DNA from: Nitriliruptoraceae bacterium
Lineage (GTDB): Bacteria > Actinomycetota > Nitriliruptoria > Nitriliruptorales > Nitriliruptoraceae
Direction of reading: 5' to 3'
Length of the DNA stretch: 35,974 bases
Assembly (NCBI GenBank): GCA_007133465.1
Contig: SLMP01000008.1
Coordinates: 1 to 35,974 of the forward strand
The notes under the pieces are model-generated. The model ran no database searches and was not told the origin of the DNA. It saw only the letters and a program-made list of their open reading frames with translations. A program made the translations under genes and the position numbers. This document shows, piece after piece, positions 1-35,974 of this stretch; position 1 is the stretch's first letter; each line of letters opens with the position of its first letter.

Positions 1-86
1 GCGTCGGCCAGCAGGGCGAGCTTCGCCGTCCTCGACCGGGTGTCGGCGACCTGCCGCGAGATCGCCACGAGCTCCGCCAGCCGCAT
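1..86 (-). CDS. ATP-dependent DNA ligase, N-terminus only (runs off the left edge)
   Basis: The first 28 codons of a minus-strand gene are present, reading MRLAELVAISRQVADTRSRT and then AKLALLADA before the window ends. This matches the opening of actinobacterial LigB-type ATP-dependent DNA ligases, whose N-terminal DNA-binding domain begins with a similar helix (L-A-[ED]-[LV]-V followed by an S-R-x-x-K-x-x-L-L-A pattern). The ATG at 86-84 is preceded by a good GGGAGGG ribosome site six bases away. The nucleotidyltransferase core, including the catalytic lysine, lies outside the window. It is the last of a long run of minus-strand genes and follows the stress-protein gene after about 60 bases. 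Family assignment rests on this short segment only. Confidence 0.6.
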   Translation of the reverse strand, partial: MRLAELVAISRQVADTRSRTAKLALLAD

Positions 87-143
87 GCGTCCCTCCCGAT
101 GGGCCCGCTCCGCGTGCCGTCGGGGCGGCGTCCTCGTGAACCG

Positions 144-149
144 AGGCTA
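144..149 (-). promoter_or_regulatory. Candidate -10 for the ligase gene
   Basis: TAGCCT on the minus strand overlaps the TAG stop codon of the stress-protein gene and would give a leader of about 50 bases before the ligase ATG. No convincing -35 box is visible. Confidence 0.35.
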
Positions 150-1019
150 CGTGCCCCCCGAGACGTCCCGCCTCCGGAGGTGGGGGATCTCATGTGGGGG
201 CGCGTTCCCCCACTCGCGTACCAGCAGCACCGGTCGGCTCGCGGTCCGCAGCAGGTGCTCGGCCGTGGACCCGAGGAGCAGTCCCGTCAGCGCCGTGCGG
301 CCACGAGCTCCGACGACGATCACGTCGGCGTCGCGTTCGTCGGCGATCCGCGCGACGGTTTCTGGGAGCGGCCCGTGCTCGACCGTCGTCTCCATCGTCC
401 CGCCGGTGACCTCGCGCAGGTGGCGACGGTTGGCGTCGAGGTCGTAGGTCCGGGTCGGGCTGCCGTCGTCGGTGGGTGGCAGCACGGTGACCACGATCCC
501 CCCGAGCCGCGCCGCGAGGGCGGAGCCGAGACGTTCGGCCGATGCGGCGGACCACGACGAGTCGGTGGCGAGCACGACACCGCCCCCACCGTTGGGCGGC
601 CGCATCGGGAGTGGCAACAGCAGCACCGGCCGGCGGCTCGTGCGGGCCAACTCCAGCACGGTGCTGCCGAGGAAGAGGTCGCGCCAGGGGGTGTGGCCCC
701 GACTCCCGACGACGATCACGTCGCCGTCGACCTCCGACGCCGCCTCGATCAGTTGCGCGCCGACGTGCCCGACGCGCAGCTGCCACGTGACGGACAGGCC
801 GTCGGCGACCCGTGCGGCGAGCTCCTCGAGACGGGGCTCGTAGTGCGCCCGATGACGCTCCTCCGGTGCCTGCGGGTAGTGACCGCCGATCACGTGCACC
901 AGGGTCAGCCGACGAAGGCCGAGCCGGGCCAGCGTCGGCAGCGCGTCGACGAGCTGGTCGGTGGTGGGCGAGAAGTCGATGCCGACGACCGCCCGCTCCG
1001 GGACGCCGACGTCAACCAT
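147..1019 (-). CDS. Tandem universal stress protein (two UspA domains)
   Basis: This 290-residue protein has two consecutive UspA-type alpha/beta domains, roughly residues 8-137 and 146-268. Each ends in the ATP-binding signature G-x2-G-x9-G-[ST]: GSRGHTPWRDLFLGS at 105-119 and GARGRTALTGLLLGS at 237-251, so both halves probably bind ATP. No membrane segment or signal peptide is seen, so it should be cytosolic. The ATG at 1019 lies 8 bases inside the preceding Cys-Cys protein gene, so the two are translationally coupled. This makes it the distal gene of the arsR - ACR3 - Cys-Cys protein unit and suggests induction with the arsenic genes. Its exact stress role cannot be told from sequence. Confidence 0.88.
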   Translation of the reverse strand: MVDVGVPERAVVGIDFSPTTDQLVDALPTLARLGLRRLTLVHVIGGHYPQAPEERHRAHYEPRLEELAARVADGLSVTWQLRVGHVGAQLIEAASEVDGDVIVVGSRGHTPWRDLFLGSTVLELARTSRRPVLLLPLPMRPPNGGGGVVLATDSSWSAASAERLGSALAARLGGIVVTVLPPTDDGSPTRTYDLDANRRHLREVTGGTMETTVEHGPLPETVARIADERDADVIVVGARGRTALTGLLLGSTAEHLLRTASRPVLLVREWGNAPPHEIPHLRRRDVSGGT

Positions 1020-1329
1020 CGCCCAGCGCGCCGGCGTCGTTCGGATCGAGCGGCTCCGCGCCGTCCAGCACCAGACGGCGCCACCGGCCGATCCCGACGA
1101 CGTCGACGGTCCACTCTCCGGTCAGGGCCACCAGCGGGGGATCGACGTACCAGGTCACGTCGTCGCCCCGGAGCTCGCGGTACCGCTCGGGCTGCCTGGG
1201 AGGTCCCATCTCGGCCACCGGGAGCACGGCGCTGCCGCCGCAGCAGCCGTGCCGGGGGCTGCCGCGCAGCACCACGGGGCGCCCGTCGAGGTGGGCGAGC
1301 GCCGCCGGAGTGATGGTCGGCAGGGACAT
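1012..1329 (-). CDS. Small Cys-Cys protein in the arsenic operon (CC/Se-motif-like)
   Basis: This 105-residue cytosolic protein has an adjacent cysteine pair in the segment RHGCCGGSA (C29, C30), followed by an [E/A]-M-G-x-P-x-x-P-x-x-Y-R pattern and W-Y-V-D. From memory this layout resembles the CC/Se-motif (seleno)protein family, small proteins with a CC or C-Sec pair; I cannot confirm this without a search. The start ATG overlaps the ACR3 stop by one base (TGATG), and its end overlaps the stress-protein gene by 8 bases, so it lies between two tightly coupled genes. A vicinal thiol pair next to an arsenite pump invites a thiol, metalloid-binding or redox role, which is inference. No other cysteine is present. 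Confidence 0.7.
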   Translation of the reverse strand: MSLPTITPAALAHLDGRPVVLRGSPRHGCCGGSAVLPVAEMGPPRQPERYRELRGDDVTWYVDPPLVALTGEWTVDVVGIGRWRRLVLDGAEPLDPNDAGALGDG

Positions 1330-2468
1330 CAGCGTGACGTGCTGGCCGCGGCCGCGGGGGCGGTCCCGGGGAAGCGGTCGCGCGTGCGGTTCGCGTACCG
1401 GACGAGCGCCAGCATGAGGGGCACCTCGACCAGCACGCCGACGACCGTGGCCAACGCGGCACCGGACTGCAGGCCGAAGAGGGCGATCGCCGCGGCGACG
1501 GCCAGTTCGAAGAAGTTGCTCGCCCCGATCAAGGCGCCGGGGGCTGCGACCCCGTGACGGACCTTCGCGAGGTGCATCAGCTTGTAGGTGATCGCGAAGA
1601 TCAGCACCGTCTGGATCACCAGCGGCACGGCGATCAGCCCGATGTGCAGCGGGTTGTTGAGGATCACCTCGCCCTGGAAGGCGAACAACAGCACCAGCGT
1701 GACGATCAGGCCCGAGGGCGTGACCGGGGCGATGCGGCGCATGAACACCTGGTCGAACCATTCGATCCCGCGCCGGCGGATCAGCGTGACGCGGGTCAGC
1801 CACCCGGCTGCCAGCGGGATCACGATGTAGAGCACGACCGACAGCGCGACCGTGTCCCACGGCACCGCGATGTCGGAGATCCCGAGCAGCAGCACGACGA
1901 TCGGGGCGAACGCCACCAGCATGATGAGGTCGTTGACCGCGACCTGGACCAGCGTGTACGCCGCGTCGCCGCGGGTCAGGTAGCTCCACACGAACACCAT
2001 CGCCGTGCACGGCGCCGCGCCGAGCAGGATCGCGCCGGCGAGGTACTCGCGGCCGAGCTCCTCCGGGATCCAGGGTGCGAACACGTACAACAGGAAGAAC
2101 GACGCGATCAGGTACATCGTGAACGGCTTGACGAGCCAGTTCACGCCGGAGGTGATCAGCAGGCCCTTCGGTTCGCGGCCGGCGCCGACGATCGCGCCGA
2201 AGTCGATCTGCACCATCATCGGGAAGATCATGGCCCAGATCAGCACGGCGACCGGCAGCGACACCTGGGCGTACTCGAACCGGGCCAGCGTCTCCGGGAC
2301 GGCAGGCGCGAGCTGACCGATCGCCACGCCGGCGACGATGGCCAGCGCCACCCACAGCGACAGCAGGCGTTCGAAGGTGGAGAGGCCCCCGGTGGGCGGC
2401 TCGTCGGTGGCGGTCGGGGCGCTGGTGGTGTCGAACGCCTCGGCGACCTCGCGGTCGGGCTCGGTCAC
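1329..2468 (-). CDS. Arsenite efflux permease, ACR3 family
   Basis: This 379-residue polytopic membrane protein of the bile/arsenite/riboflavin transporter fold has about ten hydrophobic segments between residues 33 and 360. It would export As(III) across the cytoplasmic membrane using the proton-motive force. The ACR3 hallmarks are present: GAAPCTAMVFVWSYL with the essential cysteine at C154, and GASNFFELA with the conserved glutamate E321. The first 30 residues form a polar cytoplasmic tail. The start is GTG at 2468, preceded by a GGAGG ribosome site. It lies 184 bases downstream of an ArsR gene on the same strand and one base overlaps the next gene. I see no ArsC reductase or ArsA ATPase in this locus. 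Confidence 0.93.
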   Translation of the reverse strand: MTEPDREVAEAFDTTSAPTATDEPPTGGLSTFERLLSLWVALAIVAGVAIGQLAPAVPETLARFEYAQVSLPVAVLIWAMIFPMMVQIDFGAIVGAGREPKGLLITSGVNWLVKPFTMYLIASFFLLYVFAPWIPEELGREYLAGAILLGAAPCTAMVFVWSYLTRGDAAYTLVQVAVNDLIMLVAFAPIVVLLLGISDIAVPWDTVALSVVLYIVIPLAAGWLTRVTLIRRRGIEWFDQVFMRRIAPVTPSGLIVTLVLLFAFQGEVILNNPLHIGLIAVPLVIQTVLIFAITYKLMHLAKVRHGVAAPGALIGASNFFELAVAAAIALFGLQSGAALATVVGVLVEVPLMLALVRYANRTRDRFPGTAPAAAASTSR

Positions 2469-2557
2469 GGTGGGGATCCTCCCAGGAGGTGGGCGTGCGG
2501 AACGACCGGTCCCCGCTTCGGTAGGCGCGGTGGCGCGGAACGGTCCATCGGGAAACG

Positions 2558-2576
2558 ACGATACGCGATGATCGCG
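2558..2576 (-). promoter_or_regulatory. Candidate -10 plus palindrome upstream of the ACR3 gene
   Basis: On the minus strand TATCGT (2558-2563) is directly preceded by a 13-base near-perfect palindrome, CGCGAT-N-ATCGCG (2564-2576). The palindrome falls in the usual -35/-10 spacer, where a repressor dimer would block polymerase. This would give ACR3 its own start site about 83 bases upstream of the GTG, separate from the arsR promoter. The palindrome is short and the region is G+C-rich, so this is tentative. Confidence 0.35.
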
Positions 2577-2652
2577 CCCGCTGCAGCCGGGTGCCAGGGT
2601 TGGATGGCCCGGCGGGGCCTGGGCGAGGCGCTCGACGCGGCCCCCGCCGGCC

Positions 2653-3012
2653 TCAGAGGTCGGCGACCCCGGCCTTCAAGAGCGCAAGCCCTTGGGGTGC
2701 CACACAGTACGCGCCGCGGCCGTCCGTGGTGCTGGTCTGCACCAGCCCGGCCTCGCGGAGGATCCGCAGGTGCTCGGAGACCGTGGACTGCGCCAGGGGG
2801 AGCTCCTCGACGACGTCGCGGGTGATGCACGCCCGACGTTCGGCGAGCAGCCGCAGGATCCGGACCCGAGTGGGATGACCGAGCGCCTTGGCGAGGCTCG
2901 CGAGCGTCTCGTCGTCCGGCGGGTCCACGTCACTCGCCGGTGCCGCTAGAGGCGGCTCGCACGCGTCGTACGTCGCGGTTGCGATCGACCATGACGGCTG
3001 CTGGGGGCTCAT
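2653..3012 (-). CDS. arsR: ArsR-family metalloregulatory repressor (arsenic locus 1)
   Basis: This 119-residue winged-helix regulator has an ArsR HTH core at roughly 36-105: ALGHPTRVRILRLL, then the recognition region LPLAQSTVSEHLRILREAGL. It would repress the operon until As(III) or a similar ion binds. Cysteines sit at C18 (N-terminal tail), C62 (start of the HTH) and C103 (wing). The ELCxC motif of the E. coli protein is absent. An N-terminal cysteine plus one near the HTH recalls the three-cysteine site known for Corynebacterium glutamicum ArsR, but the exact ligand set is inference. The ATG at 3012 has no ribosome site and lies only 6 bases after a -10-like TACGGT, so the mRNA is probably leaderless. 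ACR3 follows on the same strand. Confidence 0.9.
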   Translation of the reverse strand: MSPQQPSWSIATATYDACEPPLAAPASDVDPPDDETLASLAKALGHPTRVRILRLLAERRACITRDVVEELPLAQSTVSEHLRILREAGLVQTSTTDGRGAYCVAPQGLALLKAGVADL

Positions 3013-3029
3013 GGGGTCACCGTACCCCA
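3012..3029 (-). promoter_or_regulatory. arsR promoter and operator (leaderless)
   Basis: On the minus strand an inverted repeat TGGGGT-N6-ACCCCA spans 3029-3012. It contains a -10-like TACGGT (3024-3019) whose end is 6 bases from the ATG, so transcription would begin at or very near the A of the start codon. A repressor dimer on the repeat would cover both the -10 and the start site, as expected for ArsR autoregulation. No strong -35 is present. Confidence 0.5.
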
Positions 3030-3045
3030 GGGGTGCGCGGCGCCG

Positions 3046-3741
3046 TCAGCGCCGGCGGACGACCTCCAGCGCGGCGATGCCGTCAGCGGGCGCCGCGGTG
3101 AAGGCGACGTCGAACCGGTCGACCTCGCAGGCCATCGCGAGGTCCGCCGGCGGCGCCCAGTCCTCCCCGTCGGGGCCGAACGACCGGCCGGCGTCGGAGC
3201 TCGCCACACGGGCGAGGTAGGGCGCCGGGTCCGGGTCCTCGCCCCGCAGCCGTGCCGCGATCAGCTCGGCGCACGCCAGGTCCTCGTCGCCGTCGCGGCC
3301 GAGCGAGGCCCCGGTGATCACGAACGTGACCGACCCCGGCGCCAGCTCCCGCAGGTGCCGGGCGGTCGCGGCGGCTGCCACGAACGACGCGGCGAACACG
3401 GTGCCGCTGCCGACGGTCCGCGCGAGGCCCTGCGTCCCCGCCGAGGTTCGGTGCACCACCGTGCGACCAGCGAGGTCCAGGTCACGGACCTCCGACGGTG
3501 AGTTGCCCAGGTCGAAGTCCGGGTAGGGCCGGCCGCCGTGCTCGCCCGCCAGCAGCGCGTCGGGCAGCACGTCCGCGCGCAGCGCCAGCGCCTGCTCCCG
3601 GGTCGCCACCGCCAGCACCCGGTCGGCGCCGCGCTCGTAGAGCCACGGCACCAGGGTGAACGCGCGGAGCGCGTCGACCACGACGATCGCCTCGGCGGGC
3701 GCCGCGTCGGCGAGGGCGACGAAGGACACCTCGGGGGTCAC
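3046..3741 (-). CDS. ComB-like 2-phosphosulfolactate phosphatase family protein
   Basis: This 231-residue protein belongs to the ComB family (Pfam 2-ph_phosp), Mg-dependent phosphatases first described in coenzyme M synthesis. Family landmarks are VVVDALRAFT near residue 21, GEHGG followed by FDLGNSP in the middle, and the TSAGTQGL stretch. Length matches the family. The GTG start at 3741 has a CAGGAG ribosome site and overlaps the dapE stop by 4 bases (GTGA), so it is co-translated with dapE. No ComA, ComC or other coenzyme M gene is visible and actinobacteria generally lack that pathway, so the natural substrate is unknown. It may be another phosphorylated acid. Confidence 0.78.
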   Translation of the reverse strand: MTPEVSFVALADAAPAEAIVVVDALRAFTLVPWLYERGADRVLAVATREQALALRADVLPDALLAGEHGGRPYPDFDLGNSPSEVRDLDLAGRTVVHRTSAGTQGLARTVGSGTVFAASFVAAAATARHLRELAPGSVTFVITGASLGRDGDEDLACAELIAARLRGEDPDPAPYLARVASSDAGRSFGPDGEDWAPPADLAMACEVDRFDVAFTAAPADGIAALEVVRRR

Positions 3742-4943
3742 GAGCGCTCCTGTCCGGCTGCCGTCCCGCCCTCGCCGCGCAGGAACCGCTCCAGCCGCTC
3801 CGACGCGGCGACGACGGCGTCCACGGGGACGAACTCGCCCCGCTGGTGGGCCTGCGCGGTCAGCCCCGGGCCGTAGTTGAGGGCCGGCACACCGACCTCG
3901 GCGAACCGAGCGACGTCGGTCCACGCCTGCTTGCCGGTCACCGGCGCGCCGACGGTCGCCACGAACGCCGTCACCAGCGGCTCGTCGCGGTGCGGTGGGG
4001 CGGCGGGTGCGCGGTCGACGATCGACACCTCGGCGCGGTCGCCGACCCGGTCGTGGACCATGCGTTCGGCGTCCTCGGTCGACCGCGAGGGCGCGAACCG
4101 GAGGTTGACGTTGACCGTGAACGCTCCGGGGATCACGTTGCGGACGGGGACCGCGGTGGTGCGCTCGCCCGGTCCGAGACCCGGCGTCCACGCCTGCGTG
4201 GCCGACCACACGTCGCGGAAGGCGATGCCGTCCACCTCGACGTCCTGCACGTGGTCGGTGTCCAGCTCCGTGAGGAAGCTGCCCGCCATCGTCAGCGCGT
4301 TCCGCCCGTGCCACGGCCGCGCCGAGTGCGCCTGCCGGCCCCGGAACACGACCTCGGCCTGCAGTGACCCGAGGCAGCCGAGCTGCACCTCGCCGTCGGT
4401 CGGCTCCAGCACGATCGCGAGGTCGGCCTGCGCCAACCACGGGACGGCCGCCAGCACGGCCGCCAACTCGTTGCCGTCGGCCGGGCCCTCCTCGCCGGCG
4501 TAGAGCACCAGCACCAGGTCGTAGGGCGACGCGGCCCGCAGCGTCCGATCCTCGAACGCGCGCATGGCCACGACGTTGCCGGCCTTCATGTCCGACGCGC
4601 CGCGGGCGACCACCACCTCGACGTCGCGGTGGCGCTCCACCCGGGGCTCCCGGTCGGCGTCGGTCGGCGGGACGACGTCGAGGTGGCCGACGAGCAGGAC
4701 GAGTGGCCGGTCGCCCCCGTCACGGCCGCGCCAGCGCGGCCCCGGCTCCCCGATGACGACGCTGTGGCCGATGCGCACGACCGGCTCGCCGAGCTGCTCG
4801 TAGCGGGCAACGACCGCGTCGGCGATCGGCCCCTCCTCGCCGGTCGGGCAGACGAGCGAACAGTGCTCGAGCAGGCGGGCGACGAGGTCGCCGCGCGCGG
4901 ACGGGCGGTCGGTGTCGCGGGTGGCAGGGGCGCGGTCGTCCAC
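3738..4943 (-). CDS. dapE: Succinyl-diaminopimelate desuccinylase
   Basis: This 401-residue M20 metallopeptidase-fold enzyme hydrolyses N-succinyl-LL-diaminopimelate to LL-diaminopimelate and succinate in lysine and peptidoglycan precursor synthesis. The two-zinc site is complete: H87 and D89 in GHLDVVP, bridging D118 in GASDMKAG, E151/E152 in YAGEEG (catalytic base and ligand), E180 in EPTDGE, and H366 in AQAHQRGE. H206 in QAHSARPW marks the dimerisation domain that reaches the partner active site. The start is GTG at 4943, three bases after the dapD stop, with no clear ribosome site of its own, implying coupling to dapD. The downstream ComB-like gene overlaps by 4 bases. M20 specificity is hard to read, but the dapD neighbour makes DapE the best reading. 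Confidence 0.88.
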   Translation of the reverse strand: MDDRAPATRDTDRPSARGDLVARLLEHCSLVCPTGEEGPIADAVVARYEQLGEPVVRIGHSVVIGEPGPRWRGRDGGDRPLVLLVGHLDVVPPTDADREPRVERHRDVEVVVARGASDMKAGNVVAMRAFEDRTLRAASPYDLVLVLYAGEEGPADGNELAAVLAAVPWLAQADLAIVLEPTDGEVQLGCLGSLQAEVVFRGRQAHSARPWHGRNALTMAGSFLTELDTDHVQDVEVDGIAFRDVWSATQAWTPGLGPGERTTAVPVRNVIPGAFTVNVNLRFAPSRSTEDAERMVHDRVGDRAEVSIVDRAPAAPPHRDEPLVTAFVATVGAPVTGKQAWTDVARFAEVGVPALNYGPGLTAQAHQRGEFVPVDAVVAASERLERFLRGEGGTAAGQERS

Positions 4944-4946
4944 GGC

Positions 4947-6002
4947 TCAGTCGTTCGCGTGCAGCGCGGCGTTGAGCCCGCCCCAGTCGGCGTGCCCCCC
5001 TTCGCGCTCGAGCGCGCGGACGGTGCCGGTGACCGAGTCCCGGCGGAACAGCAGGTCGTCGCGGCCGGACAGCTCGCGGGCCTTGACGACCGTGCCGTCC
5101 GGCAGCGTGACCTTCGTGCCGGCGGTGACGTACAGCCCGGCTTCGACGACGCAGCCGTCGCCGAGCGAGATGCCGATCCCGGCGTTCGCGCCGATCAGGC
5201 ACCGCTCGCCGACCCGGACGATCTCCGTGCCACCGCCCGACAGCGTGCCCATGATCGACGCGCTGCCGCCGATGTCGGAACCGTCACCGATCACCACGCC
5301 CGCGGAGATACGCCCTTCGACCATCGAGGCGCCGAGCGTGCCGGCGTTGAAGTTGACGAACCCCTCGTGCATCACGGTCGTGCCGGGGGACAGGTGCGCG
5401 CCGAGCCGGACCCGGTCGGCGTCCGCGATCCGCACCCCCGACGGCACGACGTAGTCGGTCATCCGCGGGAACTTGTCGACGCTGGAGACGCGCAACCGGC
5501 GACCGCTGGCGGCGTGCTCGATCTGCACCGCGTCGAACACCTCCGGGTCGCACGGCCCCTCGTCGGTCCACACGACGTTGGTGAGCAACCCGAACGCGCC
5601 CTCGAGGCTCGCGTCGTGCGGGCAGATCTCCCGGTGGGAGAGCAGGTGCAGGCGCAGGTAGACGTCGTGGGCGCCGACCGGGTCGCTCGCGAGGTCCTCC
5701 ACGAAGGTCGCGACCGGGAAGCGCTCGGTTCGCGTCGGCGTGGGGGTCGTTGCGGCGTCGGCCGTGACCGCGGCGATCGCCCGGGCCACCGGGTGGTCCG
5801 CGGCGAGGTCGGCGCGGCCGAGCACCTCGCGGGTGAGCGGGTAGGTCCCGGTCCCGCCGGTGTGGCCGAGCGTCGCGGCGAGGGCGACCGCCTCGCCGGC
5901 GTCGCCGCCGGCCACCGCCAGCGGGTACCAGGTGTCGAGGACCCGGTCGGTCCCGGCGGAACGGGTCGCGAGGCCGATGCCGAAGGCGGCGAAGGTGGTC
6001 AT
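4947..6002 (-). CDS. dapD: Tetrahydrodipicolinate N-succinyltransferase, actinobacterial type
   Basis: This 351-residue cytosolic trimeric acyltransferase transfers succinyl from succinyl-CoA to tetrahydrodipicolinate, opening the succinylase branch of lysine/DAP synthesis. The N-terminal domain is alpha/beta. Residues from about 200 onward form a left-handed parallel beta-helix with imperfect hexapeptide turns ([41 protein letters not shown]). FVNFNAGT and MVEGRIS are typical of actinobacterial DapD, which differs from the E. coli form. I chose ATG 6002 because the sequence from [13 protein letters not shown] onward matches the family start; the reading frame stays open to 6215 but that part would run through the promoter region. 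dapE follows after 3 bases. A -10 candidate lies at 6097-6102. Confidence 0.93.
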
Positions 6003-6096
6003 GGCGGGGGGTCCGAGGATCGGGGAGCGCCGGCCGGAGGTCGGCGGCGACGGGGTGTGCGCCGTGGCTCCGGGCGGCGGAACGCGGGCGTCGAGG

Positions 6097-6102
6097 AGCC
6101 TA
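6097..6102 (-). promoter_or_regulatory. Candidate -10 of the dapD operon
   Basis: TAGGCT on the minus strand sits in the 215-base divergent gap between dapD and the second arsR and predicts a leader of about 88 bases. It is embedded in CCGTCGATAGGCTC, which recurs exactly in front of the SDR gene (around 18362). No strong -35 is visible. Confidence 0.5.
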
Positions 6103-6182
6103 TCGACGGTCGTCGGGCCGTCCGGGCGCTGGTTCCGGGGGCGGTGGGCCACCCGACCCTCCGACGAGGGACCTGCGGCACC

Positions 6183-6229
6183 TGTCCACGAGGCGACGCC
6201 CGCCGTACGTTCCAATCATGGTTGGAACG
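6183..6229 (+). promoter_or_regulatory. Promoter and perfect operator palindrome overlapping the start codon of the second arsR
   Basis: CGTTCCAA (6208-6215) and TTGGAACG (6222-6229) form a perfect 8-base inverted repeat around a 6-base centre that contains the ATG at 6218. A -10-like TACGTT (6206-6211) ends 6 bases before the ATG and a weak -35-like TGTCCA (6183-6188) lies 17 bases further up. The transcript would begin at the start codon. Repressor binding would cover the -10, the start site and the first codons. This is the clearest regulatory site in the window. Confidence 0.7.
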
Positions 6230-6544
6230 ATTACCGCACCCGCCCGCGACGTCGTCGCCGCGCGGGTCGCGTTGCTCAAGGCGGTCGCGGACCCGACCCG
6301 CCTGCAGGTGCTCGACGAGCTCGAGACCGTCGGCCCGCGGTGCCACTGCGAGCTCGAGGAGGCGCTCGACGTACCCGCCAACCGGATGTCGTTCCACCTC
6401 AAGGTCCTCCGTGAGGCCGGGCTGGTCGTCACCGAGCGGCAGGGCAAGCGGGTCGCCTACCGCCTGGACGCCACCGGCCTGGCGAGGCTGCGGCGGTCCC
6501 TGCCGGAGGTGGGGAGCACGCCAGGCGAGGAGGCCGGCTCATGA
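6218..6544 (+). CDS. ArsR-family metalloregulatory repressor (second cassette)
   Basis: This 108-residue winged-helix repressor of the ArsR/SmtB family has its HTH at about 24-80. The metal site CHC (C42, C44) within PRCHCELEEALDVPANR lies at the start of the DNA-binding helices, the place of the classic ELCVC arsenite/antimonite motif, so an As(III)-type inducer is likely. The C-terminal tail is short and polar. The ATG at 6218 has no ribosome site and lies in the centre of a palindrome, indicating a leaderless, autoregulated transcript. The stop overlaps the permease start by 4 bases (ATGA). It is divergent from dapD. It is clearly different in sequence from the ArsR at 2653-3012. Confidence 0.92.
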   Translation: MVGTITAPARDVVAARVALLKAVADPTRLQVLDELETVGPRCHCELEEALDVPANRMSFHLKVLREAGLVVTERQGKRVAYRLDATGLARLRRSLPEVGSTPGEEAGS

Positions 6545-7647
6545 GCGTCACGGGTGCGGATGCCCGCGCCGATCGCACGCCCGGGGAGCGCGCACCCGAC
6601 GCCGGGACGTCGGGTGGGCCGGGGACGTCCCCGACGCGCCGCTTGGTGGCCGGCCTGGTGGCGGCCGCCGCCACGTGGGGCCTGCTCTACCTCGCCAACG
6701 AACACCTCTGGGACCTGCTCGTCTTCGACCTCATCGGCCTCGACCCGGCGACCCGTCTGGGGCACGCGGTCCACTTCTTCCTCTACGACACCATCAAGAT
6801 CCTGCTGCTCATCGCGGGCATGATCTTCGCGATCAGCATGGCGCGGGCCTCCGTGCCACCGGAGCGGGTCCGCGACCTGATCGGCGGCCGGCACGTGGCC
6901 ATCGGGTTCCTGCTGGCCGCCTCCTTCGGTGCGATCACCCCGTTCTGCTCGTGCAGTTCGGTGCCACTGTTCATCGGTTTCGTCGCCGCCGGCGTGCCGC
7001 TCGGCATCACGCTGACGTTCCTCATCACCAGCCCGCTGATCAACCAGATCGGGGTCGTGATGCTGGCCGGGATGGTCGGCTGGCGGATCGCGGTCCTCTA
7101 CGTCCTGACCGGGATGGTCATGGCGATCGTCGCGGGGGTCGTGCTGTCGCGGTTCGACCTCGAGCGGTGGGTCGACCCGATGGTGCGCGACGTCCCCGCC
7201 CCCACGGCGACCGGGCTCGGCGGCAAGCTCACGCTCCAGGACCGGGTCGACGCGGCCCGTGGCGAGACCGTCGACATCCTGCGCACCGTCTGGCCCTACG
7301 TGCTCGTCGGCATCGCGATCGGGGCCGGGATCCACGGCTGGGTGCCCGACGACCTGTTCGCCACCACCGGCATCGCGGACAGCGTCTGGTCGGTGCCGGT
7401 CGCGACCCTCGCGGGCATCCCGCTCTACGCGAACGTCGCCGGCGTCGTGCCCCTGGTCGAGGCGGTGTACGCCAAGGGCCTCGGCCTCGGCACCGCGATG
7501 TCGTTCATGATGAGCATCGTGGCGCTGTCGCTGCCCGCCCTGATCCTGCTGAAGCGGGTCATGCGCCTGCCCCTGCTCGCCATCTTCACCGGCGTCGTGA
7601 CCGTCGGGATCATCACGATCGGCTTCATCTTCGACGTGGTCGCTTGA
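6541..7647 (+). CDS. ArsP-family (DUF318/PF03773) permease
   Basis: This 368-residue polytopic membrane protein has an N-terminal disordered tail of about 33 residues and roughly eight membrane segments. It carries the family signature ITPFCSCSSVPLFIGF, with C136 and C138 inside a membrane segment; in ArsP, cysteines of this kind are required for export of trivalent organoarsenicals. A second half-signature, VATLAGIPLYANVAGVVPL, lies near residue 270, consistent with an internal duplication. It is translationally coupled to the upstream ArsR (ATGA overlap) and followed 34 bases later by a mini-thioredoxin. The ArsR - permease - thioredoxin trio is a recurrent arrangement. The substrate could be methylarsenite or another soft metal or metalloid species. 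Confidence 0.85.
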   Translation: MSVTGADARADRTPGERAPDAGTSGGPGTSPTRRLVAGLVAAAATWGLLYLANEHLWDLLVFDLIGLDPATRLGHAVHFFLYDTIKILLLIAGMIFAISMARASVPPERVRDLIGGRHVAIGFLLAASFGAITPFCSCSSVPLFIGFVAAGVPLGITLTFLITSPLINQIGVVMLAGMVGWRIAVLYVLTGMVMAIVAGVVLSRFDLERWVDPMVRDVPAPTATGLGGKLTLQDRVDAARGETVDILRTVWPYVLVGIAIGAGIHGWVPDDLFATTGIADSVWSVPVATLAGIPLYANVAGVVPLVEAVYAKGLGLGTAMSFMMSIVALSLPALILLKRVMRLPLLAIFTGVVTVGIITIGFIFDVVA

Positions 7648-7681
7648 ACGCAGCGACCAACCCAACCCACGAGGACACGTC

Positions 7682-7915
7682 ATGGACATCAAGGTGCTCG
7701 GCCCCGGCTGCCGCAACTGCGTCACGCTCGAGGCGCGGACGCGCGAGGCGCTCGACCAGCTCGGTCTCGACGCCGAGGTGGAGAAGGTCACCGATCCGGC
7801 CGAGATCGTCGGCTACGGCGTGCTGTCCACGCCGGGGCTGGTCGTCGACGGCGAGCTCGTGTTCGCCGGCAAGGTCCCGAGCGTGCGACAGCTGACGGGG
7901 CTGCTGTCCCGCTGA
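7682..7915 (+). CDS. Mini-thioredoxin (redox-active disulfide protein 2 type)
   Basis: This 77-residue single thioredoxin-like domain begins MDIKVLGPGCRNC, with the redox pair CxxC at C10 and C13, and later has the cis-proline region STPGLVVDGELVFAGKVPS. Length and layout match the small thioredoxin_3 family that regularly accompanies ArsP-like permeases. It should be cytosolic, as there is no signal sequence. A GAGGA ribosome site lies 8 bases before the ATG. It probably handles the thiol chemistry of the exported substrate or reduces the permease cysteines, which is inference from gene context. It ends the cassette; a hairpin and a new -10 follow. Confidence 0.85.
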   Translation: MDIKVLGPGCRNCVTLEARTREALDQLGLDAEVEKVTDPAEIVGYGVLSTPGLVVDGELVFAGKVPSVRQLTGLLSR

Positions 7916-7927
7916 CCCGCGTCGTAC

Positions 7928-7947
7928 GGGCCGGCGCCCGGCGGCCC
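7928..7947 (+). terminator. Candidate hairpin terminator after the thioredoxin gene
   Basis: GGGCCG (7928-7933) and CGGCCC (7942-7947) can pair as a 6-base stem around an 8-base loop, 12 bases after the thioredoxin stop. No U-run follows. It immediately precedes the -10 of the next gene, so it fits as a boundary, but such stems are easy to find in this base composition. Confidence 0.35.
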
Positions 7948-7953
7948 TACCCT
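7948..7953 (+). promoter_or_regulatory. Candidate -10 of the DUF368 gene
   Basis: TACCCT directly follows the hairpin and predicts a leader of about 80 bases ahead of the GTG at 8040. Confidence 0.4.
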
Positions 7954-8039
7954 GTCGCCGTCGCGAGGGCGGTGCCCCCGGTCCGGCGCGCTGCTGCCCG
8001 CCACCGGTCCTTCCGGCACTCGAGGCGACGGAGGTCCCG

Positions 8040-9041
8040 GTGAGCGAGTCCCACGACGGCGGCGCGGGTCGGGTCGATGCGTCCGCCGCGGACGATCCGC
8101 GGGTGATCGCCGGCCCGCCGCCGATGCGCAGCCCGTTGGCCCTCGGCGGGACCGGGGTGACCGGCTTCGCGATGGGCATCGCCGAGGTGATCCCGGGGTT
8201 CTCCGGCGGCACCGTCGCGCTGGTCGCCGGCATCTACGAACGGCTGATCGCGGCGATCCGGCAGGGCGCCCGGGTGCTGTCGCTGCTGGTGCGCGGCCGC
8301 GTGCCCGACGCCGTGGTCGCCCTGCGCGCGATCGACTGGCTGTTCCTCGGCGCGCTCCTCGTCGGGATGCTGACCGCGGTGTTCACGCTGGCGTCCGCCC
8401 TGGAACGACTGATCGACGAGCGACCGGTGGAACTGTCCGCGGTGTTCCTCGGGCTCGTCCTCGGCGCGGCCATCGTGGCCTCCCGACAGCTGCGGGCGCC
8501 GGCGCCGTGGCACCTGCTGGTCGGCGCGGTGGCCGCCGTGGTCGCGTTCTTCGGGCTCGGGGTGAGCCCCGGCACGATCACGGATCCGTCCCTCGTGCTC
8601 GTCCTGGTGGGGGGCGCCGTCGCGATCAGCGCGTGGATCCTGCCCGGGGTGTCCGGGTCGTTCCTGCTGCTGGTGCTCGGGCTCTGGCCGGCGGTCGTCG
8701 GCGCCGTCGCCGACCGCGACCTGCTGCTGCTCGGGGTGTTCGCGATCGGCTGCGGGGTCGGGCTCGCGGTCTTCTCCACGCTGCTGCACTGGCTGCTGGC
8801 GCGGGCGCACGACGTGGTGCTCGCCGTGCTGCTCGGCCTGATGGTCGGCAGCGTGCGCATCCTGTGGCCCTGGCCGTCCGACGACGGGATCGGCAGCCCG
8901 ACCCTCGGTGCGCCGGAGGGGGACACCGTGCTGCTCGCGTTCGCGCTGGCGCTCGCCGCGTTCGCGCTGGTGTGGATGTTCGGGCTGGCAGCCTCTGCGG
9001 TGGAGCGCCGCCGCGTGCGGTCCGTCGACGTGGCGCGCTGA
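8040..9041 (+). CDS. DUF368 family membrane protein (PopT-type undecaprenyl-phosphate carrier)
   Basis: This 333-residue polytopic membrane protein belongs to the DUF368 family, whose studied members (PopT) return undecaprenyl phosphate across the cytoplasmic membrane for reuse in wall synthesis. The signature is present twice, as expected for an internal repeat: GIAEVIPGFSGGT at 46-58 and ILPGVSGSFLL at 200-210. About eight to nine hydrophobic segments follow a polar N-terminal tail of 30 residues. GTG at 8040 is preceded by GGAGG. It ends four bases from the convergent dapC stop. Whether this member carries C55-P in this organism is family-based inference. Confidence 0.85.
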   Translation: MSESHDGGAGRVDASAADDPRVIAGPPPMRSPLALGGTGVTGFAMGIAEVIPGFSGGTVALVAGIYERLIAAIRQGARVLSLLVRGRVPDAVVALRAIDWLFLGALLVGMLTAVFTLASALERLIDERPVELSAVFLGLVLGAAIVASRQLRAPAPWHLLVGAVAAVVAFFGLGVSPGTITDPSLVLVLVGGAVAISAWILPGVSGSFLLLVLGLWPAVVGAVADRDLLLLGVFAIGCGVGLAVFSTLLHWLLARAHDVVLAVLLGLMVGSVRILWPWPSDDGIGSPTLGAPEGDTVLLAFALALAAFALVWMFGLAASAVERRRVRSVDVAR

Positions 9042-9045
9042 ACGG

Positions 9046-10221
9046 TCAGACCGGCAGCCGGCCGGCGTCCAGGGCGTCCCGCCAGGACGCCATGGCGGCG
9101 CGGCAGCCGTCCACCGTCGGGACCAGCGCGAGCCGCAGCCACCCGGTGCCGCCGGGCCCGAACGCCCGTCCGGGCGAGGCGACGATCCGCTCGCGCAGCA
9201 ACGCCTCCGCGTACGCCGCATCGTCCCCCCCGGGCGCCCGGAACCAGACGTAGAACGTGGCGTCGGAGCCGGACACCTCGATGCCCATGGCGTGCAGGTG
9301 CTCGAGCACGACGGCGCGTTTCGCGGCGAACACCGCGCGGCGTTGGTCGACGTGGTCCTGGTCCCCCCAGGCCGCGATCGCGGCCGCCTGCACGAAGTCC
9401 GGGGCCGCGGTGCCGACGTTGGGGCGCAACTGCCGCAGCCGGCGGATCAGCTCCGGGTCGCCCACGATCGCCCCCGAGCGGTAGCCGGTCATGCCGGAGC
9501 GCTTCGACAGCGAGACGAAGGCGAGCACGCCGGTGAGGTCGCCGTCGCAGGCCTCCAGCACGCTCGGCGGCGGCGTGTCGAACCAGATCTCCTGGTAGCA
9601 CTCGTCGGAGGCGAGCAGCAGGTCGTGCTCGCGGGCGACCGCCACCTGCTCGCGGTACCAGCCGAGGTCGGCGGTCGACCCGGTCGGGTTGTGCGGGTGG
9701 TTGACCCAGGCGATGCAGGCCCGCTGCAGCCGATCGGCCGGCAGGTCGGCGAGCGACAGCCGCCAGCCGGCCTCCGGGGTGAGCATGACCGGATCGGACG
9801 CCCCGCCGGCGAACAGCGCGCCGCGGCCGTAGACGGGGTAGCCGGGCTCGCCCCACAGCACGTTCCGGCGGGGCCCGTGCGGGTCGAGCACCGCGAGGGG
9901 CAGGTGGAAGATGGCCTCCTTGCTGCCGGCGCTCGGCAGCACGTGCTCGCCGGGATCGACGGTGACCCCGTGCCGGCGGGCCATCCACCCGGCGACCGCG
10001 GCCCGCAGCGCCGGCTGGCCGGCGGCGGTCGGGTACCGGCTGACCGGTCCGACCGCGTCGAGGAGTGCCTCGCGGATGAACCGCGGCGTCGGTTCGTCCG
10101 GGTCGCCGATCGAGAAGTCGTGCAGCGGCCGGCCGTCCGCGCGCAGGGTGGTGGCGAGGTCCTGGAACGCGGCCAGGGGGTAGCCGCCCAGACGGGCGAG
10201 CGCGGGGTTCGAGGTGACCAT
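9046..10221 (-). CDS. dapC: Succinyldiaminopimelate transaminase (class I/II aminotransferase)
   Basis: This 391-residue PLP-dependent aminotransferase probably converts N-succinyl-2-amino-6-ketopimelate to N-succinyl-LL-DAP with glutamate as donor, the step between DapD and DapE. The PLP lysine is K240 in SLSKRSGMTGYRSG; N178 in NHPHNPTGS and the DECYQEIW segment (residues 206-213) complete the cofactor pocket. The N-terminus MVTSNPALARLGGYPLAAFQDL resembles actinobacterial DapC. The ATG at 10221 has no ribosome site and is 7 bases from a -10-like TACGCT, suggesting a leaderless mRNA. It is divergent from serB and convergent with the DUF368 gene. It is not linked to dapD/dapE, so specificity is inferred from homology plus the presence of those genes. 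Confidence 0.85.
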   Translation of the reverse strand: MVTSNPALARLGGYPLAAFQDLATTLRADGRPLHDFSIGDPDEPTPRFIREALLDAVGPVSRYPTAAGQPALRAAVAGWMARRHGVTVDPGEHVLPSAGSKEAIFHLPLAVLDPHGPRRNVLWGEPGYPVYGRGALFAGGASDPVMLTPEAGWRLSLADLPADRLQRACIAWVNHPHNPTGSTADLGWYREQVAVAREHDLLLASDECYQEIWFDTPPPSVLEACDGDLTGVLAFVSLSKRSGMTGYRSGAIVGDPELIRRLRQLRPNVGTAAPDFVQAAAIAAWGDQDHVDQRRAVFAAKRAVVLEHLHAMGIEVSGSDATFYVWFRAPGGDDAAYAEALLRERIVASPGRAFGPGGTGWLRLALVPTVDGCRAAMASWRDALDAGRLPV

Positions 10222-10228
10222 GGCGAGC

Positions 10229-10234
10229 AGCGTA
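10229..10234 (-). promoter_or_regulatory. Candidate -10 of dapC (leaderless)
   Basis: TACGCT on the minus strand ends 7 bases before the dapC ATG, the spacing expected if transcription starts at the start codon. No Shine-Dalgarno sequence is present in the gap. Confidence 0.45.
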
Positions 10235-10266
10235 GAGCGGCCGCGTCGGGAGGTCGGCCGCCAGCC

Positions 10267-10329
10267 GCGGGTGGGGGCCGGCCCGTCGCGGGAGGTGGCC
10301 GGCCCGTCGCGGGTGGGGGCCGGCCCGTC
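10267..10329. repeat. Three 21-bp tandem repeats between dapC and serB
   Basis: Three head-to-tail 21-base units (10267-10287, 10288-10308, 10309-10329) share the core GGCCGGCCCGTC. Units 1 and 3 are identical and unit 2 differs at two positions. A degenerate fourth copy runs into the serB start. The array lies in the divergent intergenic region directly upstream of the serB -10. Confidence 0.85.
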
Positions 10330-10335
10330 CCGGGC

Positions 10336-10341
10336 TAGCAT
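10336..10341 (+). promoter_or_regulatory. Candidate -10 of serB (leaderless)
   Basis: TAGCAT ends 7 bases before the GTG at 10349. There is no ribosome site between them, so the transcript probably begins at the start codon. The 21-bp repeats occupy the -35 region. Confidence 0.5.
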
Positions 10342-10348
10342 CCGGCCC

Positions 10349-11563
10349 GTGAGCCACCACACCCGCACCCTGCTGGTCCGTTGCACGGGCGCCGACCGGC
10401 CGGGGATCACCGCCGGCCTCCTCGGCGTGCTCGCCCAGGCAGGGGTCGAGCTGCACGACATGGAGCAGGTGGTGATCCGCCAGCGCCTGACGCTCGACCT
10501 GCTCGTCGGCGTCGGCGAGGGCGACGACGTCCTGAAGGAGGTGCTGTTCCACGGCTGGGAGCGCGGCCTGCAGGTGGACTTCGAGGTGGTGGAGGCCGGC
10601 GGGGAACCGCCGCCGCGCCCCCGGTTCGTGGTCACCGTGATCGGCCAGGAGCTGACCCCCGGCGCGCTGCAGGCCGTGACCGGTGCGATCGCCGAGGGCG
10701 ACGGCAACATCGACCGCATCGACCGGCTGTCCCGCGAACCGGTGGTGTCCTACGAGTTCGTCGTGGTGGGTGGTGACGCCGACCGGATGCGCGAGGCGCT
10801 GCTGGTCGCCTCCTCCGAGTACGGCGTGGACGTCGCCGTGCAGCGCGAGAGCCTCGAACGGCGCGCCAAGCGCCTCGTGGTCATGGACGTCGACTCGACC
10901 CTGATCCAGGACGAGGTGATCGAGCTGCTGGCCGCGGCCGTCGGGTGCGAAGCCGAGGTGGCGGACATCACCGCACGGGCGATGGCCGGGGAGCTCGACT
11001 TCGCCGCCTCGCTGCGCGAACGGGTCGGGCGGCTGGCGGGGACACCCGTCGAGGTCCTCGAGCGGGTCAGCGAGCAGGTTCGGCTCACCCCCGGCGCCCG
11101 CACCTTCGTGCGGACGCTCAAACGGCTCGGCTACGCCGTCGCGATCGTCTCCGGCGGGTTCACGGCCGTGACCGACACCCTCGCCGAGCAGCTCGGGCTC
11201 GACCACGCGGTCGCGAACGAGCTCGAGATCGTCGACGGCCGGCTCACCGGCCGGCTGGTCGGCACGATCGTGGACCGGGCCGGCAAGGCCGAGGTGCTGC
11301 GCCGGATCGCGGCGGCCGAGCACATCCCGCTCGAGCAGACGGTCGCGATCGGCGACGGCGCCAACGACCTCGACATGCTGGCGGCGGCCGGCCTCGGGAT
11401 CGCCTTCAACGCGAAGCCGATCGTGCGTGCCCAGGCGGACACGGCGGTGTCGGTCCCCTACCTCGACGCGATCCTGTTCCTGCTCGGCATCCGTCGCGAG
11501 GAGGTGGAGGCCGCGGATGCCTCCGACCCGGCGCTGGTCGGCGGCCTCGGCACGACCGGCTGA
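10349..11563 (+). CDS. serB: Phosphoserine phosphatase with N-terminal ACT domains
   Basis: This 404-residue HAD-superfamily enzyme catalyses the last step of serine synthesis, hydrolysing phosphoserine. Two ACT-like regulatory domains occupy about 6-80 and 92-165 and probably sense serine or another amino acid. The catalytic domain follows: nucleophile D180 and acid D182 in MDVDSTLIQDE, S268 in SGG, K313 in RAGKAE, and the Mg-binding GDGANDLDM at 335-343. Total length matches the long mycobacterial SerB2 form. I chose GTG 10349 (VSHHTRTLLVRCTGADRPG) because the ACT fold begins there and a -10 element sits 7 bases upstream; the frame is open further up but only through the 21-bp repeats. Confidence 0.95.
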   Translation: MSHHTRTLLVRCTGADRPGITAGLLGVLAQAGVELHDMEQVVIRQRLTLDLLVGVGEGDDVLKEVLFHGWERGLQVDFEVVEAGGEPPPRPRFVVTVIGQELTPGALQAVTGAIAEGDGNIDRIDRLSREPVVSYEFVVVGGDADRMREALLVASSEYGVDVAVQRESLERRAKRLVVMDVDSTLIQDEVIELLAAAVGCEAEVADITARAMAGELDFAASLRERVGRLAGTPVEVLERVSEQVRLTPGARTFVRTLKRLGYAVAIVSGGFTAVTDTLAEQLGLDHAVANELEIVDGRLTGRLVGTIVDRAGKAEVLRRIAAAEHIPLEQTVAIGDGANDLDMLAAAGLGIAFNAKPIVRAQADTAVSVPYLDAILFLLGIRREEVEAADASDPALVGGLGTTG

Positions 11564-11613
11564 CCGGAGCTGCGACGCGGCGCGGGGCGGGGCGCACCGA
11601 TCGTCCGGTCGGG

Positions 11614-12840
11614 TCAGGCGTCGGGGGGCTCGTCGTCGTCCACACCGTCGTCGTCGGGCTCGTCCGGCGCGTCCGGCTCGTCGTCGGCGGGTTCGGTGAC
11701 GTCGCCGAACCCGGCGCCCAGCAGGTCGAGGGGCAACGGGTCGGCGAGGGCCGCGCTCTCGTCCGGGACCTCGACGGGCGCCGCGTCTCCGTCGGCGCCG
11801 TCGGGCGGTGGCAGGCCGGCGACCGCTCCCTCGGTGGCGTCGACCGGCAGGATGCGCCGGAAGAGGTCGGTGCGATGGGTGATGCGCATGCCTGCGCGAC
11901 GGTAGAGGGCGACGGCGCCCTCGAGCGTGACGTCGTCGACCTCCAGGGCCGCCCCCGTGAGGCCGCGCCGCCGGAACGCCTCCAGCGCGGTGCGCAACAG
12001 CGCCATCCCGACGCCCTTGCGCCGCCAGGACGGGAGCACCGCGAGATCGCGGATCCAGCCGTCCTCGGGGGAACCCAGGGCCCCCGACCGGCACACCGCG
12101 ATGCCGATGACCTCGTCGTCGTGTTCGGCGAGCAGGAACAGGCCCTCGTCGAACAGCGGGTCGCGGTCGACCCGCTCCTCCACCCAGTCGTCGAGGGGGA
12201 TGGGCAGGTGGGTCCCGACGTTCGCGAACGCCGCCTGGTGGACCTGCCACGCCGCTGCCTCGTCGTGGCCACGCCGGAAGGCGCGGCCACGCACCCCGGG
12301 CGGCCAGGCCGGCGCCGGCGGGGCCGCGTGGAGGTCGAGGCGGAGGTCGAGCAGGTGGCGGACCGGCTCGAAGCCGCGGGCGGCGAGGAACGAGCGGGTG
12401 CGCTCGTCGCCGTCCACGACCGTGAGGTAGAGCGCCACCGTGGTGCGACCGGCGGCCCGGGCGGCGCTGCACGCCCGTTCCTCGGCGTGCCCGAGCAGGA
12501 AGGTCGCCAGGCCATGGCCGGTCCAGGCGGGATGCACCCGCGCCTCGATGTGTGCCACCGCCTCGCCGGTGAACGGATCGAGCTCCACCTGGAACTCGGC
12601 GTAGGCGGCCAGGTGCGGTGCGCCGTCCGGGTGCTCCACGAGCATGGTCTCGTCGAGGCGGTCGAGCGCGAGCCAGCGGAACCGCAGGTCGTCCTCCCGG
12701 ACCCGCACCCGACCGCCGCGGTGGTCGGCGGCGACCTCGAACAGCTGTGCGACGCGGGCGAGGTCCGGCAGCGTCGCGGGACGGACCGTGAACCCGGCGG
12801 GGACCGGGCGCAGCGGCAGGGCGGTGGTCGGAGGCATCAT
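11614..12840 (-). CDS. Tandem GNAT N-acetyltransferase with acidic tail
   Basis: This 408-residue protein has two GNAT domains (about 16-165 and 175-325) followed by a low-complexity tail of about 80 residues that ends in a strongly Asp/Glu/Pro-rich stretch. The second domain has a clear acetyl-CoA signature, AVLPSWRRKGVGMALLRTAL (R/Q-x-x-G-x-G/A). The first has HPAWTGHGLATFLLGHA. Two-domain GNATs of actinobacteria include MshD (mycothiol synthase), but this protein is longer and has the acidic tail, so I do not assign MshD. Two adjacent ATGs (12840 and 12837) are possible starts. A -10-like TACGAT is 9 bases upstream with little room for a ribosome site. It is convergent with serB. Confidence 0.85.
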   Translation of the reverse strand: MMPPTTALPLRPVPAGFTVRPATLPDLARVAQLFEVAADHRGGRVRVREDDLRFRWLALDRLDETMLVEHPDGAPHLAAYAEFQVELDPFTGEAVAHIEARVHPAWTGHGLATFLLGHAEERACSAARAAGRTTVALYLTVVDGDERTRSFLAARGFEPVRHLLDLRLDLHAAPPAPAWPPGVRGRAFRRGHDEAAAWQVHQAAFANVGTHLPIPLDDWVEERVDRDPLFDEGLFLLAEHDDEVIGIAVCRSGALGSPEDGWIRDLAVLPSWRRKGVGMALLRTALEAFRRRGLTGAALEVDDVTLEGAVALYRRAGMRITHRTDLFRRILPVDATEGAVAGLPPPDGADGDAAPVEVPDESAALADPLPLDLLGAGFGDVTEPADDEPDAPDEPDDDGVDDDEPPDA

Positions 12841-13102
12841 CGTCGGCCCATCGTAGGCACATCCCCGCCACGGGCCGCGGCCGTCGCCCCGGCCGTCCTG
12901 CCGCATCCGCCGCGGAGCGCCATCGCGAGGGCCACCGGTCGCGTTCGTGGGGAGCGGGCCGTGGTCGGTACGCGGCCAGGTGGCCGGCGGTGGTCGGCCG
13001 ACCGAGCGCACCCGGGCGCCTGGCGGCGTATCGTCGGCGCACGTCGGCGTGCTGGTGGACGGCCTGCGGAGCAAGCGCCGGCACGCCGAGGAGGGCAGAG
13101 AG
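12841..13102. other. Divergent intergenic region between the GNAT gene and the MgtC gene
   Basis: These 262 bases hold a minus-strand -10 candidate for the GNAT gene at 12850-12855 (TACGAT) and a plus-strand -10 candidate for the MgtC gene at 13029-13034 (TATCGT). I see no RNA gene, repeat or clear riboswitch-like structure in it. Confidence 0.5.
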
Positions 13103-13765
13103 TTGGACCCGCTGGACATCCTCGTCCGGTTGCTGGTGGCCGCAGGGCTGACGGCGGTGATCGGACTGGACCGCGAGCTGCGCGGCAAGCCGGCGGGCCT
13201 GCGCACCAACATCGTCGTCGGCACGGCCACGGCGGCGTTCGCGTACATCGGGGCCGAGGTGATCTCCGGTCCGGGTGCCGACCCGACCCGGGTCGCCTCC
13301 CAGGTGGTGTCCGGCATCGGCTTCCTCGGCGGCGGGGCGATCTTCGCCGCGGGTGACAAGCCGAGCGGGTTGACGACCGCGGCCGCGCTGTGGGGTTCGG
13401 CGGCGGTCGGGATGGCGGCGGGGCTCGGGTCGTACGTCGTCGCGCTGCTGTTGGTCGGGGTGCTCGTGGCGGTCCTGTGGCCGCTCGACCTGCTCGCCGA
13501 GCGTCGGGTGCAGCGCTGGGGGCGTCACGACCTGCACGCCCAGGTCGTGCTCTCCGAGCTCGACGCGGTCGACGGGCTGCGCACCACGCTGGCGGAGGCC
13601 CCGTTGCGGGTCGTACGGCTCGCCCTGCTCGACCTCGGGTCGCGGCCCGTCGCGGACGTCCAGCTCGCCGGTCGTGCTCCCGACCTCGAGGCGGCGATCG
13701 AGGCGATCGAGGCGCTCCCCGGTGCCGTCACGGTGGTGCACCCGGGCATCGGCGAGCCGCAGTGA
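13103..13765 (+). CDS. MgtC/SapB family membrane protein
   Basis: This 220-residue protein has an N-terminal MgtC/SapB domain of about five membrane segments: ILVRLLVAAGLTAVIGLDRE, the conserved GLRTNIVVG, SQVVSGIGFLGGGAIF, GLTTAAALW. It is followed from about residue 145 by a soluble ACT-like domain, the usual two-part build. MgtC proteins are linked to survival at low Mg2+ and to modulation of the F1Fo-ATPase in pathogens; the role in free-living actinobacteria is unclear. I chose TTG 13103 because it starts MDPLDILVRLL, exactly where family members begin, and follows GAGGAGGGCAGAGAG. GTG 13049 is an in-frame alternative without a ribosome site. Confidence 0.85.
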   Translation: MDPLDILVRLLVAAGLTAVIGLDRELRGKPAGLRTNIVVGTATAAFAYIGAEVISGPGADPTRVASQVVSGIGFLGGGAIFAAGDKPSGLTTAAALWGSAAVGMAAGLGSYVVALLLVGVLVAVLWPLDLLAERRVQRWGRHDLHAQVVLSELDAVDGLRTTLAEAPLRVVRLALLDLGSRPVADVQLAGRAPDLEAAIEAIEALPGAVTVVHPGIGEPQ

Positions 13766-13782
13766 GCCGGCCCCGGCGCTCG

Positions 13783-13803
13783 CCTCCGAGTCACGTGCGG
13801 AGG
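13783..13803 (+). terminator. Candidate hairpin after the MgtC gene
   Basis: CCTCCG (13783-13788) and CGGAGG (13798-13803) form a perfect 6-base stem with a 9-base loop just after the MgtC stop and just before the next -10. No U-run follows. Confidence 0.4.
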
Positions 13804-13805
13804 AC

Positions 13806-13811
13806 TACCCT
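13806..13811 (+). promoter_or_regulatory. Candidate -10 of the 13860 gene
   Basis: TACCCT lies 48 bases upstream of the GTG at 13860, immediately after a hairpin. The hairpin-then-TACCCT arrangement repeats the one at 7928-7953. Confidence 0.4.
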
Positions 13812-13859
13812 GCCGGCCCGCGGTCGCATCCCGGCCGCCCCATGTCAGGAAGGTGCCCC

Positions 13860-14663
13860 GTGCCTCGCGTCACCCTCTACCACTGCACGCGCCCCAAGCG
13901 GCTGCCGCTGATCGAGGAGGAGGGGCTGCGGACGCGCGCCGACCTCTCGGGGCTCTACGGGCCCCCGGGGGCCCTGGACACCGCCGCTCCCGGGACCTAT
14001 GCGCACGGCAAGCGCGTGTCCGGTTGGTGGTCGGAGGCGCACGCCCGGGACCAGGTCGCCGGGCTCGGTGCCGGGTTCGTCAGCTACACGGTCGATCCCG
14101 CCAAGACCCTCGCCGCCCCGGCGAGCCTGCGCGACGGCGAACCCGACGCCTACTGGGCGGCCACCCGCCCGCTGCGCGACTGGTTGGCGGACGGCGAGCC
14201 CCCGGTCGACCTCGAGGTGCACCAGAACCTGCCGGTCCGCGCCAAGCACCTCCGGCTGCACGCGCCGTTGTTCGGCGACGAGCAGCTGGGGGACTACGCG
14301 CCACTGGTCGCGGCGATCGCCGACGACGACCGGCTCTCCGCCAAGGCGACCATGCACCTCGCGATCATCGCGTCGGACGGCGATTTCGACGGGCAGGACT
14401 TCGCGGCGGCCTGCGCCCTCGCCTGGCGCGACGAGCCCGACCCGCCCTCGCTCGTGCGCGAGCTCATCGACGTCGACCCGGACAAGGTCGCGAGCGCCGC
14501 CCTGGCCGAGCACGGGGGCGACCTCCCAGAGCTCGCCGCGCGGCTGCGCGACGTCCTCGAGGAGACCCGCGAGTGGTCGGAGCAGAACGGCATGGAGCAC
14601 GGCCGTGGGCTCTTGTCACGGGCCTCGCTGGTGCTCGACGAGCTCCCGGACCACGTGGCGTGA
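13860..14663 (+). CDS. Unrecognised protein with an ADP-ribosyltransferase-like N-terminus
   Basis: This 267-residue cytosolic protein is one I cannot assign. It starts PRVTLYHCTRPKRLPLIEEE and continues GLRTRADL; the pattern L-Y-H-C-T ... L-x-x-I-x-x-x-G-L resembles the first strand and helix of the ART fold seen in DarT- or Tpt1-type proteins. Later come GFVSYTVDPAKTLAAP and DLEVHQNLPVRAKHLRLH, the latter a possible final acidic strand. From about residue 160 the protein is helical and acidic (LSAKATMHLAIIASDGDFDG). The GTG start follows AGGAAGG. It has its own -10 candidate and stands alone; no toxin-antitoxin partner is adjacent. The ART reading is a weak pattern match, not an identification. 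Confidence 0.75.
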   Translation: MPRVTLYHCTRPKRLPLIEEEGLRTRADLSGLYGPPGALDTAAPGTYAHGKRVSGWWSEAHARDQVAGLGAGFVSYTVDPAKTLAAPASLRDGEPDAYWAATRPLRDWLADGEPPVDLEVHQNLPVRAKHLRLHAPLFGDEQLGDYAPLVAAIADDDRLSAKATMHLAIIASDGDFDGQDFAAACALAWRDEPDPPSLVRELIDVDPDKVASAALAEHGGDLPELAARLRDVLEETREWSEQNGMEHGRGLLSRASLVLDELPDHVA

Positions 14664-14682
14664 CCCGCCGCCCGGGGGTGGC

Positions 14683-14883
14683 TCAGAGGCTGACGACGTT
14701 CAGCTGCGACACCCGCTCGTCCGGTCCCTCCAGCACGTAGCGGACCCGCTGCCCCAGCCGGAGCTCCTGCAGTCCGGAGGCGGCGAAGGCCTCGCGGTCG
14801 AAGTGCCACTCGACCAGGGCGTCGTCCAGCAGCGACCCGGTCTGGGACGCATGGTCGAACGTCCGGATCGTCCCCTGCGGCAT
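14683..14883 (-). CDS. Cold-shock-domain protein
   Basis: This 66-residue protein begins MPQGTIRTFDHASQTGSLLDD, a CspA-type OB fold opening (x-G-x-[IV]-[RK]-x-[FW]-x-x-x-x-x-x-G). It is divergent from canonical Csp: the RNP1 motif KGFGFI is replaced by QTGSLLDD, and RNP2 (VFVH) by VEWHFDREAF, so the aromatic surface is reduced. Length is normal for the family. The ribosome site GAGGAG lies 7 bases before the ATG, and a -10-like TATCCT sits at 14918-14923. The role may be nucleic-acid binding, but loss of the aromatic RNP residues makes the affinity uncertain. It is convergent with the upstream unrecognised gene. Confidence 0.7.
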   Translation of the reverse strand: MPQGTIRTFDHASQTGSLLDDALVEWHFDREAFAASGLQELRLGQRVRYVLEGPDERVSQLNVVSL

Positions 14884-14917
14884 CGCCGGTCTCCTCGCGC
14901 GGGCGGGCTCGCCGAGC

Positions 14918-14923
14918 AGGATA
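14918..14923 (-). promoter_or_regulatory. Candidate -10 of the cold-shock-like gene
   Basis: TATCCT on the minus strand, about 35 bases upstream of the ATG, is a good TANNNT match. Confidence 0.45.
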
Positions 14924-14992
14924 GTCGGATGGCCACGACGGGCTGCGCCGGCCCCAGGGCGGCCAGGCGCAGCACGTCGGCGCCCGTGGCGG

Positions 14993-15646
14993 TCAGGCGA
15001 TGCGCGGGGGCGCCAGCGGTGCCGTCACCTCCCAGGCGGCCAGCAGTCGGCGCGTGGCGGGACCGACCGGCGCGTCGCGCAGCGCCGTGAGATCCGCCAC
15101 CGTGTCCACGTCGTAGGCGGCGCCGGCGCGATGGACGGTGCCCGCGGTGACGCCGGCGCGCCGGGCGAGCGCCAGGTGCTTCCTGGCGGAGCTCACCCCG
15201 TAGCGCGTCGGGATGACGCCGGCCGGGCGGCGCACCAGCACGCCGGTGCCGCCGTCGGCCGTCGGCGCGACCACCACGTCGGCGTCGTCCGCGCGGACGG
15301 CGGCCACGTCGGCGGCGGTCAGTCGGGGCAGGTCGGCCGCGACCACGAGGAGCTCCGGACGGGGTCCGAGCCGGGCGGCGGCAGCGCGCAGGGCGCCGTC
15401 CAGCGTCGCGACGTCCGGGGGATCGATCAGGGCGTCCAGCCCGAGCGCCGCGGCCGCCGCGGCGGCGGCAGGGCCGCCGGCGACCACCACGACCTCGTCG
15501 ACCGGTGCGGTCGCCAGCGCCGTGGCGACGTCCGCCAGCATCGCGCCGGCGAGGCTCGCGCGCGCGGCAGGGGAGAGGTGCGTCGCCAGTCGGGTCTTGC
15601 CACGACCTGGCGAGCGGAGCGGGACCAGCACGGTGCAGGTGGACAT
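14993..15646 (-). CDS. cofC: Phosphoenolpyruvate/2-phospholactate guanylyltransferase, F420 biosynthesis
   Basis: This 217-residue nucleotidyltransferase of the CofC/FbiD family activates 2-phospholactate or phosphoenolpyruvate with GTP for coenzyme F420 assembly. The N-terminus MSTCTVLVPLRSPGRGKTRL carries the nucleotide-binding P-x-K/R-x-x-x-x-G-K-T-R-L pattern. LLVVAADLPRLT holds the metal-binding aspartate, and PTADGGTGVLVRRP is the substrate loop. I chose ATG 15646 because a -10 element (TAGGAT) ends 7 bases before it; the ATG at 15655 overlaps that -10 and would be untranscribed. It is divergent from gpsA, as in mycobacteria, where fbiD neighbours gpdA2. Its presence implies F420-dependent oxidoreductases elsewhere in the genome. 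Confidence 0.9.
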   Translation of the reverse strand: MSTCTVLVPLRSPGRGKTRLATHLSPAARASLAGAMLADVATALATAPVDEVVVVAGGPAAAAAAAALGLDALIDPPDVATLDGALRAAAARLGPRPELLVVAADLPRLTAADVAAVRADDADVVVAPTADGGTGVLVRRPAGVIPTRYGVSSARKHLALARRAGVTAGTVHRAGAAYDVDTVADLTALRDAPVGPATRRLLAAWEVTAPLAPPRIA

Positions 15647-15653
15647 CACCGGC

Positions 15654-15677
15654 ATCCTAGGAGCGGCCGACTAGGGT
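15654..15677. promoter_or_regulatory. Back-to-back cofC and gpsA promoters
   Basis: The minus-strand -10 of cofC (TAGGAT, 15654-15659) and the plus-strand -10 of gpsA (TAGGGT, 15672-15677) are only 12 bases apart. Each promoter's upstream contact region lies over the other's -10 and start site. The cofC transcript would be leaderless; gpsA would have a leader of about 40 bases with a GGGAG ribosome site. Confidence 0.5.
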
Positions 15678-15723
15678 CGTCGCACGCAGGGTGGGTGGGC
15701 CACGGCGTGACGGGAGTTCCACG

Positions 15724-16737
15724 ATGACGACGGCAGCGGTCATGGGGGCAGGGTCCTGGGGGACGGCGTTCGCGGCCATGTGCGCGGACGCGGGCACCAC
15801 GACCACCCTGTGGTCGCGGGACCCCGACCAGGTGGCGGAGATCGCGGAACGGCGCACCAACGCGGCGTACCTCCCGGACGTGACCCTGCCCGAGCCGCTC
15901 GGCGCCACCGACGATCCGGAGGAGGCGGTCGCTGGCGCCGACGTCGTGGTCATCGCGATCCCCTCGACGGGCGTCGTCGAGCAGCTCACCAACTGGGGCT
16001 CGCGCATCGCGCCCGAGGCCACGATCGTCAGCCTGGTCAAGGGCGTGGACGTCGCGTCGCGCCGGTTCGGCAGCCAGCTGATCGCCGGCACGGTGGACGT
16101 CGACCCCGACCGGGTCGTGGTGATCAGCGGGCCGAACCTCGCCGCCGAGTGCGCGCGCCGGCAGCCTGCCGCCACGGTGTCGGCCAGCCCGGACCTCGGC
16201 CGGGCCGAGCAGGTCCAGGCGATGGTCATGTCCGGCTACTTCCGGGTCTACACCAACCGGGACAAGGTCGGGGTCGAGGTGGCCGGCGCGGCCAAGAACG
16301 TGATGGCGTTGGCCGCCGGCATGGCGCACGGGATGGGCTTCGGCGACAACACCAAGGCGATGGTCGTCACCCGCGGCCTCGCGGAGATGACCCGTCTCGG
16401 GGTGGCGCTCGGTGGGCAGCCGCTGACCTTCTCCGGGCTGGCGGGGGTCGGTGACCTCGTCGCGACCTGCACGTCCCCCCGGTCGCGCAACCGGACCGTC
16501 GGGGAGCGCCTCGGTCAGGGCGAGGCCCTCGACGACATCATCGCGTCGATGAACATGGTCGCGGAGGGGGTCAAGTCCTCGCAGGCGATCCTCGGCATCG
16601 CCGCGGATGTCGGGGTGGACATGCCGTTGGCCCGCGGCGTGGTCGGTGTCTGCCACGAGGGGCTGGACCCGGCGGAGATGGTCGGCCAGCTGATGACCCG
16701 CTCGGCCAAGACCGAGCTGTACGGGATCGAGTCCTGA
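15724..16737 (+). CDS. gpsA: NAD(P)H-dependent glycerol-3-phosphate dehydrogenase
   Basis: This 337-residue cytosolic enzyme reduces dihydroxyacetone phosphate to sn-glycerol 3-phosphate for phospholipid synthesis. The N-terminal Rossmann fold has MGAGSWGTAFA (8-16), and SGPNLAAECARRQPAA marks the substrate region. The C-terminal helical domain has the catalytic lysine in AGAAKNVMALAAGM, followed by GFGDNTKAMVVTRGLAEM and LAGVGDLVATC with the family's R-N-R segment. Length is typical. The ATG at 15724 follows GGGAG. It sits divergent to cofC, and in mycobacteria the next gene is ddl; here four other genes lie between gpsA and ddl. Confidence 0.96.
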   Translation: MTTAAVMGAGSWGTAFAAMCADAGTTTTLWSRDPDQVAEIAERRTNAAYLPDVTLPEPLGATDDPEEAVAGADVVVIAIPSTGVVEQLTNWGSRIAPEATIVSLVKGVDVASRRFGSQLIAGTVDVDPDRVVVISGPNLAAECARRQPAATVSASPDLGRAEQVQAMVMSGYFRVYTNRDKVGVEVAGAAKNVMALAAGMAHGMGFGDNTKAMVVTRGLAEMTRLGVALGGQPLTFSGLAGVGDLVATCTSPRSRNRTVGERLGQGEALDDIIASMNMVAEGVKSSQAILGIAADVGVDMPLARGVVGVCHEGLDPAEMVGQLMTRSAKTELYGIES

Positions 16738-16794
16738 CGCGGGGCGCGGGGTGGCGGTGACGATGCGGGGGACGCGACGGCCCGGGGACGGCTC

Positions 16795-17385
16795 GTGAGG
16801 CCCGGGCTGGTGGTCGTGCTCGACGGCGCCTCCGGCGTCGGCAAGACGCACACGCTGCGGGGGCTGCAGAAGGCGTGGCCGCGGGTGCGGCAGGGGCCGC
16901 TGCTCGACGTCGGCCTCGATCGCACGCTCGACGCGTTCGGGCCGCGGACCCTGCCGCGCTGGTGGGACCTGATCCAGCGGTGCGACCCCCCGCCTCCCGC
17001 CGACCCGGGGCGGGTCAGCTGGGGACCGCTCGGCCGCGAGCTGGTCACGGGCATGCACCAGGTCGCCGCGACCTGGGCGCGGACCGGGTTCGACGTGGTG
17101 GTCGAGCACGTCCTGCTCGACCGGACGACGGCGACCGACCTGCCGAAGGCGCTGACCGGACTGCCCGTCCTGCACGTCGGCCTGGTGTGCGACGAGGACG
17201 TCCTCGAGGCGCGCGAGGCCGAGCGCCGGCGGCGAACCCTGGGGCTGGCGGTCGCCCAGCAGCGGCAGACCGCGGACGTGGCGGCGCGGCACGTGGTGCT
17301 CGACACGACCATGGCCACCACCGAGGAGCTCGTCGAGGAGCTGCTCCTGGCGGTGGGGGAGCGCTTCGGTCTCGAGGTCCGGTGA
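16795..17385 (+). CDS. CPT-like P-loop kinase (chloramphenicol phosphotransferase family)
   Basis: This 196-residue P-loop protein has Walker A GASGVGKT at residues 11-18. D39 in DVGLDRTLD and the WWDLIQRCDPP segment are placed as in the CPT family, whose founding member phosphorylates chloramphenicol. VVVEHVLLDRTTA forms the second strand. The lid-like arginine-rich segment EAREAERRRRTLGLA and a QQRQTADV region are also family features. Most CPT-like proteins in actinobacteria have no demonstrated drug target, so the substrate is unknown and a small-molecule kinase role is all I claim. The GTG at 16795 follows GGGGACGG. It is 57 bases after gpsA, so may be co-transcribed, and convergent with the SDR gene. 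Confidence 0.75.
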   Translation: MRPGLVVVLDGASGVGKTHTLRGLQKAWPRVRQGPLLDVGLDRTLDAFGPRTLPRWWDLIQRCDPPPPADPGRVSWGPLGRELVTGMHQVAATWARTGFDVVVEHVLLDRTTATDLPKALTGLPVLHVGLVCDEDVLEAREAERRRRTLGLAVAQQRQTADVAARHVVLDTTMATTEELVEELLLAVGERFGLEVR

Positions 17386-17404
17386 CGCGACGGCCAGTGG
17401 CGGG

Positions 17405-18322
17405 TCAGTCGAACGTCAGACCGAGCGCCTGCACGATCTTGGCCGTCTGCTCGCCGACCCCCCGGGTGAACTCCGCGGCGCCGGGACCGACCCGGTTGAG
17501 CTCCTCCCACTGGTCGCCCACGTCCTCGGGCGTCGGGATGCCCTCGAAGGTGGTGCCCTCGCCCTCGAGGATCGCGACCCGGGCCATGTACCCGCCGCCG
17601 ACCGAGTAGACCCGGCCGGTGTCGGTGCACGCCTCCGAGGCGAGGTAGGCGACCAGCGGCGACACGTAGGAGGGTTCGAGCTTGTCGAGCAGCGCCGCCG
17701 GCATCACGTCCTCGGTCATCCGGGAGGCGGCGACCGGCGCGATCGCGTGGGCGGTGATGCCGTACTTCTCCCCCTCGATCGCGAGCGTGCGGGTCAAGCC
17801 GACCAGCCCGAGCTTCGCGGCCGAGTAGTTCGCCTGCCCGAAGTTGCCGTACAGGCCCGAACCCGACGAGGTGGTCACGATCCGGCCGTAGCCCTGCTCA
17901 CGCAGGTGGGCCCAGGCGGCCCGGGCGACGTGGAAGCCCCCGTAGAGGTGGACCTTCAGCACCAGGTCGAGCTGCGGCTCCTCGAGCTTGGCGAACGACG
18001 TGTCGCGCAGGATGCCCGCGTTGTTGACGACCACGTCGACCCGGCCGAACGCGTCCAGGGCGGTCCGGACGATCGCCTGACCGCCCTCCCACGTGTGCAC
18101 GCCGTCGTAGTTGGCGACCGCCTCGCCGCCGGCCGCCACGATCTCCTCGACGACGGCGTCGGCCATCTCCGAGCCCTGCCCGCTGCCGTCGCGGCTGCCG
18201 CCGAGGTCGTTGACCACGACCTTGGCGCCACGGCTCGCGAGCAGCAGGGCGTGGCTGCGGCCGAGGCCACCGCCGGCGCCGGTGACGATGGCGACACGGC
18301 CGTCGAAGTCGATCTGGGCCAC
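17405..18322 (-). CDS. SDR, (3R)-hydroxyacyl-CoA dehydrogenase of the MFE-2 type
   Basis: This 305-residue short-chain dehydrogenase has NAD(H)-binding TGAGGGLGR at 14-22, NNAG in the middle, the active-site Ser in TTSSGSGLYGNFGQ and YSAAK as the catalytic Tyr/Lys pair. The stretch KVVVNDLGGSRDGSG and the long C-terminal extension (EGIPTPEDVGDQWEELNR) are characteristic of the dehydrogenase domain of peroxisomal multifunctional enzyme 2 and its bacterial single-domain relatives, which act on 3-hydroxyacyl-CoAs. I prefer GTG 18322 (MAQIDFDGRVAIVTG) over ATG 18337 because the ribosome site GGAGGG lies between them, 5 bases before the GTG. A -10 candidate is at 18362-18367. It is convergent with the CPT-like gene. 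Confidence 0.85.
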   Translation of the reverse strand: MAQIDFDGRVAIVTGAGGGLGRSHALLLASRGAKVVVNDLGGSRDGSGQGSEMADAVVEEIVAAGGEAVANYDGVHTWEGGQAIVRTALDAFGRVDVVVNNAGILRDTSFAKLEEPQLDLVLKVHLYGGFHVARAAWAHLREQGYGRIVTTSSGSGLYGNFGQANYSAAKLGLVGLTRTLAIEGEKYGITAHAIAPVAASRMTEDVMPAALLDKLEPSYVSPLVAYLASEACTDTGRVYSVGGGYMARVAILEGEGTTFEGIPTPEDVGDQWEELNRVGPGAAEFTRGVGEQTAKIVQALGLTFD

Positions 18323-18361
18323 GGCGTCCCTCCCCATGCTGGTGTCCGTGCTGACCGGCCG

Positions 18362-18367
18362 AGCCTA
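18362..18367 (-). promoter_or_regulatory. Candidate -10 of the SDR gene
   Basis: TAGGCT on the minus strand lies within CCGTCGATAGGCTC, the same 14 bases found at the dapD promoter (6097-6109). It predicts a leader of about 33 bases. Confidence 0.5.
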
Positions 18368-18494
18368 TCGACGGGGGCTGTGCGGACCGGAAACGACGGG
18401 CGCCGTCCCGGCCAGCCGCGCGGCTGCGACGAACCTCGGGCATCCTGACCGGCACCCCGGGGCGGCCCACACCGCCGGTACGGAGGAACTGCGC

Positions 18495-19499
18495 GTGTCC
18501 TCGCTCGCCCACTCGCTCTGGTTCACCGAGGTCCGTCCGCCCTACGACGCCGCCTTCGCCACCGCACCCTGGTCGTTGGCGGTCGCGTTCGCGGCCGTCG
18601 TCGTCGCGGTGCTGTGGCGCTGGGCGGCGCGGTTCCTGCCGCGCCCGGAACTCGCGGTCCTGCGACCGCTCGGGCGGCTCGGACCCTGGATCCCGCGCCT
18701 GCTGGGCATCCACGCCGGCGTGTCGCTGCTGGCGCTCGCGGCCAGGCTCGAGTTCCTCGTCCCGACCCTCGCGCTGCCGGTCACCTGGTGGGGCATCGGA
18801 CTCGGGATCCTCGAAGGCATCGTCGGGGTGTGGCTGATCGCCGGGTGGCGGGTGCGCCCGGCCGCGTGGCTGCTCGTCGTCGCCGGCCCGCTCGGCATGC
18901 TCGGGTACGGCGTGATCCCGATCCTCGAGCGCGCGGACCTGCTGGCGATCGGGCTGTTCCTCGCCCTGCTGCCGCCGGACGACGCCCGGCCCGGGGGCCG
19001 CATCGTGGTCGACCCCGAGCGGGTCCGTGGCGCCCTGTTCGCCCTCCGCCTGCTCACCGGCGGCACGCTCATCCTGTTGGCCTACACGGAGAAGCTCGCC
19101 CGACCGGAGCTGTCGCTGGCCTTCCTCGATCGCTACCCGGCCTTCAACCTGCTGCAACTGGCCGGCGGCACCGTCGGCCTGGAGGTCGGCGATGTCGCCT
19201 TCGTCCGGTTCGCCGCCGGCGTGGAGATCCTCTTCGGGCTGTTGCTGATCTCCGGTGCGCTGCCCCAGCTGACCGTGCTGGCGGCCGGCATCCCCTTCAA
19301 CGCCACGCTGTTCTTCCTCGGTGCGACGGAGCTGATCGGCCACCTGCCGATCTACGGTGCGATGCTGGCGTTGCTCGTCTACGGCTGCCGCGACGACACC
19401 GCCCCCGTCTGCTCCTGGCTGCCTCGTCCGGACGGTGCGATGCGGACCCTGCCGGCGCGAGATCACCCGCTCCGAGGTTCCTCCGCCGCCGCCAGCTAG
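18495..19499 (+). CDS. DoxX-like multi-pass membrane protein
   Basis: This 334-residue integral membrane protein has about eight to nine hydrophobic segments. It resembles DoxX/DUF-type four-helix membrane units, possibly duplicated: the first half spans about 25-160 and the second about 170-310 (LRLLTGGTLILLAYTEKLARP and GVEILFGLLLISGALPQL are the clearest DoxX-like parts). There are no cytochrome ligands or transport motifs I recognise, so function is unknown. The GTG at 18495 follows a GGAGGA ribosome site 7 bases upstream. Its TAG stop is shared with the -10 of ddl. The C-terminal 40 residues are polar. Confidence 0.75.
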   Translation: MSSLAHSLWFTEVRPPYDAAFATAPWSLAVAFAAVVVAVLWRWAARFLPRPELAVLRPLGRLGPWIPRLLGIHAGVSLLALAARLEFLVPTLALPVTWWGIGLGILEGIVGVWLIAGWRVRPAAWLLVVAGPLGMLGYGVIPILERADLLAIGLFLALLPPDDARPGGRIVVDPERVRGALFALRLLTGGTLILLAYTEKLARPELSLAFLDRYPAFNLLQLAGGTVGLEVGDVAFVRFAAGVEILFGLLLISGALPQLTVLAAGIPFNATLFFLGATELIGHLPIYGAMLALLVYGCRDDTAPVCSWLPRPDGAMRTLPARDHPLRGSSAAAS

Positions 19500-19502
19500 G
19501 CT
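19497..19502 (+). promoter_or_regulatory. Candidate -10 of ddl
   Basis: TAGGCT overlaps the TAG stop codon of the membrane-protein gene and predicts a leader of about 70 bases for ddl. Confidence 0.45.
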
Positions 19503-19579
19503 CACCGCGCCGGACGCGGGTCCGGGGTGCGACGCAGCGGCGCTGCCCGTGGGAGGCGCGCGGACGGAGGCGGTCAGAC

Positions 19580-20647
19580 GTGAAGCGGGTCGCACTGCTC
19601 TACGGCGGCCGCTCCAGCGAGCACGCCATCTCGTGCCTGTCGGCGCGTTCGGTGCTCGCCGTGATCGACCGGGAGCGCTACGAGGTGCTGGCGGTCGGGA
19701 TCACCCGGGACGGCCGCTGGACGCTGACCGACGGGCGCATCGAGGCAGCCGCGGGCGAGCTGCCCGTCGTGCCGGACGACGGGCCGACGGTCGCGCTCGT
19801 CGGCACCCGCCGCGGCCCGCAGCTCGTGCAGGTCGACGACGCCGGACCGGGCACCGCCACCACCTCGCTCGGCCACGTCGACATCGCCTTCCCGCTGCTG
19901 CACGGGCCGTGGGGCGAGGACGGCACGGTGCAGGGTCTGCTCGCCACCGTCGGGGTCCCGTACGTGGGGGCGGACGTGACGGCCTCCTCGATCGGCATCG
20001 ACAAGGCGGCGATGAAGGCGAGCTTCGCGGCCCGGGGGCTCCCGCAGCTCGGCTACCTCGTCGTCGACCGCGCGCGCTGGGAGACGGCGCCGGCGGAGGT
20101 CACGGCCGAGCTCGAGGCGCGGCTGCCGACGCCGTGGTTCGTCAAGCCCGCCCGACAGGGCTCGTCGATCGGGATCAGCAAGGTCCGCGGCTCCGGCGAG
20201 CTGCCGTCGGCCATGGCGGAGGCCTTCGACCACGACGCCGTCGTGATCGTCGAGGAGGGCCTCGAGGGCGCGCGGGAGCTCGAGGTCGGGGTCCTCGGCC
20301 ACGAGGTGCTCGAGGTCACCGGGGTCGGGGAGATCGTCCCGTCGCACGAGTTCTACGACTTCGAGGCCAAGTACCTCGACGCCTCGGAGTTGCTGATCCC
20401 GGCGGACGTCCCGGTGGCCGTCGCGGAGCGCATCGACACCTTCGCGCGTGAGGCCTACCGGGCGATCGGGTGCCGGGGCCTGGCGCGGGTCGACTTCTTC
20501 GCCCGGCGTGACGGCAGCGTCGTCGTCAACGAGATCAACACGATCCCCGGCTTCACGCCCGCGTCGATGTTCCCGATGCTGTGGGCGGCGCAGGGCCTCG
20601 ACTACCGGGCGCTCGTGGACCGGTTGCTCGGTGATGCCGCGCGCTGA
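19580..20647 (+). CDS. ddl: D-alanine--D-alanine ligase
   Basis: This 355-residue ATP-grasp enzyme makes D-Ala-D-Ala for peptidoglycan. Family landmarks in order: LLYGGRSSEHAISCLSA near the N-terminus (active-site glutamate E14), HGPWGEDGTVQGLL, then SSIGIDKAAMK, FVKPARQGSSIGISKV, EEGLEGARELEVGVL, and the Mg-binding end VVNEINTIPGFTPASMFP. The Y/F selector loop region reads HEFYDFEAKYLD, as in D-Ala ligases rather than D-Ala-D-Lac types, so there is no vancomycin-resistance signature. The GTG at 19580 follows GGAGG. It ends in a palindrome shared with the convergent RAM-domain gene. Confidence 0.96.
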   Translation: MKRVALLYGGRSSEHAISCLSARSVLAVIDRERYEVLAVGITRDGRWTLTDGRIEAAAGELPVVPDDGPTVALVGTRRGPQLVQVDDAGPGTATTSLGHVDIAFPLLHGPWGEDGTVQGLLATVGVPYVGADVTASSIGIDKAAMKASFAARGLPQLGYLVVDRARWETAPAEVTAELEARLPTPWFVKPARQGSSIGISKVRGSGELPSAMAEAFDHDAVVIVEEGLEGARELEVGVLGHEVLEVTGVGEIVPSHEFYDFEAKYLDASELLIPADVPVAVAERIDTFAREAYRAIGCRGLARVDFFARRDGSVVVNEINTIPGFTPASMFPMLWAAQGLDYRALVDRLLGDAAR

Positions 20648-20668
20648 CGCGCCAGCGTGACGCGTCAG
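20644..20668. terminator. Bidirectional hairpin spanning both stop codons of ddl and the RAM gene
   Basis: CTGACGCG (20644-20651) and CGCGTCAG (20661-20668) are a perfect 8-base inverted repeat with a 9-base centre. The arms contain the ddl stop TGA (20645-20647) and the opposite-strand stop of the RAM gene (20665-20667). A symmetric stem between convergent genes fits a two-way transcription end. There is no U-run on either side. Confidence 0.6.
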
Positions 20669-20901
20669 AGGTTGACGATCGGGCAGGTCAGGGTGCGCGT
20701 GATGCCATCGACCGCCTGCAGCCGCGAAGCGACCATCCGTCCCAGGGCATCGATGTCCGCGGCGGTCGCCCTGACGATCACGTCGTACGGACCGGTGACG
20801 TCGTCGGCGGCGACCACGCCGGGCAGCTCGGCCACGGCGGTCGCGACCTCCGCCGCCTTCCCGAGCTCCGTCTGGATCAGGATGTAGGCCGAGACCTCCA
20901 C
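20665..20901 (-). CDS. Stand-alone Lrp/AsnC ligand-binding (RAM) domain protein
   Basis: This 78-residue protein consists only of the alpha/beta ligand-binding domain of Lrp/AsnC regulators, without the HTH: SAYILIQTELGKAAEVATAV, a GVVAADDVTGPYDVIVRA strand pair, and a closing ITRTLTCPIVNL. Such free-standing RAM domains form decamers that bind amino acids and may influence full-length Lrp proteins or enzymes. The GTG at 20901 is preceded by GGAGGGGAG, and a -10-like TAGCGT sits at 20933-20938. It lies between rpmB (same strand, upstream) and ddl (convergent). Confidence 0.85.
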   Translation of the reverse strand: MEVSAYILIQTELGKAAEVATAVAELPGVVAADDVTGPYDVIVRATAADIDALGRMVASRLQAVDGITRTLTCPIVNL

Positions 20902-20932
20902 GCGCTCCCCTCCGCTGTGGCGCGAGGGCGCG

Positions 20933-20938
20933 ACGCTA
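20933..20938 (-). promoter_or_regulatory. Candidate -10 of the RAM-domain gene
   Basis: TAGCGT on the minus strand in the 66-base gap after rpmB, giving a leader of about 25 bases that contains the ribosome site. Confidence 0.4.
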
Positions 20939-20967
20939 CCACCCGGGCTCGACCCGCGGCGGTGCCG

Positions 20968-21177
20968 TCAGTGCTTCGCGCTCTTCACCGGCGGGCGCTG
21001 GACCTTCCCGGCCTTGAGGCAGGAGGTGCACACGTCGAGCTTGACGCTCCGACCGTCCACGTAGGCGGTGACCCGCTGGATGTTGGGGCTCCAGCGCCGG
21101 CTGGACCGGCGGTGCGAGTGCGACACCTGCTTGCCGAACCACGGCTTCTTGTCGCAGAGCTGGCAGACGGCGGCCAT
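20968..21177 (-). CDS. rpmB: 50S ribosomal protein L28
   Basis: This 69-residue ribosomal protein has [15 protein letters not shown] at the start, [17 protein letters not shown] in the middle and [15 protein letters not shown] near the end. The two CxxC pairs (C5/C8 and the later CTSC) mark the zinc-binding C+ form, which many actinobacteria pair with a zinc-free paralogue controlled by Zur. The reading frame is open further upstream, but L28 begins at ATG 21177, with a GAAGG ribosome site 7 bases away. A -10-like TAGCCT at 21280-21285 gives a leader of roughly 95 bases. It is divergent from the DAK-domain gene, as in mycobacteria. Confidence 0.96.
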
Positions 21178-21408
21178 GGGGGTGCCTTCGATCTCGGCCG
21201 GTGCGCACGAGGGTGGGAAGCGCAACCGGGGGACGAGCGGGAAGCGGGGCACGAACGACGGCCCCGCGGGTCGGCTGGCAGGCTACCAGCGACCCCCGGG
21301 TGGCGCGAGCGGGACCGTGGCACGGGCTAGGCTCGGCGGCCATTCGGGAGCCCGGGTGGGCGCATCGCCCGGGCGGGAGCGCAGAGCCGGGAGCGGAAGG
21401 CCGGGAGC
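21178..21408. promoter_or_regulatory. Divergent promoter region of rpmB and the DAK-domain gene
   Basis: It holds a minus-strand TAGCCT at 21280-21285 for rpmB and a plus-strand TAGGCT at 21328-21333 for the DAK-domain gene, their -10 elements 42 bases apart. Both leaders are long, about 95 and 70 bases. I see no clear leader-peptide or riboswitch structure. Confidence 0.45.
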
Positions 21409-23073
21409 GTGGCCAAAGCGGAGCCGCGGGTGGCGTCGGACGTCGCTGCCGGCGCGCCACTCGCGACCCGCGAGCTGCCCGCGCTGCTCGAGCGGGTCCA
21501 CGCGTCCCTGGAGGCTCGCCGGCAGGTGATCGACGACCTGAACGTCTTCCCGGTCCCGGACGGCGACACCGGGACGAACATGACCCTGACCGTGCGGGCC
21601 GGCCTCGACGCGTTGCGCGAGGAGGCGCCGCGGTCGGGGCGGACCGCGTCGAAGGTGGTCACCCGGGGGGTCCTACGCGGTGCGCGGGGCAACTCCGGGG
21701 TGATCCTGAGCCAGGTCCTGCGCGCGGTCGTCGAGGTGGTCACGGGCCACCGTGAGGTCGACGCGGCCCTCTACGCGCAGGCGCTCACCCGTGCCCGGGA
21801 CCTCGCCTACGAGGCGGTCGCCGAACCGGTCGAGGGCACCATCCTCACGGCGCTCGCCGCCGCCGCGGAGGCCGCGGACGAGGGGGTCGCCGCCGGCCAC
21901 GACCTCGTCGGGACCTCCGCGCTGATCTGCGCGCGGGTGGCCGCCGCCGTCGAGGCGACCACCGACCAGTTGCCCGTGCTGCGCGACGCCGGGGTGGTCG
22001 ACGCCGGCGCGCGCGGGTTCGAGGTCCTCGTCGCGGCCGTGCACGGCCACCTCACCGGCGAGGAGCCGCCGGTCCGCGAGGACGTGCCACCGTCCGGCCA
22101 CCGCGAGTCGCAGGGCGGCTGCCTCGCCGACCTCGCCTTCCCGTTCGAGGTCCAGTACCTGCTCGACGCCCGCGACCGGGTGGCCCCGCTGCTGCGCCAC
22201 GACCTCGAGGGGCTCGGTGACTCGGTGGTCGTGGTCGCCGCGGGCAACCTGCTCAACGTCCACGTGCACACCGACGACGTCGGCGGCGCCATCGAGGCAG
22301 GCCTCGAGTACGGCCGGCCGTCGCGCATCGAGGTGGTGCACTTCGGCGACCAGGTCGCCGGTCGGACGGTGTCCGGCCACGGCCTGCGGCCCGCGGTGCC
22401 GAACCTCCCCGCCCTCGGCACCGTCGCGGTGCTCGACGGCACGGGGTTGAGCGTGCTGGCCCGGGCGCTCGGCGCGATCGTGGTGCGGGGGACGGCCGGC
22501 GCGTTGCCGTCGGTCGCGGACATCCTGGAGGCCATCGCGAGCTCCGACGCGCCACGGGTGGTGGTCCTGCCCGGCCACCGCAACGCCGTCCCGACCGCGC
22601 TGCAGGCGGCCGAGCTCGCCGCCGCCGAGGGCGACGACCGGGTCAGCGTCGTGGAGGAGGCCACCACCCCCCCGGCCGTCCTCGCCGCGCTCGCCGTCGT
22701 CGACGCGACCGCCCCCCCGGAGCAGGTCCTGGCCGATGCCCGCGCCGCCGCGTCGCAGGTCCGCGCCGGCGCCGTCGTCGCCGCCAGCCGCGACGCCGAC
22801 ACCCCGGTCGGTGCCGTCCGGCGCGGTCAGCCGCTGGTCGTCGTCGGCGGCGAGGTGCTCGCCGCCCACGACGAGCCCCTGGAGGCGCTCGACGCACTGT
22901 GCGAGGCGCTCGAGGTCGCGGCTGCCGAGGTGGTCACGCTCCACGTCGGCGGAGACGTCGACGCGGCGGAGGCGACGGCCGCCGTGGCGCAGGTCGAGGA
23001 TCGGACGGACGCCGAGGTGGAGGTGGTGGAGGCGGGCCAGCGACCGGTGCGCTACTGGGTCGGGGCGGAGTGA
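21409..23073 (+). CDS. DAK-phosphatase (FakA/YloV-like) domain protein
   Basis: This 554-residue protein has a Dak2-type nucleotide-binding domain at about 25-215: NVFPVPDGDTGTNM at 45-58 with the Mg-binding aspartates, then RGARGNSGVILSQVLR. A linker and a C-terminal DegV-like half follow (about 300-554: GTVAVLDGTGLSVLARAL, VVVLPGHRNAVPTALQAA). This is the build of FakA, the ATP-binding subunit of bacterial fatty acid kinase, which phosphorylates fatty acids bound by FakB. I see no fakB nearby. The gene is divergent from rpmB and overlaps recG by 4 bases, the same arrangement as in mycobacteria. The GTG at 21409 has a GGGAG just upstream. Confidence 0.87.
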   Translation: MAKAEPRVASDVAAGAPLATRELPALLERVHASLEARRQVIDDLNVFPVPDGDTGTNMTLTVRAGLDALREEAPRSGRTASKVVTRGVLRGARGNSGVILSQVLRAVVEVVTGHREVDAALYAQALTRARDLAYEAVAEPVEGTILTALAAAAEAADEGVAAGHDLVGTSALICARVAAAVEATTDQLPVLRDAGVVDAGARGFEVLVAAVHGHLTGEEPPVREDVPPSGHRESQGGCLADLAFPFEVQYLLDARDRVAPLLRHDLEGLGDSVVVVAAGNLLNVHVHTDDVGGAIEAGLEYGRPSRIEVVHFGDQVAGRTVSGHGLRPAVPNLPALGTVAVLDGTGLSVLARALGAIVVRGTAGALPSVADILEAIASSDAPRVVVLPGHRNAVPTALQAAELAAAEGDDRVSVVEEATTPPAVLAALAVVDATAPPEQVLADARAAASQVRAGAVVAASRDADTPVGAVRRGQPLVVVGGEVLAAHDEPLEALDALCEALEVAAAEVVTLHVGGDVDAAEATAAVAQVEDRTDAEVEVVEAGQRPVRYWVGAE

Positions 23074-25280
23074 CCGGCGGGGCGAGCGCTCGGCTCCACC
23101 TCGACGACCCGGTGTCCGTCCTGTCCGGCGTCGGCCCGAAGCTCCGCGGGCACCTGCGCGACAAGCTCGGCATCGCGACGGTCCGGGACCTGCTCGAGCA
23201 CTATCCGCGTCGCTACCAGGACCCGGGGGAGGTCCTCGACCTCTCCGAGGTGCGGACCGGGGAGCGCGCGACGCTGATCGGCGAGGTCGTCTCGTGGGAC
23301 CTGCGGCGGGTGCCACCGAAGGGCCGGCGGCGATCCCGCCTCGACCTCGCGACGGCGCGGGTCCGCCAGGCGAGCGGGGCCGAGTTCACCGTGACCTTCT
23401 TCAACCAGATCTGGCGCGAGAAGCAGCTCGCGCCCGGGACGGTCGCGGCGTTCGGTGGTGAGGTGAGACGCTTCCGCAAGGACCTGCAGCTCACCACCCC
23501 CGAGGTGCAGGTGCTCGGTCGGGTCGATGCCGGGACCGGTCTGGAGCAGGCGGCCGAACGCCTGCGCAACCAGCGGCTGCTGGCGATCTACCCCGCCGTC
23601 AAGGAGGTGTCCACGTTCAAGCTCACCCAGCTCGTCGAGCTGGCGCTCGAGGCGCTGCCGCCGGTCGACGACTGGTTGCCGGACGCGTGGCGCGAACGGC
23701 AGCGCCTGCTGCCGCTGGACACCGCGATCCGGGCGATCCACCGCCCGGCCGATCGCGCCGAGCAGCGAGCCGCCCGCACCCGGCTCGCGTTCGACGAGCT
23801 CATGACCCTCCAGCTCGGGCTGCAGGCGCGCCGGCGCCAACTCGAGGCAGAGGTGGCCGGGGTCGACAACGCCCCCGTGCCCGGGGGGTGGGCGGAGCGG
23901 TTCGTCGCCTCCTTGCCGTTCGCCCCGACCGGCGCGCAGCAGCGGGCGTTCGCCGCGCTCGGCGCCGACCTGGCGGCCCCACGACCGATGCACCGCCTGC
24001 TGCAGGGCGATGTCGGGGCCGGCAAGACCGTCGTCGCGGTCTGGGCGATGCTCTGCGCGGTCGACCGGGGTCGCCAGGCCGCCCTGATGGTGCCGACCGA
24101 GGTGCTCGCCGAGCAGCACCATCGCACCCTGCAGGCCCTGCTCGCGCCGCTCGGGGTCAACGTGCTGGACGGCCTGCGGGTGGAGCTGTTGACCTCCTCC
24201 ACGACGACCTCCGCTCGCCGCCGCATCCTCGGGGAACTGCTGTCCGGCACCGTCGACCTGGTCGTCGGCACGCACGCGCTGCTCGAGGAGGGCGTGCGCT
24301 TCGCCGACCTCGGCGTGGTCGTGATCGACGAGCAGCACCGCTTCGGCGTGTCCCACCGGGTCCGGCTGAAGGAGAAGGCGTCGGAGGGCCGGCCGGGGGA
24401 GCGCGAGATCCTGCCCGACGTCCTCGTGATGACCGCGACCCCGATCCCCCGGTCGCTCGCCCTGACCCTCTACGGGGACCTCGACGAAACGGAGCTGGAC
24501 GAGCTGCCACCCGGCCGGCGACCGATCGCGACCCGGCTGATCACCCCTGCCGAGGCCGACCGGCGGGAGCGGCTGTACGGCTTCGTCCGCGAGCAGGCCG
24601 CTGCGGGGTTCGGCACCTACGTCGTCTGCCCTTTCGTCGAGCCGAGCGACACGCTCCCGGGCACCGCCGCGGTCGCCGAGCACGAGCGGCTCGCCGAGGT
24701 CGTGTTCCCGGACCTCGAGGTCGCGCTGGTCCACGGTCGCCAGCGCACGGAGGACAAGGAGCGGGCCATGGCCCGTTTCCGCGGCGGCGAGGCGCAGGTG
24801 CTGGTCGCGACGACGGTGATCGAGGTCGGGGTCGACGTGCCGCACGCGACCGTGATGATCATCGAGGACGCGGAACGGTTCGGCATCAGCCAGCTCCACC
24901 AGCTGCGCGGCCGGGTCGGCCGTGGTGGCGAGCGCAGCTACTGCGTGCTGTTCGCCGGCTGGAACGGGGAACTGAGCCCGGAGGCCAGCCGCCGCCTCGA
25001 GGCGGTCGCCGGCACCACCGACGGCAGGAAGCTCGCCGACGTCGACCTGTCGATCCGCGGCGAGGGCGAGCTGTTCGGCCAGGCGCAGTCCGGCACACCC
25101 GACCTCAAGCTGGCGCGCGTCCAGGACGACCGGGAGCTGATCCAGCGCACCCGCGACCTCGCCCGCGAGGTGGTGGCGCGCGACCCGCACCTGGCGGACC
25201 CCGGCCTCGTCGCGGTCCGGGCGGAGGTCGAGCGGCGCTACGGGGGCCGGGAGGCGATGGCGGCGCTCGAGACGGGCTGA
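23070..25280 (+). CDS. recG: ATP-dependent DNA helicase RecG
   Basis: This 736-residue superfamily 2 helicase remodels stalled replication forks and Holliday junctions. The N-terminal wedge/OB domain covers about 1-165. The helicase core has Walker A GDVGAGKT at 313-320, motif Ia VPTEVLAEQH, the DEQH box at 420-423 in VIDEQHRFGVSHR, motif III MTATPIPRSLA, motif V TTVIEVGVDVP and motif VI LRGRVGRGGERSYC. The tail contains LSIRGEGELFGQAQSG. The GTG start overlaps the DAK stop (GTGA, 4 bases), so the two are coupled. The last codons lie inside the first copy of a perfect 37-base tandem duplication; the second copy falls after the stop. Confidence 0.96.
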   Translation: MTGGASARLHLDDPVSVLSGVGPKLRGHLRDKLGIATVRDLLEHYPRRYQDPGEVLDLSEVRTGERATLIGEVVSWDLRRVPPKGRRRSRLDLATARVRQASGAEFTVTFFNQIWREKQLAPGTVAAFGGEVRRFRKDLQLTTPEVQVLGRVDAGTGLEQAAERLRNQRLLAIYPAVKEVSTFKLTQLVELALEALPPVDDWLPDAWRERQRLLPLDTAIRAIHRPADRAEQRAARTRLAFDELMTLQLGLQARRRQLEAEVAGVDNAPVPGGWAERFVASLPFAPTGAQQRAFAALGADLAAPRPMHRLLQGDVGAGKTVVAVWAMLCAVDRGRQAALMVPTEVLAEQHHRTLQALLAPLGVNVLDGLRVELLTSSTTTSARRRILGELLSGTVDLVVGTHALLEEGVRFADLGVVVIDEQHRFGVSHRVRLKEKASEGRPGEREILPDVLVMTATPIPRSLALTLYGDLDETELDELPPGRRPIATRLITPAEADRRERLYGFVREQAAAGFGTYVVCPFVEPSDTLPGTAAVAEHERLAEVVFPDLEVALVHGRQRTEDKERAMARFRGGEAQVLVATTVIEVGVDVPHATVMIIEDAERFGISQLHQLRGRVGRGGERSYCVLFAGWNGELSPEASRRLEAVAGTTDGRKLADVDLSIRGEGELFGQAQSGTPDLKLARVQDDRELIQRTRDLAREVVARDPHLADPGLVAVRAEVERRYGGREAMAALETG

Positions 25281-25340
25281 GCGCCGGCGTGCTCCACCGG
25301 CGCTCGAGACGGGCTGAGCGCCGGCGTGCTCCACCGGCGC
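25261..25340. repeat. Perfect 37-bp tandem duplication at the end of recG
   Basis: Bases 25261-25297 are repeated exactly at 25298-25334, followed by a further 6 matching bases (25335-25340). The first copy contains the last five codons and the TGA of recG; the second repeats them as non-coding sequence. No divergence between copies suggests a recent event. Confidence 0.95.
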
Positions 25341-25341
25341 C
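25279..25341 (+). terminator. Duplicated hairpin after recG
   Basis: GAGCGCCGG (25279-25287) pairs with CCGGCGCTC (25297-25305) around a 9-base loop, starting within the recG stop. Because of the 37-bp duplication a second, slightly shorter stem follows: GCGCCGG at 25318-25324 with CCGGCGC at 25334-25340. No U-run is present. It is a likely transcript end for the DAK-recG unit. Confidence 0.5.
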
Positions 25342-25450
25342 GGATCACCTCTCGACAGCGGGTCGCGCGCGGGGCAGGCTGGGGGGTAGCGAGCCGTCGT
25401 GTGGCCGCCCGGGCCGCCGGCGTCCGCTCGCGCCGAACGGAAGACCGCCG

Positions 25451-25738
25451 ATGTCCTACGCGTACGCCCTGGCCACCAACCCGGAGAGCGAGGCGGACCT
25501 GCCCTGCTACGAGCTGCGGGGCAACCACCTCTACCCGACGGCCTCCCACCCCGACGGTCCGAGCGAGGAGCCCTGGTACCGGCTCCGAGGCAACGACCTC
25601 TACCCGACCGTCGCCCATCCGGACGGGTTCGGCGACCGACCCTGGTTCGTGCTGCGGGGCGGCCGTCTGTACGCCACGGGCTGGCATCCCGACGGGCCAT
25701 CGTCGGCCCCGTGGTTCGAGGTTCGCGGCGAGGCCTGA
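25451..25738 (+). CDS. Small protein of three 23-residue repeats, unknown function
   Basis: This 95-residue protein has an N-terminal segment of 17 residues and then three exact-period 23-residue repeats (18-40, 41-63, 64-86) plus a partial fourth (87-95). The consensus is P-[CW]-[YF]-x-L-R-G-[NG]-x-L-Y-x-T-x-x-H-P-D-G, with the aromatic, R-G, L-Y, T and H-P-D-G positions invariant. The alternation suggests two short strands per repeat joined by the HPDG turn, perhaps a small beta-propeller-like or beta-solenoid fold. No signal peptide is seen. The ATG at 25451 follows GGAAG. I do not recognise a family with confidence. It lies alone between recG and an SDR gene. Confidence 0.8.
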   Translation: MSYAYALATNPESEADLPCYELRGNHLYPTASHPDGPSEEPWYRLRGNDLYPTVAHPDGFGDRPWFVLRGGRLYATGWHPDGPSSAPWFEVRGEA

Positions 25739-25746
25739 GCGCCGCC

Positions 25747-25752
25747 TACCGT
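25747..25752 (+). promoter_or_regulatory. Candidate -10 of the second SDR gene
   Basis: TACCGT, 8 bases after the repeat-protein stop, gives a leader of about 19 bases containing GGAGCGGGAG. Confidence 0.4.
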
Positions 25753-25777
25753 CCCGCCACGCGAACAGGAGCGGGAG

Positions 25778-26563
25778 ATGGCGCAGCGGCTCGCCGTGGT
25801 GACCGGCGCGTCGAGCGGTATCGGCGCGGCAACGGCCGAACTGCTGGGGGCGCAGGGGTGGCGGGTGGTCCTGGTCGCGCGCGGTCGTCCCGCGCTCGAG
25901 CAGGTGGCCGATCGGATCGCGGCGGTCGGGCCCGAGCCGGTCGTCGCACCGCTGGACGGCGGTGACGCCGACGCGGTCCTCGCGATGGCGGCACGGGTGC
26001 TCGACCGGCACGGCGTCCCTGGCGCGCTCGTGAACGCGGCCGGCGCGGGGGAGTGGCGCTGGCTCGAGGACACCCCGCCGGACGACATGGAGCGGATGCT
26101 CGCCGCGCCCTTCCGGTCGGCCTACCACCACACCTACGCGTTCCTGCGCCCCATGCTCGGGCAGCGGTCCGGGGTGATCGTCCACGTCGGCTCGCCAGCC
26201 GCCTACCTGCCGTGGCCCTCCTCCGCCGCGTACACCTGCTCGCGCTGGGCCCTCCGCGGGCTGCACGAGGCGTTGCGTCAGGACCTGCACGGCACCGGCG
26301 TGCGCAGCTGCCACGCCGTCTTCGCCACGGTGTCGAGCGCCTACTGGGACCACAACCCCGGCACGTACGACCTCCGCCCGGGGCTCGGCCGCCTGCTGCG
26401 GACGCTGCCGCCCACGGAAGCGGCGGACGCGATCGTGCGGGCGATCCACCGCCCCCGGGACGAGGTCGTGCTGCCGAGCCTGCTGCGCGCCGCGATGGCG
26501 GCGCACCAGGTGGCGCCCGGCCCGCTGCGCTGGCTGACCCGTGTCACCGGCCGGCGTCGCTGA
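25778..26563 (+). CDS. SDR-family protein with YxxxR instead of YxxxK
   Basis: This 261-residue Rossmann-fold protein has the intact cofactor motif TGASSGIG at 9-16, where the basic residue after strand 2 (VLVARGRPALEQ) suggests NADP(H). NAAG (86-89) replaces the usual NNAG. The catalytic Ser is in VGSPAAY (S139), but the Tyr/Lys pair reads AYTCSRWAL: Y152 is present and the lysine position is R156. Loss of the lysine normally impairs SDR catalysis, so this may be a weak enzyme, one with altered chemistry, or a binding protein. The ATG follows GGAGCGGGAG. It is upstream of acetoacetyl-CoA synthetase, 116 bases apart. Confidence 0.88.
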   Translation: MAQRLAVVTGASSGIGAATAELLGAQGWRVVLVARGRPALEQVADRIAAVGPEPVVAPLDGGDADAVLAMAARVLDRHGVPGALVNAAGAGEWRWLEDTPPDDMERMLAAPFRSAYHHTYAFLRPMLGQRSGVIVHVGSPAAYLPWPSSAAYTCSRWALRGLHEALRQDLHGTGVRSCHAVFATVSSAYWDHNPGTYDLRPGLGRLLRTLPPTEAADAIVRAIHRPRDEVVLPSLLRAAMAAHQVAPGPLRWLTRVTGRRR

Positions 26564-26644
26564 CCGCTGGCGCCCGGCCGGCGCGTTCCGGCGGCAGGGG
26601 GCGGCCGCGCCGGGCGCTCGCCGACCACCGACGCCACGCGCCAC

Positions 26645-26650
26645 TACCGT
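26645..26650 (+). promoter_or_regulatory. Candidate -10 of the acetoacetyl-CoA synthetase gene
   Basis: TACCGT with a partial -35 match CCGACC (26621-26626) 18 bases upstream. Leader of about 23 bases with a GGAGGAGGAC ribosome site. Confidence 0.45.
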
Positions 26651-26679
26651 CCGATCCGAGCCGGGTGGAGGAGGACACC

Positions 26680-28674
26680 GTGGTCGAGGTCGGGGCGCTG
26701 CTCTGGGAGCCACCCGCCGACGCCCGCAGCCGCACGCGCATGGGCCGCTACCTCGACCGTGTGGCGGCCGAGCACGGGCTCGACCTGCCCGACCAGGAGA
26801 CGGTCTGGCGCTGGTCGGTGGACGACCTGGAGGGCTTCTGGGCCTCCATCGTCTCCGAGTTCGACGTCCGCTTCCACGCCCCGCCGGAGGCCGTGCTCCC
26901 CGCCCGGGCCATGCCCGGCGCGCGGTGGTTCCCCGGCGCCACCCTCAACTACGCCGAGCACGCGCTGCGTCGTCGCGACGACAGACCGGCGGTGATCGCA
27001 CGATCGCAGACACGTGCCGAGGTGGCGCTCTCCTGGGCGGAGCTCGCCGACCAGGTCGCCCGCGCCCGGGCGGGCCTCCAGCGGCTCGGGGTCGGACGCG
27101 GCGACCGCGTCGTCGGCTACCTCCCGAACGTGCCGGAGACGGTGGTCGCCTTCCTGGCCTGCGCGTCGCTCGGCGCCGTCTGGTCGTCGTGCGCGCCCGA
27201 GTTCGGGGTCCGCAGCGTCGTCGACCGGGTCCAGCAGATCGAACCGGTGGTCCTGCTGGTGGTCGACGGCTACCGCTACGGCGACCGGGCCGTGGACCGC
27301 AGTGCCGAGGTGGCGGCGATCCGGGCCGCGCTGCCGACCCTGCGCGCGACGGTCGTCCTGCCCTACCTCCACGACGAGCTCGACCCGCAGCGGTTCCCCG
27401 ACGCGACGTCCTGGGCGGACCTCGTCGCCGAGCCCGCGCCGCCCGCCTACGACCCCGTGCCCTTCGACCACCCGCTCTACGTGCTGTACAGCTCCGGGAC
27501 GACGGGGCTGCCGAAGGCGATCGTCCACGGGCACGGCGGCATCCTGCTCGAGCACCTCAAGATGCTCGGGCTGCACCACGACCTCGGCCCCGACGACCGG
27601 TTCTGCTGGTTCACCACCACCGGGTGGATGATGTGGAACTACCTGGTGTCCGGGCTGACGGTCGGCGCGACGGTCGTGCTGTTCGACGGCGACCCGGGGT
27701 ACCCGGACCTGCTGACCCTGTGGCGCCTGGCGGCGGAGACCGGCATCACCCTGCTCGGCGTCGGGGCGCCGTTCCTGCTGGCCTGCCGCAAGGCGGGCGT
27801 GTCGCCCGGCGACGAGCACGACCTGTCCCGGTTGCGCTCGGTCGGCTCGACCGGGGCGCCGCTGCCACCGGAGGGGTTCGCCTGGGTCTACGAGCACGTC
27901 GGCCGCGACCTGCTGCTCGTCTCGGCGTCCGGGGGCACCGACGTCTGCACCGCGTTCGTCGCCGGCTCGCCGCTGCTGCCGGTGCGCGCCGGGGTGATCG
28001 CCTGCCGCTGCCTCGGCGCGAAGGTGGAGGCCTTCGGCGAGCGCGGCGAGCCGGTGATCGGCGAGCGCGGTGAACTCGTGCTCAGCGCCCCGATGCCGTC
28101 GATGCCGGTGGGGTTCTGGGACGATCCCGACGGCGCGCGCTACCGCGCCGCGTACTTCGAGGACCTGCCGGGGGTGTGGCGGCACGGCGACTGGATCGAG
28201 ATCGCCGCCGACGGTTCGTGCGTGATCACCGGCCGGTCGGACGCGACCCTCAACCGCGGCGGCGTGCGGATGGGCACGAGCGAGTTCTACTCGGTGGTCG
28301 AGGCGGTGCCGGGGGTAATCGACAGCCTGGTCGTGCACCACGAGGACCCGCAGGGCGGACCTGGCGAGCTCGTGCTGTTCGTCGCGCTGGCGCCGGACCG
28401 CGCCCTCGACGACGACCTGCGGGCCAGCCTCGCCCGCACGATCCGGACGGAGCTGTCGCCGCGCCACGTGCCCGACGAGGTCCACGCCGTCCCATCGATC
28501 CCGCGGACGATCTCCGGCAAGAAGCTCGAGGTGCCGATCAAGCGGCTGCTCGACGGGGCCCCCGTCGAGCGGGTCGTGAACGCGGGGGCGCTCGCCGACC
28601 CGGACAGCCTCGCGCCGTTCCTCGCGCTCGCCCGGCAGCACGACGACCCCGGCACCGACCGCGCGCCCTCGTAG
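26680..28674 (+). CDS. Acetoacetyl-CoA synthetase (acetoacetate--CoA ligase)
   Basis: This 664-residue ANL-superfamily ligase activates acetoacetate with ATP and CoA, linking ketone bodies and polyhydroxybutyrate breakdown to acetyl-CoA. The acetyl-CoA-synthetase-type N-terminal cap is followed by WFPGATLNYAEHAL (83-96), typical of acetoacetyl-CoA synthetases. The AMP-binding motif YSSGTTGLPKAIVHGHGG begins at 270. GWMMWNYL and GSTGAPLPPEGF follow. The C-terminal domain has GRSDATLNRGGVRMG and the acylation-controlled lysine around 614 in TISGKKLEVPIK. I chose GTG 26680 for its GGAGGAGG site; GTG 26665 is an in-frame alternative. The SDR before it could act on a related keto or hydroxy acid, which is only context. 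Confidence 0.92.
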   Translation: MVEVGALLWEPPADARSRTRMGRYLDRVAAEHGLDLPDQETVWRWSVDDLEGFWASIVSEFDVRFHAPPEAVLPARAMPGARWFPGATLNYAEHALRRRDDRPAVIARSQTRAEVALSWAELADQVARARAGLQRLGVGRGDRVVGYLPNVPETVVAFLACASLGAVWSSCAPEFGVRSVVDRVQQIEPVVLLVVDGYRYGDRAVDRSAEVAAIRAALPTLRATVVLPYLHDELDPQRFPDATSWADLVAEPAPPAYDPVPFDHPLYVLYSSGTTGLPKAIVHGHGGILLEHLKMLGLHHDLGPDDRFCWFTTTGWMMWNYLVSGLTVGATVVLFDGDPGYPDLLTLWRLAAETGITLLGVGAPFLLACRKAGVSPGDEHDLSRLRSVGSTGAPLPPEGFAWVYEHVGRDLLLVSASGGTDVCTAFVAGSPLLPVRAGVIACRCLGAKVEAFGERGEPVIGERGELVLSAPMPSMPVGFWDDPDGARYRAAYFEDLPGVWRHGDWIEIAADGSCVITGRSDATLNRGGVRMGTSEFYSVVEAVPGVIDSLVVHHEDPQGGPGELVLFVALAPDRALDDDLRASLARTIRTELSPRHVPDEVHAVPSIPRTISGKKLEVPIKRLLDGAPVERVVNAGALADPDSLAPFLALARQHDDPGTDRAPS

Positions 28675-28677
28675 GCT
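28672..28677 (+). promoter_or_regulatory. Candidate -10 of the oligopeptidase gene
   Basis: TAGGCT overlaps the TAG stop of the acetoacetyl-CoA synthetase gene, the same stop/-10 fusion as at ddl. Leader of about 50 bases. Confidence 0.45.
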
Positions 28678-28734
28678 CGCGCTGCCGCGCCGACCACCCC
28701 GCCGACCACGCCGCCGACCGAGAGGCCCTGCCCC

Positions 28735-30924
28735 GTGTCCGCCACCGACCTCACCCCGCCGCTGGCGCCGCGACGCCCACAGCTGCTCACCCGCGCCGAC
28801 GGCAGCCAGGTCGACGACCCCTACCACTGGCTGCGTGACCGCGAGGACCCGGCCGTGCGCGCCCACCTCGAGGCGGAGAACGAGCACACCGCCGCCGTGA
28901 TGGCCCCGCTGGCGGACCTGCAGGACCGGCTGTTCGAGGAGATCAAGGGCCGCGTCCAGGAGACCGACGCGTCCGCCCCGACGCTCGTGCCGCCCCGTGC
29001 CGGGACGAGCGCCGGCTGGCTCTACTACCGCCGCACCCTGGAGGGGCAGCAGTACGCGATCCACTGCCGGCGGCCGGCCCCGGCGGGCGTCAGCGATCCG
29101 CGCGACCTGCCCGACGAGCTGCGGCAGCCGGTCGATCCGCAGGACCCGCCGGCCGACGAGGTCGTGCTGCTCGACGAGAACGTCGAGGCCGCCGAGCACG
29201 ACTACTTCCGCCTGGGCGGCTACGCGATCAGCCCGGACGGGGGGCTGGCCGCGGAGGCGGTCGACACGACCGGCAACGAGGTGTTCCGGATCCGCGTCCG
29301 CGACCTCGCGACCGGCGAGCTGCTGGCCGACGAGATCCCGCGAGCCGGGTACGGGCTGGCCTGGTACGAGGACAACCAGGCGTTCCTCTACACGGTGACC
29401 GACGACGCGTGGCGGCCGTACCAGGTGTGGCGCCACCGCCTGGGGACGCCCCACGATGCCGACGAGCTGCTCGTCCAGGAGGACGACGAGCGCTTCTGGC
29501 TCGGGGTCGGTCGAACCCGCTCCCGTGCCTTCCTCGCGATCCAGGCCGGCAGCAAGATCACCAGCGAGTGGCACCTGCTCGACGCGCACGACGCGTCCGC
29601 CGCGCCGCGGCTGGTCGCCGCCAGACAGGACGGTGTCGAGTACGACCTCGACCACCGCGGTGACACGCTCTACCTCGTCACCAACGCCGACGGCGCGGAG
29701 GACTTCAAGCTGTGCGCCGCCCCGCTGGCCACCCCCGACCGGGAGCACTGGGTCGACCTCGTCGCCCATCGGCCCGGGGTCCGGCTCGAGGCCGCGGACG
29801 CGTTCGCGGACCAGCTCGTGCTCTCCGAACGGACCGCCGCTCGCACCCAGCTGCGGGTGTGCGACCCCGTCAGCGGCGACGGCGACGTCCTGCCGATGGA
29901 CGAGGAGGTCTACGCCGCCGGGCTCGGCGCGAACCCCGGGTTCGCCACGCGCACCCTGCGCTTCGCCTACACCTCCCTGACCACGCCGACGCAGGTCCTC
30001 GACCTCGACCTCGACACCGGACAGCGGCGGCTCGTCAAGCAGCAGCCCATCCGAGGCGGGTACGACCGCGACCGGTTCGTGTCCTGGCGGGAGTGGGCGA
30101 CCGCCCCCGATGGCACGCAGGTGCCCATCAGCCTCGTGCGCCGGGCCGACGTGCGCCTCGACGGTACGGCCCCGTGCCTGCTCTACGGCTACGGCAGCTA
30201 CGAGATCTCGATCGACCCGACCTTCTCCTCCGCACGCCTCAGCCTGCTCGAGCGGGGCGTGGTGTTCGCGATCGCCCACATCCGCGGCGGTGGCGAGATG
30301 GGCCGGCGGTGGTACGAGGACGGCAAGTTCCTCGCCAAGCCGAACACGTTCGCCGACTTCGTCGCCTGCGCCGACCACCTCGTCGCGCAGGGCGTCGCCG
30401 TCCGCGACCGGTTGGCGATCCGCGGCGGGTCCGCCGGCGGGCTGCTGATCGGCGCGGCCCTCAACCTCCGCCCCGAGCTGTGCGCCGCCGCCGTGGCGGA
30501 GGTGCCGTTCGTCGACGTCGTCACGACCATGTCCGATCCGTCGATCCCCCTGACCGTCATCGAGTACGAGGAGTGGGGCAACCCCGGGGAGCTCGACTAC
30601 CTCGAGGTCATGTGCTCCTACTCGCCCTACGACAACGTCCGCGCCGCCGACTACCCGGCGATGTTCGTCACCGCCGGGCTCAACGACCCACGGGTGCAGT
30701 ACTGGGAGCCGGCCAAGTGGGTCGCCAAGCTGCGCACCACCGCCACCGGCGGGGGGCCGATCGTGCTCAAGACCGAGCTTGGTGCCGGCCACGCCGGCCG
30801 TTCCGGCCGCTACGACGCCTGGCGCGACGAGGCCGAGGTGCTCGCGTTCGTGCTGGCCGCGATCGGCGCGGCCGACGTCGACCTGCGGGCGGCGCCGGTC
30901 GGGCCGGACCGGGAGCCGGCCTGA
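28735..30924 (+). CDS. ptrB: Prolyl oligopeptidase family S9A peptidase (oligopeptidase B type)
   Basis: This 729-residue cytosolic serine peptidase starts with the family's DPYHWLRD motif near residue 28, followed by a beta-propeller of roughly 70-420 that gates access to the active site. The alpha/beta-hydrolase domain has the triad S566 in RGGSAGGLL, D651 in GLNDPRV and H686 in GAGHAGRSG. AIAHIRGGGEMGRRWYEDGK and the acidic EEWGNP are typical of oligopeptidase B, which cleaves short peptides after basic residues. Length matches OpdB. The GTG start has only a weak site (CCCTGCCCC precedes it). The stop overlaps the rsmD start by one base (TGATG), so it leads the rsmD-coaD unit. Confidence 0.92.
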   Translation: MSATDLTPPLAPRRPQLLTRADGSQVDDPYHWLRDREDPAVRAHLEAENEHTAAVMAPLADLQDRLFEEIKGRVQETDASAPTLVPPRAGTSAGWLYYRRTLEGQQYAIHCRRPAPAGVSDPRDLPDELRQPVDPQDPPADEVVLLDENVEAAEHDYFRLGGYAISPDGGLAAEAVDTTGNEVFRIRVRDLATGELLADEIPRAGYGLAWYEDNQAFLYTVTDDAWRPYQVWRHRLGTPHDADELLVQEDDERFWLGVGRTRSRAFLAIQAGSKITSEWHLLDAHDASAAPRLVAARQDGVEYDLDHRGDTLYLVTNADGAEDFKLCAAPLATPDREHWVDLVAHRPGVRLEAADAFADQLVLSERTAARTQLRVCDPVSGDGDVLPMDEEVYAAGLGANPGFATRTLRFAYTSLTTPTQVLDLDLDTGQRRLVKQQPIRGGYDRDRFVSWREWATAPDGTQVPISLVRRADVRLDGTAPCLLYGYGSYEISIDPTFSSARLSLLERGVVFAIAHIRGGGEMGRRWYEDGKFLAKPNTFADFVACADHLVAQGVAVRDRLAIRGGSAGGLLIGAALNLRPELCAAAVAEVPFVDVVTTMSDPSIPLTVIEYEEWGNPGELDYLEVMCSYSPYDNVRAADYPAMFVTAGLNDPRVQYWEPAKWVAKLRTTATGGGPIVLKTELGAGHAGRSGRYDAWRDEAEVLAFVLAAIGAADVDLRAAPVGPDREPA

Positions 30925-31520
30925 TGCGCATCGTCGCGGGCGCCGCGAAGGGCCGTCGCCTGGTCGCCCCGAAGGGCACGGACGTCCGGCCCACCTCCGA
31001 CCGGGTGAAGGAGGCGCTGTTCTCCTCGCTCCAGCCGGTCCTGCCCGCGGCGCGGGTGCTCGACCTGTTCGCCGGTTCCGGTGCCCTCGGCCTCGAGGCC
31101 CTGTCCCGCGGGGCGACGAGCGTGACCTTCGTGGAACGGTCCCGACCCGCCCGTGACGCCCTCCGCCGCAACATCGAGGTGGTGGCGCTGCCCGGCACGC
31201 ACGTCGTCGTCGGCGAGGCCGCCACCGCCTTGCGAGGCGAGCTGCCCGGCGGGCCCTTCGACCTCGTGCTCCTCGACCCGCCCTACCACCACCCGAAGGC
31301 GGCGCTCGCCGGGCTGCTCGAGGCGCTCGTGGCGCACCTCGCCCCCGGCGCCCGCGTGGTGCTGGAGCGGGCCGCCCGCGACGGCACCCCACCGTGGCCC
31401 GCCGGCCTGCTGCCCGGCACGCCCCGTCGCTACGGTGACACGGCGCTGCACGTCGCCGAGCACGTGGTGCGCGACGGCCTGGACGACGAGGACGACGAGG
31501 ACGACGAGGAGTCGCGATGA
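30924..31520 (+). CDS. rsmD: 16S rRNA (guanine966-N2)-methyltransferase
   Basis: This 198-residue SAM-dependent methyltransferase modifies G966 of 16S rRNA. It has RPTSDRVKEALFS at 22-34, the SAM motif LDLFAGSGALGLEALSRGA, and the catalytic LLDPPYHHP with DPPY at 118-121. The body ends in a run of Asp/Glu residues encoded by three perfect 9-base units (31482-31508), an acidic tail absent from most RsmD. The ATG overlaps the preceding stop by one base, and the end overlaps coaD by four, so all three genes form one tightly packed unit. Confidence 0.95.
   Translation: MRIVAGAAKGRRLVAPKGTDVRPTSDRVKEALFSSLQPVLPAARVLDLFAGSGALGLEALSRGATSVTFVERSRPARDALRRNIEVVALPGTHVVVGEAATALRGELPGGPFDLVLLDPPYHHPKAALAGLLEALVAHLAPGARVVLERAARDGTPPWPAGLLPGTPRRYGDTALHVAEHVVRDGLDDEDDEDDEESR
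31482..31508 (+). repeat. Three 9-base units encoding the acidic tail of RsmD
   Basis: GACGACGAG is repeated three times without mismatch and codes for alternating Asp-Asp-Glu. Copy number could vary by slippage without a frameshift. Confidence 0.8.
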
Positions 31521-31996
31521 GCGTCGGCGTGGTGTGCCCCGGCAGCTTCGACCCGATCACGCTCGGTCACCTCGACGTGATCGAGCGGGCGGCCGCCCGC
31601 TTCGACCGGGTCGTGGTCGCCGTGCTCGACAACCCCCGCAAGTCCGCGCTGTTCACCGCCGACGAACGCATCGCGATGATCGAGGCGGAGACGGCCGCGC
31701 TGGACAACGTCGAGGTGGACCGCTTCGAGGGGCTGCTCGTCGACCTCTGCCGCGATCGGGGCATCGGCATCATCTGCAAGGGGCTCCGGGCCGTCAGCGA
31801 CTTCGAGTACGAGCTGCAGATGGCGCAGATGAACCAGCGCATCGGCGGCGTGGAGACGATCTTCCTGTCGACGGCGCCGGAACACTCCTACCTCTCGAGT
31901 TCGCTGGTCAAGGAGGTCGCACGGTACGGCGGCCCGATCGACGGCACCGTGCCAGCGGCGGTCGCGGCGGCCCTCGTCGCCAAGCTCGGGGGCTGA
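31517..31996 (+). CDS. coaD: Phosphopantetheine adenylyltransferase
   Basis: This 159-residue hexameric nucleotidyltransferase makes dephospho-CoA from 4'-phosphopantetheine and ATP, a rate-limiting step of CoA synthesis. The nucleotide-binding T-x-G-H motif is in CPGSFDPITLGHLDVI. KGLRAVSDFEYELQMAQMN and the closing SYLSSSLVKEVA (ISSS/S-x-x-x-K-E region) are all present. Length is exactly the family's. The ATGA overlap with rsmD gives coupled translation. Confidence 0.97.
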   Translation: MSVGVVCPGSFDPITLGHLDVIERAAARFDRVVVAVLDNPRKSALFTADERIAMIEAETAALDNVEVDRFEGLLVDLCRDRGIGIICKGLRAVSDFEYELQMAQMNQRIGGVETIFLSTAPEHSYLSSSLVKEVARYGGPIDGTVPAAVAAALVAKLGG

Positions 31997-31999
31997 TCG

Positions 32000-32045
32000 G
32001 CCGGCACCCCTCCTGCCCGGACGATGGTGGTCGGACGGTGCCGGC
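32000..32045 (+). terminator. Candidate stem-loop after coaD
   Basis: GCCGGCACC (32000-32008) and GGTGCCGGC (32037-32045) pair perfectly over 9 bases with a 28-base loop, just after the coaD stop. The loop is long for a terminator and no U-run follows. Confidence 0.35.
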
Positions 32046-32071
32046 GGCGCCGGAGCGCAGGTCCCCGGGGG

Positions 32072-32077
32072 TAGGCT
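32072..32077 (+). promoter_or_regulatory. Candidate -10 of the coiled-coil protein gene
   Basis: TAGGCT, about 66 bases upstream of the ATG at 32143. Confidence 0.45.
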
Positions 32078-32142
32078 CCGGCCGCTGCCCGCGACCTGCG
32101 GTCGTGGTGCCCCGCAGCCGTCGACGAAGGGTGGAGCCCGTC

Positions 32143-32667
32143 ATGTCCGACCCAGGTGTGCCGCCGGACATCGAGGCGAAGGTCCATCAGCTCGAACGCC
32201 TGATCGCGGAGGCCAAGGCCGTCCCGCTGTCCTCGTCGGTGATGGTCAACCGGGCGGAGATCGACGGGCTGCTCGACGACCTGCGGGAGGCCCTGCCGGA
32301 CGAGCTCGCCCAGGCGCGGTGGGTCCTCGCGGAACGCGACGAGATCCTCGAGCGGGCCCAGGGCGACGTCGACCGGATGCTCGACGAGGCGCGGCAGGAA
32401 CGGGACCGGTTGGTGTCCCACGAGGAGGTCGCGCGGACCGCGGAAGAGGAGGCCGACCGCCTCCTCGACGACGCCCGCGAGCACGCGCGCCAGATCCGGC
32501 TGGAAGCCGAGGACTACGTCGACGCGAAGCTCGCCAACTTCGAGGTGGTCCTCACCAAGACCCTCGCGACGGTGGAGAAGGGCCGGCAGAAGCTGCGCGG
32601 TCGGGTCGACGCCGCGACGCTCGCCGAGGACGACCTCGCGTTCGAGGGCGACCTGCCGGAGGACTAG
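32143..32667 (+). CDS. Coiled-coil protein of the actinobacterial coaD-yceD interval (DivIVA/AtpF-like)
   Basis: This 174-residue, strongly charged, mostly helical protein has heptad-rich stretches at about 11-35, 55-100 and 100-155 (DELAQARWVLAERDEILERA, EEADRLLDDAREHARQIRLE). It has no membrane segment. In mycobacteria the same position after coaD holds a conserved protein (Rv2927c) of like size and character, often annotated as ATP-synthase-b-like or DivIVA-like; a role in envelope growth or division scaffolding is plausible but unproved. The ATG at 32143 follows GAAGGGTGGAG. Its promoter candidate separates it from coaD. Confidence 0.82.
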   Translation: MSDPGVPPDIEAKVHQLERLIAEAKAVPLSSSVMVNRAEIDGLLDDLREALPDELAQARWVLAERDEILERAQGDVDRMLDEARQERDRLVSHEEVARTAEEEADRLLDDAREHARQIRLEAEDYVDAKLANFEVVLTKTLATVEKGRQKLRGRVDAATLAEDDLAFEGDLPED

Positions 32668-32698
32668 GCCCCGCCGGTCCACCGCCTCGGGGCTGTGG

Positions 32699-32704
32699 TA
32701 CCGT
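32699..32704 (+). promoter_or_regulatory. Candidate -10 of the yceD-rpmF-rnc unit
   Basis: TACCGT gives a leader of about 105 bases before the yceD GTG, long enough for a regulatory structure, though I see none that I can name. Confidence 0.4.
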
Positions 32705-32816
32705 CCCCGGGCCCGGCACCGCCAGGGCACCGTCGTGTGCGCGCTGCGCCGGCCGGCGTCCGGCGGTCATGCGGTGCCGCCGCCCTTGTCGTCGACCTCG
32801 AGCGAGGTGTTCCACC

Positions 32817-33350
32817 GTGCGTGTGCCCGTGACCGGCCTCGTCGGCCACCCGGGTGAGACCCGGGCGCTGACGCGTGCCGTCCCGGCCGAGACCTTCGGG
32901 TCCGACCCGTGGGGCCCCGCCGTGGGCAGCGTCGCCGGCCCGGTCGCGCTCGACCTCCACCTCGACGCCGTCGTGGAGGGCGTCCTCGTGCGTGGCACGG
33001 TCGGGTTCGAGGTCTCGCTGCCCTGCGCCCGCTGCCTGGAGCCACAGGAGCACGCGTTCACCGTCGAGGTCGCGGAGCTGTTCGTCGACCCGACGAAGCG
33101 CGACGAGCACGACGAGGACGACCCCGGCTACGAGCTGATCGACGACCTCACGGCCATCGACCTCTCGACGCTGGTGCGCGACGCGCTGCTGATCGACCTG
33201 CCCGTCCGAGCCCTGTGCCGTGACGACTGTCAGGGACTGTGCCCGGTCTGCGGCGCGGACCGCAACGGCGGTGACTGCGGGCACCGCGACGAGGTCGTGC
33301 CCGACCCCCGCTGGCAGGCGCTCGCCGAGCTCGACCTGCCGACCGAGTGA
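32817..33350 (+). CDS. yceD: YceD family protein (DUF177)
   Basis: This 177-residue cytosolic protein of the DUF177/YceD family is conserved immediately upstream of rpmF across bacteria and needed for normal 23S rRNA accumulation in some. An N-terminal beta domain is followed by LPCARCLEP (C70, C73), an acidic middle (DPTKRDEHDEDDPGYELID) and the four-cysteine end CRDDCQGLCPVCG (C134, C138, C142, C145), probably a zinc site. The GTG at 32817 begins RVPVTGLVGHPG; GAGG lies 9 bases upstream. rpmF follows after 76 bases. Confidence 0.88.
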   Translation: MRVPVTGLVGHPGETRALTRAVPAETFGSDPWGPAVGSVAGPVALDLHLDAVVEGVLVRGTVGFEVSLPCARCLEPQEHAFTVEVAELFVDPTKRDEHDEDDPGYELIDDLTAIDLSTLVRDALLIDLPVRALCRDDCQGLCPVCGADRNGGDCGHRDEVVPDPRWQALAELDLPTE

Positions 33351-33426
33351 CCGCGCCCGCGCCCGGACCTCGACCGCCCGCGCGCCCGCCCCGCCCCACC
33401 GACCACCTGCTGACAGGAGCACCCCG

Positions 33427-33606
33427 ATGGCCGTCCCGAAGCGCAAGATGTCGCGCTCCCGCACCCGCCACCGCAAGGCCCAGTGGCTGCGCACGAGCGC
33501 CCCGACCTACGCCACCTGCAAGCGCTGCAAGGCGCCCACCCGCCCGCACACCGTGTGCGGGACGTGCGGCACCTACGCCGGCCGCACGGTGCTCGACGTC
33601 GACTGA
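33427..33606 (+). CDS. rpmF: 50S ribosomal protein L32
   Basis: This 59-residue ribosomal protein begins MAVPKRKMSRSRTRHRKAQW and has the zinc-binding pair CKRC and CGTCG near the C-terminus (C-x2-C-x9-C-x2-C), the C+ form. It lies between yceD and rnc, the common bacterial order. The rnc start follows 4 bases after its stop. Confidence 0.97.
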   Translation: MAVPKRKMSRSRTRHRKAQWLRTSAPTYATCKRCKAPTRPHTVCGTCGTYAGRTVLDVD

Positions 33607-33610
33607 TCCC

Positions 33611-34327
33611 GTGGCGAGCGACGCGTGGCCCTCGGCCGCGGAGCTGGCGGCCCGCCTCGACGTCCACCTCGATGACGTCGAGCTGCTCGAACGTGCCCTC
33701 ACGCACCGCTCGTGGGCCTTCGAGCAGGGAGATACGGCCACCAACGAGCGGCTCGAGTTCCTCGGTGATGCGGTGCTCGGGCTGGTGGTCACCGACGAGA
33801 TCTTCCACGCCCACCCGGACGAGCAGGAGGGGCGGCTCGCGAAGGTGCGCTCGGCCGCGGTGAAGACCGGGTCGCTCGCGGCCGTCGCCCGCGAGCTCGG
33901 GCTCGGGCGGTTCGTGCGGCTGGGCCGCGGCGAGGCGGCGTCCGGTGGCGCCGACAAGGACTCGATCCTGGCGGACACCCTCGAGGCGGTCGTCGGCGCC
34001 GTCTACCTCGACCAGGGCTTCGCGTCCGCGTACGACCTCGTGGAGCGGCTGTTCGGGGCGCGCCTGCGCGAGCTCGCCGGCCACGGGGCGGCGCTCGACT
34101 TCAAGACCAGCCTGCAGGAGCTCGCCGCTGCCCGTTTCGACGAGCTGCCCCGCTACGAGGTGTCCGACACCGGTCCCGACCACGCGAAGACCTTCACCGC
34201 CGTGGTGCGGGTCGCCGGCGAGGTCGTCGGTCGCGGCGTCGGCGCCAGCAAGAAGCAGGCGGAACAGGACGCGGCCCGGGAGGCCTACGGGCACCTCGCG
34301 ACAGCGGCCGGAGCCACCCCGCTCTGA
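33611..34327 (+). CDS. rnc: Ribonuclease III
   Basis: This 238-residue Mg-dependent double-strand RNA nuclease processes rRNA and other transcripts. The catalytic domain has the signature NERLEFLGDAVLGL (45-58), in which E49 and D53 match the conserved E. coli E41 and D45; D122 and E125 in ADTLEAVVGAVYLD complete the metal site. A dsRNA-binding domain fills the C-terminus (DFKTSLQELAAARF to ASKKQAEQDAAREAYGHL). The GTG at 33611 lies 4 bases after the rpmF stop with no independent ribosome site, so it is coupled to L32. Confidence 0.96.
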   Translation: MASDAWPSAAELAARLDVHLDDVELLERALTHRSWAFEQGDTATNERLEFLGDAVLGLVVTDEIFHAHPDEQEGRLAKVRSAAVKTGSLAAVARELGLGRFVRLGRGEAASGGADKDSILADTLEAVVGAVYLDQGFASAYDLVERLFGARLRELAGHGAALDFKTSLQELAAARFDELPRYEVSDTGPDHAKTFTAVVRVAGEVVGRGVGASKKQAEQDAAREAYGHLATAAGATPL

Positions 34328-34362
34328 CCAGCCGCGGGCGCGAGCGACCCACCGCCGTCGGC

Positions 34363-34368
34363 TACCGT
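34363..34368 (+). promoter_or_regulatory. Candidate -10 of the Fpg-like gene
   Basis: TACCGT, 35 bases after the rnc stop, predicts a leader of about 105 bases. Confidence 0.4.
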
Positions 34369-34388
34369 CGCGGTTCGCCGGCGCACCG

Positions 34389-34411
34389 GGGCCGGCCCTG
34401 CCAGCCGGCCC
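34389..34411 (+). other. Strong stem-loop in the leader of the Fpg-like gene
   Basis: GGGCCGGC (34389-34396) and GCCGGCCC (34404-34411) form a perfect 8-base stem with a 7-base loop, downstream of the -10 candidate. It could end readthrough from rnc or act as a leader structure. Confidence 0.45.
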
Positions 34412-34479
34412 GTCGGCCGGCCCGGCCGCCACCTCGTTCGAGATCTGCCGGCCCGACGGCCGGACCCAGGAGGCCACCC

Positions 34480-35325
34480 GTGCTGGAGCTGCCCGAGGTC
34501 GAGGTCCTGCGCAAGGAGCTCGAGAAGGAGGTCGCCGGCAAGCGCATCAAGGACGTCGAGGTCCGCTCCCCGGGCGTCGTGCGCCCGTTCCACCGCAACC
34601 GGCCGGACTTCACCAAGGCGCTCGAGGGACGCAAGGTGGAGGCCGTGCGACGCCGCGGCCGGATGCTGTTCCTCGACCTCGGCGAGGGCGCGACCTGGAT
34701 CATCGATCCGGGTGAGGGCGGCTCCTTGCACCGCGAGACCGCCGCGGAGGAGCTCGCCGAGGACACCCACCTGGCGGTGCGGTTCACGATCGGTGGGGCG
34801 CTGCACCTCTCCGAGGCCGCCGAGGAGCCGACGATCCGCACGGGGATCGTGCCGACGGAGGGGGCGGAAGAGGCCGCCGGCATCGGTCCGGACGCGATCG
34901 ACCTGCTCGACGACAACCCGACCTGGATGGAGTTCGGGCGGTTCCTGGCCGCCGCGAACAAGCCGCTCAAGCTGCTGCTCGTCGACCAGCAGATCGTCGC
35001 CGGGCTCGGTCCGGTCTACTCCGACGAGATCCTCTGGGAGGCCGGGTTGCGGCACGATCACCCGTCGGCCCAGCTGTCCACACAGGAGATCCGGCGCCTC
35101 TACCGCGCGACCCAGGAGGTCATCGTCGCGGCGATGAAGGCGGCCGGCAGCAGCCTGGACGACGCCGAGGCCGAGTCGATGATCGACGACGACGGCGAGG
35201 TGGCCGAGCACCTGCGGGTCTACGGGCGCGACGGCCTGCCCTGCCCGCGCTGTCGGCGGCCGATCAAGCGGACGCGGCTGCGCAAGGGCGTCTACACCTA
35301 CCACTGCGAACAGTGCATGATCTGA
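34480..35325 (+). CDS. Fpg/MutM-family protein lacking the catalytic residues
   Basis: This 281-residue protein has the Fpg/Nei build: an N-terminal beta-sandwich starting MLELPEVEVL, an H2TH region (FLAAANKPLKLLLVDQQIVAGLG) and a C-terminal zinc finger (C255, C258, C276, C279). Key positions differ from active enzymes. The N-terminal nucleophile proline is Leu2 (E3 remains), the lysine of R-R-x-K-Y is R61, the HLGMSG segment reads DPGEGG, the DPRRFG loop is absent, N of GxGN is P178, and the zinc-finger arginine is V271. The start is fixed by AGGAGG six bases before the GTG. It occupies the position of housekeeping mutM after rnc. I infer loss of classical glycosylase activity; it may be a DNA-binding or repurposed member. 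Confidence 0.88.
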   Translation: MLELPEVEVLRKELEKEVAGKRIKDVEVRSPGVVRPFHRNRPDFTKALEGRKVEAVRRRGRMLFLDLGEGATWIIDPGEGGSLHRETAAEELAEDTHLAVRFTIGGALHLSEAAEEPTIRTGIVPTEGAEEAAGIGPDAIDLLDDNPTWMEFGRFLAAANKPLKLLLVDQQIVAGLGPVYSDEILWEAGLRHDHPSAQLSTQEIRRLYRATQEVIVAAMKAAGSSLDDAEAESMIDDDGEVAEHLRVYGRDGLPCPRCRRPIKRTRLRKGVYTYHCEQCMI

Positions 35326-35353
35326 CCGGGCACCGCGGTCGAGGAGGGCGGGC

Positions 35354-35644
35354 GTGACGTCGGAGCAGCACGTCGCACGGCGCGTCGTGGTCGCCGGGCG
35401 CGTCCAGGGAGTCTTCTTCCGCAGCGCCACGCGGCAGCAGGCGCAACGTCACGGCGTGGCCGGGTGGGTCGCGAACCGGCTGGACGGGACCGTGGAGGCG
35501 TGGCTGGAGGGTCCGGCGGACGCGGTCGAGGCGGTCGAGGCCTGGATCCTGACCGGTGGGCCACCGGCGGCCGAGGTGCGCCACTACGACCTGGCGGTCG
35601 AGACCCCCGAGGGTCACACCGGGTTCGTGGTCCGGCGCGGGTAG
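35354..35644 (+). CDS. acyP: Acylphosphatase
   Basis: This 96-residue small alpha/beta enzyme hydrolyses acyl phosphates. The substrate loop GRVQGVFFRSATRQQA holds the catalytic arginine, and GWVANRLDGTVEAWLEG holds the catalytic asparagine and the structural G-x-V-E-x-x-x-x-G pattern. Length is typical. The GTG start follows GAGGAGGGCGGG. It lies 28 bases downstream of the Fpg-like gene and is probably co-transcribed, the usual actinobacterial order before smc. Confidence 0.94.
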   Translation: MTSEQHVARRVVVAGRVQGVFFRSATRQQAQRHGVAGWVANRLDGTVEAWLEGPADAVEAVEAWILTGGPPAAEVRHYDLAVETPEGHTGFVVRRG

Positions 35645-35656
35645 GGCCGGTCGGCC

Positions 35657-35686
35657 TGGACGGTGCCACCGGCCCTCGGTTAATCT
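35657..35686 (+). promoter_or_regulatory. Promoter of the last gene
   Basis: TGGACG (-35-like, 35657-35662) and TAATCT (-10, 35681-35686) are 18 bases apart. This is the closest to a full two-box promoter in the window. The predicted leader is about 88 bases. Confidence 0.5.
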
Positions 35687-35780
35687 CAGGGCTGGCGGCG
35701 GGCCGTGTCGGTGGTGTGCCCGCGCCGCCCTCGACGCCGTTGCCGACGGCGTCGCGTCGCCGGCAACGGGAGGGACCGCG

Positions 35781-35972
35781 GTGAGCAAGGCCCTGCTGGG
35801 CACCCACGTGGCACCGAGCAGCCTGCGGCTGCTGGACGAGGTGCGGGTGCTCCGTCAGCGGGTCGCGGAGCTCGAGGCCGCACTCGCCGCGGCGGAGGCG
35901 GCCGCCGCCACCCGGGCCAGGGCGGTCGGCGCCGACGCGCCGGCCTCGGACCGGGAGCCCGCGACGGCCTGA
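35781..35972 (+). CDS. Small coiled-coil protein, unknown
   Basis: This 63-residue protein begins MSKALLGTHVAPSSLRLLDE and continues with a short leucine-heptad helix (VRVLRQRVAELEAALAAAEA), then an alanine-rich tail. The GTG at 35781 follows GGGAGGGACCGCG and has a good promoter upstream, so it looks like a real gene. No family recognised. Its position suggests the smc region follows beyond the window. Confidence 0.65.
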   Translation: MSKALLGTHVAPSSLRLLDEVRVLRQRVAELEAALAAAEAAAATRARAVGADAPASDREPATA

Positions 35973-35974
35973 CC

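Follow-up and report, generated by a model that had tools for sequence, protein, structure and literature searches.

The gene that follows rnc in the 35,974-nucleotide stretch of Nitriliruptoraceae DNA analyzed here (hereafter the window) stands where the 8-oxoguanine glycosylase gene mutM is expected, and it raises the question of why a protein without the residues for catalysis and lesion reading should be kept there. The first-pass annotation had described its product as an Fpg/MutM homologue with Leu2 instead of the proline nucleophile, Arg61 instead of the lysine of the R-R-x-K-Y motif, DPGEGG instead of HLGMSG and hence no intercalating Met, no DPRRFG loop, Pro178 instead of the conserved Asn and Val271 instead of the zinc-finger Arg, and each of these replacements is borne out by the translation (Table 1), which reads SEAAEEP from residue 111 where DPRRFG is expected. 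Pro2, the RRGK lysine, the Met-Arg-Phe triad, the GNIY asparagine, and the zinc-finger arginine of an Fpg enzyme are all absent, and we refer to such proteins as stripped MutM. The landmarks of the fold and the four zinc-finger cysteines (C255, C258, C276, and C279) are kept, as had also been claimed. Glu3 is retained in the window protein and its order; Gln, Tyr, Leu, His, or Asn takes its position in other orders of the class.

Table 1. Coordinates of the stripped MutM gene, its altered and signature residues, and its neighbors in the window.
Feature	Position	Strand	Basis
coaD	31517..31996	+	
rpmF (ribosomal protein L32)	33427..33606	+	
rnc (RNase III), upstream neighbor	33611..34327	+	
AGGAGG ribosome-binding site, 6 nt 5′ of GTG	34468..34473	+	sequence
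Stripped MutM/Fpg homologue, 281 aa, GTG start	34480..35325	+	ORF list, Pfam, AlphaFold
Nucleophilic N-terminal Pro replaced by Leu2	34483..34485	+	sequence; conserved in order
RRGR (residues 58–61) in place of RRGK	34651..34662	+	sequence, alignment
DPGEGG (76–81) at the HLGMSG site; no intercalating Met, no His	34705..34722	+	sequence, alignment
SEAAEE (111–116) at the DPRRFG site; no wedge Arg or Phe	34810..34827	+	sequence, alignment
Asp141 signature: 100% of stripped, 100% of active rnc-linked MutM, 4% of Fpg2	34900..34902	+	
Trp149 signature: 100% of stripped, 84% of active rnc-linked MutM, 0% of Fpg2	34924..34926	+	
GNIY asparagine replaced by Pro178; rest of H2TH motif retained	35011..35013	+	sequence, Pfam H2TH
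QEIRRLYRATQE helix, residues 202–213	35083..35118	+	alignment
Zinc finger: four Cys, R257-x-R259; phosphate-binding Arg replaced by Val271	35233..35319	+	sequence
acyP (acylphosphatase), downstream neighbor; in relatives smc comes next	35354..35644	+	

The start of the frame had been considered well fixed, and this stands: the AGGAGG motif is in place, and from the upstream stop near 33769 as far as 34480 the frame contains no ATG, GTG, or TTG, which leaves no upstream start that could yield a proline. A CTG at 34489 does precede a Pro codon, and was rejected as an alternative start with an N-terminal Pro as it is poorly spaced from AGGAGG and three residues out of Fpg register. Processing of a Met-Leu N-terminus by methionine aminopeptidase is not expected.

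The window protein scores above the Pfam cut-offs for Fapy_DNA_glyco (PF01149, 73.2 bits, E 3.6e-20) and H2TH (PF06831, 61.9 bits, E 5.8e-17), and below those for zf-FPG_IleRS (14.6 vs. 21.3 bits) and for the NCBIfam equivalogs TIGR00577 (159.6 vs. 203.3) and PRK01103 (171.4 vs. 212); the two NCBIfam cut-offs are passed by an active rnc-linked MutM and by Fpg2, the second Fpg described below. According to the AlphaFold model (pLDDT 91.5, 74 aligned sequences) the full Fpg fold is predicted to be kept. A Foldseek search with this model returned MutM/Fpg proteins as all of the top PDB matches, MutM–DNA complexes aligning at TM scores of about 0.84 (query) to 0.90 (target), and MutM/Fpg proteins are also the nearest relatives with solved structures. 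A weak Pfam match suggesting a link to NFACT/RqcH (E 1.9e-4) was rejected as specific evidence, the active protein L132 scoring better.

Alignment with relatives revealed that the substitutions run through the entire class and are found again in other parts of the phylum. Of 36 genomes of the window's order, 34 have an ortholog, at 56–80% identity, the relatives bearing names being nearly all Nitriliruptoraceae (Actinomycetota, class Nitriliruptoria). All 49 genomes of the class sample gave a match and nearly all have the ortholog; in one (G023) only an Fpg2-type copy was seen. The N-terminus reads MLELPE in the window's order and MTQLPE, MTYLPE, MSHLPE, MMLLPE, or similar in other orders, and one relative (G002) has Pro2 with all other diagnostic residues gone. 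In family f4 and one genus of f1 the zinc cysteines have been lost as well, and even there the R-x-R at 257/259 persists. Since Leu2 and the other losses reappear in further genomes of the window's family, they are not sequencing errors; recurrence across genomes of the family and the class likewise led us to reject an assembly error. The stripped protein occupies the ancestral mutM place: nearly every one with sufficient flank is the X in the conserved, single-strand order coaD-DUF177-rpmF-rnc-X-(acyP)-smc, in which the active MutM of other families of the phylum has the same position, and in mycobacteria fpg1 adjoins rnc (PMC2734929).

A second, intact fpg, the presence of which had been raised by the first-pass annotation, was found on another contig of the same genome (G000:C142, L001). 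This protein, Fpg2, has all catalytic and reading residues intact (MPELPEVE, RRGKF, HLGMTG, DPRRFG, GNIY, and RGTTYC) and is one of four Fpg/Nei family members in the genome, the others being the window protein, L003, and L004, one of the latter two Nei-like. Fpg2 forms one clade (SH-aLRT 99–100). A phylum-wide search showed that further families have rnc-linked MutM of either kind, stripped or intact, and placed Fpg2 in 55 of 396 genomes, all within families with stripped MutM (Fpg2 profile: full-length matches 374–443 bits, three partial ones 251–334 bits, best other protein 294 bits). In a blind prediction from the presence of Fpg2, all nine Fpg2 genomes had stripped MutM and 16 of the 19 Fpg2-free genomes had intact rnc-linked MutM; two of the three misses (G420 and G423) have another type of intact Fpg. 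Family f85 is mixed in the predicted manner, with five stripped members that have Fpg2 and two intact members that do not, and no genome examined combines Fpg2 with an intact rnc-linked MutM. Phylogeny-corrected pair tests pointed in the same direction in almost every pairing, the few independent pairs giving no significance. Fpg2 appears to carry out 8-oxoguanine repair in these genomes.

MutM trees require two to four changes of state, and with the motif columns removed a single origin of the stripped proteins is not rejected (p-AU 0.60). The tree of the neighboring genes (Rnc + RpmF + CoaD) requires six changes, four of them forced by supported branches, and on this tree a single origin is rejected (p-AU 0.0003). 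As the two kinds of tree differ, we give the number of losses as a range: catalysis is likely to have been lost at least twice, and probably four or more times.

We consider it likely that the ancestral rnc-linked MutM turned into a retained pseudoenzyme, repair having passed to a second Fpg and a non-catalytic job having been kept. A second Fpg, which was Fpg2 except in one family with a different Fpg, would have been acquired and have taken over 8-oxoguanine excision; the old MutM would then have lost its nucleophile, catalytic lysine, and lesion-reading residues, in Nitriliruptoria also its basic charge, and would have been kept for a job that needs a folded protein and for which catalysis is dispensable. 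The earlier proposal that the mutM position is held by a likely pseudoenzyme is supported by the residues lost and the intact fpg elsewhere, and judging by its sequence the window protein is likely to be catalytically inactive. In mycobacterial Nei2 (MsmNei2) both Pro2 and the equivalent lysine are required for AP lyase activity (PMC11323726), which supports this reading of stripped MutM.

Stripped proteins of the Nitriliruptoria have a mean pI of 5.4 and a net charge of −11, compared with a mean pI of 8.7 for active rnc-linked MutM. Across 17 paired genomes the pI ranges are 4.7–6.3 (stripped, about 5 on the whole) and 7.8–11.2 (Fpg2, about 10), and since Fpg2 is basic in the same genomes a salt-adapted proteome was ruled out as the cause of the acidity. 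The pairing of an acidic stripped MutM with a basic Fpg2 suggests that DNA binding has probably been weakened or lost in Nitriliruptoria; outside the class the shift toward acidity is less pronounced (mean pI of group B, 7.75), so that this loss may not hold there. The charge bears on the alternative that survives best, which we nonetheless regard as unlikely: that stripped MutM binds DNA or lesions without cutting, as a damage sensor, a shield, or a recruiter for Fpg2. The full fold, the H2TH domain, and the zinc cysteines of the window protein would fit such a role, but the lesion-reading triad, the flipping Asn, and the zinc-finger Arg are all missing, the zinc cysteines are gone in several lineages, and the strongly negative charge in Nitriliruptoria stands against a clearly positive Fpg2 in the same genome. 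With the DNA-contacting residues and the net positive charge gone, the role of the retained pseudoenzyme is most likely non-enzymatic protein binding, as a scaffold or regulator.

Quite improbable, in our judgment, is an active glycosylase or lyase that uses a different nucleophile, comparable to the Val of NEIL3, for instance an N-terminal Thr or Ser. Many orthologs do begin with MT or MS and could be processed to a free Thr or Ser, but the Met-Leu of the window protein would stay unprocessed. The P2A variant of MsmNei2 retains glycosylase activity on 5-OH-U; however, the lysine essential in that enzyme (K51; both PMC11323726) is replaced in nearly all orthologs, as is Glu3 in many, and the lesion-reading residues have all been lost together.

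Pairwise dN/dS (Nei–Gojobori) lies at 0.06–0.33 for stripped pairs, vs. 0.12–0.23 for intact pairs, which indicates purifying selection on the protein. This leaves very little room for a frame kept for cis reasons, be it translational coupling or mRNA structure in the rnc–smc operon: the order of the locus is very conserved, but low dN/dS and invariant residues mean selection on the protein sequence, and the 152-nt gap after rnc in the window makes tight coupling unlikely. Hardly credible, and largely refuted, is the view that the gene is decaying toward loss or arose from faulty sequencing or assembly. The many lost catalytic residues and the MAG assembly might point that way, but reading frames of full length throughout the class, dN/dS values far below 1, and invariant non-catalytic residues contradict it; stripped MutM is neither an artefact nor a decaying pseudogene.

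Within the preferred reading, a retained pseudoenzyme, the likely carrier of the second job would be the C-terminal lobe, made up of the H2TH helices and the zinc ribbon, the signature of which (D141/W149/Q202/R205/R206/R209/R259) is largely common to the still-active rnc-linked MutM of related lineages. D141, W149, R205, R206, R209, and R259 are present in 98–100% of stripped and 84–100% of active rnc-linked MutM and mostly absent from Fpg2, and the three arginines of the QEIRRLYRATQE helix (R205, R206, and R209) are invariant in the former and near-invariant in the latter. A signature common to stripped and active rnc-linked MutM and mostly not found in Fpg2 is our main argument for an older non-catalytic role, a second job that probably predates the loss of catalysis. 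These residues could also be structural instead of forming an interface. More tentatively, and with our opinion almost evenly balanced, the rnc-linked MutM of these actinobacteria may be a two-function protein, a glycosylase with a non-catalytic role that repeated losses of catalysis, following the gain of Fpg2, uncovered as a protein in its own right.

With Fpg/MutM (TIGR00577; PDB: 1l2b, 1r2y) the window protein has the whole fold, the H2TH motif, and the zinc cysteines in common, as well as the rnc-adjacent locus known from mycobacteria (PMC2734929); it differs in lacking Pro2, the RRGK lysine, HLGMSG/DPRRFG, the GNIY asparagine, and the zinc-finger arginine, in being acidic, and in falling under the family cut-off. 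The nearest precedents are the truncated Fpg2 of Mycobacterium tuberculosis (PMC2734929) and the Val of NEIL3. In M. tuberculosis, likewise an actinobacterium, a functional Fpg/Nei homologue is accompanied by a non-canonical one, Fpg2 (Rv0944), which is truncated there and full length in M. smegmatis and M. avium (PMC2734929), whereas the window protein is full length, located at the rnc locus, and conserved class-wide. In NEIL3 a Val replaces the Pro, and zincless fingers occur in the superfamily (PMC11323726, PMC9266487), those of NEIL1 and plant FPG resembling the finger loss in the Cys-less orthologs of stripped MutM. NEIL3, NEIL1, and plant FPG are active enzymes, however, whereas stripped MutM has lost its other catalytic and reading residues too.

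Pseudoenzymes occur in many protein families. No description of a conserved, recurrent Fpg/MutM pseudoenzyme was found in the literature searched, which lay mostly outside subscription journals. Retention of the stripped copy suggests that it has a second job, and the sequence of acquiring a second enzyme, losing catalysis, and keeping the protein amounts to a natural experiment on what else this textbook repair enzyme may do besides repair; it supplies a definite list of residues and, for tests, an active protein matched with an inactive one. For annotation, stripped mutM loci should not be counted as 8-oxoG repair genes.

Several genomes depart from the common arrangement. In G054, G398, G501, and G509 a stripped protein was found and an intact Fpg was not seen; the first three are about 2 Mb each, with stripped MutM as the only copy found (loci L298/L081, L146, and L276), and G054 has no PF01149 protein other than stripped MutM. 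Family f81 has a different intact Fpg beside the stripped MutM (L293 in G423 and L294 in G420; MPELPEVETVRRGL / MPELPEVETIRKGL), which makes it likely that Fpg proteins of more than one type have served as replacements. One genome of the Nitriliruptoraceae family (G014) has two Fpg2 copies (G014:C107:457-1248 and G014:C115:9445-10236). In family f17 an extra Fpg-like gene lies between rnc and the stripped mutM (L135:4902, minus strand; L139:2156, plus strand), its product beginning MPELPELDVLAENLA and ending in the C-terminal tail LADRRRSRFLR. The rnc-linked gene of G366 (L158, f71) and the Fpg2 genes of G160 (L230) and G130 (L231) are split over at least two frames, reflecting either assembly frameshifts or recent decay.

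The rnc-linked MutM of family f12 (L137, L140, L184, L202, L205, L207, L208, L210, and L211, from G065, G079, G103, G113, G123, and G143) is otherwise fully intact and starts M-E-L-P-E-V, the Pro codon being absent. Fpg2 was not found in these six genomes. A stop lies directly 5′ of the start in several of the loci, and Met1 would hold the usual Pro1 position; from the sequence, its primary amine may serve as the nucleophile.
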